Source: Acidobacteriota bacterium
Lineage (GTDB): Bacteria > Acidobacteriota > Terriglobia > 2-12-FULL-54-10
NCBI GenBank assembly: GCA_009691245.1
Contig: SHUM01000020.1
Location: forward strand, 1-54,723
DNA: 54,723 bases
Reading direction: 5' to 3'
A program made the position numbers and the translations under genes. Below the pieces are notes generated by a model, which was not told where the DNA came from, did not search any database, and saw only the letters and a list, made by a program, of their open reading frames with translations. Each line of letters begins with the position of its first letter. Within the stretch, counting starts at the first letter, position 1. This document shows, one piece after another, positions 1 to 54,723 of this stretch.

Positions 1-60
1 GCACGTGCAACGGTCAGGGAATCGGCGAACGTGCCCCCTCCCTGGCGGTCGGGCCTCTGA
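1..60. repeat. Edge copy of palindromic repeat family A
   Basis: The stretch ends in a CTCCCT-GCGGTCGGG arm that closely resembles the right arm of the complete palindrome at 54651-54723. The left arm (CGGTCAGGGA) is only weakly complementary. It lies just past the stop of the YcnI-like gene and may act as its terminator. It looks like a degraded member of the family also present at 11111-11210 and 13275-13345. Confidence 0.4.
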
Positions 61-61
61 T

Positions 62-826
62 CTACGCGTGCTTCGCGCGGCCGCGCCCCATCATCCAGCC
101 AATTGCCAGCAACAGGAAACCGCCTGCGACCAATGGCCATTGGCCTTCCAGCATGGAGCGGGTTGCGGGCGCCGTAAGGGAAAGCGCGGGCGCGGGCCGC
201 TCGGCCCCCTCCACGAGTTCAGTCCAGGCGACTTCTTTGCCGTCCTCGTAGACCTGCGTGGCGGGAAAACGAAACGTTCCGAGTTGCTTAGGCATCTGAA
301 AACTCAGCAGAAAATTCTTAAAGCCATCGGGAGGAATACTGCCGCCAGAGAACGTCACGCGCTTGATCCACTGTTTGCGCGCCTCGTCCATCACTTGCGC
401 TTCCTGCATCTGTTCGGGCGTCTGCGCCTGGTCGCTCGGACCTCCAGCGCCGGGTTGGGGCTGACTAGGCTCACGCTCACTACGCTCGTTCATCTCCTGC
501 TCGTAGACCTCGCCGGGTTTGTTCTGTTTCTCAAACTTTACTTCCCAGCCCGCCGGAAATTCCACGCGGCTGAGCCTCCCGCCGGCGTTGAGAAAGGCAT
601 CCGGCACTTCCAGAGTTACTGACACCGTTCCCACGTGGCGTTCCGAGGGCACGTTTAAGTTGACGGTCGCGTAACCGCCGGGCACCAGCGGCTGCGCGGG
701 GCGCAGGGTAACATGCGCGCGCAAGGGCGCGTGCAGGGGCGAAAGCATTCCGGCAAGCACAGCCATGCGGAGCGGGACCAAACCGTGCCGCAGGCATCGC
801 GACGAATTGCTTAAACTGATTCTCAT
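62..826 (-). CDS. YcnI-like (DUF1775) copper-binding membrane-anchored protein
   Basis: A 254-residue exported protein. A signal sequence precedes a mature N-terminus beginning AHVTLRPAQ, where the first histidine is the copper ligand expected in YcnI proteins. Family motifs GGYATVNLNVPSE and a later GWEVKFEKQ segment follow. The middle carries a Gln/Glu/Pro-rich insertion (around residues 115-145) that is unusual for the family. One C-terminal membrane helix ends in GRGRAKHA. It lies 40 bp downstream of the CopC-CopD fusion on the same strand, so the two probably form a copper-handling operon. Family assignment rests on motifs and the CopCD neighbour; the copper chaperone role is inferred from known YcnI proteins. 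Confidence 0.85.
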   Translation of the reverse strand: MRISLSNSSRCLRHGLVPLRMAVLAGMLSPLHAPLRAHVTLRPAQPLVPGGYATVNLNVPSERHVGTVSVTLEVPDAFLNAGGRLSRVEFPAGWEVKFEKQNKPGEVYEQEMNERSEREPSQPQPGAGGPSDQAQTPEQMQEAQVMDEARKQWIKRVTFSGGSIPPDGFKNFLLSFQMPKQLGTFRFPATQVYEDGKEVAWTELVEGAERPAPALSLTAPATRSMLEGQWPLVAGGFLLLAIGWMMGRGRAKHA

Positions 827-866
827 GAGCTCTCCTTATCCCGGATCGTCCAACTCATTTGCATCT

Positions 867-2627
867 TCATATCTCGGCGTGAAACTCAGCGACAAACGCA
901 TCGCCTTCCGCGGGCGCGACCTCCACGCTGATGGACCAACGACCGGCCATCGAAATCACCACCTCCGCCTGATAGCTGCCATCGGGCTGCGGCACGGCGG
1001 GAGCGGAGGCAAGCCCCATGTCCATGTCCAATGATTTCAAGAAGACGGTGATGCGCCGGGCATCGCTGCGCACGGTTCCCGTGCCGTCATTGAGCGCAAT
1101 CCGTGCCACGTTGCGGCCCAGTTTCGCCGGGTCCAGGCGCAGGCTAATAGTATAGCCCCCCGCCTGTTGACGCAGTTCCCGCGCGCCGCCCTGAGCCGAC
1201 GCCGACGCGGGCGGCATATTGGTCAGCAGCGCGACCGCGCCTAAAATCACCAGTGAACCGGCAACCTCCGCCATCAGCAACGATTCAAAGCGCGGTATCC
1301 AGCGCAGCGCGGTCGCAGGGTTCTGCCTGAACCGGGCCAACTCCGGCAGAACCCGCTTCCAGTTCACCGAGGCAACTCCCAGTGTAATCAAAACCCAAAC
1401 TAACTTGGTAGTCAGAACACGGCCATAGGCGGAATCGAGGAATGACGACCAGGCGGGAACGTGCAGCCATGTATTGTAGATGCCAGTCAGAAACAATGCG
1501 GCGACGAAGATCTGAGCGACCCGCGAAAATCGACTCGCAATCTGCTCCAGCCACAACGCGGCATTCGCCTGTTCAACGTCGGCTTGACTCACGGCGATCA
1601 GCATGTGCATCAGCCCGCCGACCCAGAGCGTCGATGCGCACAGGTGTATGCCGTGCATCGCTTGAGCCAGCAAAGTCATCTCACCAGCCGCCAGCGCGTG
1701 GCCGGTGGCGGCGATGGTGATGAATATGGCGGTGGACAGCACGCCGCCAAGGAGAGCGTTCCCTGCCCTGAATGCAGGAGTTGATGCGGAAGTTGATGCA
1801 GAAGTTTTTGTGGCCCATGCGGTGAACGCCAACAACAGCGCTGCCGCCGCAAAACGAATCGTCCACCAGAGTCCAAAGCTGGAACCCGTGAGCACCGCAC
1901 TCAGCGGAGCCGCGGCCAGCGCGGAACGGATTGGCCCGCCGGTGAAGCTGGCCGTCTTAGCCGTGAGCGACGTCAATTCAATGAACAGGACTGCGGCGGC
2001 GGAGAATAGAATCACGCGACGAGAGCGCGTGGCGAACGCGTTCCGCCAAAGCGAAAACTCAGGCCGCTGGTGGGGAAGGAACACGAATATCCAGGCAAAC
2101 AGTCCGCCCAGCCAGGCCGCCAGCGCAATCAGGTGCAACCCCTTCAACAATGGGAAGAGCCATGGTGGCACGCTCGGCGCGGTTACCGGAGTCCAATCAA
2201 CAAGGTTCTGCTCGTTGGGCGGCTCGCTTTGCAAGCCAAATCCAAACTGGCCCTGCACCTGATGCCCATCGAGCGAATTGATTTTCCAATAGACCGCGTA
2301 GGGTCCCGCCGGCATGGGCGGAAGCGTGGCGCTCAATGTCTCTCCGCCATCCACGACGCGGATTTCACCCGTCTCCAGTTCCCCGCCCTGCGAGTTGACG
2401 ACGCGCAGCGCGTGGAACACAGATTCAATTCGTTCATTGAACACGAGAATGATCTGCGCCGGCGGCTGGTTGAGCCGCGCTCCCGCGTCGGGCTGCATGT
2501 GCACCAGGGTGGCATGGGCTTTCAGGTTCTGTGGCATGAACGCAAGACCGCAGCAAAGCATCAGCGCAAGCGTGGCGCGGCACGCTCCGTGGGACGCTCG
2601 TGCGTTCGTGTTTGGTGATGGGATCAT
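867..2627 (-). CDS. CopC-CopD fusion, copper resistance/uptake membrane protein
   Basis: A 586-residue protein. A signal peptide is followed by a CopC domain starting at AHATLVHMQPDAG (N-terminal His ligand) and containing SLDGHQVQGQFGF, the Asp-x-His copper motif of CopC. Next comes a CopD domain of about eight membrane helices (about residues 150-470), then a periplasmic C-terminal tail of about 110 residues that resembles YtkA/FixH-type beta domains. CopC binds periplasmic copper and CopD is thought to move it across the inner membrane; fusion of the two is common. It is the first gene of the apparent operon with the YcnI-like gene. Start ATG at 2627 is the longest and gives a proper signal peptide. 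Confidence 0.88.
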   Translation of the reverse strand: MIPSPNTNARASHGACRATLALMLCCGLAFMPQNLKAHATLVHMQPDAGARLNQPPAQIILVFNERIESVFHALRVVNSQGGELETGEIRVVDGGETLSATLPPMPAGPYAVYWKINSLDGHQVQGQFGFGLQSEPPNEQNLVDWTPVTAPSVPPWLFPLLKGLHLIALAAWLGGLFAWIFVFLPHQRPEFSLWRNAFATRSRRVILFSAAAVLFIELTSLTAKTASFTGGPIRSALAAAPLSAVLTGSSFGLWWTIRFAAAALLLAFTAWATKTSASTSASTPAFRAGNALLGGVLSTAIFITIAATGHALAAGEMTLLAQAMHGIHLCASTLWVGGLMHMLIAVSQADVEQANAALWLEQIASRFSRVAQIFVAALFLTGIYNTWLHVPAWSSFLDSAYGRVLTTKLVWVLITLGVASVNWKRVLPELARFRQNPATALRWIPRFESLLMAEVAGSLVILGAVALLTNMPPASASAQGGARELRQQAGGYTISLRLDPAKLGRNVARIALNDGTGTVRSDARRITVFLKSLDMDMGLASAPAVPQPDGSYQAEVVISMAGRWSISVEVAPAEGDAFVAEFHAEI

Positions 2628-2680
2628 GCGCAGTTTTGCCGGGACCGAATTGTGTCATCCAACCAGCGTCGAAATTTTCA

Positions 2681-3634
2681 TCAAAAATTCAAGCGCAACC
2701 CAAACTGGATCTGCCGCGGGTCAAACGCCGCTTGCGGGACACCAAACGTACTGCTCGGATTGGTTGGGAAGGCCCCGGCTCCGAAGTTGACGTTGGGGTT
2801 GAAATAGTTTGTGCGATTCAGCGAATTGAATGCCTCGGCCATGGCCTCCAGTCGCCAGCGTTCGGTAATCATAATCGAGCGACCGACGCGAAGGTCAAGC
2901 GTTGCCAGATTGAATCCGACACCCGTATTCCGCCCCACTCTCGCCGGTCGTGCCGCCGTCCCCTGAATGGTATTGACGCCGCCGATGACGATGTTGAACG
3001 GATAAGCGGAACTGTAAGTGAAAATGGAGCTCAGCTGAAATCCAGACATGACTTTTCCGAACAGATTGCCTGAATTAGATTGCGGCGCATGCAATTGACC
3101 GCCGAGAGTTAGCCGATGCCGCTGGTCGTTGTCGGACAATCCGCGGTCGTCGCGAATATTGAAGTTGTCCTGCGGCCCGCTGAAAAAGGCGTTGCCGGTG
3201 TTGTCGATGGCCTTCGACCAAGTATAGGAAACGCGCATCGCCGCCCAATTGAGCGATTGATTTTTAAGCGAAAGGCTTAGCCCGTTGTAATAGGAGTCGC
3301 CCTGCCCGCCGTACTGACTCATGTTCGCGAAACTGGAATTGGGGCGGCACAGATTCACCGGATCAACCGCGGCGGCGCAGGCCGAGGGATTCAAGTTGCG
3401 CTGCATGATGATGTTCAGGCCGCGCAGGTACTGATAGCCCAGCGCCAGTGAAGTCCCCCTGATCAGCTCGCGCTCCACCTGCAAGCTGGCCTGCACGGCG
3501 TGTTGACTCTCGATCCGTGGATCGATGGTGGCCAGCGCCAGCAGCACGCCGCTCGGCACCGTGGCCATCTTATTTGGAAACACGGGCGCGATCGGAATGT
3601 CGATAAACTTTACGCATAAAAAATCAGCCGACAT
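2681..3634 (-). pseudogene. C-terminal remnant of Oar-type TonB-dependent receptor
   Basis: The 317 residues match the end of the outer-membrane barrel of Oar-like (carboxypeptidase-regulatory-domain) receptors of about 1,000 residues. Typical signatures are LQVERELIRGTSLALGYQY, SYTWSKAIDNTGN, LSDNDQRHRLTL and the final QIQFGLRLNF with a terminal aromatic. The Ig-like, plug and first barrel portions are missing. The reading frame is closed by TAA at 3650-3652, only five codons upstream of the first ATG, and no homologous sequence continues beyond it. It is therefore a decayed or truncated gene rather than a recoded one. A repeat (3724-3777) lies near the break. Confidence 0.8.
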
Positions 3635-3723
3635 TAAGGCCGGTATTGGTTAAGATATACGCCATTGCCATTCGGCTGTCAAGCGCGCCTAACGACAGGT
3701 GGGGGTCAGGTTGCGCTCTAAGG

Positions 3724-3777
3724 TAGGGACAGGTCTCCAGACCTGTCCTCCGGAGGCAGGAATGCCTGCCCCACTTA
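3724..3777. repeat. Dispersed repeat family B, copy 1
   Basis: About 54 bp made of two small palindromes, ACAGGTCT-CC-AGACCTGT and GGCAGGAATGCCTGCC. An inverted copy stands at 30456-30514. It occupies part of the 312-bp gap between the TonB-receptor remnant and the rhodanese gene. The rest of the gap shows no gene; an AT-richer stretch with TATAAA at 3911 may belong to the rhodanese promoter. Confidence 0.75.
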
Positions 3778-3946
3778 ACACCATAGACAACTGCCTGCCC
3801 CGAGGCCGCCAGGATGGCGCGTTACATTAGGCGCATGGCATTTCCCTTTCCGGGGGTTCTCGCATACAATTCAATTCAGCGGCGTAGAGTGCGGTCGTAA
3901 GGTACGGGCGTATAAAAGCGCTGCAATTTCTAAACGAGGGGGCGAC

Positions 3947-4387
3947 ATGTACTTAAAGCTTAGTCTCGCGTTATGGTTTGCCGGCGCTGCGCTGATGAAC
4001 ATTCAGAGTGCAGCGGCACAGGAGGCTTCCGGAGCCAAGACGGAACGGATTGCCAGCGGCGATCTAAAGAAGAAACTGGACAGCGGCGAAAAGATGCTGC
4101 TGATTGATGTCCGGGAAGATTTTGAACTCAAGGCCGACGGCGCCATTGCGGGAGCCATCCATATCCCCGTGGCGGAGCTCGATGCCCGCATGAAGGATTT
4201 TCCGAAGGATGTGCAGATTGTATTTTACTGAGCGGGCGGTGGGCGCGCGGAGCGCGCTGCAACCAAGTTCCAGCAAGCCGGCTACAAGGCGGGACCGTTC
4301 TGTGGAATTAAGGATTGGAAGAGTGATGGATTGAAGGTAGTGGAAAAGGTCGAACGCCCAGCCCCCGGCACGATCAAACCGAAATAA
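3947..4387 (+). CDS. Exported rhodanese-like protein with in-frame TGA at the catalytic position (candidate selenoprotein)
   Basis: 146 residues if TGA 4229-4231 is read through. The start ATG is preceded by a strong GAGGGGG ribosome site. A signal peptide (ending SAAAQ) leads into a rhodanese domain: LLIDVREDFELKADG, AIHIPVAEL, then VQIVFY-TGA-AGGGRAERAA. Rhodaneses have CxxGxR at this point, and the TGA (residue 95) replaces exactly the catalytic cysteine. The frame then stays open for 51 more codons with the expected helix (TKFQQAGYKAG) up to TAA 4385. A GC-rich hairpin follows the TGA. Rhodanese-related selenoproteins are known in prokaryotes. Read as a stop, the protein would lose its active-site loop, so Sec is much more likely than a chance mutation. 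The sulfurtransferase substrate is unknown. Confidence 0.85.
4229..4264 (+). promoter_or_regulatory. Candidate SECIS hairpin of the rhodanese gene
   Basis: Starting at the TGA, the RNA can fold with GCGCGC (4243-4248) pairing GCGCGC (4252-4257) around a GGA loop, extended by GGT (4238-4240) with ACC (4262-4264). The loop begins 17 nt after the TGA and starts with G, which fits the usual bacterial SECIS description. The assignment is inferred from position and folding by eye. Confidence 0.6.
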
Positions 4388-4463
4388 TCTGTCCCTTCAC
4401 CATTCAGACCGTTTTGGCAGTTGTTGAACTTTTGGCAGTTGTGAACAACGGCCGCGAGATGAA

Positions 4464-4719
4464 GAATGATCCCCGCAGGGGATACACAGGATAGCCGGGG
4501 GCAACGCCCCCGGAAGCAAGACCTCCTGAATTGGGGGATCGACCCTGAAAGGGTCGTACCACTGGGCCTTCCGAGCGAGGATGCTCGGTGGGTGCGACCC
4601 CTGCGGGGTCGATGTTTATTGGGGATGGTTTCCGGGGGCGATGCCCCCGGCTATCCTCTGCATCCCCTGCGGGGATGTATGGATCGTGTGCTATAGCATC
4701 ATCAATAAAAATGGTCTAA
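4464..4719. repeat. Dispersed long inverted repeat family C, copy 1
   Basis: About 256 bp composed of nested palindromes (GATCCCCGCAGGGGAT, CCGGGGGCAACGCCCCCGG, GACCCTGAAAGGGTC, ATCCCCTGCGGGGAT). The second half is largely the reverse complement of the first, and the element ends in AATGGTCTAA. A second copy is at 45908-46160. It has no ORF of its own and looks like a non-autonomous REP/MITE-type element. It fills the 328-bp gap before the desaturase and overlaps that gene's last codons by four bases. Confidence 0.85.
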
Positions 4720-5528
4720 CCCGCCGACGCCTCATGGCGCGCGCTGCGCATGTCGCGCACAATTCCCACCCAGCTCAAAACTTTCAGCACATAGAACGTG
4801 ATATCGATCTCCCACCAATACAGTCCCTGGCGGCAGGCGTGCATGTAGTGGTGATGATTGTTGTGCCAGCCCTCGCCGAGCGTGACCAGCGACAGGAAAA
4901 AATTGTTGCGGCTATCGTCGCCGGTATCAAAGCGGCGCGAGCCCCAGATGTGCGCCAGCGAATTGATGGTGAACGTCCCGTGGTAGAGCAGCACGGTGGA
5001 GGGCAGAAATCCCCAGAAGAACAGCGGCCAGCCGCCGATCGTCAGCACCAGTCCGGCGAGGGCAATGGGAGGAATCCAGTTGTAGTTGTTGATAAAAACC
5101 AACTCTGGAAATTTGCGGTAGTCCTGAATCAGCTTGGGATCGTATTCATCGTAGTCGTGCGAAATGATCCAGCCGACATGCGAGCGCCAGAAACCGTGCC
5201 GGCGCGGCGAATGGATGTCCGTCTCCTGGTCGGAATGCTGATGATGATAGCGATGATGCGCCGCCCACCACAGCACGCCCTTCTGTCCGGAACTCTCTGC
5301 CAGAAACGCCATGCAGAACTGCCAGAAGCGATTCATGCGATAACTGCGATGGCTGAAGTAACGATGATAGCCAGCGGTAACGGCGAACATGCGGACGTAG
5401 TAGAGCGCGAAAATCCAGATCAGATAACTTGTCTGAAAGGGAAAGTAAAAAGCGCACAACGCCCCGACATGGAGCAGGAAGAATGGAATGGCGGATGTAG
5501 AACGAAAAAACTCTCTTACAGGTGACAC
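4716..5528 (-). CDS. Acyl-CoA/acyl-lipid delta-9 fatty-acid desaturase
   Basis: About 270 residues, integral membrane di-iron desaturase. All three histidine boxes are visible: HRYFSH, HHRYHH and HNNHHHYMH, with hydrophobic helices before and between them. It introduces a cis double bond into membrane fatty acids. The GTG start at 5528 (protein begins VSPVREFFRST) has an upstream GAGGT; the frame is open for 28 more codons up to 5612, but that extension looks non-coding. Its 3' end touches repeat family C. It is a stand-alone gene, convergent with the rhodanese gene. Confidence 0.85.
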   Translation of the reverse strand: MSPVREFFRSTSAIPFFLLHVGALCAFYFPFQTSYLIWIFALYYVRMFAVTAGYHRYFSHRSYRMNRFWQFCMAFLAESSGQKGVLWWAAHHRYHHQHSDQETDIHSPRRHGFWRSHVGWIISHDYDEYDPKLIQDYRKFPELVFINNYNWIPPIALAGLVLTIGGWPLFFWGFLPSTVLLYHGTFTINSLAHIWGSRRFDTGDDSRNNFFLSLVTLGEGWHNNHHHYMHACRQGLYWWEIDITFYVLKVLSWVGIVRDMRSARHEASAG

Positions 5529-5726
5529 CTTGATAGTTACCTCAGGGCTGCACTGAGCAGCCAACTTTAAAACTACTGCGCCCCACTGGGCATGTGGCTG
5601 GCAATGCCACATCGAAGACTGCCAACTCCAATGATAGGGCGTGGCCGCCGTCGCTGTCCAGCGAAGTATACTGCCTCGGCGCGGGTGTTACCGACTTCGG
5701 ACGGGGCCGGCGGCCTTCTGGGAGCG

Positions 5727-6839
5727 CTAGTCCACGGCCAGGCGTGCTTCCACTATGCCCATTTCGACGGCTGGCAGGGCGCGGAAGCCCTGCAACTTCC
5801 ACCCAGCCTGCCCCAGTAACTCCCCGTATTGCTTCACGCTGCGCTCCTGCCCATCGCCCCAGCACATCATATGAATGTCATAGAGTTTGGAAAAGTGCGC
5901 CACTTCCGGCCCGGGAATCACGTACTCAAATATCAGCAGCCGCGCGCTGGTCCGGCCGTATTCGAGCGCCGCGCGCCGGACGTTGCCCAGAATCTGTACA
6001 CACTGCGCATCGTCCCAATCGTGCAAGATCAGCTTGAGCAGGTAGAGGTCCGCCGGCGGAACGCCCGCAAACATATCGCCGGCAATGAACGTGCAGCGCT
6101 GATTCAGGTCTACATCGCCCGGCTCGCGTGGCTCGGTTGGATTGGAAGGCCCCGCTTGCGCGATCACCGCAGGCCGCTCCAGGACGGTGCCGCGCAGATG
6201 CGGCTGCACCCGCAACTTTTCCCGCAACAGGCCGCGCAGCAGAGTCCCGCGCCCGCCGCCAATGTCGCAGATGGATTGGATCGAGGTGAAGTCGAAATCC
6301 CCAAGCGCGGCCACTGCCGCAGTGGTCTGCTGCGCGGAGTAGCTGGCCATGGCGGCATCGAACACGCGCGAGTAGGCGGGGTTGCCATCGGCGTATGCAA
6401 AGGCCGTGCCGCCGAACTCGCGCCGGAACGCGTTCTGCCAGCCCTCGCGCACCATCTCCGGCAGGTAGTTCCAGATCGCCGTATGCTCCGGGCTATCCTG
6501 CAAGAGCGCGACATCGCGCAGATTGGCAGGGTGCCCTTTACATAGCAGAAGCCCCTCAGCGTTCAGGAAAAACTCAGTTTCGTCTTTATCTTTTTTATCG
6601 GTGGGTTTATCTTTGGGCCGCTCTTCCAACAGGCCGATGCTGGCCAGCGCCCGCAGCAGGCGGTAGACCATGCGCGCATCAAGCTTTAGTTCACTGGCCA
6701 GTTCGGCGAAGGATTTCCCGCTGGCCTGAAGCGCGTCAAATAGGCCCAGCGCCACCCCGGCATAGAGGATGCGTGACTTCCAACGCCCGAAGATCAGCTC
6801 ATTGACAATTTCTAAACTATTACTTGAAGTTACGCCCAT
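5727..6839 (-). CDS. SAM-dependent O-methyltransferase (Methyltransf_2, hydroxyneurosporene/caffeate OMT type)
   Basis: 370 residues. The N-terminal third is a winged-helix dimerisation domain (SRILYAGVALGLFDALQ, VYRLLRALASIGLLEE). The catalytic part has the SAM motif ICDIGGGRGTLLRGLL, then GDMF and LKLILHDWDDAQC, where HDWDD is the conserved stretch around the catalytic His of this family. Substrate is not predictable; such enzymes methylate hydroxyls of aromatic or polyketide products. It carries a Lys/Asp-rich insertion (KDKPTDKKDKDET, around residue 85). No biosynthetic genes flank it. Confidence 0.8.
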   Translation of the reverse strand: MGVTSSNSLEIVNELIFGRWKSRILYAGVALGLFDALQASGKSFAELASELKLDARMVYRLLRALASIGLLEERPKDKPTDKKDKDETEFFLNAEGLLLCKGHPANLRDVALLQDSPEHTAIWNYLPEMVREGWQNAFRREFGGTAFAYADGNPAYSRVFDAAMASYSAQQTTAAVAALGDFDFTSIQSICDIGGGRGTLLRGLLREKLRVQPHLRGTVLERPAVIAQAGPSNPTEPREPGDVDLNQRCTFIAGDMFAGVPPADLYLLKLILHDWDDAQCVQILGNVRRAALEYGRTSARLLIFEYVIPGPEVAHFSKLYDIHMMCWGDGQERSVKQYGELLGQAGWKLQGFRALPAVEMGIVEARLAVD

Positions 6840-6951
6840 TAGGCCATTGTCATAAGTTGGAGTTAGTTTTTAGTTCCAATAAAACTCTTGGCGGACCAAT
6901 GACGTCGCGCCAGGGTCCTGGCGACTCCAGAGGTTTGCACGATGCCGGGCG

Positions 6952-7386
6952 CTACTCCACCAAAATATCGACGGTGGTGGTGCCTTCCACGCGGACTTTT
7001 TCGTAGGCCTTCACCCAAACTTCGTGCGCTGGGTGCGTGGCGTAAATGGTCAGCGCGGCTTCGTTATCGAACTCCATGGCCACGCCGTATTCTCGTTGCA
7101 CCTCGCCCAGCTTCAGCGGACGCATCAGCTTGCCCACCCAAACTTTGCGCAGTCCCGGTATCTTGCCCACCAAATCTTTTGTTGCCTTCTCGAATGCGCT
7201 GAAGTCCGCCGGCGTCGCCGTGGGTATTGGTGTGTAGGAAAACACGTGCATCAGCGAACTCAACTTCTTCGCCGGGGCCGGGGCCGGGGCCGACTGCGCC
7301 CAGCCTGTATTCGCGCCCAACAGAATGATCCCGGCCAGCAACAGTGCCGCCGAAATCGATCCAATCAATTTAGTATTTCTGCGCAT
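6952..7386 (-). CDS. Secreted Dabb (stress-responsive A/B barrel) domain protein
   Basis: 144 residues. Signal peptide with cleavage near GWAQSAPA, a short Ala/Pro linker, then one dimeric A/B-barrel domain: LMHVFSYTP, a conserved helix, GLRKVWVGK and YGVAMEFDNEAALTIYATHPAHEVW, the last being the hallmark of Dabb proteins. The ATG at 7386 is preferred because AGGAG lies 9 nt upstream; the ATG four codons earlier abuts that site. Function of exported Dabb proteins is unknown. It is divergent from the beta-propeller gene. Confidence 0.78.
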   Translation of the reverse strand: MRRNTKLIGSISAALLLAGIILLGANTGWAQSAPAPAPAKKLSSLMHVFSYTPIPTATPADFSAFEKATKDLVGKIPGLRKVWVGKLMRPLKLGEVQREYGVAMEFDNEAALTIYATHPAHEVWVKAYEKVRVEGTTTVDILVE

Positions 7387-7580
7387 GATAATCATCTCCT
7401 GTTCACTTACTTTATGTATCGGCGCGCCGCCTATTCCGGCTCAACCACGCCCTTGCAACTGCAATATGGATGTTTCACATTCTACCCGATTTGCTGCCGT
7501 TGCCCTACCCTACTGCGCTATACTGTGCGCGATACCGGCAGTGCTTGCTGCATCCGAGGCACATCCTCCAGGAGAAAAAC

Positions 7581-9740
7581 ATGAGTCATCATCCTTACCA
7601 AAATAGCCGCAACGGTAAAGTTTTCACAGGACTGTTTGTGCTGCTCGCCGTGCTGGCTTCGCTGATTCTGGCCACCGGCGAGCAATCAGCAACCACGATG
7701 TGGCGCTCACAGATGGACGCCATGCGCCGCGCCACCGGCCAGCCGCAGTTGGTGGCGGTGGAGAAACTTTCCGCAACCAACACTGCTTCGCCGGAGGGCG
7801 AGATGTGCCAGTGGCTGCCCGCCAGCTCGTCCACTACGATGACGGCGCTGCAGGAGGCCGGGCACACCGTCAATCCCGCGGACACCGGCAACTCCGACCG
7901 CGAGCCGGTGCGCAAGATACGCGACACCTATCCCACCTACAGCGCCATCGCCGTGAACCTGAAGACCAACGAAGTCTTCCTGCAGGACGAGAACCTTTTC
8001 GGCATCAAAGTTTTTGACCGGACACTGAACACGCCGCCCACCGCCGCCTTCAGCGAGCCGAAGCGCTCCATCGCCGGCGGCGGCGTTACTAAGATGGAGT
8101 TCAACTGCGGCATTTATGTTGACCCGCAGACCGGAGACATTTACTCGGTTACCAACGACACCATCGACACCATGACCGTGTTTCCCTGGAACGCCAAGGG
8201 AGAGATGAAGCCGAAGCGCGAACTCTACACGCCGCACGGGACGTTCGGCATCTCGGTGGATGAAGACGCGCAAGAGATGTACATGACGGTGCAGCATGAC
8301 AACTCCGTGGTGGCTTATCCCAAGCTGGCGCAGGGAGATGACAAACCGGCGCGCGAGATTGTGGGGCCGAAGACGCAGATGAATGACCCGCACGGGGTCG
8401 CCGTCGATTACAAGAACAAACAGTTGTTTGTCAGCAATCACGGCAACGGCATCGTTAAAGCAACGGAGTCGGGCAAGTTTTCGCCGCCGTCGATTACTTC
8501 CTACCCGCTCTACTCGAAAGGCGACACCGCGCCGCTGCGCGTGATTGAAGGGCCCAGGACACGCCTCAACTGGCCGGCCAACATGTGGGTGGACGGCACG
8601 CGCGGCGAGCTTTACGTGGCCAATGACGGCGACGATTCCATTCTGGTATTCAAGACCAGCGATCGCGGCGACGTCGCGCCCACGCGCATTATCAAGGGAC
8701 CAAAGACGCACGTGAACAAGCCCACCGGCGTTTTTCTTGATGAGAAAAATAACGAGCTGTGGGTGGCCAACATGGGCAACCACGCCGCCGTGGTATTCAA
8801 TCGCACGACCACCGGCGACGTCGCGCCGAAGCGCATGATCCGCAGCGCGCCGCTCGAGAAGAAGGCTCTCGCCATCGGCAATCCCGGCGCGGTGGCCTAT
8901 GACTCGACCCGCGATGAGATACTCGTCCCCAACTGAGTGGCGCACGCGCAGATTGCGGCCTTCCCCAGGTTGGCGAAGGAAAATACTCAGCCCAATCGCA
9001 TGATCTCCGGCCAGAATACTTTGCTGGCGCGCACCATGCACGACATCCGCTACGACGCGCTGCACGACGAATTCATCGTCAACAATCCGTTCGCCTACGC
9101 CGTGCTGGTGTTTCGCGGCGGGTCGAATGGCGAGGAGCCGCCGCTGCGCGTGATTCAAGGGACCAACACCAAGATCGGCGGCTCCAGCCGTCTGGAAGTC
9201 GATCCGGTCAACAATGAGATTTTGGTCCCGGAGGGCCGCGCCATTCTGGTGTTCGACCGGCTCGCCAACGGCAACGTCGCCCCGAAACGCCAACTGCTGA
9301 ACGCGGGCAGCGGCGGCGGCATCGCCGTCGATCCTGTACATAACCTGCTGCTGCTCGGCTCCGGCGGCAACAACAAAAATCCGGGGCGCATGAGGATGTA
9401 TAATCGCACCGCCAGCGGCGACGACAAGCATCTGCGCGAAATCTTTGGCCCCAAGAGCGGCATCATCCGCGCGCTGCAGATGCAGGTGTATCCGCCCACG
9501 GGATACATCGCCGTTACGCAGCCGGGCGAGAGCGGAACGTTCGAGCCGGGCGGGACGTTCGTGGGCTTCTGGCACATCAGCGACAATGGAGATGTCCCGC
9601 CGCGCTACAAACTCTCCGGACCCAAGAGCACGCTGATCAAGCCGCGCGGCGTGGCCATCATCCCCGAGCACAAGGAAGTGATCGTGGCCGACATGTCGCT
9701 CAATTCGGTGCTGGTGTATTACTTCCCGGAGATCTTTTAG
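7581..9740 (+). CDS. Secreted/anchored NHL/YVTN-type beta-propeller protein with in-frame TGA (candidate selenoprotein)
   Basis: 719 residues if TGA 8934-8936 (residue 452) is translated. ATG 7581 has CAGGAG 6 nt upstream. An N-terminal hydrophobic segment (FTGLFVLLAVLASLILATG) is followed by about a dozen repeats of the kind GDVAPTRIIKGPKTHVNKP-(T/N)G...NELWVAN, typical of propeller blades. At the TGA the text runs YDSTRDEILVPN-TGA-VAHAQIAAFPRLA, and the same repeat register continues for 267 more residues to TAG 9738. Without readthrough the propeller would be cut mid-blade. The GTG directly after the TGA has no ribosome site of its own. A SECIS-like hairpin follows. I know of no described selenoprotein of this type. 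The alternative is a gene split by a nonsense mutation. Confidence 0.8.
8934..8979 (+). promoter_or_regulatory. Candidate SECIS hairpin of the beta-propeller gene
   Basis: CCTTC (8959-8963) pairs GAAGG (8975-8979). After a C-C mismatch, CC (8965-8966) pairs GG (8972-8973), closing an AGGTT loop at 8967-8971. The loop starts 30 nt after the TGA, inside the range known for bacterial SECIS elements. Its AGGU is like that of the E. coli fdhF loop. Confidence 0.6.
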
Positions 9741-9810
9741 GCGGCGACCCGCAGCCCCACTGACGAATTGGAATTTTTCAGGTTGCTTCTGTCACTTACT
9801 CAATAGAAAA

Positions 9811-9850
9811 AAGGCGAGCGCCGGAGTCGTCCCGCGCTCGCCTTTGATTT
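9811..9850. terminator. Bidirectional intrinsic terminator
   Basis: AAGGCGAGCGC (9811-9821) pairs perfectly with GCGCTCGCCTT (9834-9844) across a 12-nt loop. T-rich flanks follow on both strands (TTTGATTTTT on the plus strand; a run of A before the stem on the plus strand gives T on the minus strand). It separates the converging beta-propeller and SmbP-like genes. Confidence 0.9.
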
Positions 9851-9919
9851 TTCGTACATGATCCCTGACGGGTGGTGCATCAACGACCGGCCATTGCGAC
9901 CGGCCATTGCGACCGCGCA

Positions 9920-10270
9920 TTATTTCATCATCGCAAGGTGCTTCACGGCTTCTTCAGCGCCTGCGGTGGCGACATCGGCGTGGCCCATCTTGCCGTGGGT
10001 GATGGCGTCAGTCAGACCCTTGATGGCCATGTCCAGGTGCGGACTCTTCACTTCCTTGGCGGCCATCTCGGCATGCTTCATGGCTTCCTCGGCGTGCGTA
10101 ACCAGAATGGGAGCGTGGCCCATCTTGCCATGCTTCACGGCTTCAGCGGCGTGGGTAACGGTTTCCTTGACGTGCGCGTTGTCGGCCTGAGCAAACGCGG
10201 CCGGCGGGGCCAGCATTACAACGCCGGCGACAAAACCAAACAACATTGTTGCCAGAACTTTCTTCTTCAT
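9920..10270 (-). CDS. SmbP-like small periplasmic metal-binding protein
   Basis: 116 residues. Signal peptide ending PAAFAQ, then an all-helical protein built of repeats of the form H-x-x-x-A-x-x-A-x-x-H with HGKMGHA occurring twice and 13 histidines spread evenly. This is the pattern of SmbP, a His-rich four-helix bundle first described in Nitrosomonas that binds copper and other divalent metals. It ends HLAMMK. Together with the CopCD/YcnI genes and the His-rich lipoprotein at 34 kb it adds to a periplasmic metal-handling theme. A terminator lies downstream. Confidence 0.82.
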   Translation of the reverse strand: MKKKVLATMLFGFVAGVVMLAPPAAFAQADNAHVKETVTHAAEAVKHGKMGHAPILVTHAEEAMKHAEMAAKEVKSPHLDMAIKGLTDAITHGKMGHADVATAGAEEAVKHLAMMK

Positions 10271-10553
10271 GAAATCCTCCTCGAAATTTGGACGTACGGA
10301 AATGGAACTGCTTGCGAACGTAAACGGATCGGCACAAAAATCTAATCTACAGAAACTTCAAGAACAATGAATCCGCGGTAGCTACTACCCGCCGGTTAAT
10401 ACCCCACTAGGCCTTCATTGTACCTCATGAACCGGGCGCCGTAAATGAACATCATAAAATAATCCCAACCGTGATATTCTATGGCCGACGGGTGCCGCAT
10501 GGAATTTGCGGCGAACCAGCATGTTGGACCCAAATTTATGGCGGGAGGGAACT

Positions 10554-11099
10554 GTGGCACTTAAGCGAGTATGGATACACACGGCTCTGGCCCTGGCGTT
10601 GCTGCTGCCCATGGCGGCACAGGCGCAGGAGCCACCGGCCGAGATTATGAGCAAGTTCAAAGTAGGCGACGTGGCCCCCGACTTCACCCTGCCGGACCAG
10701 GCGGGCAAGCCGGTCAAGCTCAGCGATTTTCGCGGCAAGAAAAACGTAGTGCTGGCCTTCTATGTGCTGGCCTTCACCGGTGGCTGAATCCGCGAATTGA
10801 CGGCGTATCAGGCTGATATCGCCCATTTCGAAAACACCGGCACACAGATCCTCGGCATCAGCGTGGACAGCTCCCCGGCCAACAAGCGTTTCGCCGAAGA
10901 CCTGAAGCTGACCTTCCCGCTGCTCAGCGACTTCAAGCGCACCGTCAGCAAGCAGTACGGCATCCTCAATGAGGAACGCGAGATCGCCGTGCGAACCACC
11001 TACGTCCTCGACAAGCAGGGCGTGATCAAGAGCGTCGAGCAAGGGTCCGTGGCCATTGACCCGAGCGGCGCCAAGGCGATGTGCAGCCTGCTGAAGTAA
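10554..11099 (+). CDS. Exported peroxiredoxin (AhpC/TSA type) with TGA at the peroxidatic cysteine (candidate selenoprotein)
   Basis: 181 residues with readthrough of TGA 10785-10787 (residue 78). GTG 10554 is chosen because GGGAGGGA lies 4 nt upstream, and the protein then starts with a proper signal peptide ending AAQA. Domain sequence: [45 protein letters not shown], then [28 protein letters not shown] and [14 protein letters not shown]. Peroxiredoxins have TxxC here, and the TGA takes the place of the reactive cysteine; the usual Pro of PxxxTxxC is Val. C177 near the C-terminus could resolve a selenenic acid. Peroxiredoxin selenoproteins are an established family. It reduces peroxides in the periplasm. 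No partner reductase is adjacent. Confidence 0.9.
10785..10823 (+). promoter_or_regulatory. Candidate SECIS hairpin of the peroxiredoxin gene
   Basis: GGCG (10802-10805) and TATC (10806-10809) pair with CGCC (10820-10823) and GATA (10815-10818), with one bulged T at 10819. The apical loop is AGGCT (10810-10814), 22 nt after the TGA. Stem length, spacing and loop match bacterial SECIS elements well and the loop resembles those of the propeller and antiporter genes. Confidence 0.72.
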
Positions 11100-11110
11100 T
11101 CGTTGTATAA

Positions 11111-11210
11111 CAGAGCCGCGACCGTCAGGGAGCGGGGGTTGGTTTCCGCGCGGGGGTTGGATTTCCTTCCTAGCGAAACCAACCCCCGTTCCCTCACGGT
11201 CGCGGCTCTG
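11111..11210. repeat. Palindromic repeat family A, acting as terminator
   Basis: About 100 bp with long complementary arms: CAGAGCCGCGACCGTCAGGG on the left and its counterpart ending CACGGTCGCGGCTCTG on the right, continued by GGGGGTTGGTTTC/GAAACCAACCCCC. It sits exactly between the convergent peroxiredoxin and M61 peptidase genes, where it would fold into a strong terminator-like stem in both transcripts. Confidence 0.8.
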
Positions 11211-11211
11211 T

Positions 11212-13167
11212 TTAATTTCCGCGCGGGCGCGCAATCTCTTCCAGCAAGTCAGGCTGGCCTTCGACACGCTCCAGAAATGGATAGCGCTCTCCGCCGTGAT
11301 ACTCCACGTGAAGCGTGCTATGCCGTTCGTCGCGCTCGATGAGCAGATCAATGGTTGCCGCTGAATGCTGCGCCGCCCGGATCGCCTGCCGCAGCACTTC
11401 GGGAGAAAATTCGAGCGTGTTGATCGCGACCACTCGCATGCCCGCCAGCACTCCGGCACGCGCCGCGGGGCTGCCCTCAAGCACCTCTTGCACACGAATG
11501 CTCTTATCGTCATTCCGGTTCAATATCAGGCCGAGCGAGTGGCGGAAGTCACTGTAGCCGCTGGACAGCTCGTACGTCCGGAACCTCTCCTCCAGCGTGT
11601 CGCGGAAGGACAACTTCCACCCACTCTTCTCGATGCCGCCCAGCGGAGCCTTCGGGGCGCGCCGCTCCACGCGCTCGCGGAAGAACCACTCCCAGTCATA
11701 GCGGACCAGATCGCGCAACGTCTCGATCATCTCTTCATACTTATAGGTAGCCACCTTCGGCGTGCGGATGGACGCGGCGGGCTTGCCCAGGAAACGCCGG
11801 CAGAAATCGTCGAGCGAATAGTTCCCGTGGCTTTCGCTGCGCAGCGTCGCGTCCACCTCCAGCCAGATCAGCGAAGCTTCATCGTAGAAATCGATGCTGC
11901 GTCTGCGGTCGCTGCCCGCGGCGGGCGCTTCAAACTGAATCTGCGCGGACAGGGCGGTATCCTCCAGCGAACGCCACGCGCGACCTGACTGCGCCACCTG
12001 ATTGCCCGCCGTGATAGCCAGGTGCTCACGCAACTCCTGCTCCGACCACAGGCCCGCGCGCACGGGAATGATGGCCTCCAGATAGTCGGTGAGCCCTTCG
12101 TATATCCACAACAACTCCGTGTCCTGCGGTTGCTGGAAATCCGCATTCACCATGCCCGCCGGACGCCGCGCCTTGCCGTTCCAGGAATGCACGAACTCAT
12201 GCGCCAACATCCCGGCGGCGCCGCGCCGTCCACCGTCGGAGCGCAGCGCATCTTCGCCAAGCCGGTTGTCGCTGGATTCGTGATGCTCGAGGCCAAACAG
12301 CGCGATGTGGTCGCTCAGGGCCAGCAGGAAATCGTATTTGTCATAAGGATTGCCGGGTGGACTGCCGCCGAACAGCGCAAGGGCTTCCTCGATCACCCGC
12401 CGGTAAAGTTGCGGGACTTCCGAACTGGATTCGAGCGCGGCCTCGCTGTCGGCGGCGATGTGCAGGCGGTGCGGCACCGGCTGGTCGGTCAGTTGATAAT
12501 TACGGAAGAAGCGGCCCATCAGCACCGGCGAGTCCACCAGCGTGGCTACGGAGACTGACTGAAACTCAATCGCCGATGGCGATGGTCCACTGACCGTCCC
12601 CTTTTGCTCCAAAGCCGTGCCGAACTGCCAGCCCTCGGGGATGATTAATCGCGGGCGGATCGATAATTGCGCCACCGGCCGGCCCGCGGGATAGAGCAGA
12701 ACATAGTGCCAACTTAGAATGGCGAGATGGTCCGTGGAGGAGCGTCCGGCGGAAAATCCTTTTTCCTCGGAAGGCAGCAGAAAGTCCAGTGTAACGCTCA
12801 GCGACTTCGCGCCCGCTGGGACGACGGTGCGGAAAGCGTACAGATCGAGCGGATCGCGCTTCCAGTCCAGCTCGCGCCCCCCGGCCTTCATGCGCAGATT
12901 CACCACGTCGCGCACCGGACCCGTGGGGCCATGCTCGCCGGGAATCCATTTTGGGTAGTAGAGCGTGATGGGACCGGAGTCGGCGGGGATGGTCAACTCC
13001 GCATGCAGCACGCCGCGCGCAGCCTCGCGCGCATCCAGCGTGATCTCCAGCGACTGACCTCGCGCGGTCGCCGGCGCAATCGCCGCCGCAACCAGCGTGC
13101 AGAGCAGAAAGAATATTTGAGGACGCGACCGCCACGTTCGCGCAGCCCTCCACACCATCACCCGCAT
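11212..13167 (-). CDS. M61 family glycyl-type aminopeptidase with PDZ domain, secreted
   Basis: 651 residues. Signal peptide (ending ATARGQS), N-terminal beta domain, then a thermolysin-like catalytic domain with the zinc motif HEFVHSWNGK and downstream LLWIYEGLTDYLEAI, whose Glu is the third zinc ligand. A PDZ domain closes the protein (VLEGSPAARAGVLAGMRVVAI). M61 peptidases remove N-terminal residues, often glycine, from peptides, here in the periplasm or outside the cell. It is a single gene, ending two bases from a family-A repeat. Confidence 0.88.
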   Translation of the reverse strand: MRVMVWRAARTWRSRPQIFFLLCTLVAAAIAPATARGQSLEITLDAREAARGVLHAELTIPADSGPITLYYPKWIPGEHGPTGPVRDVVNLRMKAGGRELDWKRDPLDLYAFRTVVPAGAKSLSVTLDFLLPSEEKGFSAGRSSTDHLAILSWHYVLLYPAGRPVAQLSIRPRLIIPEGWQFGTALEQKGTVSGPSPSAIEFQSVSVATLVDSPVLMGRFFRNYQLTDQPVPHRLHIAADSEAALESSSEVPQLYRRVIEEALALFGGSPPGNPYDKYDFLLALSDHIALFGLEHHESSDNRLGEDALRSDGGRRGAAGMLAHEFVHSWNGKARRPAGMVNADFQQPQDTELLWIYEGLTDYLEAIIPVRAGLWSEQELREHLAITAGNQVAQSGRAWRSLEDTALSAQIQFEAPAAGSDRRRSIDFYDEASLIWLEVDATLRSESHGNYSLDDFCRRFLGKPAASIRTPKVATYKYEEMIETLRDLVRYDWEWFFRERVERRAPKAPLGGIEKSGWKLSFRDTLEERFRTYELSSGYSDFRHSLGLILNRNDDKSIRVQEVLEGSPAARAGVLAGMRVVAINTLEFSPEVLRQAIRAAQHSAATIDLLIERDERHSTLHVEYHGGERYPFLERVEGQPDLLEEIARPRGN

Positions 13168-13274
13168 GAATCCTCTCTCATCTTAGGCGTCATCTCCGGC
13201 ATCATTTCCGGCGTCCTATCCACACTGCTCCCGCAGGGCATCGTACCCGACGCGCCGCAATCACGCAAGCCGAA

Positions 13275-13345
13275 CCGCGACCGGGAAGGAGCGGTTCCAT
13301 GAAGTCTGATATGCCATCCAACCACCGCTCCCTCCCGGTCGCGGC
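13275..13345. repeat. Palindromic repeat family A, further copy
   Basis: Arms CCGCGACCGGGAAGGAGCGG and the matching CCGCTCCCTCCCGGTCGCGG flank a short spacer. It lies in the 295-bp divergent gap between the M61 gene and the response regulator. Apart from it and the small palindrome at 13413, nothing gene-like is seen there. Confidence 0.75.
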
Positions 13346-13412
13346 TCTGTCACGCCATCCGATATAGAGTTGGTACAGGGCACGTCTCCAGGCAGCCGCG
13401 ATGATTCAGCAC

Positions 13413-13425
13413 GACTATAATAGTC
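13413..13425 (+). promoter_or_regulatory. Perfect small palindrome containing a TATAAT box
   Basis: GACTATAATAGTC is fully self-complementary and contains a consensus -10 hexamer (13416-13421), 37 bp upstream of the response-regulator start. No good -35 is visible at 17 bp. It could be the promoter of the two-component operon with an overlapping operator; this is inference only. Confidence 0.35.
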
Positions 13426-13462
13426 ATTGGATGGCAATCGCTGGTATCTTGATGGTTCACCC

Positions 13463-14860
13463 ATGAAAACACAGACGCTAAATAATCTGAAGGTGTTGGT
13501 GGTGGATGATGAAGCCGCCATGCGCATGGTGCTGGAGATGCGCCTGAAAGATTGGGGCTGCACCGTTGCCACCTCCGAAGACGGCGGCGCGGGAGTCGCG
13601 GCTGCGAAGCAATTCCGTCCCGACGTGATTCTCACCGATGTTTCCATGCCCGTGATGAACGGCCTGGAGCTGCTGGCCGCTGTGCGCCACGAATCGAGCG
13701 GATTGAATCCTTTGCCGGCGGTGATCCTGCTGACCGCGCAGGGCACCATCGACATGGCGGTTGAGGCCATGAAGCATGGCGCGCAGGACTTCATCACCAA
13801 GCCGCTTAATTACACCAAACTGCGCGCCGTGCTGGAGGCTGCCGGCCAGGACATCGCGCTGAAAACGCAATCGCGCAAACTGGCGGCGAAAATCGAGCAC
13901 CCGGCTTTCGGTCCGTTCATCGGCTCCAGCCCCAGGATGCAGGAGTTGTACGAACTGCTGCAAACCCTGGCGGCCAGCGACACGCCGGTCTTCATCACCG
14001 GCGAGAGCGGCACGGGCAAGGAACTGGCGGCCCGCGCCATCCACTCGCTCAGCGCGCTGGCAGGCGGACCATTCGTGGCCATCAACTCATCCGCCATCCC
14101 GGAAACGCTGATGGAGAGCGAGTTATTCGGCCACGAGAAGGGATCGTTCACGGGCGCAACGGGCACGCGTGCCGGGTGCTTCGAGATGGCCCACCGCGGT
14201 GTGCTGCTGCTCGATGAAATCACCGAGATGCCTGTCGCCCTGCAACCAAAGCTGCTGCGCGTATTGGAAGACCGGCGCGTGCGTCGCCTCGGTGGGTCGC
14301 AGGAATTTCAGTTTGACGTGCGCGTACTCGCCGCCACGAATCGCGAGCCCGGCGAGGCCATCCGCACCGGCATGTTGCGCGAGGACCTCTTCTATCGCCT
14401 GAATGTCTTCACTGTGCAGTTGCCCGCGCTGCGGGAGCATAAGGATGACATCCCGCAGTTGCTGCAACACTTTATTGGCGAGTTGAATGAGAAGCATAAA
14501 ACATCGTTGACCACTCCGGTGGCGGCCGCGCGGCCCGAGGCGCTGGAATTGCTGTGCCAATACGACTGGCCGGGCAACGTGCGCGAGTTCCGCAACGTCG
14601 CCGAGCGCGCCGTGATTCTGGCCAAAGGCGAGTGGATCGAGGCGGCTCATCTGCCGCCTTACATCCGGGATGGCGGAGAGGGCGCCGCGGCTGTAAGCAG
14701 GCAGGCCGGCAACCCGGGGGCCACGGCCGCCGACGCCGAGCGCCAGTTGATATTAAAGACTCTGGAGCAAGCCGGGAACAACAAATCAGAGACCGCGCGG
14801 CGGCTGGGCCTTGATGTCAAAACGATACGCAATAAACTGAAGGCGTACGGACTGACCTAA
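13463..14860 (+). CDS. Sigma-54-dependent response regulator (NtrC family, GlrR-like)
   Basis: 465 residues from ATG 13463; twelve extra upstream codons are open but unlike the family. Receiver domain with acidic pocket D15-D16 and phospho-acceptor D59 (VILTDVSMP), AAA+ domain with Walker A GESGTGKE, the sigma-54 contact loop in the variant form GSFTGA, Walker B GVLLLDEI, then WPGNVREFRN and a C-terminal Fis-type helix-turn-helix (ETARRLGLDVKTIRNKLKAY). It activates sigma-54 promoters after phosphorylation, most likely by the kinase encoded 57 bp downstream. The set of regulator, kinase and lipoprotein resembles the enterobacterial glrK-qseG-glrR operon. Confidence 0.93.
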   Translation: MKTQTLNNLKVLVVDDEAAMRMVLEMRLKDWGCTVATSEDGGAGVAAAKQFRPDVILTDVSMPVMNGLELLAAVRHESSGLNPLPAVILLTAQGTIDMAVEAMKHGAQDFITKPLNYTKLRAVLEAAGQDIALKTQSRKLAAKIEHPAFGPFIGSSPRMQELYELLQTLAASDTPVFITGESGTGKELAARAIHSLSALAGGPFVAINSSAIPETLMESELFGHEKGSFTGATGTRAGCFEMAHRGVLLLDEITEMPVALQPKLLRVLEDRRVRRLGGSQEFQFDVRVLAATNREPGEAIRTGMLREDLFYRLNVFTVQLPALREHKDDIPQLLQHFIGELNEKHKTSLTTPVAAARPEALELLCQYDWPGNVREFRNVAERAVILAKGEWIEAAHLPPYIRDGGEGAAAVSRQAGNPGATAADAERQLILKTLEQAGNNKSETARRLGLDVKTIRNKLKAYGLT

Positions 14861-14917
14861 GTCATCCCTAAGTCATATTAAGATGAGCGCTGCCGCCGAG
14901 ACGGTGCTGAATATACA

Positions 14918-16510
14918 ATGAAGATCTCCACAAAAATCACGACGGGCTTCGCTGGCTTGATCCTGCTCCTGGCGGCGATACTCGGCTACCGCATGATCCT
15001 GATGTCGCAGGTACAGTATGTCCTGCGCACGTTGGGAGCCACCAACTTTCGCGCCTCGTTGGTCTCTCTGCAGATGATCCAGGACTTGGCGCAGGTGGAT
15101 GAGTTCACGCGCAAGACATACGTTACCGGCGGCGATCCGGACTACGTCGCTCAGGCGCGCCTGATGCGCGACTCATTCCGCCGGGGCATGGAGGAAATTC
15201 GCGGCATTGCGCTGACTCCAGTCGAAGAGGAACAGGTAAAATCGCTGGCCACGCTGTGGAGCCGCTTCGTGGCGCTGCCCGAGGTCCCTGTACAGGAGCA
15301 GGACTTTCAGCGGCAAATTGCGCTCATCGAAGATCTGCGGCTGCAAACACAAAATGTGATTCGCGTCACACGCGAAGCCATCTCCCTTCAGGTGGAAACG
15401 TCCGCGGAGGAGGCACGGCGCGCCGACCGCATCTCGCTGGGAACCGCGCTGCTGGCTCTGGCCATCGGCATCATCGGCGCGGTGTGGATTGTCCGCTCCA
15501 TCGCGCGCCCGCTGCGCAAGCTGACGGCGGGCACGCGCGCCGTGGCCGCCGGAGAAGTCACGCACCAGATTCAACTCGAAAGCCGGGATGAACTGGCGCA
15601 ATTGGCCGCCGACTTCAACGCCATGACCATCCGTCTGGGAGAGCTGGACCAGATGAAGCGCGACTTCGTCTCGCACGCCTCGCATGAACTGAAGACACCA
15701 CTGGCCTCGATGCAGGAGACGGTCCGCCTGATGCTGGACGGCATACCCGGCGCGCTGAATGGACAGCAGCGCCGTCTGCTCGAACTGAATCTGCAGAGCA
15801 GCCAGCGACTCTCCGCCATGCTGCGCAACCTGCTGGACCTCTCGCGCATGGAGGCCGGCGTGATGGAGTACGCCTTCGAATGGAATGATCTGCGCGAACT
15901 GGCGCGCGCCGCGGCCAGCGAGTTGGAGGGTATGCTGCGCGAGAAGAGTCTGAAAATTGAATTGGATTTGCCGGAGAAATCCTGTGTCGCGCAGTGCGAT
16001 GGCGGGCGAATCATGCAGGTGATCACCAACCTGCTCGGCAATGCCATCAAGTACTCGCCCGCTGGTGCGCCGGTCCGCATCGCGCTGCATCAGGTATTTG
16101 CGCTGCCCGAGGATATGCCCAATCTGTGGCGCGTGCGCATGCCGGAGCGGTCCAGTCAGAATCTCTACGCGGTACTCTCCATCGCGGACATCGGTCCGGG
16201 CGTCCCCGCCGATGAGCGCATAAAAATATTTGAAAAGTTTCACCAGGTACGCGAACCAAGCTCTGAAAATGGCGGGGCGGCATCTGCTGCCGGAACGATC
16301 AGCAGTCGCTTGCGCAGTTCGCTGGCCACCATGAATACCGGACTGGGCCTCACCATCAGCCGGACCATCGTGGAGGCCCATCGCGGGGCCATTTGGGTCA
16401 CGGAAAACGACGCCGCTGCCAGCGGCTCGCGGGGAAGCATCTTTCACATGCTGCTGCCCGTGGACGCCAAAGCCCCCTTGATCGAGCCGGTGGACTCGGC
16501 GCCCATCTAA
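14918..16510 (+). CDS. HAMP-containing sensor histidine kinase (GlrK-like)
   Basis: 530 residues. Two membrane helices (about 10-30 and 178-198) enclose a helical periplasmic sensor of about 150 residues. Then come a HAMP domain (RSIARPLRKLTAGTRAV), a HisKA domain with phospho-acceptor H256 (SHASHELKTPLASM) and a HATPase_c domain with N box LLGNAIKYSPAG, G1 IADIGPGVP and G2 NTGLGLTISRTIVEAHRG. An insertion of about 30 residues lies between G1 and G2. It is the cognate kinase of the preceding regulator. The helical sensor and lipoprotein neighbour suggest cell-envelope stress sensing, an analogy only. Confidence 0.93.
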   Translation: MKISTKITTGFAGLILLLAAILGYRMILMSQVQYVLRTLGATNFRASLVSLQMIQDLAQVDEFTRKTYVTGGDPDYVAQARLMRDSFRRGMEEIRGIALTPVEEEQVKSLATLWSRFVALPEVPVQEQDFQRQIALIEDLRLQTQNVIRVTREAISLQVETSAEEARRADRISLGTALLALAIGIIGAVWIVRSIARPLRKLTAGTRAVAAGEVTHQIQLESRDELAQLAADFNAMTIRLGELDQMKRDFVSHASHELKTPLASMQETVRLMLDGIPGALNGQQRRLLELNLQSSQRLSAMLRNLLDLSRMEAGVMEYAFEWNDLRELARAAASELEGMLREKSLKIELDLPEKSCVAQCDGGRIMQVITNLLGNAIKYSPAGAPVRIALHQVFALPEDMPNLWRVRMPERSSQNLYAVLSIADIGPGVPADERIKIFEKFHQVREPSSENGGAASAAGTISSRLRSSLATMNTGLGLTISRTIVEAHRGAIWVTENDAAASGSRGSIFHMLLPVDAKAPLIEPVDSAPI

Positions 16511-16738
16511 CTATTCTTCCGGATCGCGGATGGCGACGGAGGCGGCAGGGCAGATCAGAACCGCGCGCGAAATCCACGACGGAATAGTGCTATTCTGAAA
16601 TCCCCCGCCAATCCTGTCTCAAGGACGGTCTGAATCTTGCGCGCATTTGTTTCCCATCTACCAGCGACTGACGAACTCCAGTCACTGAATTCCATTCCCG
16701 CGCGCGCGAATTGCACCAAGGACTTTACCAGGCGCGGT

Positions 16739-17359
16739 GTGCCCGGCCTCCGCGGGAAGTCCCTGGCGATTGCTCTGATTGCTCTCGTCCTGATCGCCTC
16801 CGGATGTCGTCAGCGGAGTTCCGTAGGCTCCCTGCCTACCCCGCCGCCACCACCTTCTCCGCCACCACCTAATTTTCTGGCATTGGGAGACGCGGCCTAT
16901 GCCGCGCGCGACTCTGCCGTTGCGGTCGGCAACTACCAGAAATTTCTAGTGGCTGGCACGTTGTCGTCCGAGCGCGACCGCGTCCTATTCCGAGTCGGAT
17001 TGCTCCACCTGCTGCCGGCAAGCCCGCTGCACGATATCGCGCAAGCTAAAACCACTCTGCAACTATTGATGGAAGCCTACCCCACGAGCGATTACTCGGT
17101 GCAGGCCCGCTTGTATCTGGATTTGTATCAGGAAGTCGAACAGCAGACGAGCAGCATCGCGGAGTACCGCCACCGCATTGAAGAACTGGGTGCGGAGATG
17201 ACCCGACTGAAAGCGGATGATGCGATGAAGGCGGAGGATTTGCAAAAGCTGAAAGCAGAGGCGGCACGGCGCGAGGAACGCATTCGCCAAATAACGACTG
17301 ACCTGGATCGGCTGAAGGAAATTGATATGCTCCGCCGGCCCGCCGTTCCCCGCCGATAG
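16739..17359 (+). CDS. Envelope lipoprotein with helical repeats and coiled coil (QseG-like position)
   Basis: 206 residues from GTG 16739, which places the lipobox LIASGC at about residue 23; the frame is open to a TTG at 16637, but that would give an overlong signal peptide. After a Pro-rich linker (PTPPPPPSPPPP) follow TPR-like helices (FLALGDAAYAARDSAVAVGNYQKFL) and a charged C-terminal coiled coil with many Glu, Lys and Arg. Position directly after a sigma-54 regulator/kinase pair parallels QseG (YfhG), an outer-membrane lipoprotein that tunes the kinase. Sequence similarity to QseG itself cannot be judged here. Confidence 0.65.
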   Translation: MPGLRGKSLAIALIALVLIASGCRQRSSVGSLPTPPPPPSPPPPNFLALGDAAYAARDSAVAVGNYQKFLVAGTLSSERDRVLFRVGLLHLLPASPLHDIAQAKTTLQLLMEAYPTSDYSVQARLYLDLYQEVEQQTSSIAEYRHRIEELGAEMTRLKADDAMKAEDLQKLKAEAARREERIRQITTDLDRLKEIDMLRRPAVPRR

Positions 17360-17380
17360 CATCGTTGTGAATCGTTCTGG

Positions 17381-17641
17381 CTACGCCAGCGCCCCAGGCT
17401 CCGAGTCCTCGTTGCTTTCCAGCCTGTCAATCTCGCAGATCACATTCACTCGGCCCGGCTGTTCGCTAGCTTGAATGGCGACGATGTGCCCCAGGCAGCT
17501 TATGCCGCCAACGCCGGCCCCGGCGTATTCGTCCGGGATTTGCAGTTGCAAATGAACCGGGGAGCCCACCTGCGGGGCGCCAGCACCCGCTGACTGCGCT
17601 AAAGTAAATTCGCAAAGGACCGCATGGAGGGGCTGAGACAT
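17381..17641 (-). CDS. Small PilZ-like domain protein
   Basis: 86 residues, beta-rich, with GSPVHLQLQIPD, GISCLGHIVAIQ and GRVNVICEIDRLE resembling the barrel portion of PilZ domains. The N-terminal RxxxR c-di-GMP motif is absent, so nucleotide binding is doubtful. A purine-rich stretch upstream (reverse complement GAGGTTCCGGCG) could serve as ribosome site. It converges on the lipoprotein gene with a 21-bp gap. Assignment is tentative. Confidence 0.55.
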   Translation of the reverse strand: MSQPLHAVLCEFTLAQSAGAGAPQVGSPVHLQLQIPDEYAGAGVGGISCLGHIVAIQASEQPGRVNVICEIDRLESNEDSEPGALA

Positions 17642-17721
17642 CGCCGGAACCTCCTCTTGTTACACATCCATCAGACAGAATGGGTGCCTGCCATAGCAAC
17701 GGCACGGTAATGGAAACAGCA

Positions 17722-17749
17722 AATGACCGGAAGATAACTCCCGGTCATT
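17722..17749. terminator. Hairpin between minus-strand genes
   Basis: AATGACCGG (17722-17730) and CCGGTCATT (17741-17749) form a perfect 9-bp stem with a 10-nt loop. It lies 84 bp past the end of the coiled-coil membrane gene on the minus strand. No long T run follows, so it may be an attenuating or RNA-stabilising stem rather than a strong terminator. The 190-bp gap holds nothing else. Confidence 0.5.
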
Positions 17750-17832
17750 GCCATTATTGCATCGGAGAGATGCTCATTTATCGTCCTCGCCACGCGCCTG
17801 CGCGGATATCCGGCGAGAATCAATCATCTTGT

Positions 17833-18798
17833 CTAGCTACCGGCCTGCGCATTCGCCGCCGGCTGTGCAGTGTTCAGATGCGCATCGCGCTTCAGCTTCG
17901 GAGCGGAAACGTAGCCCACGACGCGGTCTTTGTAGATTTGGTTGACCACGATTTCCGTCGCCATCCGCGATCCGGCCTGATAGAACTGCACGGGCTCGAA
18001 GACCGTCTTGTCTTTCTTCTCGATGTTGCGGTCGTCGGCGATCAAGCTGACCGTATACTTCTGGCGCTTTACATCCACTTTCTTAAGTTGTAAACCGAGG
18101 CCGCCCACGCGCTGTGTCTTGTCGGACTTGCGCAAATCGAATTCGAAGTAATCGCGGTCGCCGCGGGCACGCAGCTCGATGAGATCATCGTGATTGCGCG
18201 CGATCAAATCACTCTGCACTCCAAGGTCTCCCACCATGCGCTGTAGTTGCGATTTGGTGGAGGCCAGCTCGTCCTTGGTCAGCGATACGTCTTTTTTGAC
18301 TCCGCTCACATCATTGTTGACGCTGCCAATGAAGCCGCGCGCCGCCACCTGATCCTCCTGCAGCTTGCCCAGCTCGCTGGAGAGAACTTCGGTGGATTCC
18401 TTCTGCTTCTTCTCAATCTGCGCAGCCATCTGTTTGGTCCGCTTGATTTCGCCCTGCGCGGAGCCAACCTCGCCCTTGGTGCTGGCGAGCTCATCTTCGA
18501 GCACCGTGAAGCGCTCCGTGGCGCCGCCCAGTTGCGTGTGCAGACGGTCAATCGAGTCCTGCTGACTGTCCAGCTTGGCCACCAGCGTCTGCTCGGACTT
18601 CTGCATCTGGCTGGTCAGCCACCAGGCATAAGCGCCTTCGCTCAACGCCACCGCAAACAGGATGCCCAGCAGCAAGCCCATGGTGCGCACCTTGCGCTCC
18701 CCCGGTGTGGCCGGCGGCGCCACGGCGCTCTGTTGCGGAGCGGCATCTGTTGCGGACTGCGCTGATTCCTGTAGATTTGCGTTCGGTGTGATGCTCAT
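17833..18798 (-). CDS. Membrane-anchored coiled-coil protein, function unknown
   Basis: 321 residues. A polar Ala/Pro-rich N-terminus, one membrane helix (TMGLLLGILFAVALSEGAYAWWL, about residues 39-61), a long coiled coil (about 65-190, heptads such as LTKDELASTKSQLQRMVGDL) and a C-terminal beta-rich domain (DYFEFDLRKSDKTQRVGGLGL, VSLIADDRNIEKKDKTV). Comparable proteins without known function are frequent in Acidobacteriota. It lies 72 bp downstream of the OmpA-like lipoprotein, probably as one operon, which suggests a role in the cell envelope. Confidence 0.7.
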   Translation of the reverse strand: MSITPNANLQESAQSATDAAPQQSAVAPPATPGERKVRTMGLLLGILFAVALSEGAYAWWLTSQMQKSEQTLVAKLDSQQDSIDRLHTQLGGATERFTVLEDELASTKGEVGSAQGEIKRTKQMAAQIEKKQKESTEVLSSELGKLQEDQVAARGFIGSVNNDVSGVKKDVSLTKDELASTKSQLQRMVGDLGVQSDLIARNHDDLIELRARGDRDYFEFDLRKSDKTQRVGGLGLQLKKVDVKRQKYTVSLIADDRNIEKKDKTVFEPVQFYQAGSRMATEIVVNQIYKDRVVGYVSAPKLKRDAHLNTAQPAANAQAGS

Positions 18799-18870
18799 CT
18801 GAGTCTCCTTATCTCACCCAAAAGAAGTGGCCCAAAAATACTGGCCCTGGTTCGATCTGCTTCCGGTCGG

Positions 18871-19623
18871 TTAGCGATTCGCCGCGGAAGACGATAGCGT
18901 CTCCACCGCCGGAGCCATCAGCCGCACAACCACGGCGCGATTCGCCGCGCGCCCTTCCTTCGAATCGTTTTCCGTGAGCGGGTTGTCTTCTCCGAAGCTC
19001 ATCTTGCTGACCTGGTGCATGGGCACACTGTGTCCTACCACCAGGAAACGCTCGATAGCGGCAACGCGCTTTTCTCCCAGTTGAATGTTGTAGGTTTCAT
19101 CGCCCGTCGCGTCCGTGCGGCCTTCCAGCACCAACCTCGCGTCGGGATTCTGCTTGAGCTTCAGGGCCAGCTCGTTCAGACGCATGTCGTTGGTGGCGTC
19201 CAGCCGGGCGCTGCCCAGTTCAAACAGGATCGCGAGTTCCTCCTGTTGCTCCAGATGATTGCGCCGCGCGAATTTTTCGTCGAGCGAGGCAATCTCGCCG
19301 ACAGCATGATCCGCCGTGACTTGTGCGGCCTGGCCGGTGCTGATCGCGGTAGCGGCTTTGGCGTCAGTGACCTTCAATCCGGTATCCAGCGTGTTGATCA
19401 GTTGGCCGTGCTCGCGCGTTACGCCGGAGAGTTCGGTAATCTGGCTGGCGTTGGCCTGGATGCCGGCTTCGAGTTGTCCGTCCTTCTCGTCCATCTTCAC
19501 GGACAGCTCATTCGAGCGGGCATCGATCTGCTCACGCACATATTTCTTGGTGGAGCACGCGCCGGAAACCAACATTACCGCGCTCATCGCTCCCACCGCC
19601 AGCCAACTGCTGCTCATGTTCAT
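18871..19623 (-). CDS. OmpA-family peptidoglycan-binding lipoprotein
   Basis: 250 residues. Signal peptide with lipobox VSGACSTKKY, a helical stalk resembling Lpp/YadA-type coiled coil (about 35-120), and a C-terminal OmpA domain: ILFELGSARLDATNDMRLNEL, LVLEGRTDATGDETYNIQLGEKRVAAIERFL and SFGEDNPLTENDSKEGRAANRAVVV. These contain the Asp and Arg that hold peptidoglycan in OmpA/Pal proteins. It would tether the outer membrane to the cell wall. It is first in the presumed operon with the following coiled-coil gene. Confidence 0.88.
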   Translation of the reverse strand: MNMSSSWLAVGAMSAVMLVSGACSTKKYVREQIDARSNELSVKMDEKDGQLEAGIQANASQITELSGVTREHGQLINTLDTGLKVTDAKAATAISTGQAAQVTADHAVGEIASLDEKFARRNHLEQQEELAILFELGSARLDATNDMRLNELALKLKQNPDARLVLEGRTDATGDETYNIQLGEKRVAAIERFLVVGHSVPMHQVSKMSFGEDNPLTENDSKEGRAANRAVVVRLMAPAVETLSSSAANR

Positions 19624-19925
19624 TTTGCTAACCCTCCGCTTTCAGCTAACAATCTTTGGTTAAAAAACTCAGGCGGGTGGGGCAGTTCCCCCCGGAATCC
19701 CCACCCTCCCGAGCAGTGCGACTTCGTTTGCTGCCAACCAAGGCAATCAAAGTCTGTTACAGTCGCACTCACATGTAGTGCAAGCACTTAACCAAACTGG
19801 AACAGAATTTTTAATCTGTTTTATTTACAAATAGTTATAGGTAGTTAATTAAGAAACAAGTGAGGAATAAGGAAGGCTGAATCAGGGAAACATTCCCCAT
19901 CATTGAGAACCCGACGGGGAAATAT
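19624..19925. promoter_or_regulatory. AT-rich intergenic region with two small inverted repeats
   Basis: The 302-bp gap upstream of the OmpA-like gene is clearly AT-richer than its surroundings. It contains AACAGA-N8-TCTGTT (19801-19820) and AGTGC-AA-GCACT (19777-19788), both shaped like operator sites. On the minus strand a TTGCAC/TGTAAC pair with 16-bp spacing is a weak promoter candidate. No ORF is convincing here. Confidence 0.4.
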
Positions 19926-20795
19926 TCAGTACCGGTTCGGTGAGCTTGGGCAGCCCACTTTGCCCGGACACCGCCAGAGCATCGCCGCCATACCGATTAG
20001 GACGACCGTGGCGACCGCTCCGCCCTCGGGGCCGTATTCCCAGCCGTGCAGCCACGCGGTGGCTGGCGGGCCAGCGGCGCTCCAAGGCACATCGAACAGG
20101 TCCAGGCCGCTGACCGGAAATCCCGCCAGGCCCAAGCTCCAGTTCCACGCCACATGCCAGCCGATGGGATACCACAGCGATTGCGTCCGCAAATATCCGA
20201 GCGCAAGCACCACTCCCGCCAGCACCGTGTTGGTGGTGCTCAACAAGGACGCGGAAGGGTTGGTCCAATGCACGATTCCAAAGAATGTGGAAGAGACCAG
20301 CACGGCGCCGGTCGCACCGATTCCTTCCACCAGCCGCTGAAACGGATAACCGCGGAACAGCAATTCCTCGAAGCAAGCGGCCAGCACGAGCAGGAAAGTA
20401 GTGGTAAGGATGGCGAGCATGGGAGAAGAGTTCACGGACTTCACTGACGTAACTTGAACGTCCGCGATCCCCAGTAAGCTAACAGAGACCGCCGCGACCG
20501 TCGCCAGTCCCACCAGCTTGCCGCATCCCAGCAACTGCCACCATCCCTTGTCCAGCCCTAGGCCAACATCCGCAAACGGGCGGCAGTCAAAAATCTTGAG
20601 CATGGCCCAAGTTACGAATGCAGTGGAGGCAAGGTGGATCAGTGGAGCCAGCACCGGCTGGCCATGACGGCTATATTCGAGAAGCCACCAGCCCAATAAA
20701 TTGACGATCACCACCCAGAATATGACAAATATCAGGAGGCGCCAGCCAGCGCGCAGGCGGCCGTCCGGCAACAGGAAGTAACCAGTGTGGTTCAT
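19926..20795 (-). CDS. CPBP family intramembrane metalloprotease (CAAX/Abi)
   Basis: 289 residues with about eight membrane helices. The CPBP motif EELLFRGYPFQRL (catalytic Glu-Glu and Arg) and the following HWTNPSASLLSTTNTVLAG segment with its zinc-ligand His are present, as is a later YPIGWHVAWNW with another His. These are type II CAAX prenyl endopeptidase relatives; in bacteria they process peptides or serve in bacteriocin immunity. ATG 20795 (MNHTGYFLLPDGRLRAG) is preferred to the TTG at 20855, because the latter lies inside a dispersed repeat. Confidence 0.83.
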   Translation of the reverse strand: MNHTGYFLLPDGRLRAGWRLLIFVIFWVVIVNLLGWWLLEYSRHGQPVLAPLIHLASTAFVTWAMLKIFDCRPFADVGLGLDKGWWQLLGCGKLVGLATVAAVSVSLLGIADVQVTSVKSVNSSPMLAILTTTFLLVLAACFEELLFRGYPFQRLVEGIGATGAVLVSSTFFGIVHWTNPSASLLSTTNTVLAGVVLALGYLRTQSLWYPIGWHVAWNWSLGLAGFPVSGLDLFDVPWSAAGPPATAWLHGWEYGPEGGAVATVVLIGMAAMLWRCPGKVGCPSSPNRY

Positions 20796-20854
20796 TCGAT
20801 TGGGGAAGGTCTCCAAGGATGTCAGGCCGAAGTCCGGCGGATATTGCCGGGCCA

Positions 20855-20917
20855 AGGAATCTGCTTTGTTTTAGCAGCGCGGACAAAAACAGATTCCTCG
20901 CTCCGCTCGGAATGACA
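20855..20917. repeat. Dispersed palindromic repeat family D
   Basis: GAATCTG...CAGATTC arms followed by CTCGCTCCGCTCGGAATGAC, the end typical of this family. Other copies are at 27237-27389, 45272-45345, 47356-47447 and 53943-54038. Such elements are common in Acidobacteriota intergenic regions. Here it separates two genes on the minus strand. Confidence 0.7.
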
Positions 20918-20941
20918 GCGCAACAGGATGTTTCAGCGGCG

Positions 20942-21382
20942 TTACACGCGCAGGTGATCCGGGACCCAGGTCTTGATCATTTGCTTGATCACTTTGCGGT
21001 CTTCAATTCTTTCCGTCAGAACCCTGCGCGCCAGTTCGGGCAACTCCTCGTCGCTGGCAAAGCGCAGCGCGATCAGTTGGCCCGGCGTGAACTCCATCAT
21101 CCGGGCGCGCAGGTCGGCGGGCAGCACTTCCTTCATGCGCAGGCGCATCTCCAGACGGATCACGCGGTCTTGCGCGGTCAGCGCGAAAACCCGCGCGCAG
21201 AAAAACAGGATGATGAAGCCAATGGCCAGCAGCACCCCCATCACCGTCCCGAAAGAAAACGAGCGCACTAGTTGCACGATGGACCAGATGAAATTAATGA
21301 ACAGAATGGGAAAGAGAACCATGTGAAACGCGGGCACGAAGCGCGCGTGATTCTTGAAATTCTGCGTTGCTTGATCTGCCAT
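20942..21382 (-). CDS. DUF6526 family membrane protein
   Basis: 146 residues with two N-terminal membrane helices (FHMVLFPILFINFIWSIVQLV and VMGVLLAIGFIILFFCARVFA) and a cytoplasmic, highly charged helical tail (QDRVIRLEMRLRMKEVLPADL...ELARRVLTERIEDRKVIKQM). The layout NFKNHARFVPAFHMV followed by LQDRVIRLEMRLR-type sequence is that of DUF6526. Function is unknown. It lies between a repeat and the GHMP kinase gene, on the same strand. Confidence 0.75.
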   Translation of the reverse strand: MADQATQNFKNHARFVPAFHMVLFPILFINFIWSIVQLVRSFSFGTVMGVLLAIGFIILFFCARVFALTAQDRVIRLEMRLRMKEVLPADLRARMMEFTPGQLIALRFASDEELPELARRVLTERIEDRKVIKQMIKTWVPDHLRV

Positions 21383-21506
21383 CTGCGAATGCTCCTTAAG
21401 GTTAGGCTGCTTGCTGCCTTCTCAATCGCTGCCACTATACGTCCCCTGAAGGCTGAAATCAAGCATGGCGAGCGTTCGGGCGTTTTCCGTGGTGGCGTAT
21501 CGGTCG

Positions 21507-22559
21507 CTACTTCTCCGTCCGCACCTGCAACCCACGCGGCGCCACGCGCGCCGGAAGAACCTGCGCCCGCGCAGCCGTCAACGCGGCCGCCACGCGGCCC
21601 TTCGCCTCCGGTTCCACCAGAAACGCCACGCATCCACCGCCGCCCGCGCCGCAAGCCTTCCCTGCCCACGCGCCGTTGTGTTTGGCGATGTCGATCAGCC
21701 GGTCGATCTGCTCGGTAGTGATGCCCGGCCAGGCCTTCTTGCGCGCCGCCCAGTCCGCCCCGGCCAGCCGCGCCACCGCGCGCCAGTCATGCTCGATCAA
21801 CGCGGAACGCATCTCCGCCGCAATCGCCGCGATGCGCGCGAAGTGGCGGACTACATCGCGCCGCCCGTCAATGTGCGCCTTCTCCACTTCCCAGTTGTTG
21901 ATCCCTGATTGCCGCGACTGCCCCGTGTAGCACAGCACGAAGCGGTTGTTCATTTCGTCCGGAGACACCGGCAGCTTCTCCGGCTCGATGCCGTGCGGCG
22001 TCAGATGAATCGCCTGCACGCCGCCGAACATCGCCGAGTAATAATCCTGCTCGCCCGCCGGCACGCCGAGCACCTGCGACTCTACGTTGCGCGCAATCTC
22101 AATGAGTTTTCCGGGCAGCTTGCCCGGCGCAAACTTCTTGCCCGTGAATCGCTGCGTAAACTTACTTAGCGCTCCGCAGATCGCGATGTTCAGCGCCGAC
22201 GACCCGCCCAGCCCCGACCCGGTGGGCACGCCCGACTCCATCTCCAGCGTCAGCCCCGGCAAGTTTTCAGCGTGGGACGTGAACTCCCGAATCAGCAGCG
22301 CCGGCAGAGGCAGCCGGAGCTTCCCGCCGCGCGCGACTCGCTGCAATTCATCGAATGACGCAAACTCCTCGCCGCGCCGCAGATCGCGCGAAACAATTTC
22401 AATCCGCCCATCACGCCGTGCTGAAATGCGACAGCGCGCATAGCAATCAATCGCAAAATTAATCGTCTGGGAATTTTCGTGGAATAAGTAGAGCGGCCAG
22501 ATGTCCAGGGTCCCGCCCGCCAAATCCACCCGCGCCGGCGCCTGTGATTGAACAATCAT
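21507..22559 (-). CDS. GHMP-family sugar kinase (HddA-like)
   Basis: 350 residues from ATG 22559. N-terminal APARVDLAGGTLDIWPLYLF is the substrate-binding opening of sugar GHMP kinases; the ATP-binding loop GVPTGSGLGGSSALNIAI and the C-terminal KACGAGGGGCVAFLV motif are intact. The best fit is the D-glycero-D-manno-heptose-7-phosphate 1-kinase group, though related galactokinase-like or fucokinase-like enzymes cannot be excluded. It begins one base after the stop of the small AbrB-like gene, so translation is probably coupled, but no other heptose genes are nearby. Confidence 0.75.
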   Translation of the reverse strand: MIVQSQAPARVDLAGGTLDIWPLYLFHENSQTINFAIDCYARCRISARRDGRIEIVSRDLRRGEEFASFDELQRVARGGKLRLPLPALLIREFTSHAENLPGLTLEMESGVPTGSGLGGSSALNIAICGALSKFTQRFTGKKFAPGKLPGKLIEIARNVESQVLGVPAGEQDYYSAMFGGVQAIHLTPHGIEPEKLPVSPDEMNNRFVLCYTGQSRQSGINNWEVEKAHIDGRRDVVRHFARIAAIAAEMRSALIEHDWRAVARLAGADWAARKKAWPGITTEQIDRLIDIAKHNGAWAGKACGAGGGGCVAFLVEPEAKGRVAAALTAARAQVLPARVAPRGLQVRTEK

Positions 22560-22560
22560 G

Positions 22561-22779
22561 TCAATAGCGACCGCGATCATGCTGCGTCTCTGCGTTCGTA
22601 GCATTGCCGCTGAGCACCTTTTGCGGCGTCTTGCTTCGAACTGGATTCAAGGGCTGCAGTAGAACGCCCTCCGCGACCAATTCAACGGTAAATTGCTTGC
22701 CCGTCTTCCATCGCTGCGCATCCCGTGTTCCCTTGGGTATTGTTACTCGCCCGTTGGTGGAAAGCTTTGCGGTCCTCAT
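22561..22779 (-). CDS. SpoVT/AbrB-type DNA-binding antitoxin-like protein
   Basis: 72 residues from ATG 22779. The sequence MRTAKLSTNGRVTIPKGTRD is the swapped-hairpin AbrB/MazE fold, followed by WKTGKQFTVELVAEGVLLQP. The tail (KTPQKVLSG...) is of the kind that binds a partner toxin in VapB/MazE antitoxins. No PIN or MazF toxin follows: the next gene is a GHMP kinase, one base away. It stands 13 bp downstream of the HEPN-like gene, which may be its partner or may just be another accessory gene. Confidence 0.7.
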   Translation of the reverse strand: MRTAKLSTNGRVTIPKGTRDAQRWKTGKQFTVELVAEGVLLQPLNPVRSKTPQKVLSGNATNAETQHDRGRY

Positions 22780-22792
22780 CGCTTGCCTCACT

Positions 22793-23455
22793 TTACTTTG
22801 AAATATAACAAAGCCACCATATTTTTCGCCGCGCATTCACCCAGACAGGGTCCGTCCACACAGCCGTGTCAAGTTGACTCAGATAATTATCAAAACAATT
22901 TTGTAAGGCTTCGGCGAAGAGTGTCCGATTTACAGTTTTCTTGTTAGGATCCCACACTTTGGAACCCTTTTTGTTTATCCTCCAACCATTCTTAGTCTGT
23001 GATTGGTGCAATAAACCATTCCTAATATTACGGTGAAACTCCCCTCCAGCCAATCCGTTAAACGACGTGCTATACCCGACGAAGAAATCCTCAAAGCTGC
23101 TGCTGCCACTCATAGGCTGGATACCGTTAAGCGAGGCCCACGGCGGAACACCGGGCGTGCCTGCAAGTTTTTGGAATTCCCTTCTGTCTGTGGTCGGTAG
23201 CCCAGTTTTGTAACACTGGATTGTTTCGACTAGCAACGAGCACAAGCTCATCATCGCAAACCCGTACCCTACGTGTCCTCCTTGTATTTTCCCGAGGTGG
23301 GTAATTGGGTCGAAGAATCTGTTCTTATGACGCACCCGGATGAATTTGACAAGGGACGTCCTTGCTCGTTTACTTCCATTGGAATTCAAAAGGTCTTCAA
23401 CACGTCGGATGGAGTATTCAGGGGCAAGTTCCATGAGGGGACTCCTAAGCTTCAT
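22793..23455 (-). CDS. Hypothetical protein with HEPN-like RN-x3-H motif
   Basis: 220 residues, no signal peptide. I do not recognise a named family. Residues 141-150 read HRNIRNGLLH, in which R145-N146...H150 fits the Rx4-6H motif of HEPN ribonucleases and lies in a predicted helix. The rest is mixed and aromatic-rich (FEDFFVGYSTSFNGLAGGEF, ending RRKIWWLCYISK). The gene is clearly AT-richer than its neighbours, suggesting recent transfer. Its start overlaps the last 11 bp of hicA, so it is translated with the toxin-antitoxin pair. A role as toxin or phage-defence effector is a reasonable guess only. Confidence 0.6.
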   Translation of the reverse strand: MKLRSPLMELAPEYSIRRVEDLLNSNGSKRARTSLVKFIRVRHKNRFFDPITHLGKIQGGHVGYGFAMMSLCSLLVETIQCYKTGLPTTDRREFQKLAGTPGVPPWASLNGIQPMSGSSSFEDFFVGYSTSFNGLAGGEFHRNIRNGLLHQSQTKNGWRINKKGSKVWDPNKKTVNRTLFAEALQNCFDNYLSQLDTAVWTDPVWVNARRKIWWLCYISK

Positions 23456-23657
23456 CCCAATCTTCTGAGGAGATACCCGCTTGACGGAGGATCTCCGCGA
23501 CTAGTGCTTTGGAAATATCTCCCTGACGAGGATTCGGGATGCGGACTCGTTGCGTGCCTTTGACCATGAATGGGTGGCGGCGTCCCGCGTAAGGGCCGTC
23601 AAAACCCAGCCTCTGAAATTTCTGGACCAGTTTCCGCCACGATATGCTCTTAGGCAC
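23445..23657 (-). CDS. hicA: HicA-type mRNA interferase toxin
   Basis: 70 residues, double-stranded-RNA-binding-like HicA fold: SWRKLVQKFQRLGF, then GRRHPFMVKG with the catalytic histidine, and VRIPNPRQGDISKALVAEILRQAGIS. HicA cleaves mRNA when free of HicB. It overlaps hicB by 8 bp upstream and the HEPN-like gene by 11 bp downstream, giving a tight translationally coupled set. Confidence 0.88.
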   Translation of the reverse strand: MPKSISWRKLVQKFQRLGFDGPYAGRRHPFMVKGTQRVRIPNPRQGDISKALVAEILRQAGISSEDWDEA

Positions 23658-23895
23658 GATTAACCAATTTCACTTTTTCAACTTTCCACTTGAACCCAGG
23701 GATTGGCTCCCGGTCGCTGACCTTGAGCAGCAGCCAGCCCTCCAAGACTTCCTGTAGCTCACGGCGGCAGTCTTCCAGCTTCTTGGCATTGCCCCAAACG
23801 CCGCGCAGCCCGGGTATCTCCCCGAAGTAGGTTCCATCTTCGAGTTTCTTATACTTGGCGGTCTCCATTTTTTTTTGAACGTATTCCACCAGCAT
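23650..23895 (-). CDS. hicB: HicB-type antitoxin
   Basis: 81 residues with the degraded RNase-H-like HicB fold: YKKLEDGTYFGEIPGLRGVWG, then LEDCRRELQEVLEGWLLLKV. No separate DNA-binding domain follows, so repression of the operon, if any, would be indirect. It is the first gene of the hicB-hicA pair (antitoxin first) and lies 66 bp downstream of secA on the same strand. Confidence 0.87.
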   Translation of the reverse strand: MLVEYVQKKMETAKYKKLEDGTYFGEIPGLRGVWGNAKKLEDCRRELQEVLEGWLLLKVSDREPIPGFKWKVEKVKLVNRA

Positions 23896-23961
23896 GGAGT
23901 GAATCTCCTTCCCGCGCTACGGAACCGCTCCATATCTGTCGCGGCTCGGATCAATACTAAA

Positions 23962-27075
<3,114 letters not shown>

Positions 27076-27236
27076 GTTATGCGAAACCCGATTCCTTGCC
27101 CTTGACTTTGTCCTAGGTTGGGCAATGCTGAGAAGCTAAAGTTCAATTATAGAGGCCAGCGCCGCCCCCCGGCAAGACAGCGAACCTTTTCGCGGTCGTT
27201 CAATGTCTGATTCGCAAACCGTCAGGGCACGGTTTC

Positions 27237-27389
27237 AGAGGCTGCTGAAAAACTCTCGCTCGTCGTCATTCCGAAGTCCGGCGCCTTTTGCCGGGCTGAG
27301 GAACCTGCTTTGTTTTCAGGCGGGCGGAATAAAAGCAGGTTCCTCGCTCCGCTCGGAATGACGACGCGTGAGAGTTTTTCAGCAACCTG
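27237..27389. repeat. Dispersed palindromic repeat family D, extended form
   Basis: Outer arms GGCTGCTGAAAAACTCTC and GAGAGTTTTTCAGCAACC enclose a family-D palindrome (CGTCGTCATTCC...GGAATGACGACG, with inner AGGAACCTGCTT/AAGCAGGTTCCT). The whole can fold as one long stem. It fills most of the 393-bp divergent gap between secA and the transglutaminase gene; the remaining sequence must hold both promoters but I see none clearly. Confidence 0.8.
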
Positions 27390-27468
27390 TTTAGTCGTGC
27401 CCTGACGCCAAGCTGACGCACCACCTGCGGAAGAAGCATATTGACACGCACTGAGCCGCCGTTGTGCA

Positions 27469-28155
27469 ATGAGGCTGATGAATACAAAAACCAGCCTTCT
27501 CCCGCGCGACTGCGTGGACTCGGACCACCCCGCGATCCGCGCCCGCGCGGCTTCGCTCACCTCGGGGCTTGCTTCCGGCGCGCGCGATCATCGCTCCCAC
27601 CAGCGCGAGAAGGCCACGCGCATCTTCAACTTCGTGCGCGACGAGATCGCCTACAACTTCGCGCCCGCCGTGCGCACGCGCGCCGACTTTCGCGCCTCGC
27701 ACACGCTCGCGCTGGGCAATGGTTTTTGTATGCAGAAAGCCGCGCTCTACGCCGCGCTGTGCCGCGCCATCGGCATCCCCGCGCGCGTCGGTTTTCAGGA
27801 CATCATCGACTACAAGATCACCGGGAAGTTTTACGAGATGATGGGCGGCAACGAACTGGACTTCCACGGCATGAACGCCGTCTACCTCGGCGGCCACTGG
27901 CTGAAGGCCGACTGCACGCTGGACCGCGCGCTGTGCGAACGCAAGAACTATCGCCTGATCGAGTTCGACGGCCGCCACGACGCGACGCTCCCGCCGACCG
28001 ACCGCGCCGGCGCGCCGCACTTCACCATCAAGAAGCAACACCTCTTCTACAACGACACCCCACAGTTCGCCAGCAGGACCATGCTCAAGTGGACGCAACA
28101 CCTCCCCTACCAGCAATGGACCAACCTGGTCCACCGCAAGCACGGGTCGATGTAG
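27469..28155 (+). CDS. Transglutaminase-like cysteine protease-fold protein
   Basis: 228 residues, cytoplasmic. Catalytic triad of the transglutaminase core: Cys in LGNGFCMQKAALYAALCRA, His in GGHWLKADCTLD and the Asp just after it. The segment GIPARVGFQDIIDYKI is also typical. The C-terminal third (FTIKKQHLFYNDTPQFA) is family-specific. Bacterial members usually act as peptidases or in peptide modification; substrate unknown. ATG 27469 or 27478 could be the start, the latter with TGAGG just before it. Confidence 0.75.
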   Translation: MRLMNTKTSLLPRDCVDSDHPAIRARAASLTSGLASGARDHRSHQREKATRIFNFVRDEIAYNFAPAVRTRADFRASHTLALGNGFCMQKAALYAALCRAIGIPARVGFQDIIDYKITGKFYEMMGGNELDFHGMNAVYLGGHWLKADCTLDRALCERKNYRLIEFDGRHDATLPPTDRAGAPHFTIKKQHLFYNDTPQFASRTMLKWTQHLPYQQWTNLVHRKHGSM

Positions 28156-28211
28156 TGAGTCTTGGTTGCGCGACCTAATCACAACGCCGAGATTGGACAC
28201 ACTTTGTCCGG

Positions 28212-28895
28212 TCAGCAGCCGCGGGAGTAGAAGTCGGCGGTCCATTGGCCGCGGGCGTTGTAGGGCGGCACCCACCCTGCGATGAGTGACACGGGTTGCT
28301 CGGTCTCACACGGCGACTCACTGAAGACATTCACGCGGAACCAGAGCTGGCCGCTGACTTCGCGATACTCGAGGACATCGGCGGCGTGCTCGGGCCGCTT
28401 GATCTGGCGAAACGGAATCATCTTAGCAATGCCGCCGGGAGAATCCCACACGCGCCCGTCCCACGCTTCGGTGAGATACGCGAGACTCCCCTTCACCAAA
28501 TCGGCATACGCGCGAAACGTCGCGCCCGCCGGCTCCGGAATCCATGCGTTGCCATCATTTAACGCCACGCGCGCCCAGCCCTGGCCACCCACCGCGCGCC
28601 GCTCCAGCACGACGAGCGAGTACTCCCCGTACCCATGCTCCTTCGTCACCAGTTGGCCACTCTGCGAATTGGCCACAACGCGCCGCGACTTCGCACCGCG
28701 CGCCGGAGCATCATAAACGGCGAGCGCAAACTCCTCCACCATCTTCCCCGCCTCCACATGCATCCGCAGCGCCGGCAACTCCAGCAAGCCAATCCGCCGG
28801 TCAGGCGATTGAGCAAATGAAAATTGACTGGCAGACACCAAGTAAAGGAAGTATGTCAGCCAGCGGATTAGAACGGTTTGTGGAATCACTATCAT
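28212..28895 (-). CDS. Secreted SH3-like protein of unknown function
   Basis: 227 residues. Signal peptide (ending SQFSFAQS) followed by two beta-rich, SH3-like modules (FALAVYDAPARGAKSRRVV...WARVALNDGNAWIP and LWFRVNVFSESPCETEQPV...GWVPPY), the second with two possible disulfide cysteines counting the terminal SRGC. The ATG overlaps the stop of the aldehyde dehydrogenase gene by one base (TAATG), so the two are translationally coupled although the pairing makes no obvious functional sense. Confidence 0.6.
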   Translation of the reverse strand: MIVIPQTVLIRWLTYFLYLVSASQFSFAQSPDRRIGLLELPALRMHVEAGKMVEEFALAVYDAPARGAKSRRVVANSQSGQLVTKEHGYGEYSLVVLERRAVGGQGWARVALNDGNAWIPEPAGATFRAYADLVKGSLAYLTEAWDGRVWDSPGGIAKMIPFRQIKRPEHAADVLEYREVSGQLWFRVNVFSESPCETEQPVSLIAGWVPPYNARGQWTADFYSRGC

Positions 28896-30397
28896 TACCC
28901 CAAATTCACGTTGATGCTTTTGAGTTTCGTGTAACTGAGTAAGTCCCCTAAAGTTTCTTCGCGGCCCATGCCGCTGTGTTTGACGCCGCCGAAGGGAACG
29001 CCGGCGAAGTGGCGGCTGGCGTCATTGATCCACACGAAGCCTGCCTCGATCTCCTGCGCCAGGCGGAAGGCTTTGGGGAAGTCGCTCGTCCAGATACTCG
29101 CCGTAAGGCCGAAATTCAGGCTGTTGGCGAGCTTAGGCAGATCAGCTTCATCCTTCCATGTGAGTACGGCCTGCACGGGGCCGAATATTTCCTCCTGCGC
29201 CAAGCGCATCGACTGAGTGACTCCGTCGAAGATGGTGGGTAGGACGAAGTAGCCGCTCTGTAACTCCGGCTGATTTGGCTTGCCGCCGCCCGCCACTAAC
29301 CTAGCGCCTTCTTTCTTGCCTAACTCAATGTATGACATGACACGATTAAAATGTTTCTCAGTCACTAAGCAGCCCATGTCAGTGGACTCATTGGTGGGGA
29401 TACCAATCCGCGCGGTTCCTACTTTCTCAAGTAACTTAGCGAGAAACTCGTCGTGGAGTGACTCATGCAGGAACAGCCGTGAGGTCGAGCCACAGGACTG
29501 GCCTTGCGACCAGCAGTAGTTCATGCCGTTGAACGCCCCGGCGACGGCCTTGTCGATGTCGGCGTCGGGAAAGACGATCATGGGGTTCTTGCCGCCCAGC
29601 TCGAGCGACACGGGCTTCAGTCCCTCCGCCGCTGCCTTCGCCACTTCGCGGCCGATCTCGACCGAGCCGGTGAAATGCACACGGCGCACCAGCGGATGGC
29701 GGACCAGCGGTGCGCCCACGTTGAGGCCGTCGCCATTGATGATATTAACCACGCCCGCCGGAAATATCTCGCGCACGTCGCGCGCCATCTCCAAAGCAGA
29801 AAGTGGCGTCTGCTCCGGCGGCTTCATCACCAGGGTGTTGCCGGCGATCAGCGGCGCGGCGATGCGCGCGGCGAACATGATGGGGTGATTAAACGGAATG
29901 ATGCGCCCCACCACGCCATACGGTTCGCGAATGGTGAAGTTCAGAGTTGTGGCAGTCGCCGGGATGGTCTCGCCTTTGATCTCCGGCGCGAGGCCCGCAT
30001 AGAAGTCATTCAGCGCGGCGGCGGATGCTACATCCTTGCGCATGGCCTGTAATGGACTGCCCAGGTCGAGTGAGTCAATCCAGGCGTAAGTCTCGGCGCG
30101 CTCGCGCAGCCGCGCGGCGAACTTGCGGACATACACAGCGCGCTCGACCGGAGTGAGTCGCCGCCACGCCGGATACGCCGCGTGCGCGGCCGCGACGGCG
30201 CGATCCACATCCGCCGCGGCGCAGTTGGGCACGTCGGCCAGTTTCTCTCCCGTGGCCGGATTGTGCGTGGCGACGGTCTCTCCCGACAGCGCACCAACCA
30301 GCTCGCCGCCGATCAAGCAGCGGTACTCATCGCGGATGACATCACGTCCACCCAGCTCGCGCCCGCCCTTCACAGCTTCTGAACTTGCCTGCGCCAT
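28895..30397 (-). CDS. NAD(P)-dependent aldehyde dehydrogenase (betaine/aminoaldehyde type)
   Basis: 500 residues, full length. Cofactor-binding and catalytic segments: IPFNHPIMFAARIAAPLIAG, FTGSVEIGREV, SLELGGKNPMIVF with the general-base Glu, and WSQGQSCGSTSRLFLHE with the nucleophilic Cys; C-terminal EIEAGFVWINDASRHFAGVPFGG and KHSGMGREETLG. It oxidises an aldehyde to the acid; closest in feel to betaine/gamma-aminobutyraldehyde dehydrogenases, but the substrate cannot be set. It is translationally coupled to the SH3-like gene. Confidence 0.88.
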   Translation of the reverse strand: MAQASSEAVKGGRELGGRDVIRDEYRCLIGGELVGALSGETVATHNPATGEKLADVPNCAAADVDRAVAAAHAAYPAWRRLTPVERAVYVRKFAARLRERAETYAWIDSLDLGSPLQAMRKDVASAAALNDFYAGLAPEIKGETIPATATTLNFTIREPYGVVGRIIPFNHPIMFAARIAAPLIAGNTLVMKPPEQTPLSALEMARDVREIFPAGVVNIINGDGLNVGAPLVRHPLVRRVHFTGSVEIGREVAKAAAEGLKPVSLELGGKNPMIVFPDADIDKAVAGAFNGMNYCWSQGQSCGSTSRLFLHESLHDEFLAKLLEKVGTARIGIPTNESTDMGCLVTEKHFNRVMSYIELGKKEGARLVAGGGKPNQPELQSGYFVLPTIFDGVTQSMRLAQEEIFGPVQAVLTWKDEADLPKLANSLNFGLTASIWTSDFPKAFRLAQEIEAGFVWINDASRHFAGVPFGGVKHSGMGREETLGDLLSYTKLKSINVNLG

Positions 30398-30455
30398 CGA
30401 GCGCCTCCCGTTCTTATGCCATGCCAGTGCAAAATGATACTATAGCGGATTCTAT

Positions 30456-30514
30456 TAAGTGGGGCAGGCATTCCTGCCTGCCTCGGCGGAACAGGTCTGG
30501 AGACCTGTCCCTAC
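30456..30514. repeat. Dispersed repeat family B, copy 2 (inverted)
   Basis: Reverse-complement relative of 3724-3777, with the same AGGTCTGGAGACCT and GGCAGGCATTCCTGCC palindromes plus a few extra bases (GCCT duplication). It lies directly upstream of the uracil-DNA glycosylase gene; an ORF start inside it (30459) is an artefact of the repeat. Confidence 0.75.
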
Positions 30515-30530
30515 CTGGAACCCCGGAGCC

Positions 30531-31250
30531 ATGGCTGACAGCCTGCTCAAGATCAAGCAAGAGATCATCCGCTGCACGCTCTGCCCGCGCCTGGTGGAGT
30601 ACCGCGAGGCGGCGGCGCGCGAAAAGCGCCGCGCTTACATGGCTTGGGATTACTGGGGCAAGCCCGTTCCGGGTTTCGGCGACCAGCAGGCGCGTCTGCT
30701 GATTATCGGCTTGGCGCCCGCCGCGCATGGCGGCAATCGCACCGGGCGCGTCTTCACCGGCGATAGCTCCGGCGACTTTCTCTACGCGGCGCTGCACCAG
30801 AGCGGCTTCGCCAGCCAGTCGCACTCCATCTCGCGCGACGACGGGATGACCTTACGCGACGCCTACATCAACGCCACCGTGCGTTGCGCTCCGCCGGACA
30901 ACAAGCCGCTGCCCGCCGAATCGCGCAACTGCCGCCCCTACCTGGAGCGCGAACTCGATGCGCTGGGCATGCCGGGCAGGGGGGACGCGCGCCTGCGTTG
31001 TGTCATCTGTCTCGGCAAGATCGCCTTCGACCGATTTCTGGCAATCCTCACTGAGCGCAAACTGGTCCGTCCTCGATTCGCCTATCGCTTCGCCCACGGC
31101 GCGGAATACACCATGGACGCCATTCTGCCCACACCGCTGACGCTGCTCACCAGCTACCACCCTAGTCCTCGCAACACGCAGACCGGGCGACTTACTCCCG
31201 CCATGTTCCTCTCCGTGTTCGAGCGGGCCAAAATGATTCTCCGCCATTGA
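30531..31250 (+). CDS. udgB: Family 5 uracil-DNA glycosylase (UdgB type)
   Basis: 239 residues from ATG 30531. Four cysteines for the 4Fe-4S cluster can be picked out (CTLCPRL near the start, then C in VRCAPP and NCRPYLE), with LLIIGLAPAAHGGNRTGRVFTGD as the uracil pocket (motif A, GLAPA, which in family 5 lacks the Asn/Asp of other UDGs) and TSYHPSPRNTQTGRLT as motif B. It removes uracil and other deaminated bases from DNA. It is a single gene preceded by repeat B. Confidence 0.88.
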   Translation: MADSLLKIKQEIIRCTLCPRLVEYREAAAREKRRAYMAWDYWGKPVPGFGDQQARLLIIGLAPAAHGGNRTGRVFTGDSSGDFLYAALHQSGFASQSHSISRDDGMTLRDAYINATVRCAPPDNKPLPAESRNCRPYLERELDALGMPGRGDARLRCVICLGKIAFDRFLAILTERKLVRPRFAYRFAHGAEYTMDAILPTPLTLLTSYHPSPRNTQTGRLTPAMFLSVFERAKMILRH

Positions 31251-31588
31251 CTGGTAGTTCACCGAGCGGTGGAGCCAATGCCAAATCGTCGAAATGATCC
31301 AGATAAAGTTTGCATCTTTTTCATCGCGTGCGCATTGGGTCGCGCTGGCTAAAAATGCGAATGCGCAATCAGAATTTCCCTGCGTCGTTGGTAATAACTG
31401 TGAACGTTTGCGCTTTTGGCGGAGCGAATTCCGCCGACGATCTGCCGGGTCGGATGGGACACCATCCAAGGTGAATGGAAAGCGAAACTCTGGGACCGCT
31501 GGTACCAGACGAATATAAGGCGAAGGAAACGTGCGGAAGTTTCGCGGATGATTTCCGGGACCCGAGTTGTGTTTCCCGTGGGCGGACC
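31251..31588. other. Intergenic region without recognisable gene
   Basis: 338 bp between converging udgB (+) and the E1 gene (-). Short ORFs exist but none resembles a protein family, and base composition is mixed. No clear terminator stem or repeat copy is seen. It may be decayed sequence. Confidence 0.5.
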
Positions 31589-33781
31589 CTAGCCGGCGGC
31601 CAGGTCGCGCAAGGCGGCTTCGATGTCGGAGGCTTGCGGGAGTATCTGCTTCTCGAGCGTGGGGTGATAGGCGACAAAGGTGTCGAGCGCGCCGACGCGT
31701 TTCACCGGCGCGTCGAGTTCGTGGAACATCTCCTCGCTGATGCGCGCGGCGATCTCCGAGGCGTAACCGAACGACAGATTGTCCTCCTGAGCAACGAGGG
31801 CGCGGCTGGTCTTGCGCACGGACGCGGCGACCGTGTCCCAATCGAATGGACTGAGGCAGCGCAGGTCCACCACCTCGACGCTCATGCCCTCCTCGGCCAG
31901 CTTCTGCGCGGCCTGCAGCGACTTCTGCACCAGCGCGCCGTAGGTGATCACAGTGGCGTCGCGTCCCTCGCGCACAATGTTGGCGCGGCCAAACGGGATC
32001 ATGTAATCAGGGCCGGGGTACGGAGAACGGTTATAGGTCTGGCGATAGAGATGCTTATGCTCGAGGAACAACACGGGATCGTCGCAACGAATCGCGGTGC
32101 GCAGCAGGCCGTTGGCGTCCGCGGCGTTTGAAGGGAGCACGACGCGCAGTCCGGGGATGTGCGCGAAGATGCTCTCGCCGCACTGGCTGTGATAGATCGA
32201 GCCGCCGCTCAAGTAGCCGCCATAGGCCGCGCGAATCACCGCAGGCGCGCCGAAGTTGCCGTTGGAGCGCCAGCGCATCACGCTCATCTCATCGCGAATC
32301 TGCATCATGGCCGGCCAGATGTAGTCGAAGAACTGAATCTCCACCACCGGCTTCAGCCCGCGCAGTCCATAGCCGATGGCGCGGCCCACGATGTTGGCCT
32401 CGGCGATGGGCGCGTTGAAGACACGGCCTTTGCCAAACTCACGCTGCAGGCCATGCGTTACTTTGAAGACTCCGCCCTTGCCCTTCACCTCCGGCAGCGT
32501 CTGCTCGCTGCCGCAGTCGGCGATGTCCTGGCCGTAGAGGAGTACGCGGGGGTCGCGGCGCAGCTCGTCGCGCAGGCAGGCGTTCAATGACTCCACCATG
32601 GTCAGCGGCTCGCCGGAAAACTGCGCGGGGTGATCGAAGGCGCGCGAGGTGGGGTCCACGTGAATGGAAAAGACATGCCGCTCGATGTGGCTCGATTGTT
32701 TGTCGGTGTGATGGCCGGGAGCGACGAGAGCCTGCTCGGCAGCGTGCTCAATCTCGGTATCCACTTCCTGCTCCAGCGCGGCACGATCCTTGGCGCTTAA
32801 GAGGCCCTCGGTTTCCAGACGCGCGGCCAGCTTAGGCAGAGGGTCGCGGAGCGTCTCTTCGGCAATCTCCCTGGATGATTTGTAGAGGCGCTGATCATCG
32901 GAGAGCGAGTGCGAATGCAGGCGAAACAGATGGCCCTGCACGATGGCGGGTCCCTTGCGCTCACGACAATGTGCGACGGCGCGCTGTAGGGCTTCGAGAC
33001 TCTCGACGAAGTCGGTGCCGTCGGTCTCCTCGCGGTACAGGTTGGGATATCCGGAGACCAGTTGCAGCGAGTTGCCGCCGGCGGTCTGCTCCTCCACGGG
33101 AGTGGAGATGGCGTAGCCGTTGTTTTCGATCAGATAGAGCACTGGCAGGCGATCATGGCAAGCGGTGTTGAGCGACTCAAAGAACTCGCCTTCGCTGGTG
33201 GAGCCATCGCCGCCCAGCACGCAAACCACTTCGTCAGCCTCGAAGCTGGAGGACAGTTTGGAAGTCAGTTTGGAAGACAACGAAGAGTCTTGCTGCAATT
33301 GAGGCGCGGACGGCGGCGGCGTGCCGGCTGACATTCGCTGATAGTAGATGCCGGCCTCGGCGCATCCAACCGCGTGCAGGAACTGGGTGCCCACGGCGCT
33401 GGAGCGCGAGACAACGTGCAGCGCGGGGCTGCCCCAGTGATTGGGCATCTGGCGTCCGCCGCTGAATGGCGCGGCCGATGAGCCTACCGCTTCAAGCAAC
33501 AGATCGAGCGGCGTAAAGCCCAGAGCAACGGCCAGCGCCTGATCGCGATAGTAAGGGAAGAACCAGTCGTAGCCTGGCTTCAGGGCCATGGCGGCGGCGA
33601 CTTGAAACGCCTCATGACCGGAGGCCGAGAGCTGAAAATACGTCCGGCCCTGGCGATGCAGAACAATCTGCTTTTCGTCGAGGCGCCGCGAGAGAACCAT
33701 GGAACGATAGGCGTGCAGAAGGCGGCTGCGGTCCAGACCCGCAAGCTTCCGCGCCACCACGGTGGAGGTCGATGCTGCCAT
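31589..33781 (-). CDS. Fused alpha/beta E1 component of a 2-oxo acid dehydrogenase (branched-chain/pyruvate type)
   Basis: 730 residues. Residues about 10-360 are the alpha subunit with [36 protein letters not shown] and the thiamine-diphosphate motif [15 protein letters not shown]...ENNGYAIS. Residues about 390-725 are the beta subunit: [48 protein letters not shown]-like [24 protein letters not shown] and [12 protein letters not shown] Ser-rich linker of about 40 residues sits in the alpha part (after residue 148). It decarboxylates a 2-oxo acid and passes the acyl group to an E2 encoded elsewhere. Fused E1s are common in Acidobacteriota and Bacteroidota. Confidence 0.9.
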
Positions 33782-34033
33782 GCCAAAAGCTCCTGAACTG
33801 ATGACCTGAATTGACGAAATGACGCAGACTGCAACCGCGATGCGCTACGCTAGGATGCGCCACTGCGCCGAACTACTATTCAACTTCCGGCTTGCAACTT
33901 CTGGCTTTCAACTGCTGGCGAACTTTCGGACCGGCTGAATCCCCATCCGCGTCGATGCCCGATCAACAACTTGCTTGCCAAGGTATGCCACTTTTTCTTG
34001 CGATGCGCAAGCGGAAATCGCCAGTGGCGCGGA

Positions 34034-34645
34034 TCAATGCTTGTGCGTGGTGTGGTCGTGCGTGAATTTCTTGAATGGAAAAGTAAACAACTCCGGACGG
34101 GAATCCGCGGGCGCGCCGGGTAAGCGGATTAAGAGTGTCAACTGGAGTGGAAAGGCGACTTTCGCAGGTGAGGCAGCTTCCAGCGCGCGGCCGTCGGCAG
34201 AGGGCTTCATGGCCACCTCCGGCGCTGTTTCGTGCTCGCCCCAGATCACTTTGGCAGCCGCCCGCGCAACCTCCTGCTTACTCAGCGGCAGAGAATGTTC
34301 CTCAAAAAGAAAAACCTTGAAGGTGCCTGGGGACATCAGCACGCCCTCGATATGATGCTTCTCATCGAGAGCCATGAAAAAAGCGTCGCCATGCTTGGAT
34401 TCGTGATCCTGATGCGCTGCGCCGGGAACCGCTCTGGGAACCTGTTGATGGCCTGCGGCGGAGTCCTGCATGGTAGCCGAACCTTCGCCTGCGGGCAGGT
34501 CCATTGAGCCCTGTCCTGGCGATAGAGAGTGGCCTTCCTTGGGCCTTGATTCCGCCACCGGAATCTGCTGCTGGCTGCACGCCGTCAAACCAAATCCGAG
34601 CAGGATCACCAGAATCAGTTTTCGGACACGATCAGTTATGTTCAT
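34034..34645 (-). CDS. His-rich lipoprotein, possibly metal-related
   Basis: 203 residues. Lipobox GFGLTACSQ near residue 23, then a low-complexity Gly/Ser/His linker, and a domain HGDAFFMALDEKHHIEGVLMSPGTFKVFLFEEH followed by LTLLIRLPGAPADSRPELFTFPF. It ends FTHDHTTHKH, a His-rich tail able to bind metal. I recognise the layout from Acidobacteriota genomes near copper or efflux genes but know no function. It stands alone here, divergent from the radical SAM gene. Confidence 0.62.
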   Translation of the reverse strand: MNITDRVRKLILVILLGFGLTACSQQQIPVAESRPKEGHSLSPGQGSMDLPAGEGSATMQDSAAGHQQVPRAVPGAAHQDHESKHGDAFFMALDEKHHIEGVLMSPGTFKVFLFEEHSLPLSKQEVARAAAKVIWGEHETAPEVAMKPSADGRALEAASPAKVAFPLQLTLLIRLPGAPADSRPELFTFPFKKFTHDHTTHKH

Positions 34646-34935
34646 CTTCCCCTACCGCTCTCCCTGTCTGCCACACTCTGTCTGCCGCACTCTCCGTGGA
34701 GAATTGCTCTGTTGAAGGAATCGTCAAACGGCATTCTAAATAGCCTACTATTTCGATTGTAGGGTGCGCGATACGGCCTCGCAATCAGAATCGCATAGCA
34801 GCAGGGCCTCCCTGCAGAGCGGGTAATCCGTGAACAACTCTTCCCCGATTTCCAGCCATCCTTACCCCTCTAAAAATCGTTGGAGCGGGTTCGTTAGGGC
34901 TTGACTTAAAGCGAATATAAAGCGAATATGTTGCG

Positions 34936-35955
34936 GTGCGGATACCCACATCAGCAGGACTCTTCCCGATTGATTTCAGCGCGGCGTCGCCGGGCGCCAC
35001 CGTAGGCATCGCACGGATTGCCGCTAATTGACTGAAACTAAAGGACAAGCAATTAGCGGAATACTTCCTGCTGCCCGCGCGCTCCGTCTTGAATCCCTGC
35101 ACCAGTCCGCGCCTGCCCTTCCGCTGGACGATCAACCCGTATCGCGGCTGTGAGTTCGGCTGCAAGTATTGCTACGCGCGCTACACCCACGAGTTCATGG
35201 GACTGGACGATCCGCTCGACTTCGAAGAGAAGATTTACAGCAAGCAGGACGCTGGAGAAATCCTGCGGCGCGAGCTCACGCGCGACCCCTCTGGCGAGAT
35301 TGCCGTCGGCACGGCCACCGATCCCTACCAGCCAGCCGAGCGCCTGTATGGAACGACGCGCGCGATACTCGAAACGCTCAATGAGTTTCGCGGACTGCGT
35401 GTCTCCATCACCACCAAGTCGGACCTGGTCATGCGGGATATACCGCTGCTGCGGGAATTCGCTGGTGAGAATCACCTGCGCATTCATCTCACCATCACCA
35501 CTCTGCGGGAAGACTTGGCGCGGCTTCTGGAGCCACGCGCACCGCGCCCGGAGCTGAGACTGAAGGCCGTCCGTGCGCTGGTGGACGCTGGGATTCACGT
35601 GTCCGTGTTCGCCATGCCGGTGCTGCCGGGAATCACGGATGGCCACGGTGAGCTTGAAATGCTAGCCGAGCGGGCCGCCGCCGCGGGAGCGTCGTATCTT
35701 GCCGTGAACGTACTCTTCCTGCAGCCGTCGGCCAAGGCAGCTTTCCTGCCATTTCTCAAAGAGCACTTCCCGCACCTGATGCTGCGCTACGAAAAGCTCT
35801 ATTCATCCGGCCCCTATCTGCGCGGGGATTATGAACGACAGTTGCAGGAGCGCGTCGCGGCTCTGCGGACCAAACATGGGCTGAACAGTCCATCTCCAGG
35901 ACCGCATCTGCCACCGTTCGGAATACGATCGCAGCTCCAACTGTTCTCCTGCTGA
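34936..35955 (+). CDS. SPL-family radical SAM protein with in-frame TGA near the N-terminus (start uncertain)
   Basis: The core from about 35050 encodes LAEYFLLPARSVLN, PFRWTINPYRGCEFGCKYC (radical SAM CxxxCxxC), ARYTHEFMGLDDPLDFEEKI and EIAVGTATDPYQPAERLYG, typical of spore-photolyase-like proteins often annotated Rv2578c. Upstream, in the same frame, the family-like opening TVGIARIAAN is followed by TGA (35029-35031) and then LKLKDKQLAEYF. The first usable start after the TGA, TTG 35089, lies inside conserved sequence, so true translation probably begins before the TGA (GTG 34936 is possible, 339 residues). The TGA may be Sec, a nonsense mutation or a sequence error. The function is unknown; radical chemistry on DNA or RNA is suspected. 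Confidence 0.6.
35021..35059 (+). other. Perfect inverted repeat spanning the TGA of the radical SAM gene
   Basis: CCGCTAATTG (35021-35030) and CAATTAGCGG (35050-35059) are exactly complementary across a 19-nt loop that contains AAAGGACAAG. The TGA lies at the top of the left arm. It is not a classical SECIS because the TGA is inside the stem, but a perfect 10-bp stem within coding sequence is unusual. Confidence 0.5.
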
Positions 35956-36125
35956 TGACGGGTCGATCCACGCATGGCGGACGCGAGTGAAGCGGGAGTA
36001 GAATGGCATCAGCAGTAAGGAACGTCCTCCGTTGACGAGGTGCCCTGATGTCCCTAAGTGGGTCGCTGCGCTCTGGCCGTACCGGCCAGACAGGCCACGC
36101 AAAATTGATCCATAGACAACCCGGC

Positions 36126-36734
36126 ATGATTTGGCATCTCTATCGCTGGCTGCGCGGCAGCGAGCAGATTCTGGTGCGCCCCGCCGACGAGTTTCCGTTG
36201 GTGCTGATCTCCTATGTGCGCAGCGACCGCAACGGGATGGAACCATTCAGGGAATCTCTTGAAAAAACCTGGCCGAGTCTGCCGCAGCGCTACCGCAATC
36301 GGTACTGCGATGTGCTGGAACGGGCGCCGTCATTCGTGGTGGTCCTGCTGCGGCGGAAGAACATCTGCACCTGTCTGGGGCACCATCATCCGCCGGGCAC
36401 GGAGAGTAGCGTTACGCGCCGTCTGCGCGGGCTGAGCGGCGTGCGCACCGGAGAACTCGACCTGGCCTACGAGGCGATCCGCGAGTGGGAGCCGCAACCG
36501 CTCTCGCACCTGGCGCTGCCCATCGAGCCCGGCAACCCGGAGTTGGATCGCTTTCAATACCAACTGGCGATGTTGACGGTCTTCCTGCACGAGCTGCACC
36601 ACATGGTCGCGCCGAGCGAATCCGAGTTCGCCGTGCGCAGCCGCAGCCAGAAATTCTACGACGACCTGCTGGCGCACTTCATCGCGGAACGCTTCGGAGT
36701 GGAGTATGGTTTGAGGGCCGCCAGCACGGATTGA
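36126..36734 (+). CDS. Hypothetical protein with HExxH motif
   Basis: 202 residues from ATG 36126; the frame is open further upstream but lacks a ribosome site. No signal peptide. FLHELHHMVAPSESEFAVRSRSQKFYDDLLAHF contains HELHH, a zincin-like HExxH, with several Glu and His downstream that could complete a metal site. An earlier segment, CTCLGHHHPPGTESSV, is also rich in potential ligands. The family is not recognised, and it may be a degenerate zinc protease or structural metal protein. A palindrome (CTGGCCG-TAC-CGGCCAG) lies about 40 bp upstream of the start. Confidence 0.5.
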   Translation: MIWHLYRWLRGSEQILVRPADEFPLVLISYVRSDRNGMEPFRESLEKTWPSLPQRYRNRYCDVLERAPSFVVVLLRRKNICTCLGHHHPPGTESSVTRRLRGLSGVRTGELDLAYEAIREWEPQPLSHLALPIEPGNPELDRFQYQLAMLTVFLHELHHMVAPSESEFAVRSRSQKFYDDLLAHFIAERFGVEYGLRAASTD

Positions 36735-36738
36735 GCGC

Positions 36739-36910
36739 GTGCCTGTGCCGCGTCACAGTGCCGCGCGCGTTAGCAAGCGGGCCGATGGAACCCAACGTCC
36801 CGCTTCACGGTATTTTTCCCCGCTCCCTCATTCAAAAAACGAAATCGCGTTGCTCAAGCGTGGGTTCTCCATCGGCCCGCTTGCTCACGCGCGCGGCACT
36901 GTAACGGCAT
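36739..36910. repeat. Long inverted repeat family E, full copy
   Basis: The left arm (GCCGCGTCACAGTGCCGCGC followed by GTTAGCAAGCGGGCCGATGG) and the right arm (CCATCGGCCCGCTTGCTCAC then GCGCGGCACTGTAACGGC) pair across a central spacer, giving about 165 bp able to form one stem. Thirty bases of the left end (36737-36766) recur identically at 39445-39474. It lies between the HExxH gene and the TPR gene. Confidence 0.8.
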
Positions 36911-37143
36911 TCACATTCCTCTTCCCAACCGCTCGCAATCCGTTTACAATCGGCGTGGCCAAGCAACTCAAATTGACCACTCGCCCTGACTGACTCGCTC
37001 ATGCAACCTACTCCCGACAACGAACACGACGGCGCACACGACAAGCCACATCTGCCCAACCACGCGACTGACAGCGCGCCCGAGGGCGCTGAGGAGTGGC
37101 GACATCTGCGCGGCGCGGCGCGGTGCGGCACCAGACGGTCGGG

Positions 37144-39438
37144 ATGCTCGAGGAAATCTTCGCCCTGCTGCGCATCCTGCTGCAGGACGCCGTGATCCTG
37201 GTCGCGGGCTTCGCCGTCGAGTTCGTCTTCGAGCGCTGGATGCACTCCGAGCAGCCCGCCTTCCGCGTCGCGCTCAACATCTCATCGGGCTTCTTCCTGC
37301 TGCTCTATGGCGTGATGGTCACCGTGCACTTCGTGCGCTACCTCCGCGAACAGGTCGGGACGATCTCTCCGGGCGCGCCGGGCCACGCGGGCACGACTGG
37401 CTCGACCAGCGCTCATGGCGCCACTGGCTCTGCTGGCTCCCCCGGCACTCTAAGCTCCATCGAGCCGGCGGCGCAGGCGGCGCTACGCCAGCGTTACGTC
37501 GCCGTCGGCATCGGCGCGGCGGCGGCGGCGGCGCTGGCGCTGGCTATCGCCGTCGGCGGAGGGCTGTACTGGAACTATTGGCGCAGGCCGGCGCTCACCG
37601 AGAAGGACTCCATCCTCATCACCGACTTCGTCAATACCACGGGCGATGCGGTTTTCGACGGCGCGCTGAAGCAGGGGCTGGCGACCAATCTGGAGCAGTC
37701 GCCCTTCCTGAACATCGTTCCGGAGGAAACCGCGCGGCAGACCATGCTGTTGATGAACCGCCAGCCGGACGAGCCGATCACCAGGACGCTGGCGCGGGAC
37801 ATCTGCCAGCGCAAGGGCATCAAGGCGATCCTGTCCGGCTCGATTGCGCCGATGGGCAACAACTACGTCATCGGCCTGGAGGCCTTGAACTGCCAGACCG
37901 GCGAGCCGCTGGCCCGCGAACAGGTGGAAGCGCAAGGCAAGGAGCAGATACTTTCCGCGCTGGGCACTGCGGCGTCTTCGTTGCGCGGCAAGCTGGGCGA
38001 GACGCTCACCTCGATCGAAAAATTCAACGCCCCGCTGGCCGAGGCAACGACCTCTTCTCTCGACGCATTGAAAGCTTACAGCGCCGGAGTGGCGCAGGTT
38101 TGGCAGGGGGCGGAAGTCCAGTCCATTCCTTTTTTTGAGCGGGCCATTGAACTGGATCCCAATTTTGCGCTCGCCTACTGGAGACTGGCAGTGATCTATT
38201 CAAACGCCGGAGAGCGCGAACGCGCCACGGAGTACAACAAGAAGGCCTTTGATCTGCGCGACCGGGTGAGCGAGCTGGAACGATATCAGATCATAGATTT
38301 CAAACTGTTCGTTGCAGTGGAGCTCCAAGAGGCCTTGAAAAACCAAGAACAATGGAAGCAGGCCTATCCCCGTGAATGGGGTGCCCACAATCAATTGGGA
38401 AATTCCTACAGAGCTTTGGGACAGTTTGAGAAGGCCGCGGAGGAGTATCGGGAGGCGATCCGGCTCAACCCGGATGCTTCTGTTCCCCATGGCAACCTTG
38501 CAGGGATGTATCAAAGTCTCGGCCGGTATGACGAAGCCAAGCAGACGATCGAACAAGCGAAGGTGCGGAACCTGGACAACGTGGCCTTTTACAATTCGCT
38601 TTACCGGTTGGCATTTGTGCAGGGCGATGCGGCGGCCATGCAGCGGCAGGTTGAGGGAATCAAGGGCCAGCCGCGAGAGTATACGATGCTGTCCACCCAG
38701 GCGGGAGCCGCGACTGTTTTGGGGATCCGGAAACAGGCGCGGGAGCTTTATAGCCGCTCCATCGAGCTGGCGCAAGCCAGAAACTTCAAGGAAGACGCGG
38801 CTCTGTCTGCCGCCCGCGTGGCCCTGGCCGACGCTCACTTTGGCAATTACGGGGCGACCCGCACCGAGGTGGAGCGTGCCCTGAGCATCATGCGCAGCGC
38901 AGGCGCCTTGTGCAATGGGGCCATCGCCATGGGCATAGCCGGGACGACCGCCGGAGCAACCGCACCCGCGCAAACGCTGATTGCAGAGATGGCCAGCCGG
39001 TTTCCCCAAGATACCTATATCAATGCCATTTGCATTCCGGCGGCTCGTGCCGCCCTGGAACTGCAGCGCGGGAATGCTGCCCAGGCGATCCAGATGCTGG
39101 AGGCGGCCATCCCTTACGAACTTGGAACACTGGTGGGCGCTGCTCCCTATGCGGCGATTTACGTGCGCGGGCTGGCGTACCTGAAATTGCCGGACGGAAA
39201 CAAGGCGGCGGCGGAGTTCCAGAAAATTCTGGACCACCGCGGCGTGGCCCCCACCTCGGAGCGCTACGCGCTGGCGCATCTGGGCTTGGCGCGGGCCTGG
39301 GCGCTGGCCCCCGGCTCAAACGACAATGCGGCCAAGGCGCGGCGCGCCTATCAGGACTTCCTCGCGCTATGGAAAGACGCCGACCCCGACATTCCCATCC
39401 TGATCGAAGCCAAAAAAGAATACGCCAAGCTGAAGTGA
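37144..39438 (+). CDS. Membrane-anchored TPR protein (kinase-less relative of acidobacterial Ser/Thr-kinase/TPR proteins)
   Basis: 764 residues from ATG 37144 (GTG 37096 also possible). N-terminus with two membrane helices (about 10-25 and 48-65), a Gly/Ser/Ala-rich linker, a third helix (AVGIGAAAAAALALAIAVGG), then a domain beginning SILITDFVNTTGDAVFDGALKQGLATNLEQSPF, which in many Acidobacteriota follows a protein-kinase domain, and at least seven TPRs (ERAIELDPNFALAYWRLAVIY, YRALGQFEKAAEEYREAIRLNPD). The kinase domain is absent. A second frame from ATG 37001 encodes a plausible hydrophilic leader and ends in a GCGCG-rich, slippage-prone tract, so a frameshifted N-terminus is conceivable. 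Likely a protein-interaction or signalling scaffold. Confidence 0.75.
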   Translation: MLEEIFALLRILLQDAVILVAGFAVEFVFERWMHSEQPAFRVALNISSGFFLLLYGVMVTVHFVRYLREQVGTISPGAPGHAGTTGSTSAHGATGSAGSPGTLSSIEPAAQAALRQRYVAVGIGAAAAAALALAIAVGGGLYWNYWRRPALTEKDSILITDFVNTTGDAVFDGALKQGLATNLEQSPFLNIVPEETARQTMLLMNRQPDEPITRTLARDICQRKGIKAILSGSIAPMGNNYVIGLEALNCQTGEPLAREQVEAQGKEQILSALGTAASSLRGKLGETLTSIEKFNAPLAEATTSSLDALKAYSAGVAQVWQGAEVQSIPFFERAIELDPNFALAYWRLAVIYSNAGERERATEYNKKAFDLRDRVSELERYQIIDFKLFVAVELQEALKNQEQWKQAYPREWGAHNQLGNSYRALGQFEKAAEEYREAIRLNPDASVPHGNLAGMYQSLGRYDEAKQTIEQAKVRNLDNVAFYNSLYRLAFVQGDAAAMQRQVEGIKGQPREYTMLSTQAGAATVLGIRKQARELYSRSIELAQARNFKEDAALSAARVALADAHFGNYGATRTEVERALSIMRSAGALCNGAIAMGIAGTTAGATAPAQTLIAEMASRFPQDTYINAICIPAARAALELQRGNAAQAIQMLEAAIPYELGTLVGAAPYAAIYVRGLAYLKLPDGNKAAAEFQKILDHRGVAPTSERYALAHLGLARAWALAPGSNDNAAKARRAYQDFLALWKDADPDIPILIEAKKEYAKLK

Positions 39439-39444
39439 TGGTGT

Positions 39445-39474
39445 GCGTGCCTGTGCCGCGTCACAGTGCCGCGC
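39445..39474. repeat. Repeat family E fragment
   Basis: Thirty bases identical to 36737-36766 (left end of the full family-E element). It begins seven bases past the TPR gene and overlaps the last codons of the flavin reductase gene on the other strand. The TPR gene is thus bracketed by directly repeated copies. Confidence 0.75.
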
Positions 39475-39946
39475 TGATACGGCGGTAGCCGCTGCGGAAA
39501 TAGAGCAAGGGTTGGCCTTCGCTGCCGGCTTCGGCGGAGAGGACTTCGCCAATCAGAATCGAGTGATCCCCCTCCACGTGCGCAGAGGTTTTGCGGCACT
39601 CCAGCGTTCCGATGCAACCGGCCAGAATGGGCGCGCCGCTGGCGCCAGCCATTACAGCCACACCTTCAAAGCGATCCGGAACCTTCGACGAAAACTGGCG
39701 GGAGATGTTCTCCTGATCCTCGCCCAGTATATTCACAGCAAAGTGAGTCGCCGCGCTCATCGCTGCTCCCGCCTCGCCACCGTTGCCTACGCAGACCAGC
39801 ACCAGCGGTGGGTTGAGGCTCACCGAGGAAAATGCATTCACGGTGAAGCCGAACCGCTTGCCGTCCGGCAGCGTGGCAGTAATCACGGTAACGCCGGTGG
39901 CGAAATGTCCCAGCACTTTGCGAAAATCAGCGTTGGCAACCGTCAT
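39461..39946 (-). CDS. Flavin reductase family protein (FMN-binding split barrel)
   Basis: 161 residues. FRKVLGHFATGVTVITA, GFTVNAFSSVSLNPPLVLVCV and FAVNILGEDQENISRQFSSK are the FMN-binding segments of HpaC/ActVB-type flavin reductases; EGDHSILIGEV is the conserved C-terminal strand. It supplies reduced flavin to a partner monooxygenase not seen nearby. Its last five codons lie within a repeat-E fragment, so the C-terminus may have been reshaped by the repeat. Confidence 0.85.
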   Translation of the reverse strand: MTVANADFRKVLGHFATGVTVITATLPDGKRFGFTVNAFSSVSLNPPLVLVCVGNGGEAGAAMSAATHFAVNILGEDQENISRQFSSKVPDRFEGVAVMAGASGAPILAGCIGTLECRKTSAHVEGDHSILIGEVLSAEAGSEGQPLLYFRSGYRRISAAL

Positions 39947-40077
39947 GTGTAGTTCCTCCCTGGCAACTCTACTGGAATCTCTGCGTACGCGATTGCGCCT
40001 CGCTATCGATTCTCAGGACCGGGTAGAATAGCGAAGTCGCGGCCATTTTGCAAAATATACAGCGCGGCGGGAGTTGC

Positions 40078-40542
40078 ATGCGAGCGGTTATACAGCGCGT
40101 TAGCAGAGCCAGTGTGCGTGTCAAGGAGACCACCGGCGGCGGAAGCACGGTCGGCGAGATCGGCGCCGGGCTGCTGGTGTTGCTGAGCGTGGGAAAAAAT
40201 GATGCGGCAGACACCGTCGTTTACATGGCCGACAAGGTTGCCACCTTGCGCATCTTCGAGGATGCCGATGGCAAGATGAATCGCTCCGTGATCGACATCG
40301 GCGGCGGAGTGCTGGCCGTGTCGCAGTTCACGCTGCACGGTGACGTGCGCAAGGGCCGCCGCCCCAGCTTCCTCGATGCCGCGCCGCCGGAGATCGCCGA
40401 GCCGCTCTATCAGCAATTCATCGCGGAGTTGCGCGGCATGGGCGTTCCTGTCGCTTGCGGAGTCTTCCGCGCTACCATGGAAGTCGAGTTAGTCAACGAC
40501 GGTCCAGTTACCATCCTGCTCGATAGTCTTCGCCAATTTTGA
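40078..40542 (+). CDS. dtd: D-aminoacyl-tRNA deacylase
   Basis: 154 residues from ATG 40078 ([15 protein letters not shown], the exact DTD opening). Contains [17 protein letters not shown], which carries the SQFTL active-site motif, and [17 protein letters not shown] with the GP/NDGPVT motif. It clears D-amino acids (and glycine from tRNA-Ala). A short insertion (KETTGGG) follows the first strand. It ends in TGA, one of the genes showing that TGA is a normal stop here. Confidence 0.95.
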
Positions 40543-40657
40543 ACCATGAACGATTCTCCGGGGGACGATACACCGGGACGAGACTCTGCGTCAAGGAAAA
40601 CTATCCGGAATTATCACTTGATAAAGATTAAATTAGGGGTGGATAGTTAACTGGCAA

Positions 40658-40686
40658 TTGCTCCTTTATGACCATCAAGTTATTTA
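40658..40686 (+). promoter_or_regulatory. Putative sigma-70-type promoter of the antiporter gene
   Basis: TTGCTC (40658-40663) and TATTTA (40681-40686) are separated by 17 bp in a markedly AT-rich stretch, about 50 bp upstream of the antiporter ATG. The rest of the 196-bp gap has no gene. Confidence 0.45.
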
Positions 40687-40738
40687 GAATCATGATCTAG
40701 TAAGCGCAGTAAGAGCTGCAACTAAGGAGAGTCGGGAA

Positions 40739-42052
40739 ATGCATCCTTCACCAGTTAATGCCTCGATTGAACACACCCTGCTCATCGTCCTTGTACAGCT
40801 AGTGGTCATTATTGCGGTTGCGCGGCTGGCAGGAACGCTATTCCGATACGTTGGCCAGCCCAGCGTCTGCTGGGAGATCGCGGCGGGCTTGATTCTCTGA
40901 CCCTCCGTGCTGGGCAGGTTTTTCCCCGCGCTTGCTACTCAAATATTCGACCCTAGCGTGGGCCAGATATTCGCCATTATGAGCCAACTGGGGCTGGTGC
41001 TATTAATGTTCCTGATCGGCCTGGAGTTTGACTTCAGCCATCTGAACGACAACCGGCGCGCCGCGCTGTCGATCTCCGGGGCGGGCATCATCCTGCCCTT
41101 TGGCCTAGGTCTCGCGCTGGGATTTTACATGCACCCGGCGCTGGGATTAGAGGGAAGCACGCTGAACTTTGCGCTGTTCATGGCAGCGGCCATGTCCATC
41201 ACGGCCATCCCCATCCTGGGCCGCATCATGATCGAGTTGAATCTGCAACGCACGCGCCTCGGCGCGCTGACCATCTCGGCGGCGGCGCTGGACGACGCCT
41301 CGGGCTGGATCATTCTGGCGCTGGTTACGGCCATCGTGCGCTCGACGCTCGACCCGGTGAGGATGACCTTCATGGTGGGCGGCGTGATCGTCTACGGCCT
41401 GGTCATGTTCCTCGCTGTGCGGCCCCTTGTGTGCAAATGGGCGCGCGAGGAGGTCCGCAAGCATGACGGCGCGCTGACGCTGAACGTGCTGGCCATCCTG
41501 CTGATCATGGTATTCGTCTCCGCCGTCATCACCAACAAGATCGGCATCTTCTCCATCTTCGGCGGCTTCGCCATGGGCGCTATTTTATTTGACGGGCGCG
41601 AGGTGCTCGAAGCCATTCTGGCGCGCCTGCACGACTTCGTCGCGGTATTCTTCCTGCCCATCTTCTTCACCTACACCGGCCTGCGCACCGACATCGGCAG
41701 CATGACCGGATGGACGCTGTGGGGATTCTGCGGGCTGGTGCTGGCCGCGGCGGTAGTCGGCAAGTTCGGCGGCTGCACGCTCGCCGCGCGCTGGAGCGGC
41801 ATGAAGTGGCGCGAGTCCACCATCATCGGCGTGATGATGAACACTCGCGCGCTGATGGAACTGATCGTGATCAACATCGGCTACGACCTCGGCATCATTC
41901 CCAAGGAAGTCTTCTTCATGCTGGTCTTCATGGCCGTGGTGACAACTTATATGACCACGCCGCTGCTGACCCGCCTGCTGCGCGGCAGCGAAGCCGAGGC
42001 GGATTATCTGCGCTCCAAGTTCGCCATAACCCGCAGCGGCTTCGCCTCTTAA
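40739..42052 (+). CDS. Kef/CPA2-type cation:proton antiporter with in-frame TGA (candidate selenoprotein)
   Basis: 437 residues if TGA 40898-40900 (residue 54) is read. ATG 40739 has AAGGAGA 8 nt upstream. About twelve membrane helices. The first 53 residues give helix 1 and VGQPSVCWEIAAGLIL, then TGA, then PSVLGRFFPALATQIF, reproducing the CPA2 signature (GEIxAGxxLGPSxLG) with TGA at the usual Gly position. Downstream: GLVLLMFLIGLEFDFSHL, SISGAGIILPFGLG, DDASGWIILALVTAIV and a conserved C-terminus. Only the membrane domain is present (no TrkA-N). Translation starting after the TGA would lack helix 1 and a ribosome site. A hairpin with an AGGU loop follows the TGA. Sec in place of Gly would be unusual; a GGA-to-TGA nonsense mutation is the alternative. 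Confidence 0.78.
40898..40931 (+). promoter_or_regulatory. Candidate SECIS hairpin of the antiporter gene
   Basis: GTGCTGGG (40907-40914) pairs CCCCGCGC (40924-40931) with one internal mismatch and one G-T pair. The loop CAGGTTTTT (40915-40923) contains AGGTT as in the propeller gene. The loop starts 14 nt after the TGA, slightly closer than the usual 16 nt minimum, so this is the least certain of the four. Confidence 0.5.
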
Positions 42053-42060
42053 ATCTGCAC

Positions 42061-42130
42061 CTCCGTGTACCTCTGCGTCCTCTGTGGTTAAGATTTTTCT
42101 TCACCACAGAGGACGCAGAGGTACACAGAG
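42061..42130. terminator. Long inverted repeat, probable terminator (CCTCTGTGT-type repeat)
   Basis: CTCCGTGTACCTCTGCGTCC-TCTGTGGT and ACCACAGA-GGACGCAGAGGTACACAGAG pair over 28 bp with a 14-nt T-rich loop. The motif (CCACAGAGGACGCAGAGG) recurs widely in bacterial genomes as an intergenic hairpin. It lies 8 bp past the antiporter stop. Confidence 0.8.
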
Positions 42131-42262
42131 GAACGCACCAATAAACAAAATGGACACCACCCCGATGGGCTGACCGCTTGATTCATTTTCGATAACCTGC
42201 AAAAATCAATAATCCCCATCGTGGTTTCAGGGTGTTGAGGGGCGGACGAGTGAGGTAAGACT

Positions 42263-44323
42263 GTGCCTGTAGTTACGTTGCCGGATGGCTCAACAAAAAT
42301 TTATGACCAGCCGGTGCCGGCCGGCAAAGTGGCGGCGGACATCGGACCGGGGCTGGCCAAGAGCAGCGTGGGCGTGAAGCTCAACGGCGTGTTGCGCGAC
42401 TTGGCGACGGTGATTGACCGCGACTGCACGGCCAGCTTTATTACCGAGAAGTCGCGCACCGGCGAGGTTTCCGCCGACGCGCTATTCCTGCTGCGGCACT
42501 CCGCCGCGCACGTGATGGCCGAGGCCATTCAGCAACTGCATCCCAAGGCTGAACTGGTTTACGGTCCGCCCACCGACGACGGCTATTTCTACGACATTCA
42601 TTTCCCCGACGGCTCGTCGCTCTCATCGAAAGATTTCGAGGACATCGAGAAGCGCATGGGCGAGATCGTCGCCGCCGACCGGCCCATGACGCGCTACGAA
42701 GTGGCGGAGACGGATGCGTTGGCGCGCCTGCAATCGGAGGGCAACAAATACAAAGTGGACAACGCCGCGCGCGCCTTGGCCAGCGTTGGCGAGGGTCAGG
42801 CCAAGCCGCCGCTTTCGTTTTACTCGACCGGCGAGCCTGGGAAAAATTGGGAAGACTTGTGCGCCGGGCCGCACCTGCCATCAACGGGCCGCATTCGCGC
42901 CTTCAAGGTAATGTCGCTGGCATCGAGCTTCTGGCATGGCGATGAAACCTCCGACCGTCTGACGCGCGTCTACGGCACGGCGTTTTACAGCAAAGCGGAA
43001 CTGGACGCGCACTTGACGCGACTGGACGCCGCGCGGGAGCGCGACCACCGCGTGATCGGCAAGAAGCTGGGCTTGTTCGTGCTCGACGAGATGGTCGGAC
43101 CCGGCCTGATACTGTGGACACCGGCAGGCGCGGTCATCCGCCAGGAACTACAGACGTTCATCACCGAGGAGCTGCGCAAGCATGGTTATTCGCAGGTCTT
43201 CACGCCGCATATCGGCAAGCTCGATCTTTATCGCACCAGCGGCCACTATCCTTATTATGCCGACTCGCAGTATCCGCCATTTGTCGAGCGCGAGACGCTC
43301 GCCGCGCTGGCGAAGGAAAACACCTCGTGCGGCGAGTTGGTCAGTCGGCTCGAGAAGGGCGAGATCGACGGCTATCTCCTGAAGCCGATGAACTGCCCGC
43401 ACCACATCCGCATCTTCGCCAGCCAGCGCTACTCCTACCGCGACCTGCCCATCCGTCTCGCCGAGTTCGGCACGGTCTATCGCTGGGAGCAGTCGGGCGA
43501 GTTGAACGGCATGGTGCGCGTGCGCGGATTCACGCAGGACGACGCGCATCTGTTCTGCACCGAAGACCAGTTGCAGGCCGAGCTGAACGGCTGCCTCGCG
43601 TTGGTGAAGATTATTTTCAACACGCTGGGCATGAAAGACTATCGCGTGCGCGTGGGCCTGCGTGATCCCGATTCGTCGAAGTATGTCGGCAGTCCGGCGA
43701 ACTGGGACAAAGCCGAAGAGGCCTGCCGGCAGGCCGCGGCGACGCTGGGAATTCCACTCAGCGCGGAGCCGGGCGAAGCGGCGTTCTACGGCCCCAAGAT
43801 TGACTTCGTCGTCAAGGATGTCATCGGGCGCGAGTGGCAACTGGGCACCGTGCAGGTGGACTACAATCTGCCGGAGCGTTTCAACCTCGGCTACGTCGGC
43901 AGCGACAATCAACTACACCGCCCGGTAATGATTCACCGCGCGCCGTTCGGCTCGATGGAGCGGTTCTGCGGCGTGCTGATCGAGCATTTCGGCGGGGCTT
44001 TTCCTGTCTGGCTGTCGCCAGTACAAGTCAAGCTGCTGCCCATCAGCCAGAAGCATCATGAGTATGCGGCGAAGGTGGCGGCGCGCCTTCGCGCGGAGCG
44101 GCTCCGTGTCGACGTGGACGACCGCAACGAGAAAATCGGACTAAAGATTCGCGAGGCCCAGTTGAGCAAAGCGCCCTACATGGTGGTGGTGGGCGACAAG
44201 GAATCCGCAGATGGAACGGTGAGCCTGCGCACCCGCCAAAAGGGCGACGAAGGGTCGCTGAGTCTCGACGATTTCCTCAAGCGCGCGCTCCATGCCGTGG
44301 GTTCCAGAACTGCGGAAGAGTAA
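42263..44323 (+). CDS. thrS: Threonyl-tRNA synthetase
   Basis: 686 residues from GTG 42263, with GAGG 8 nt upstream. Complete domain order: TGS (VVTLPDGSTKIYD), editing domain with HSAAHVMAEAI and the metal-site C/H residues, class II catalytic core (motif 2 FGTVYRWEQSGELNGMVRVR-type, MNCPHHIRIF with the zinc Cys, motif 3 HRAPFGSMERFCGVLIEH) and the anticodon-binding domain (VRAERLRVDVDDRNEKIG-type). It charges tRNA-Thr and is essential. No T-box leader is seen in the 130 bp after the hairpin. Confidence 0.97.
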   Translation: MPVVTLPDGSTKIYDQPVPAGKVAADIGPGLAKSSVGVKLNGVLRDLATVIDRDCTASFITEKSRTGEVSADALFLLRHSAAHVMAEAIQQLHPKAELVYGPPTDDGYFYDIHFPDGSSLSSKDFEDIEKRMGEIVAADRPMTRYEVAETDALARLQSEGNKYKVDNAARALASVGEGQAKPPLSFYSTGEPGKNWEDLCAGPHLPSTGRIRAFKVMSLASSFWHGDETSDRLTRVYGTAFYSKAELDAHLTRLDAARERDHRVIGKKLGLFVLDEMVGPGLILWTPAGAVIRQELQTFITEELRKHGYSQVFTPHIGKLDLYRTSGHYPYYADSQYPPFVERETLAALAKENTSCGELVSRLEKGEIDGYLLKPMNCPHHIRIFASQRYSYRDLPIRLAEFGTVYRWEQSGELNGMVRVRGFTQDDAHLFCTEDQLQAELNGCLALVKIIFNTLGMKDYRVRVGLRDPDSSKYVGSPANWDKAEEACRQAAATLGIPLSAEPGEAAFYGPKIDFVVKDVIGREWQLGTVQVDYNLPERFNLGYVGSDNQLHRPVMIHRAPFGSMERFCGVLIEHFGGAFPVWLSPVQVKLLPISQKHHEYAAKVAARLRAERLRVDVDDRNEKIGLKIREAQLSKAPYMVVVGDKESADGTVSLRTRQKGDEGSLSLDDFLKRALHAVGSRTAEE

Positions 44324-44338
44324 CCCGCTTGCAATCTA

Positions 44339-44347
44339 TGCTATAAT
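44339..44347 (+). promoter_or_regulatory. Extended -10 promoter of the infC-rpmI-rplT operon
   Basis: TGC-TATAAT is a perfect extended -10 element located 136 bp upstream of the presumed infC start; no -35 is needed for such promoters. The long 5' leader it implies is common for infC operons that carry translational control. Confidence 0.6.
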
Positions 44348-44482
44348 GCCCCTTTCCCATTCGATGGTTTCGGCGCACCTTGTCGGCCCTCGGATTTGTT
44401 CTGTCTATTGAATGCATGTGGCCGAGCTGTTGTTAAGGCTGTTGCTAAGAATGAAGTTAAGCAGCTCGCTCAGGAGGAACGT

Positions 44483-44998
44483 ATCGCGGCTCCAAGTATC
44501 AGGGTGAATGAACGCATTCGCGCGCGCGAGATTCGCGTCATTGACGATGCAGGAACTCAATTGGGCGTAATGGCGCCGTTTGAGGCCATCAAGATCGCCC
44601 GCACGCAGAGTTTGGATTTGGTGGAGATTTCGCCCACCGCCGTGCCGCCAGTCTGCAAGATCATGGACTACGGCAAGTATATTTATCAGCAAAACAAACG
44701 CGCGCACGAAGCCCGCAAGAATCAGAAAGTGATCGTCGTCAAGGAAGTTAAGTTTTCGCCCAACACGGACGACCATGACTACGAGTTCAAGAGGAACCAC
44801 ATCATACGGTTCCTCAAAGAGGGCGACAAGGTGAAGGCCGTGGTGTTCTATCGAGGCCGCGAAATATCGCACTCCGAGATCGGTCACCGGATGATGAAGA
44901 AGTTGATTGAAGAAGTTGGCGATGCGGGAATCGTGGAGTACCAGCCGCGCATGGAAGGCCGGTCGCTCATCGCCATCTTCGCGCCGAAAAAATCATAG
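44483..44998 (+). CDS. infC: Translation initiation factor IF-3, probable ATC start
   Basis: 171 residues if begun at ATC 44483. The family N-terminus IAAPSIRVNERIRAREIRVID starts here, and AGGAGG (44472-44477) sits 5 nt upstream, whereas no ATG/GTG/TTG in frame is near that site (the next upstream candidate, 44396, would add 29 unrelated residues). infC of many bacteria uses AUU, AUC or AUA, which IF-3 itself discriminates against, giving negative feedback. Both domains are complete: LVEISPTAVPPVCKIMDYGKY and KEVKFSPNTDDHDYEFKRNH, with the usual linker. It heads the infC-rpmI-rplT operon. Confidence 0.92.
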   Translation: MAAPSIRVNERIRAREIRVIDDAGTQLGVMAPFEAIKIARTQSLDLVEISPTAVPPVCKIMDYGKYIYQQNKRAHEARKNQKVIVVKEVKFSPNTDDHDYEFKRNHIIRFLKEGDKVKAVVFYRGREISHSEIGHRMMKKLIEEVGDAGIVEYQPRMEGRSLIAIFAPKKS

Positions 44999-45055
44999 CG
45001 TAGTTTCCGCCAGCAACGGCATCATGCCGGGCTGGTGATTTTATGGAGGATTTCA

Positions 45056-45253
45056 GTGCCAAAGCTTAAGACACACCGCGGAGCGGCCAAGCGCTTCAAG
45101 ATTACCGCATCAGGCAAGTTCAAACGCGGCCACGCCTTCGCGCGCCACATTCTTACGTCCAAAGACCGCAAGCGCAAACGTAAGCTGGGCAAGAATGCCA
45201 TCACGGACAAGACCGATCATGCCCGGATCGCGATGATGCTTCCATACGCTTAG
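45056..45253 (+). CDS. rpmI: 50S ribosomal protein bL35
   Basis: 65 residues from GTG 45056, with TGGAGG upstream. [20 protein letters not shown] and the basic [14 protein letters not shown] stretch are diagnostic. It is the second gene of the IF3-L35-L20 operon, 57 bp after infC. Confidence 0.95.
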
Positions 45254-45271
45254 GGAATTGTTGGGAAAGTC

Positions 45272-45345
45272 TTCCCGGTTGTCATTCTGTTTTCCCGGTT
45301 GTCATTCCGAGCGCTGCGAGGAATCTGCTTTTCAGACGCGAAACG
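45272..45345. repeat. Partial copy of repeat D with a 16-bp tandem duplication
   Basis: TTCCCGGTTGTCATTC occurs twice with a 20-bp period (45272 and 45292), and the second runs into CGAGCGCTGCGAGGAATCTG, the left half of a family-D palindrome. The right half is missing. It lies between rpmI and rplT, an unusual place for a repeat inside a ribosomal-protein operon. Confidence 0.65.
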
Positions 45346-45386
45346 CCTGCGGGACCAATGAGATTTAGAAAGGGAGATTTACTACC

Positions 45387-45746
45387 GTGCCGAGAGTAAA
45401 AAGAGGTACCAAACGAATTGCGCGCCGCAAGAAGATCCTGGGCCGCGCCAAGGGATATTTCCTAACCAAAAGCAAGCTGCACCGCTCGGCGAAGGAAGCA
45501 GTGGACCGCGCGCTGTCATTTGCCTTCCGCGACCGCCGCGCCAAGAAGCGCACCTTCCGCAGCCTGTGGATCGTCCGCATCGGCGCCGCCACCAAGGCCC
45601 ACGCCCTGTCCTACAACAAGTTCATTCACGGGCTGAAGCTGGCCGGCATCGAACTGGACCGCAAGATTCTCGCCGACATCGCCGTGAAGGACGCGGCGGG
45701 GTTCACCAATCTGGTCGCGCAGGCCAAGCAAGCGCTCGCCGCCTAG
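45387..45746 (+). CDS. rplT: 50S ribosomal protein bL20
   Basis: 119 residues from GTG 45387, GGGAGA upstream. [40 protein letters not shown] and [14 protein letters not shown] are the conserved bL20 parts. It binds 23S rRNA early in assembly and in many bacteria represses its own operon. The 418-bp gap that follows is mostly repeat C. Confidence 0.96.
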
Positions 45747-45907
45747 GTGCCTTGGTAGCCACGGTGAGCGATGTTCTCGCCGTGGGCTCTTGCTTGTAGC
45801 GTTTTGTCATGCGGCTGGAGATCATCTCCCGCCGCATTTTCATTCCCGGCCATAATAGCCATCACTAGACTATTTTCATGGTTGGTGTAAACCGGCGAGC
45901 CCAGCGC

Positions 45908-46160
45908 GAATGATCCCCGCAGGGGATACACAGGATAGCCGGGGGCAACGCCCCCGGTTGCGGAAACCTCCAATTCGTGGTTCGACCCTGAAGGGGTCGT
46001 ACTTGGGCTGGCGGCGGAGATGATGCAGGAAGGGTGCGACCCCTACAGGGTCGATGTTTATTGGGAATCGTTACCGGGGGCGTTGCCCCCGGCTATCCTG
46101 TTCATCCCCTCCGGGGATTTCGCTACGGGATGCGCTACCGCATCTGTAAGAATGGTCTAA
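45908..46160. repeat. Dispersed long inverted repeat family C, copy 2
   Basis: Near-identical in layout to 4464-4719: GAATGATCCCCGCAGGGGAT, CCGGGGGCAACGCCCCCGG, GACCCTGAAGGGGTC, then the complementary half and the terminal AATGGTCTAA. It ends 4 bp before the pheS start codon, so pheS takes its ribosome-site region from the repeat edge. Confidence 0.85.
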
Positions 46161-46164
46161 TTCG

Positions 46165-47322
46165 GTGACTCCAATCGACACATCGAGGCTTGACCTGACG
46201 GAATTGGCGGCTCGCTCGCTCGACGAGTTAGGCATCACGGATGCCGCCGCGCTCGAAGCCGTGTTTGCACGGCTTGATGCGGGGTGGGCGAGCGAAGTCG
46301 CCGGGCTGCAAAGCGCCGCCGCGACTGCGGACGCAGTCGAAGCGCTGCGCGTGCGCTGGCTTGGCCGCAATCAAGGCATCATTCGTTCCATCACCAACGG
46401 CTGGCTGCGCCACGCGCCCGGCGAATTGAAGCGCACCGTCGGCCAACGCACCAATGCGTTGCGCCAAGCCGCCGAGCAGCAGATTGACACGATCCCGGTG
46501 AGCGCCCTCCCGGCGACAGTCGCCGAAAAACGGCAGCAGACAAGCGCATCCATCGCGGTCGCGCAAGCTGACTCTCTCGACATCACGCTGCCCGGCACGA
46601 TGCGCCCGGTCGGCGTGCGCCATCCGGTGCGCCAGGTCATCAACGACATGGTGGAGATATTCACTTCACTCGGCTACTCGGTCGAGGACGGCCCGGAGAT
46701 TGAAACCACATACTTCAATTTTGACGCGCTGAACATCCCCGAGCATCATCCCTCGCGCGACGATCAGGATACTTTCTACATCACGCCGGAGACGGTGCTG
46801 CGCACGCACACTTCGCCGGTGCAGATTCGCACCATGGAGCGGCAGTCGCCGCCGCTGCGCATCATCGTGCCCGGTCGCGTGTATCGCCGCGACGCGCCCG
46901 ACGCCACGCACTCGCCCATGTTTCATCAGGTGGAAGGGCTGGCTGTGGACACTCACATCACCTTCGCCGATCTAAAGGGTACGCTCGATTACTTCATGAA
47001 GTCGTTCTTCGGCCATTCGGTGCAGACGCGCTTCCGCCCCAGCTTCTTCCCGTTCACCGAGCCGAGCGCGGAGGTGGACATCTCCTGCCTGTTTTGCGCG
47101 CAGGCCGGGTGCCGCGTGTGCAAGGGGTCGGGCTGGATCGAGCTGCTGGGCTGCGGCATGGTGGACCCCGCGCTCTTTAATTTTGTGCAGTATGATGCGT
47201 CGCGCTACTCGGGCTTTGCCTTCGGCATGGGCGTCGAACGGCTGGCCATGCTCAAGTACGGCGTGCAGGACATTCAGCAGTTCTATCACGGCGACATTCG
47301 TTTCCTGCACCAGTTCCGGTAA
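46165..47322 (+). CDS. pheS: Phenylalanyl-tRNA synthetase alpha subunit
   Basis: 385 residues from GTG 46165. N-terminal coiled coil (ALRVRWLGRNQGIIRSI), class II core with HPVRQVINDMVEIFTSLGYSV, DDQDTFYI, LRTHTSPVQIRTM, VYRRDAPDATHSPMFHQVEG and GFAFGMGVERLAMLKYG (motif 3). A CLFCAQAGCRVCKGSGW segment adds two CxxC pairs that probably bind zinc, a variant seen in some phyla. The ribosome-site region is poor and derives from repeat C. It pairs with PheT, encoded 191 bp downstream. Confidence 0.97.
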   Translation: MTPIDTSRLDLTELAARSLDELGITDAAALEAVFARLDAGWASEVAGLQSAAATADAVEALRVRWLGRNQGIIRSITNGWLRHAPGELKRTVGQRTNALRQAAEQQIDTIPVSALPATVAEKRQQTSASIAVAQADSLDITLPGTMRPVGVRHPVRQVINDMVEIFTSLGYSVEDGPEIETTYFNFDALNIPEHHPSRDDQDTFYITPETVLRTHTSPVQIRTMERQSPPLRIIVPGRVYRRDAPDATHSPMFHQVEGLAVDTHITFADLKGTLDYFMKSFFGHSVQTRFRPSFFPFTEPSAEVDISCLFCAQAGCRVCKGSGWIELLGCGMVDPALFNFVQYDASRYSGFAFGMGVERLAMLKYGVQDIQQFYHGDIRFLHQFR

Positions 47323-47355
47323 TTGTACCGTGCTGGAAGCAATGCACCACAACAG

Positions 47356-47447
47356 GTCGTCATCCAGAGCGCAGCGAGGGACATGCTTTTGATTTACACC
47401 ACAGGCGCTACGAAAAGCAGGTCCCTCGCTGCGCTCTGGATGACGAC
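47356..47447. repeat. Palindromic repeat family D between pheS and pheT
   Basis: GTCGTCATCCAGAGCGCAGC and GCTGCGCTCTGGATGACGAC form the outer arms, with inner GAGGGACATGCTTT/AAAGCAGGTCCCTC. It separates pheS from pheT, which usually are adjacent, and might attenuate pheT expression. Confidence 0.8.
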
Positions 47448-47513
47448 AGATTTAGGGAGAGCGACCGGATCGTGAAACGCGTTAGGCAATCGCTTCTAGC
47501 AAATTAGATCATC

Positions 47514-49610
47514 ATGAAAATCATTCTTTCCTGGCTAAAAGAATTCGTCGCACTGGATGCCGCGCCGCGCCAAATCGCGGCTGACCTGACCATGCTGGGG
47601 TTCGCCGTGGATGGGTTGACGCACGAACAGGGCGAGACCATCTTTGAACTCGACATCACCACCAACCGCCCCGACGCATTGAACCATTACGGCATCGCGC
47701 GCGAGTTGGCGGCGCGTTATGGAGTATCACTGGAGCCGGCGTTTGGATATGTCCCGCCGTCCGCCCTGCCGCACGAAACCAAGCCTCGCGCGCGCGGCAG
47801 CCGCAAGGACGGCGTGGTGGAGATCAAAGCCACAGACCTGTGTCCGCGCTACTCCGCGCGCATCCTGCGCGGCGTGGAAGTGAAGCCATCGCCGGACTGG
47901 CTGCGCCAGCGGCTGGAACTTTGCGGCGTGCGCGCCATCAACAATATCGCCGATGCCACCAACTACATACTGCTGGCTTACGGCCACCCTCTGCACGCAT
48001 TTGATCTGGATCGGCTGCAGGGCGGGCGCATCGTCGTGCGCAACGCGCGCGACGGCGAGAAGCTGAAAACGCTCGATGGCATCGAGCGAGCGCTGACGCC
48101 TCCCGATCTGGTGATCGCCGACGCGAAGAACGCCGTGGCGCTGGCGGGAATCATGGGCGGCGAGTCGAGCGAGATCACTGTTGCGACGCGCAACGTGCTG
48201 ATCGAGGCCGCATGGTTTGATCCGTCCACCGTCCGGCGCAGCGCGAAAGCAATGGGGATGCGCACGGAAGCCTCGCACCGCTTCGAGCGCGGCGCGGACA
48301 TTGCGGCCACGCTGCCTGCCGCGAGCAAGTGCGCCGAGCTGATCCAGTCGCTCGCCGGCGGTGTGCTCGATCCAGTTTCGCTCGATGCCTATCCGAAGCC
48401 CACGGCGCGGCCCATCGTGATACTGCGGCGCGCGGAGATCGCGCGGCATCTCGGCATGGACGTGCCTTCCGCCGACGTCATGCGGATACTTTCGCGTTTG
48501 GGATTTTCGCCGCGCGAAAATGGCCGCATCGGCCATACCGCATGGACCTGCATAGTCCCCTCGCATCGCGCCGACATCTCGCGTGAAATCGATTTCGTGG
48601 AGGAGATCGCGCGGCATTACGGTTTTGACAAATTTCCCGTGCGCCTCCCTGCCTCCTCTGCTCATGCGTCACACCGCACACTTCATGCCCGCAAGGAGGA
48701 GCGCGTCGTCGAGCGCGTGCTGACGCTCGGTTACGACGAAACCATTTCGGCGGTGATGGTGAGTCGAGCCGCGCTGCGCTATGGAGCGGCAACTCCCGTC
48801 GCGCTTTCCAACCCGCTTAGCGAGGAATCCGCCGTGCTGCGCACGAGCATGATTCCAGGCCTGCTGGAGGCCATCGAATGGAATATGAATCGCGGACAGC
48901 GCCATGTGCGCTTGTTTGAAATAGGCAAGACATACGCGCGAACATCAGATGGTTGCGCCGAATCCGCAATGCTGTGCCTGGCGGCGACTGGCGGACGCGA
49001 GCCCGACCAGGTTGGCGCCGCGGGGAGAAGCTTTGATTTCTTCGATATGAAGGGCGACGTCGCGCAGCTCGCCGAGTTGTTTGCATTAAGAGAAATCCGT
49101 ATCGACGCCCGGGAGCTTCCTGATTATTATCGCGCCGGGCATGCAGCCCGCCTGACAACTCAAATGACAGCGGGCGGGAAGTTGGTTGCGCGATTCGGCC
49201 AGCTTTCCTCCGCCGAGATGGAACTGCGAAAGTTTCGCCAGCCGGTCTTTCTGGCCGAAGTGAGCCTGGACCCGCTCTATGCTCATGCCTTGCAACCGCC
49301 GCAGGTAAAGCCCATTTCGCGCTTTCCAGAAGTCGAGCGCGACTTTTCGCTCACGCTCTCCGATGAAACCACCTACGAAGCCGTTCACGCCGCCGTGCTG
49401 GCGGCGGGAATCACGGGAGTGGAGAGCATTCGCGCCGTCGAGACCTTTCGGGGCGGCAGTCTTCCGGCGGGAAATTACAGCCTGCTATTGCGCGTAACGC
49501 TGCAGAGTGCCCAGGGAACTTTCACGGAGGCGGAATTGGCAGACGCCAGCGCAAAGATTGTGGCGGCGCTGGAAGCCAGAACCGGCGCGCGCATTCGATC
49601 CGCTGTGTAG
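47514..49610 (+). CDS. pheT: Phenylalanyl-tRNA synthetase beta subunit, short form
   Basis: 698 residues against about 795 in E. coli. The N-terminal EMAP/OB tRNA-binding insertion is absent: MLGFAVDGLT runs directly into FELDITTNRPDALNHYG. Remaining domains are present: B3/B4 editing (RYSARILRGVEVKPSPDWL, INNIADATNYILLAYGHPLHAFD), B5 (RRAEIARHLGMDVPSADVMRIL), the catalytic-like core and the C-terminal ferredoxin-fold anticodon domain (PISRFPEVERDFSLTLSDE). Works as an alpha2beta2 enzyme with PheS. It heads a group with the coiled-coil and zapA genes. Confidence 0.97.
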   Translation: MKIILSWLKEFVALDAAPRQIAADLTMLGFAVDGLTHEQGETIFELDITTNRPDALNHYGIARELAARYGVSLEPAFGYVPPSALPHETKPRARGSRKDGVVEIKATDLCPRYSARILRGVEVKPSPDWLRQRLELCGVRAINNIADATNYILLAYGHPLHAFDLDRLQGGRIVVRNARDGEKLKTLDGIERALTPPDLVIADAKNAVALAGIMGGESSEITVATRNVLIEAAWFDPSTVRRSAKAMGMRTEASHRFERGADIAATLPAASKCAELIQSLAGGVLDPVSLDAYPKPTARPIVILRRAEIARHLGMDVPSADVMRILSRLGFSPRENGRIGHTAWTCIVPSHRADISREIDFVEEIARHYGFDKFPVRLPASSAHASHRTLHARKEERVVERVLTLGYDETISAVMVSRAALRYGAATPVALSNPLSEESAVLRTSMIPGLLEAIEWNMNRGQRHVRLFEIGKTYARTSDGCAESAMLCLAATGGREPDQVGAAGRSFDFFDMKGDVAQLAELFALREIRIDARELPDYYRAGHAARLTTQMTAGGKLVARFGQLSSAEMELRKFRQPVFLAEVSLDPLYAHALQPPQVKPISRFPEVERDFSLTLSDETTYEAVHAAVLAAGITGVESIRAVETFRGGSLPAGNYSLLLRVTLQSAQGTFTEAELADASAKIVAALEARTGARIRSAV

Positions 49611-49683
49611 CGCAACTTGCTTCCATCCCATTTCCACGCGCTTCCGCATTGGTCTAAAATGTAAGTGGGAGATAATTAAATCC

Positions 49684-49992
49684 ATGGCCAAAGAAACTAC
49701 TCAACCCGCCGAACCCAAATTGGAATTGGGCGAGTCCGACGCGGGGATTGAATCACTCGAGAATCTCGAAACGAGAATTCTGCTGACCCTCTCGCAACTG
49801 AAATCGTTGCGCGCGGAAAAATCAGATTTGCAGCGCCGAGTAGCCGACCGGGACACACAATTGAAAGACCTTCGAGGACGGTTGGCGCGAATGGAGAGCG
49901 AGCGTGAGACGGTGAAGACCCGGGTGCAGCGTCTGATCGCGGAAGTGGATTCGGCGTCTCCGGAGAGCGGCATCGAGAGCAGCGAGCCGTAA
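49684..49992 (+). CDS. Small coiled-coil protein, ZapB-like position
   Basis: 102 residues from ATG 49684. An acidic N-terminus is followed by one long heptad-repeat helix (ETRILLTLSQLKSLRAEKSD and LKDLRGRLARMESERETVKT), with an acidic Ser/Glu tail. It lies between pheT and zapA, where many bacteria encode a ZapB-like partner that links ZapA to the division apparatus. Sequence is too low in information to assign firmly. Confidence 0.6.
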   Translation: MAKETTQPAEPKLELGESDAGIESLENLETRILLTLSQLKSLRAEKSDLQRRVADRDTQLKDLRGRLARMESERETVKTRVQRLIAEVDSASPESGIESSEP

Positions 49993-50048
49993 CGCACCAT
50001 CGCCGCGGCGGCGTCCATCAAGAGGTAACGATTGCCAAGGAGGTTCGC

Positions 50049-50360
50049 ATGGCCGGCAAAATGCAAAACGTCCCAGTAGAGATTTACGACCAGCCCTACA
50101 ATCTGAGAACGAATTCAGGCGAGCAATACACGCAGGAACTGGCGCGGGCCGTGGACGCCACGATGCGCGCCATCGGCGAGCAGACCCGATCGTACGATTC
50201 GGTCAAGCTGGCGGTGCTGGCCGCGCTGCACTTTGCTGATGAATGCCAGCGGTTTAAGAACCGGTATAGCCATCTGCAGCAGACCGTCACGGAGAAAGCC
50301 ATTCGCTTCACCGAAGTACTGGACAAGGGCCTGGAAGATTCCCCGCCGGCCAGTCGGTAG
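50049..50360 (+). CDS. zapA: Cell division protein ZapA
   Basis: 103 residues. VPVEIYDQPYNLRTNSGEQ and YTQELARAVDATMRAIGEQT match the ZapA head domain, followed by the C-terminal coiled coil (AALHFADECQRFKNRYSHLQ). ZapA bundles FtsZ filaments at midcell. CAAGGAGG-type sequence precedes the ATG. A probable 6S RNA gene follows directly, an arrangement conserved in many bacteria. Confidence 0.88.
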   Translation: MAGKMQNVPVEIYDQPYNLRTNSGEQYTQELARAVDATMRAIGEQTRSYDSVKLAVLAALHFADECQRFKNRYSHLQQTVTEKAIRFTEVLDKGLEDSPPASR

Positions 50361-50406
50361 CCATACAATCTCGCAGCCTTGATCCAGAACGCATTAAGTG
50401 TTGGAG

Positions 50407-50412
50407 TATAAT
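50407..50412 (+). promoter_or_regulatory. -10 box of the putative 6S RNA gene
   Basis: A perfect TATAAT ends 7 bp before the first paired base of the RNA. No good -35 stands at 17 bp; TTGATC at 50379 is too far. The strong -10 right after zapA supports an independent small-RNA transcript. Confidence 0.55.
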
Positions 50413-50418
50413 ATCGGT

Positions 50419-50620
50419 TGAGCAGTACTGCGAAGCATGTGAGGGTGATGTTATTTTTTGAGCTAATGTACATGACCAGGAGGTCCGGTTGACGTTCCCG
50501 TGCGCATACTCTTTCCGGTTACGCCGGAGTTCGGAGCAGCCTTACGGAACGCACTGGATCACCCCCGTATCTAAACGGGTTAAAAAAATAGCTCGCACAC
50601 GGCCCAGTGGTCTGCTCATT
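50419..50620 (+). ncRNA. ssrS: Probable 6S RNA
   Basis: No protein frame fits this 308-bp gap. An RNA of about 200 nt folds with a long interrupted closing stem: GAGCAG (50420) with CTGCTC (50612), ACTG (50427) with CAGT (50605), GTGAG (50439) with CTCGC (50592). Inside, GGGTGAT/ATCACCC and CCAG/CTGG enclose an open 5' strand, while the 3' strand carries a small CCCGT-ACGGG hairpin. The distal arm is GTGCG/CGCAC and TTCCG/CGGAA. The T-run TTTTTCTTTTTT follows. A long rod with a central bubble and a gene order zapA-RNA are the hallmarks of 6S RNA, which sequesters sigma-70 RNA polymerase. Folded by eye only. Confidence 0.62.
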
Positions 50621-50668
50621 TTTCTTTTTTGATTCTCCGGAAATTCATCCCTTCAGAAATGATCCAGC

Positions 50669-51448
50669 GTGAACATACTTTTTATTGGCGACATCTTTGG
50701 CAAGCCCGGGCGCGCGATTGTGGCTGACCATCTGGCCGACATGATCCAACAGCACAAGCTGGAATTGGTGGTGGCCAATGGCGAGAATGCCGCGGCGGGC
50801 TTCGGCATAACGCCCAAGCTTGCGGAAGAGATCCTCGCGCTCGGCGTGGACGTCATCACCACAGGCAATCACGTGTGGGATCGCCGCGAGATCATGGAGT
50901 ACATCCCCTCGCAGCCCCGCCTGATTCGCCCCGCCAATTATCCCAGTGGGCCGGGACAGGGAATATTTCAGGGCACGACGAAAAGTGGAGTCGAGTACGC
51001 GGTGATGAATCTTCAGGGCCGCGTCTTCATGGCAACGCACAACTGTCCCTTTCAGACCGCCGACAAATTGCTCGCGGCTCTTTCGCCGACATGCAAGATT
51101 CGACTGGTGGACATCCACGCCGAGGCCACCTCGGAGAAGCAGGCGATGGGATGGCATCTGGATGGCCGCGTTACCATGGTGGCCGGAACGCACACGCACA
51201 TTCCCACCGCCGACGAGCGCGTGCTGACGCAGGGCACCGCCTACATCACCGACGTCGGCATGACCGGTCCGTACGATTCCGTGATCGGCGTGGTGAAGGA
51301 ACAGATCGTGCAACGCTTCCTCACGCAGATGCCCATGCGCTTTGAGGCCGCCGACGGCGACACGCGACTGTGCGCCGTGCTGATCGACGCCGACCCCTCG
51401 ACGGGCCTGGCTCACTCCATCCAGCGCATCATGCTGCGCGCAGATTGA
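50669..51448 (+). CDS. ymdB: YmdB-family metallophosphoesterase (TIGR00282)
   Basis: 259 residues from GTG 50669. Metal-binding motifs NILFIGDIFGKPGR, VVANGENAAAGFG, TTGNHVWDRRE, DIHAEATSEKQAMGW and VAGTHTHIPTADE are all present. The family hydrolyses 2',3'-cyclic nucleotides and affects biofilm and RNA turnover in Bacillus, where it is co-encoded with RNase Y. No rny gene is adjacent here. It ends in TGA. Confidence 0.93.
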   Translation: MNILFIGDIFGKPGRAIVADHLADMIQQHKLELVVANGENAAAGFGITPKLAEEILALGVDVITTGNHVWDRREIMEYIPSQPRLIRPANYPSGPGQGIFQGTTKSGVEYAVMNLQGRVFMATHNCPFQTADKLLAALSPTCKIRLVDIHAEATSEKQAMGWHLDGRVTMVAGTHTHIPTADERVLTQGTAYITDVGMTGPYDSVIGVVKEQIVQRFLTQMPMRFEAADGDTRLCAVLIDADPSTGLAHSIQRIMLRAD

Positions 51449-51586
51449 GAAAATCGTACTCACTCCATCCACGCTGTTTATATCCGAAAATATTTCGACG
51501 GTGTGAAAGCGCGGATGTCAGGCGCATTCTCTCCCTTGCTGGTAAAATAATCATTCACGCCGGGCAGAGGAATCCGGCCATACATC

Positions 51587-53899
51587 ATGGGATTAATCGA
51601 TCAACTGAACGAGCAGCAGCGCGAAGCGGTAACCCAGGCCGATGGTCCGATACTCATTCTGGCCGGAGCGGGCAGCGGCAAGACGCGCGTGATCACTTAC
51701 CGCATCGTCCACCTGATCCAGCAACTCGGCGTGCGCCCGGACAGCATTCTCGCCGTCACCTTCACCAACAAGGCGTCGGAGGAGATGCGCGCGCGCGTTA
51801 CATCTTTAATCGGCGGTGGCGGGTCCTATCATTCTCGTCCCTGGCTTTCCACCTTCCACTCTTTCTGCGTGCGCATTCTGCGCGAAGATAGTGAGCGCAT
51901 CGGGCTGGCCCGCCAGTTTGTGATTTACGATGCAGCCGACCAGATGGCCGTGGTGAAAGCATCGATAAAAAATCTGGGCCTCACCGAGCGCGATTTGCAG
52001 GCCCGCGCCGTGCTGAGCCGCATCAGTTACGCGAAAAATCACGGGCTTAGTTCAGAGGCAGCGTTCGACTCTGCCACGGATCCGCAGGCGGAACGCATGG
52101 CCGTGGTCTACGACGCTTACACCAAGGCACTGCGCCAGGCGAGCGCTGTCGATTTCGATGACCTGCTGCTGCTGGGTGCGCGGCTACTGCGCGACGACGC
52201 GGAGACCGCGGCGAAGTACAATCAGAAATTTCAATACGTCCTGGTGGATGAGTATCAGGACACCAATCGCCCGCAATATGAATTGGTCCGGCTGCTGACA
52301 CAAACGCACCAGAACCTTTGCGTGGTTGGCGATGAAGATCAGTCGATCTATTCCTGGCGCGGCGCGGACATTCGCAACATCGTGGAGTTTGAGAAAGATT
52401 ATCCAAATGCGCGTGTAATACGTCTGGAGGAAAACTACCGTTCCACGCAGAACATTTTGGACGCCGCTTCCGCCGTGGTCTCCAACAACCTCTATCGCAA
52501 GGGCAAGACACTGTGGACCTCGCGGCAGGGCGGAGCAAAGATTGGAATCTACGAGGGGCCGGACGGCGAGAACGAAAGTTTGTTTGTCGCCGACTGGATC
52601 TCTCGCCGCAAGCGCGATGAGCCTGATTTGCGTTTCGCCATTCTCTATCGCACCAACGCTCAGTCGCGTTTATACGAAGAGTCGCTGCGCCGCTATGGGA
52701 TCAAGTACACGGTGGTCGGCGGAATCAGCTTTTATGAGCGCGCCGAGGTGAAAGACCTGCTCGCGTATCTGAAGGCCGCCGCCAACCTGCACGACTCAGT
52801 CAGCCTGCTGCGCATCATCAACACGCCCACGCGCGGGATCGGGGCCACCACTGTCCGCAAGATTGAAGAACTGGCGTTGGAGGCAGAACTGCCGTTTTGG
52901 GAGACGATGGAGCAGGTTATCCGGCAACAGTTGCTGCCCGCGCGCGCGCTGGCGGCCTTACAGGAGTTCCGCAATGTCATGGAAGATTTGCACCGGAAAG
53001 TTTCCAGCGCCGATGTTCCCGCTGTATTAGGTGAGATTATCGACCGCACCAAGTACATAGAGGTTCTGGAACAGGAAGGCACGCCGGATGCCTTTAGCCG
53101 TATCGAGAACATTCAGGAATTATTGAACGCCGCTGCCGACAGCCGGGAGCGTGGAGAAAATCTGGCGGGCTTCCTGGATCACGCCGCGCTGATCAGCGAT
53201 ACGGACAGCTTCGACGAGGAAGCGCAGATTGTGCTGATGACTCTGCACAGCGCCAAGGGCCTCGAATTCCCCGTCGTATTCCTCGGTGGAATGGAGGAGG
53301 GCATCCTGCCGCACAGCCGTTCGCTGATGGATGCGCAGTCCCTGGAAGAAGAGCGACGGCTCTGCTATGTCGGCATGACCCGCGCGCAGGACGCGCTGAT
53401 CCTCACCCGCGCCGAGTCGCGGCGGCGCTACGGAAGCCAGATGCCGGAGCCATCCATCCCCTCGCGCTTCCTGAGCGAGATACCCGAGGAGTTGGTGGAA
53501 GACCTGTCGCGTCGGCCCGCGCCGCAGACGCGCGGCGTGGGATCTCGCGAGCGATTCTACGAGTATGATCAGGGCGAGCAGTCGCGATATTCCAGAGTGC
53601 CCGCGGCGAAAGCAGCGCCCACCGCCACGCCGACGGTTAGCAGCAGCAATGTGCGGCGTTACTTTGGCATCGACGAAACGGCTATCGGCGGCAACGGGCA
53701 CGACGACTCATCGGATGATGCAGCAGCCGGAGCGCCATCACTGCTGAAAGCGGGCAGTCGCGTGCGTCATGCCAAGTACGGCTATGGAACGGTGTTGCGC
53801 CGCGAGGGGGCAGGCGATCAAACCAAACTGACTGTCAGTTTCCCCGGCGTTGGGCTGAAAAAATTAATGGAGAAATTCGCCGACCTGGAGCGATTATGA
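51587..53899 (+). CDS. pcrA: UvrD/PcrA-type 3'-5' DNA helicase
   Basis: 770 residues, superfamily 1A. Motif I AGAGSGKTRVITYRI, Ia AVTFTNKASEEM, II VLVDEYQDTN, III GDEDQSIYSWRGA, IV LEENYRSTQNIL, V TLHSAKGLEFPVVFLGG and VI EERRLCYVGMTRA are intact. The C-terminus has the short Tudor-like domain (SRVRHAKYGYGTVLRREG) that binds RNA polymerase in PcrA. It acts in repair and in clearing recombination and transcription complexes. Stop codon is TGA with no hairpin of SECIS type after it. Confidence 0.96.
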   Translation: MGLIDQLNEQQREAVTQADGPILILAGAGSGKTRVITYRIVHLIQQLGVRPDSILAVTFTNKASEEMRARVTSLIGGGGSYHSRPWLSTFHSFCVRILREDSERIGLARQFVIYDAADQMAVVKASIKNLGLTERDLQARAVLSRISYAKNHGLSSEAAFDSATDPQAERMAVVYDAYTKALRQASAVDFDDLLLLGARLLRDDAETAAKYNQKFQYVLVDEYQDTNRPQYELVRLLTQTHQNLCVVGDEDQSIYSWRGADIRNIVEFEKDYPNARVIRLEENYRSTQNILDAASAVVSNNLYRKGKTLWTSRQGGAKIGIYEGPDGENESLFVADWISRRKRDEPDLRFAILYRTNAQSRLYEESLRRYGIKYTVVGGISFYERAEVKDLLAYLKAAANLHDSVSLLRIINTPTRGIGATTVRKIEELALEAELPFWETMEQVIRQQLLPARALAALQEFRNVMEDLHRKVSSADVPAVLGEIIDRTKYIEVLEQEGTPDAFSRIENIQELLNAAADSRERGENLAGFLDHAALISDTDSFDEEAQIVLMTLHSAKGLEFPVVFLGGMEEGILPHSRSLMDAQSLEEERRLCYVGMTRAQDALILTRAESRRRYGSQMPEPSIPSRFLSEIPEELVEDLSRRPAPQTRGVGSRERFYEYDQGEQSRYSRVPAAKAAPTATPTVSSSNVRRYFGIDETAIGGNGHDDSSDDAAAGAPSLLKAGSRVRHAKYGYGTVLRREGAGDQTKLTVSFPGVGLKKLMEKFADLERL

Positions 53900-53942
53900 T
53901 TTCTCTAATGTTGTGTCCCGAAACTACGTGAAGTATTTTTCA

Positions 53943-54038
53943 GGTGTCATTCTGAGCGAAGCGAAGAACCTGCTTTTCCGCAACTCGCGCAAACGCGGTA
54001 AAGGAAAGCAGGTCCTTCGCTTCGCTCAGGATGACACG
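53943..54038. repeat. Palindromic repeat family D after pcrA
   Basis: GTGTCATTCTGAGCGAAGCG and CGCTTCGCTCAGGATGACAC form the outer arms, with GAACCTGCTTT/AAAGCAGGTC inside. Located between pcrA and the last gene, where it can serve as terminator. Confidence 0.82.
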
Positions 54039-54092
54039 TGGTGGAAATTTTACTAGGCCCTGAAGGGATACCGCACTAACAGGAATAAATAG

Positions 54093-54623
54093 ATGACCGA
54101 TCAAACGCCAGTCCAGCAGACAGACCCGGCACCCGCCCAGCCGCCTGCTCTACAGCTGCCTGTTCTGAAACCTAAAGAGCCGAAGGAATTCCCTGTCGCC
54201 TTGGCCGCAGGCGCGGCATTTCTGGCGGTCATGCTAGGCGTCGTTGCCTTCATGGCCACGCGGCCCGGCCCGCCTCCTCCGCCGCCGCCCACGCAGGCGG
54301 CCTACGACTATCTCGGCAAGATGGCGATCACCGACATTCAACTGAGCGCGGCAGAAAACATGCTGGGGCACGAGATGGTCTATGTTGATGCCAAGGTTCA
54401 GAACAATGGCGACAAGACTGTTACGACGTTGCGACTGCGCTTATATTTTTACGATTACGCGAGCAAGCTCTTGCTGCGCGAAGAACAAGATGTAATACAG
54501 ACCACTTCCCCGCCCCTGCTTCCCGGCGAGACGCGCGACTTTCAGTTGCGCTTCGACACGCTGCCGCCCACATGGAATAAGCAGCCGCCACAATTCCAAC
54601 TCGTATCACTGCAATTGCAGTAA
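54093..54623 (+). CDS. DUF2393-like membrane-anchored protein
   Basis: 176 residues: Pro-rich cytoplasmic head, one membrane helix (FPVALAAGAAFLAVMLGVVAFMA, about 31-53), a run of eight prolines within RPGPPPPPPPTQ, then an Ig-like/FxLYD-type beta domain (MVYVDAKVQNNGDKTVTTLRL, LLPGETRDFQLRFDTLPPTW). Similar proteins are found in Acidobacteriota without known function. TAACAGGAATAAAT before the ATG gives a moderate ribosome site. Confidence 0.65.
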   Translation: MTDQTPVQQTDPAPAQPPALQLPVLKPKEPKEFPVALAAGAAFLAVMLGVVAFMATRPGPPPPPPPTQAAYDYLGKMAITDIQLSAAENMLGHEMVYVDAKVQNNGDKTVTTLRLRLYFYDYASKLLLREEQDVIQTTSPPLLPGETRDFQLRFDTLPPTWNKQPPQFQLVSLQLQ

Positions 54624-54650
54624 AGAATTATCTCGGACTCGCATCAGAGC

Positions 54651-54723
54651 CCCGACCGCGAGGGAGTGGGCACGATCGGCAATTTCAGCGACCGTCGAGC
54701 GTGCCCACTCCCTCGCGGTCGGG
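54651..54723. repeat. Palindromic repeat family A, complete copy at window end
   Basis: CCCGACCGCGAGGGAGTGGG followed by CACG pairs exactly with CGTG plus CCCACTCCCTCGCGGTCGGG at the end of the window, around a 25-nt spacer. It is the cleanest member of family A and follows the DUF2393-like gene by 27 bp. Confidence 0.85.

Follow-up and report, generated by a model that had tools for sequence, protein, structure and literature searches.

The gene at positions 7581–9740 (plus strand) of the window, the whole 54,723-nucleotide stretch of acidobacterial DNA analyzed here, very probably encodes a bacterial selenoprotein (probability about 0.9), an exported or anchored double NHL-type β-propeller with SelB-guided selenocysteine (Sec), for which we propose an extracytoplasmic redox function. 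In the mechanism that we propose, SelB and a hairpin with an AGGUU loop, 24 nt past the UGA, would direct the insertion of Sec at codon 452, after which translation would continue to give a 719-residue protein. The predicted product starts with a hydrophobic stretch, an export signal or anchor, followed by a flexible linker and then a pair of six-bladed propellers of the NHL type. It would act as an extracytoplasmic selenoenzyme in which Sec452 performs redox chemistry, tuned by Arg484, His487 and His455, and probably cycles against Cys76 of the flexible linker or Cys176 as the resolving thiol.

An in-frame UGA conserved across a gene family

The frame from 7581 to 9740 has 719 codons and closes with a TAG at 9738–9740. 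As the preliminary description of this DNA had stated, it is broken by a TGA alone (8934–8936, residue 452) and is otherwise open. The TGA lies in the context DEILVPN-U-VAHAQIAAF. Neighboring genes encode an O-methyltransferase, a Dabb-domain protein and an M61 glycyl aminopeptidase (5727–6839, 6952–7395, 11212–13167 minus), and an obvious functional link to them is absent.

The organism is a soil-type bacterium, and its own genome (3.43 Mb, 96 contigs) contains 21 strongly similar places, the window gene among them, each with an N-terminal frame of about 360–590 residues followed by a second frame. All 21 have an in-frame TGA in the identical alignment column, with the motif ILVPN-U-VxHPQIAxF. 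The 20 paralogues align with the window gene through the stop and over the full length, with one exception that is truncated by a contig end. Paralogue L018 (2–2002, minus) has a further TAG in frame and is cut off by the end of its contig; it is either decaying or misassembled.

A wider scan covered one genome per prokaryote species with three search patterns, one of which demanded Cys at the Sec position. It returned at least 77 loci, and among the matches listed all belong to Acidobacteria or Terriglobia metagenome-assembled genomes (MAGs). When the own-genome genes and the scan matches listed are taken together, the codon in the Sec column is TGA in 112 of 113 distinct genes and TGC in one, with no other codon present; the 112 comprise the 21 own-genome paralogues and 91 distinct genes from other Acidobacteria MAGs. 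The preliminary description had proposed this column as the test of a selenoprotein, and no member of the close family lacks both Cys and TGA there. The scan leaned toward Cys forms because of the pattern that demanded Cys, and even so a single Cys gene, L118, was found among the matches listed. L118 also has the most decayed hairpin, in which 4 of 6 pairs remain, as expected for a gene that no longer needs a selenocysteine insertion sequence (SECIS). Compared to known selenoprotein families, this family has very few Cys homologues. Distant generic NHL propellers without Sec do exist, and the Sec-flanking motif is absent from these.

Among 396 genomes sampled evenly across the phylum, a search with the Sec region located the family in six, each with one internal TGA among the matches listed. 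A profile search of the same sample added one further family genome (G234/L132), whose copy is cut before the Sec site, as well as NHL proteins that are more distant, have a single propeller and lack Sec. The distribution of the family is patchy, yet it extends across several classes or families. At least 31 distinct copies are present in MAG B32T1B5 (JADFGZ; contigs L048–L124).

Strong purifying selection acts on the coding sequence before and after the UGA. Comparison of eight orthologues with their counterparts in a sister MAG gave a dN/dS of 0.046–0.093 downstream, and the upstream range is alike. Orthologues are about 92–100% identical between species, whereas paralogues within the genome have a median identity of 51%, indicating that the copies are old and separately maintained. 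Paralogues that have been kept apart for so long probably have different substrates or partners.

Three other readings of the TGA were weighed. The least probable, to the point of being negligible, is a sequencing error, which the preliminary description had raised against itself, or a pseudogene. The extra TAG of the L018 paralogue at its contig end would fit such decay, but the TGA is common to 112 independent genes and dN/dS downstream is 0.05–0.09, which refutes both for the window gene. A genome-wide reassignment of TGA, or its reading as another amino acid such as Trp, would account for a frame that is open and conserved on either side, and is nonetheless highly improbable. TGA terminates 43 of the 88 complete relatives in the family as well as several own-genome paralogues, so it is a working stop and the code is not reassigned; moreover, a single residue is affected, and the sole replacement seen is Cys, not Trp. 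Finally, the TGA could be a true stop, with 8937–9740 forming a second gene that starts at the adjoining GTG and supplies one of two subunits of a split propeller. The codon after the TGA is indeed GTG in 108 of the 112 genes, but the other four have GTA, GTT or GTC, and two cannot be ordinary starts. A Shine–Dalgarno-like sequence is absent before the GTG, one blade would be halved, the Cys form is a single uninterrupted frame, and the covarying hairpin described below would be left unexplained. We consider a split gene very improbable, if slightly less so than reassignment. Comparison within the family instead indicates that the UGA is decoded, that the product is full length and that Cys has been able to replace the residue once. 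Sec insertion at codon 452 is, on this genomic evidence, nearly certain.

A covarying SECIS hairpin and the machinery to read it

A stem with an AGGUU loop had been claimed 30 nt past the TGA and is indeed present at 8961–8977 (plus strand; UUCCCC-AGGUU-GGCGAA), with a loop spacing of 30 nt. The window copy has one C·C mismatch in its 6-bp stem and an MFE of −12.7 (z = +1.04), no better than shuffled sequence. Given the mismatch and this stability, the window copy taken alone is ambiguous, and the stability of the single hairpin was rejected as proof.

The alignment is more informative. RNAalifold on the TGA genes returned one eight-pair stem with a five-base loop, 25 nt from the TGA start, and the consensus apical hairpin is UUCGCC-AGGNU-GGCGAA. 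At the six core positions of the stem, 99.0% of cells are paired, and seven cells show double compensatory changes, compared to a shuffle mean of 0.21 and a maximum of 2 in 300 shuffles. Shifting the stem partner by one to three bases abolishes the pairing. The hairpin is thus both kept and covarying, the pattern of conservation for which the preliminary description had called. Codon choice in the same region is constrained beyond the requirements of the protein. Arg463 is encoded by AGG in 100 of 107 genes (93%), although AGG accounts for 3% of the Arg codons in the rest of the 21 genes, while Ala462 is GCC in 102 of 104 and Ala465 is GCG in 105 of 108.

Published limits for bacterial SECIS elements specify a loop of 3–9 nt, a stem of 4–16 bp, a spacing of 16–37 nt, a G in the first two loop positions, an MFE of at most −7.5 and the loop pattern N-G-G/U-N-N with a closing pair (PMC13188914). 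The element falls within all of these, with a spacing of 30, a window MFE of −12.7 and an A-G-G-N-U loop including the closing pair. An Rfam scan of the window gave no match, and the element is not expected in Rfam. Between the UGA and the main hairpin lies a small hairpin at 8946–8958 (plus strand; consensus CCGCA-GAU-UGCGG), in which synonymous codons are fixed (CCG 108/110, GCG 105/107). It is paired in 88% of cells, its covariation beyond shuffles is weak, and the outer pair in the window copy is G-G. This small hairpin is a candidate SECIS part, perhaps of a two-part element.

The genome encodes what is needed for decoding. A tRNA-Sec with a UCA anticodon was found at 73 bits, along with selB (361 bits), selA (552 bits) and selD (358 bits), the protein scores being far above cut-offs. 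In the phylum sample, selA is present in all seven family-bearing genomes; this linkage is consistent but weak, since selA is present in 252 of the 396 genomes. The selD gene of the same genome (L044; C9:54052–54990, minus) also has an in-frame UGA, in the context AAVKAAG-U-ASKLSPK, and this UGA is followed after 19 nt by a hairpin with a six-pair stem, GUCCAA-AGGUU-UUGGAC. SelD belongs to a known selenoprotein family and, unlike the propellers, is cytoplasmic with an unrelated fold. Its AGGUU loop is nevertheless identical to that of the propeller genes, an independent sign of what SelB of this organism recognizes.

Predicted architecture and the site around Sec452

The N-terminus has a hydrophobic segment at residues 14–32 (VFTGLFVLLAVLASLILAT; 7620–7676, plus strand), with a mean Kyte–Doolittle value of 2.54 over 19 residues, and the AF2 model places a helix at residues 12–32. 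This segment is probably a signal peptide or membrane anchor, through which the protein would be exported. A low-confidence, disordered linker (residues 49–101) is predicted after the helix. AlphaFold on the paralogue alignment gave a model with a pLDDT of 84.3 and a pTM of 0.79, containing twelve four-stranded blades. Residues 418–719 (8832–9737, plus strand) fold alone as a full six-bladed propeller (pLDDT 89.9, pTM 0.89), so the protein is most simply a 6 + 6 tandem. Foldseek comparison of the whole length was uninformative because the relative position of the two domains is not fixed, and it was repeated on the second half. The best matches of this second propeller were the NHL domains of TRIM2/TRIM71, with TM-scores of 0.70–0.76.

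Domain searches are in keeping with this fold. The NHL family PF01436 matched at 32.7 bits, above its gathering score of 20, and with regard to function names Pfam and NCBIfam gave weak generic propeller matches only, with no NCBIfam model above its cut-off; the 6-phosphogluconolactonase/YncE model, for example, scored 20.4 bits against a cut-off of 370.

In the model, the second propeller opens with blade 7 of the 12, and Sec452 lies in the b–c loop of this blade, after its second strand. The earlier placement of Sec between blades was therefore inexact, as the residue lies inside blade 7 of the predicted fold. The face bearing the b–c loops is where propellers usually bind ligands. Across 114 proteins, Asn451, the Sec column, Val453, Arg484 and His487 are invariant. 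Arg484 and His487 (each 114/114) form an Arg-Thr-Met-His motif (9030–9041, plus strand) in the blade after that of Sec452. His455 is near invariant (110/114), and further conserved histidines are His219 (98/113), His271 (110/113) and His401 (91/113). By general propeller topology, Arg484, His487 and His455 are expected on the same face as Sec452.

Two cysteines are candidate partners. Cys76 (codon 7806–7808, plus strand) is located in the flexible linker within GEMCQWLP and is Cys in 90 of the 99 members with a residue there. Cys176 (codon 8106–8108, plus strand), at the start of the innermost strand of blade 2 in the first propeller, is Cys in 97 of 112. Every protein with a complete N-terminus (97/97) has Cys at the linker, at position 176 or at both. 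Under independence about 0.8 Cys-less proteins would be expected, compared to none seen (n = 97); since this is close to the independence prediction, a Sec–Cys pair is suggestive only.

Redox catalysis by Sec452 is the function that we favor, with about an even chance of being correct. The main rival, clearly the less likely of the two, keeps the same selenoprotein but makes Sec a ligand for a soft metal (copper, mercury, cadmium or similar). Sec, His455, His487 and perhaps a Cys at the propeller mouth would then serve detoxification, delivery or a metal-dependent enzyme. In line with such a site, many conserved histidines (H219, H271, H401, H455, H487) fall on same-face loops by topology, and the fold matches of the second propeller include peptidyl-α-hydroxyglycine α-amidating lyase (PAL; 3fvz), a six-bladed propeller with a His-bound zinc. 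By topology, the conserved histidines would lie on loops corresponding to those of the zinc-binding His triad in the PAL channel. We also use PAL as a reference for a His/Arg site located at a channel mouth, but it differs in matching at TM 0.59–0.64 only, in having no Sec and in being a single propeller. Two points argue against a soft-metal site: a metal transporter, sensor or chaperone is not recurrent beside family genes, and an invariant Arg484 would be unusual next to a cationic metal site. A function other than redox catalysis or a soft-metal site is unlikely.

Other known propellers differ more clearly from the Sec452 protein. The generic NHL-repeat propellers of Acidobacteria (L131, L134, L135) share the repeat GNVAPxRxIxGxxTxLxxPxxVAVD and an exported-looking N-terminus, but they are single propellers of about 360 residues whose b–c loop has neither Sec nor Cys and in which the VPN-U-VxHP motif is absent. 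The eukaryotic NHL domains of TRIM2/TRIM71 and Brat share the six-bladed fold (TM 0.70–0.76), whereas they are cytoplasmic RNA or protein binders with 15–16% identity and no Sec. SELENBP1, or methanethiol oxidase, is a propeller protein tied to selenium and thiol chemistry but is not Sec-containing; its Pfam family, SBP56, was not among the matches of the window protein at E ≤ 1.

Genomic context and a probable new selenoprotein family

A conserved operon that would indicate a substrate was not found among the family loci. Neighbors are diverse, and include amidohydrolases, a molybdenum oxidoreductase with cytochrome c, TPP enzymes and Oar-like barrels. A sulfite-oxidase-type molybdenum enzyme and cytochrome c occur beside family genes in L051, L095, L105, L109 and L014. 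A conserved exported protein of about 211–258 residues without a Pfam match (L010:6772–7404, minus, with relatives in L053, L059, L069 and L102) recurs near five propeller loci. Oar-like outer-membrane barrels (PF25183), which also have carboxypeptidase-regulatory domains, number at least 65 in the 3.4-Mb genome, for example on C12, C34 and C41. Such barrels flank many family genes, and a TonB-receptor partnership was entertained. It was dropped because the barrels are abundant genome-wide and the adjacency, 6 of 21 family genes compared to about 3.4 by chance on a rough estimate, is about at chance level.

Catalogued selenoproteins are for the most part enzymes of the thioredoxin-fold or metal-redox type, and it was through Cys homologues that they were found. 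The near absence of Cys homologues is the probable reason that the propeller family was missed and that its members would each be divided by gene callers into two hypothetical proteins. A 2026 catalogue holds 119 prokaryotic selenoprotein families, and its Table 1 has no propeller or NHL entry (PMC13188914). The same table includes a TonB-dependent receptor, FCYXU, and an MtrB/PioB-type barrel as predicted extracytoplasmic selenoproteins; these resemble the propeller family in location, but are outer-membrane barrels of unrelated fold. A propeller selenoprotein is likewise not listed in the deep-Sep paper, and none was found by a full-text literature search, with most subscription journals and preprints outside its scope and an earlier description possible. 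The view that no propeller selenoprotein was known agrees with the catalogue and the search. The conserved UGA, the one Cys homologue, the covarying SECIS, the Sec machinery and the purifying selection together support the proposal that the acidobacterial propeller genes constitute a new selenoprotein family.

The largest bacterial selenoproteomes reported have 39 and 46 genes (PMC12013277). With 21 genes in a 3.4-Mb genome and at least 31 in a related MAG, those of uncultured Acidobacteria may rival them. We judge it somewhat better than an even bet that the family is all of the following: an extracytoplasmic Sec enzyme whose Sec–Arg–His active site is of a new type, the first β-propeller selenoprotein family, present as 21 to 31 or more ancient paralogues per genome, and nearly without Cys counterparts. 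If this is true, one non-thioredoxin family would dominate the selenium economy of some Acidobacteria. A new fold would be added to selenium biology, and the role of Sec in a propeller becomes testable.
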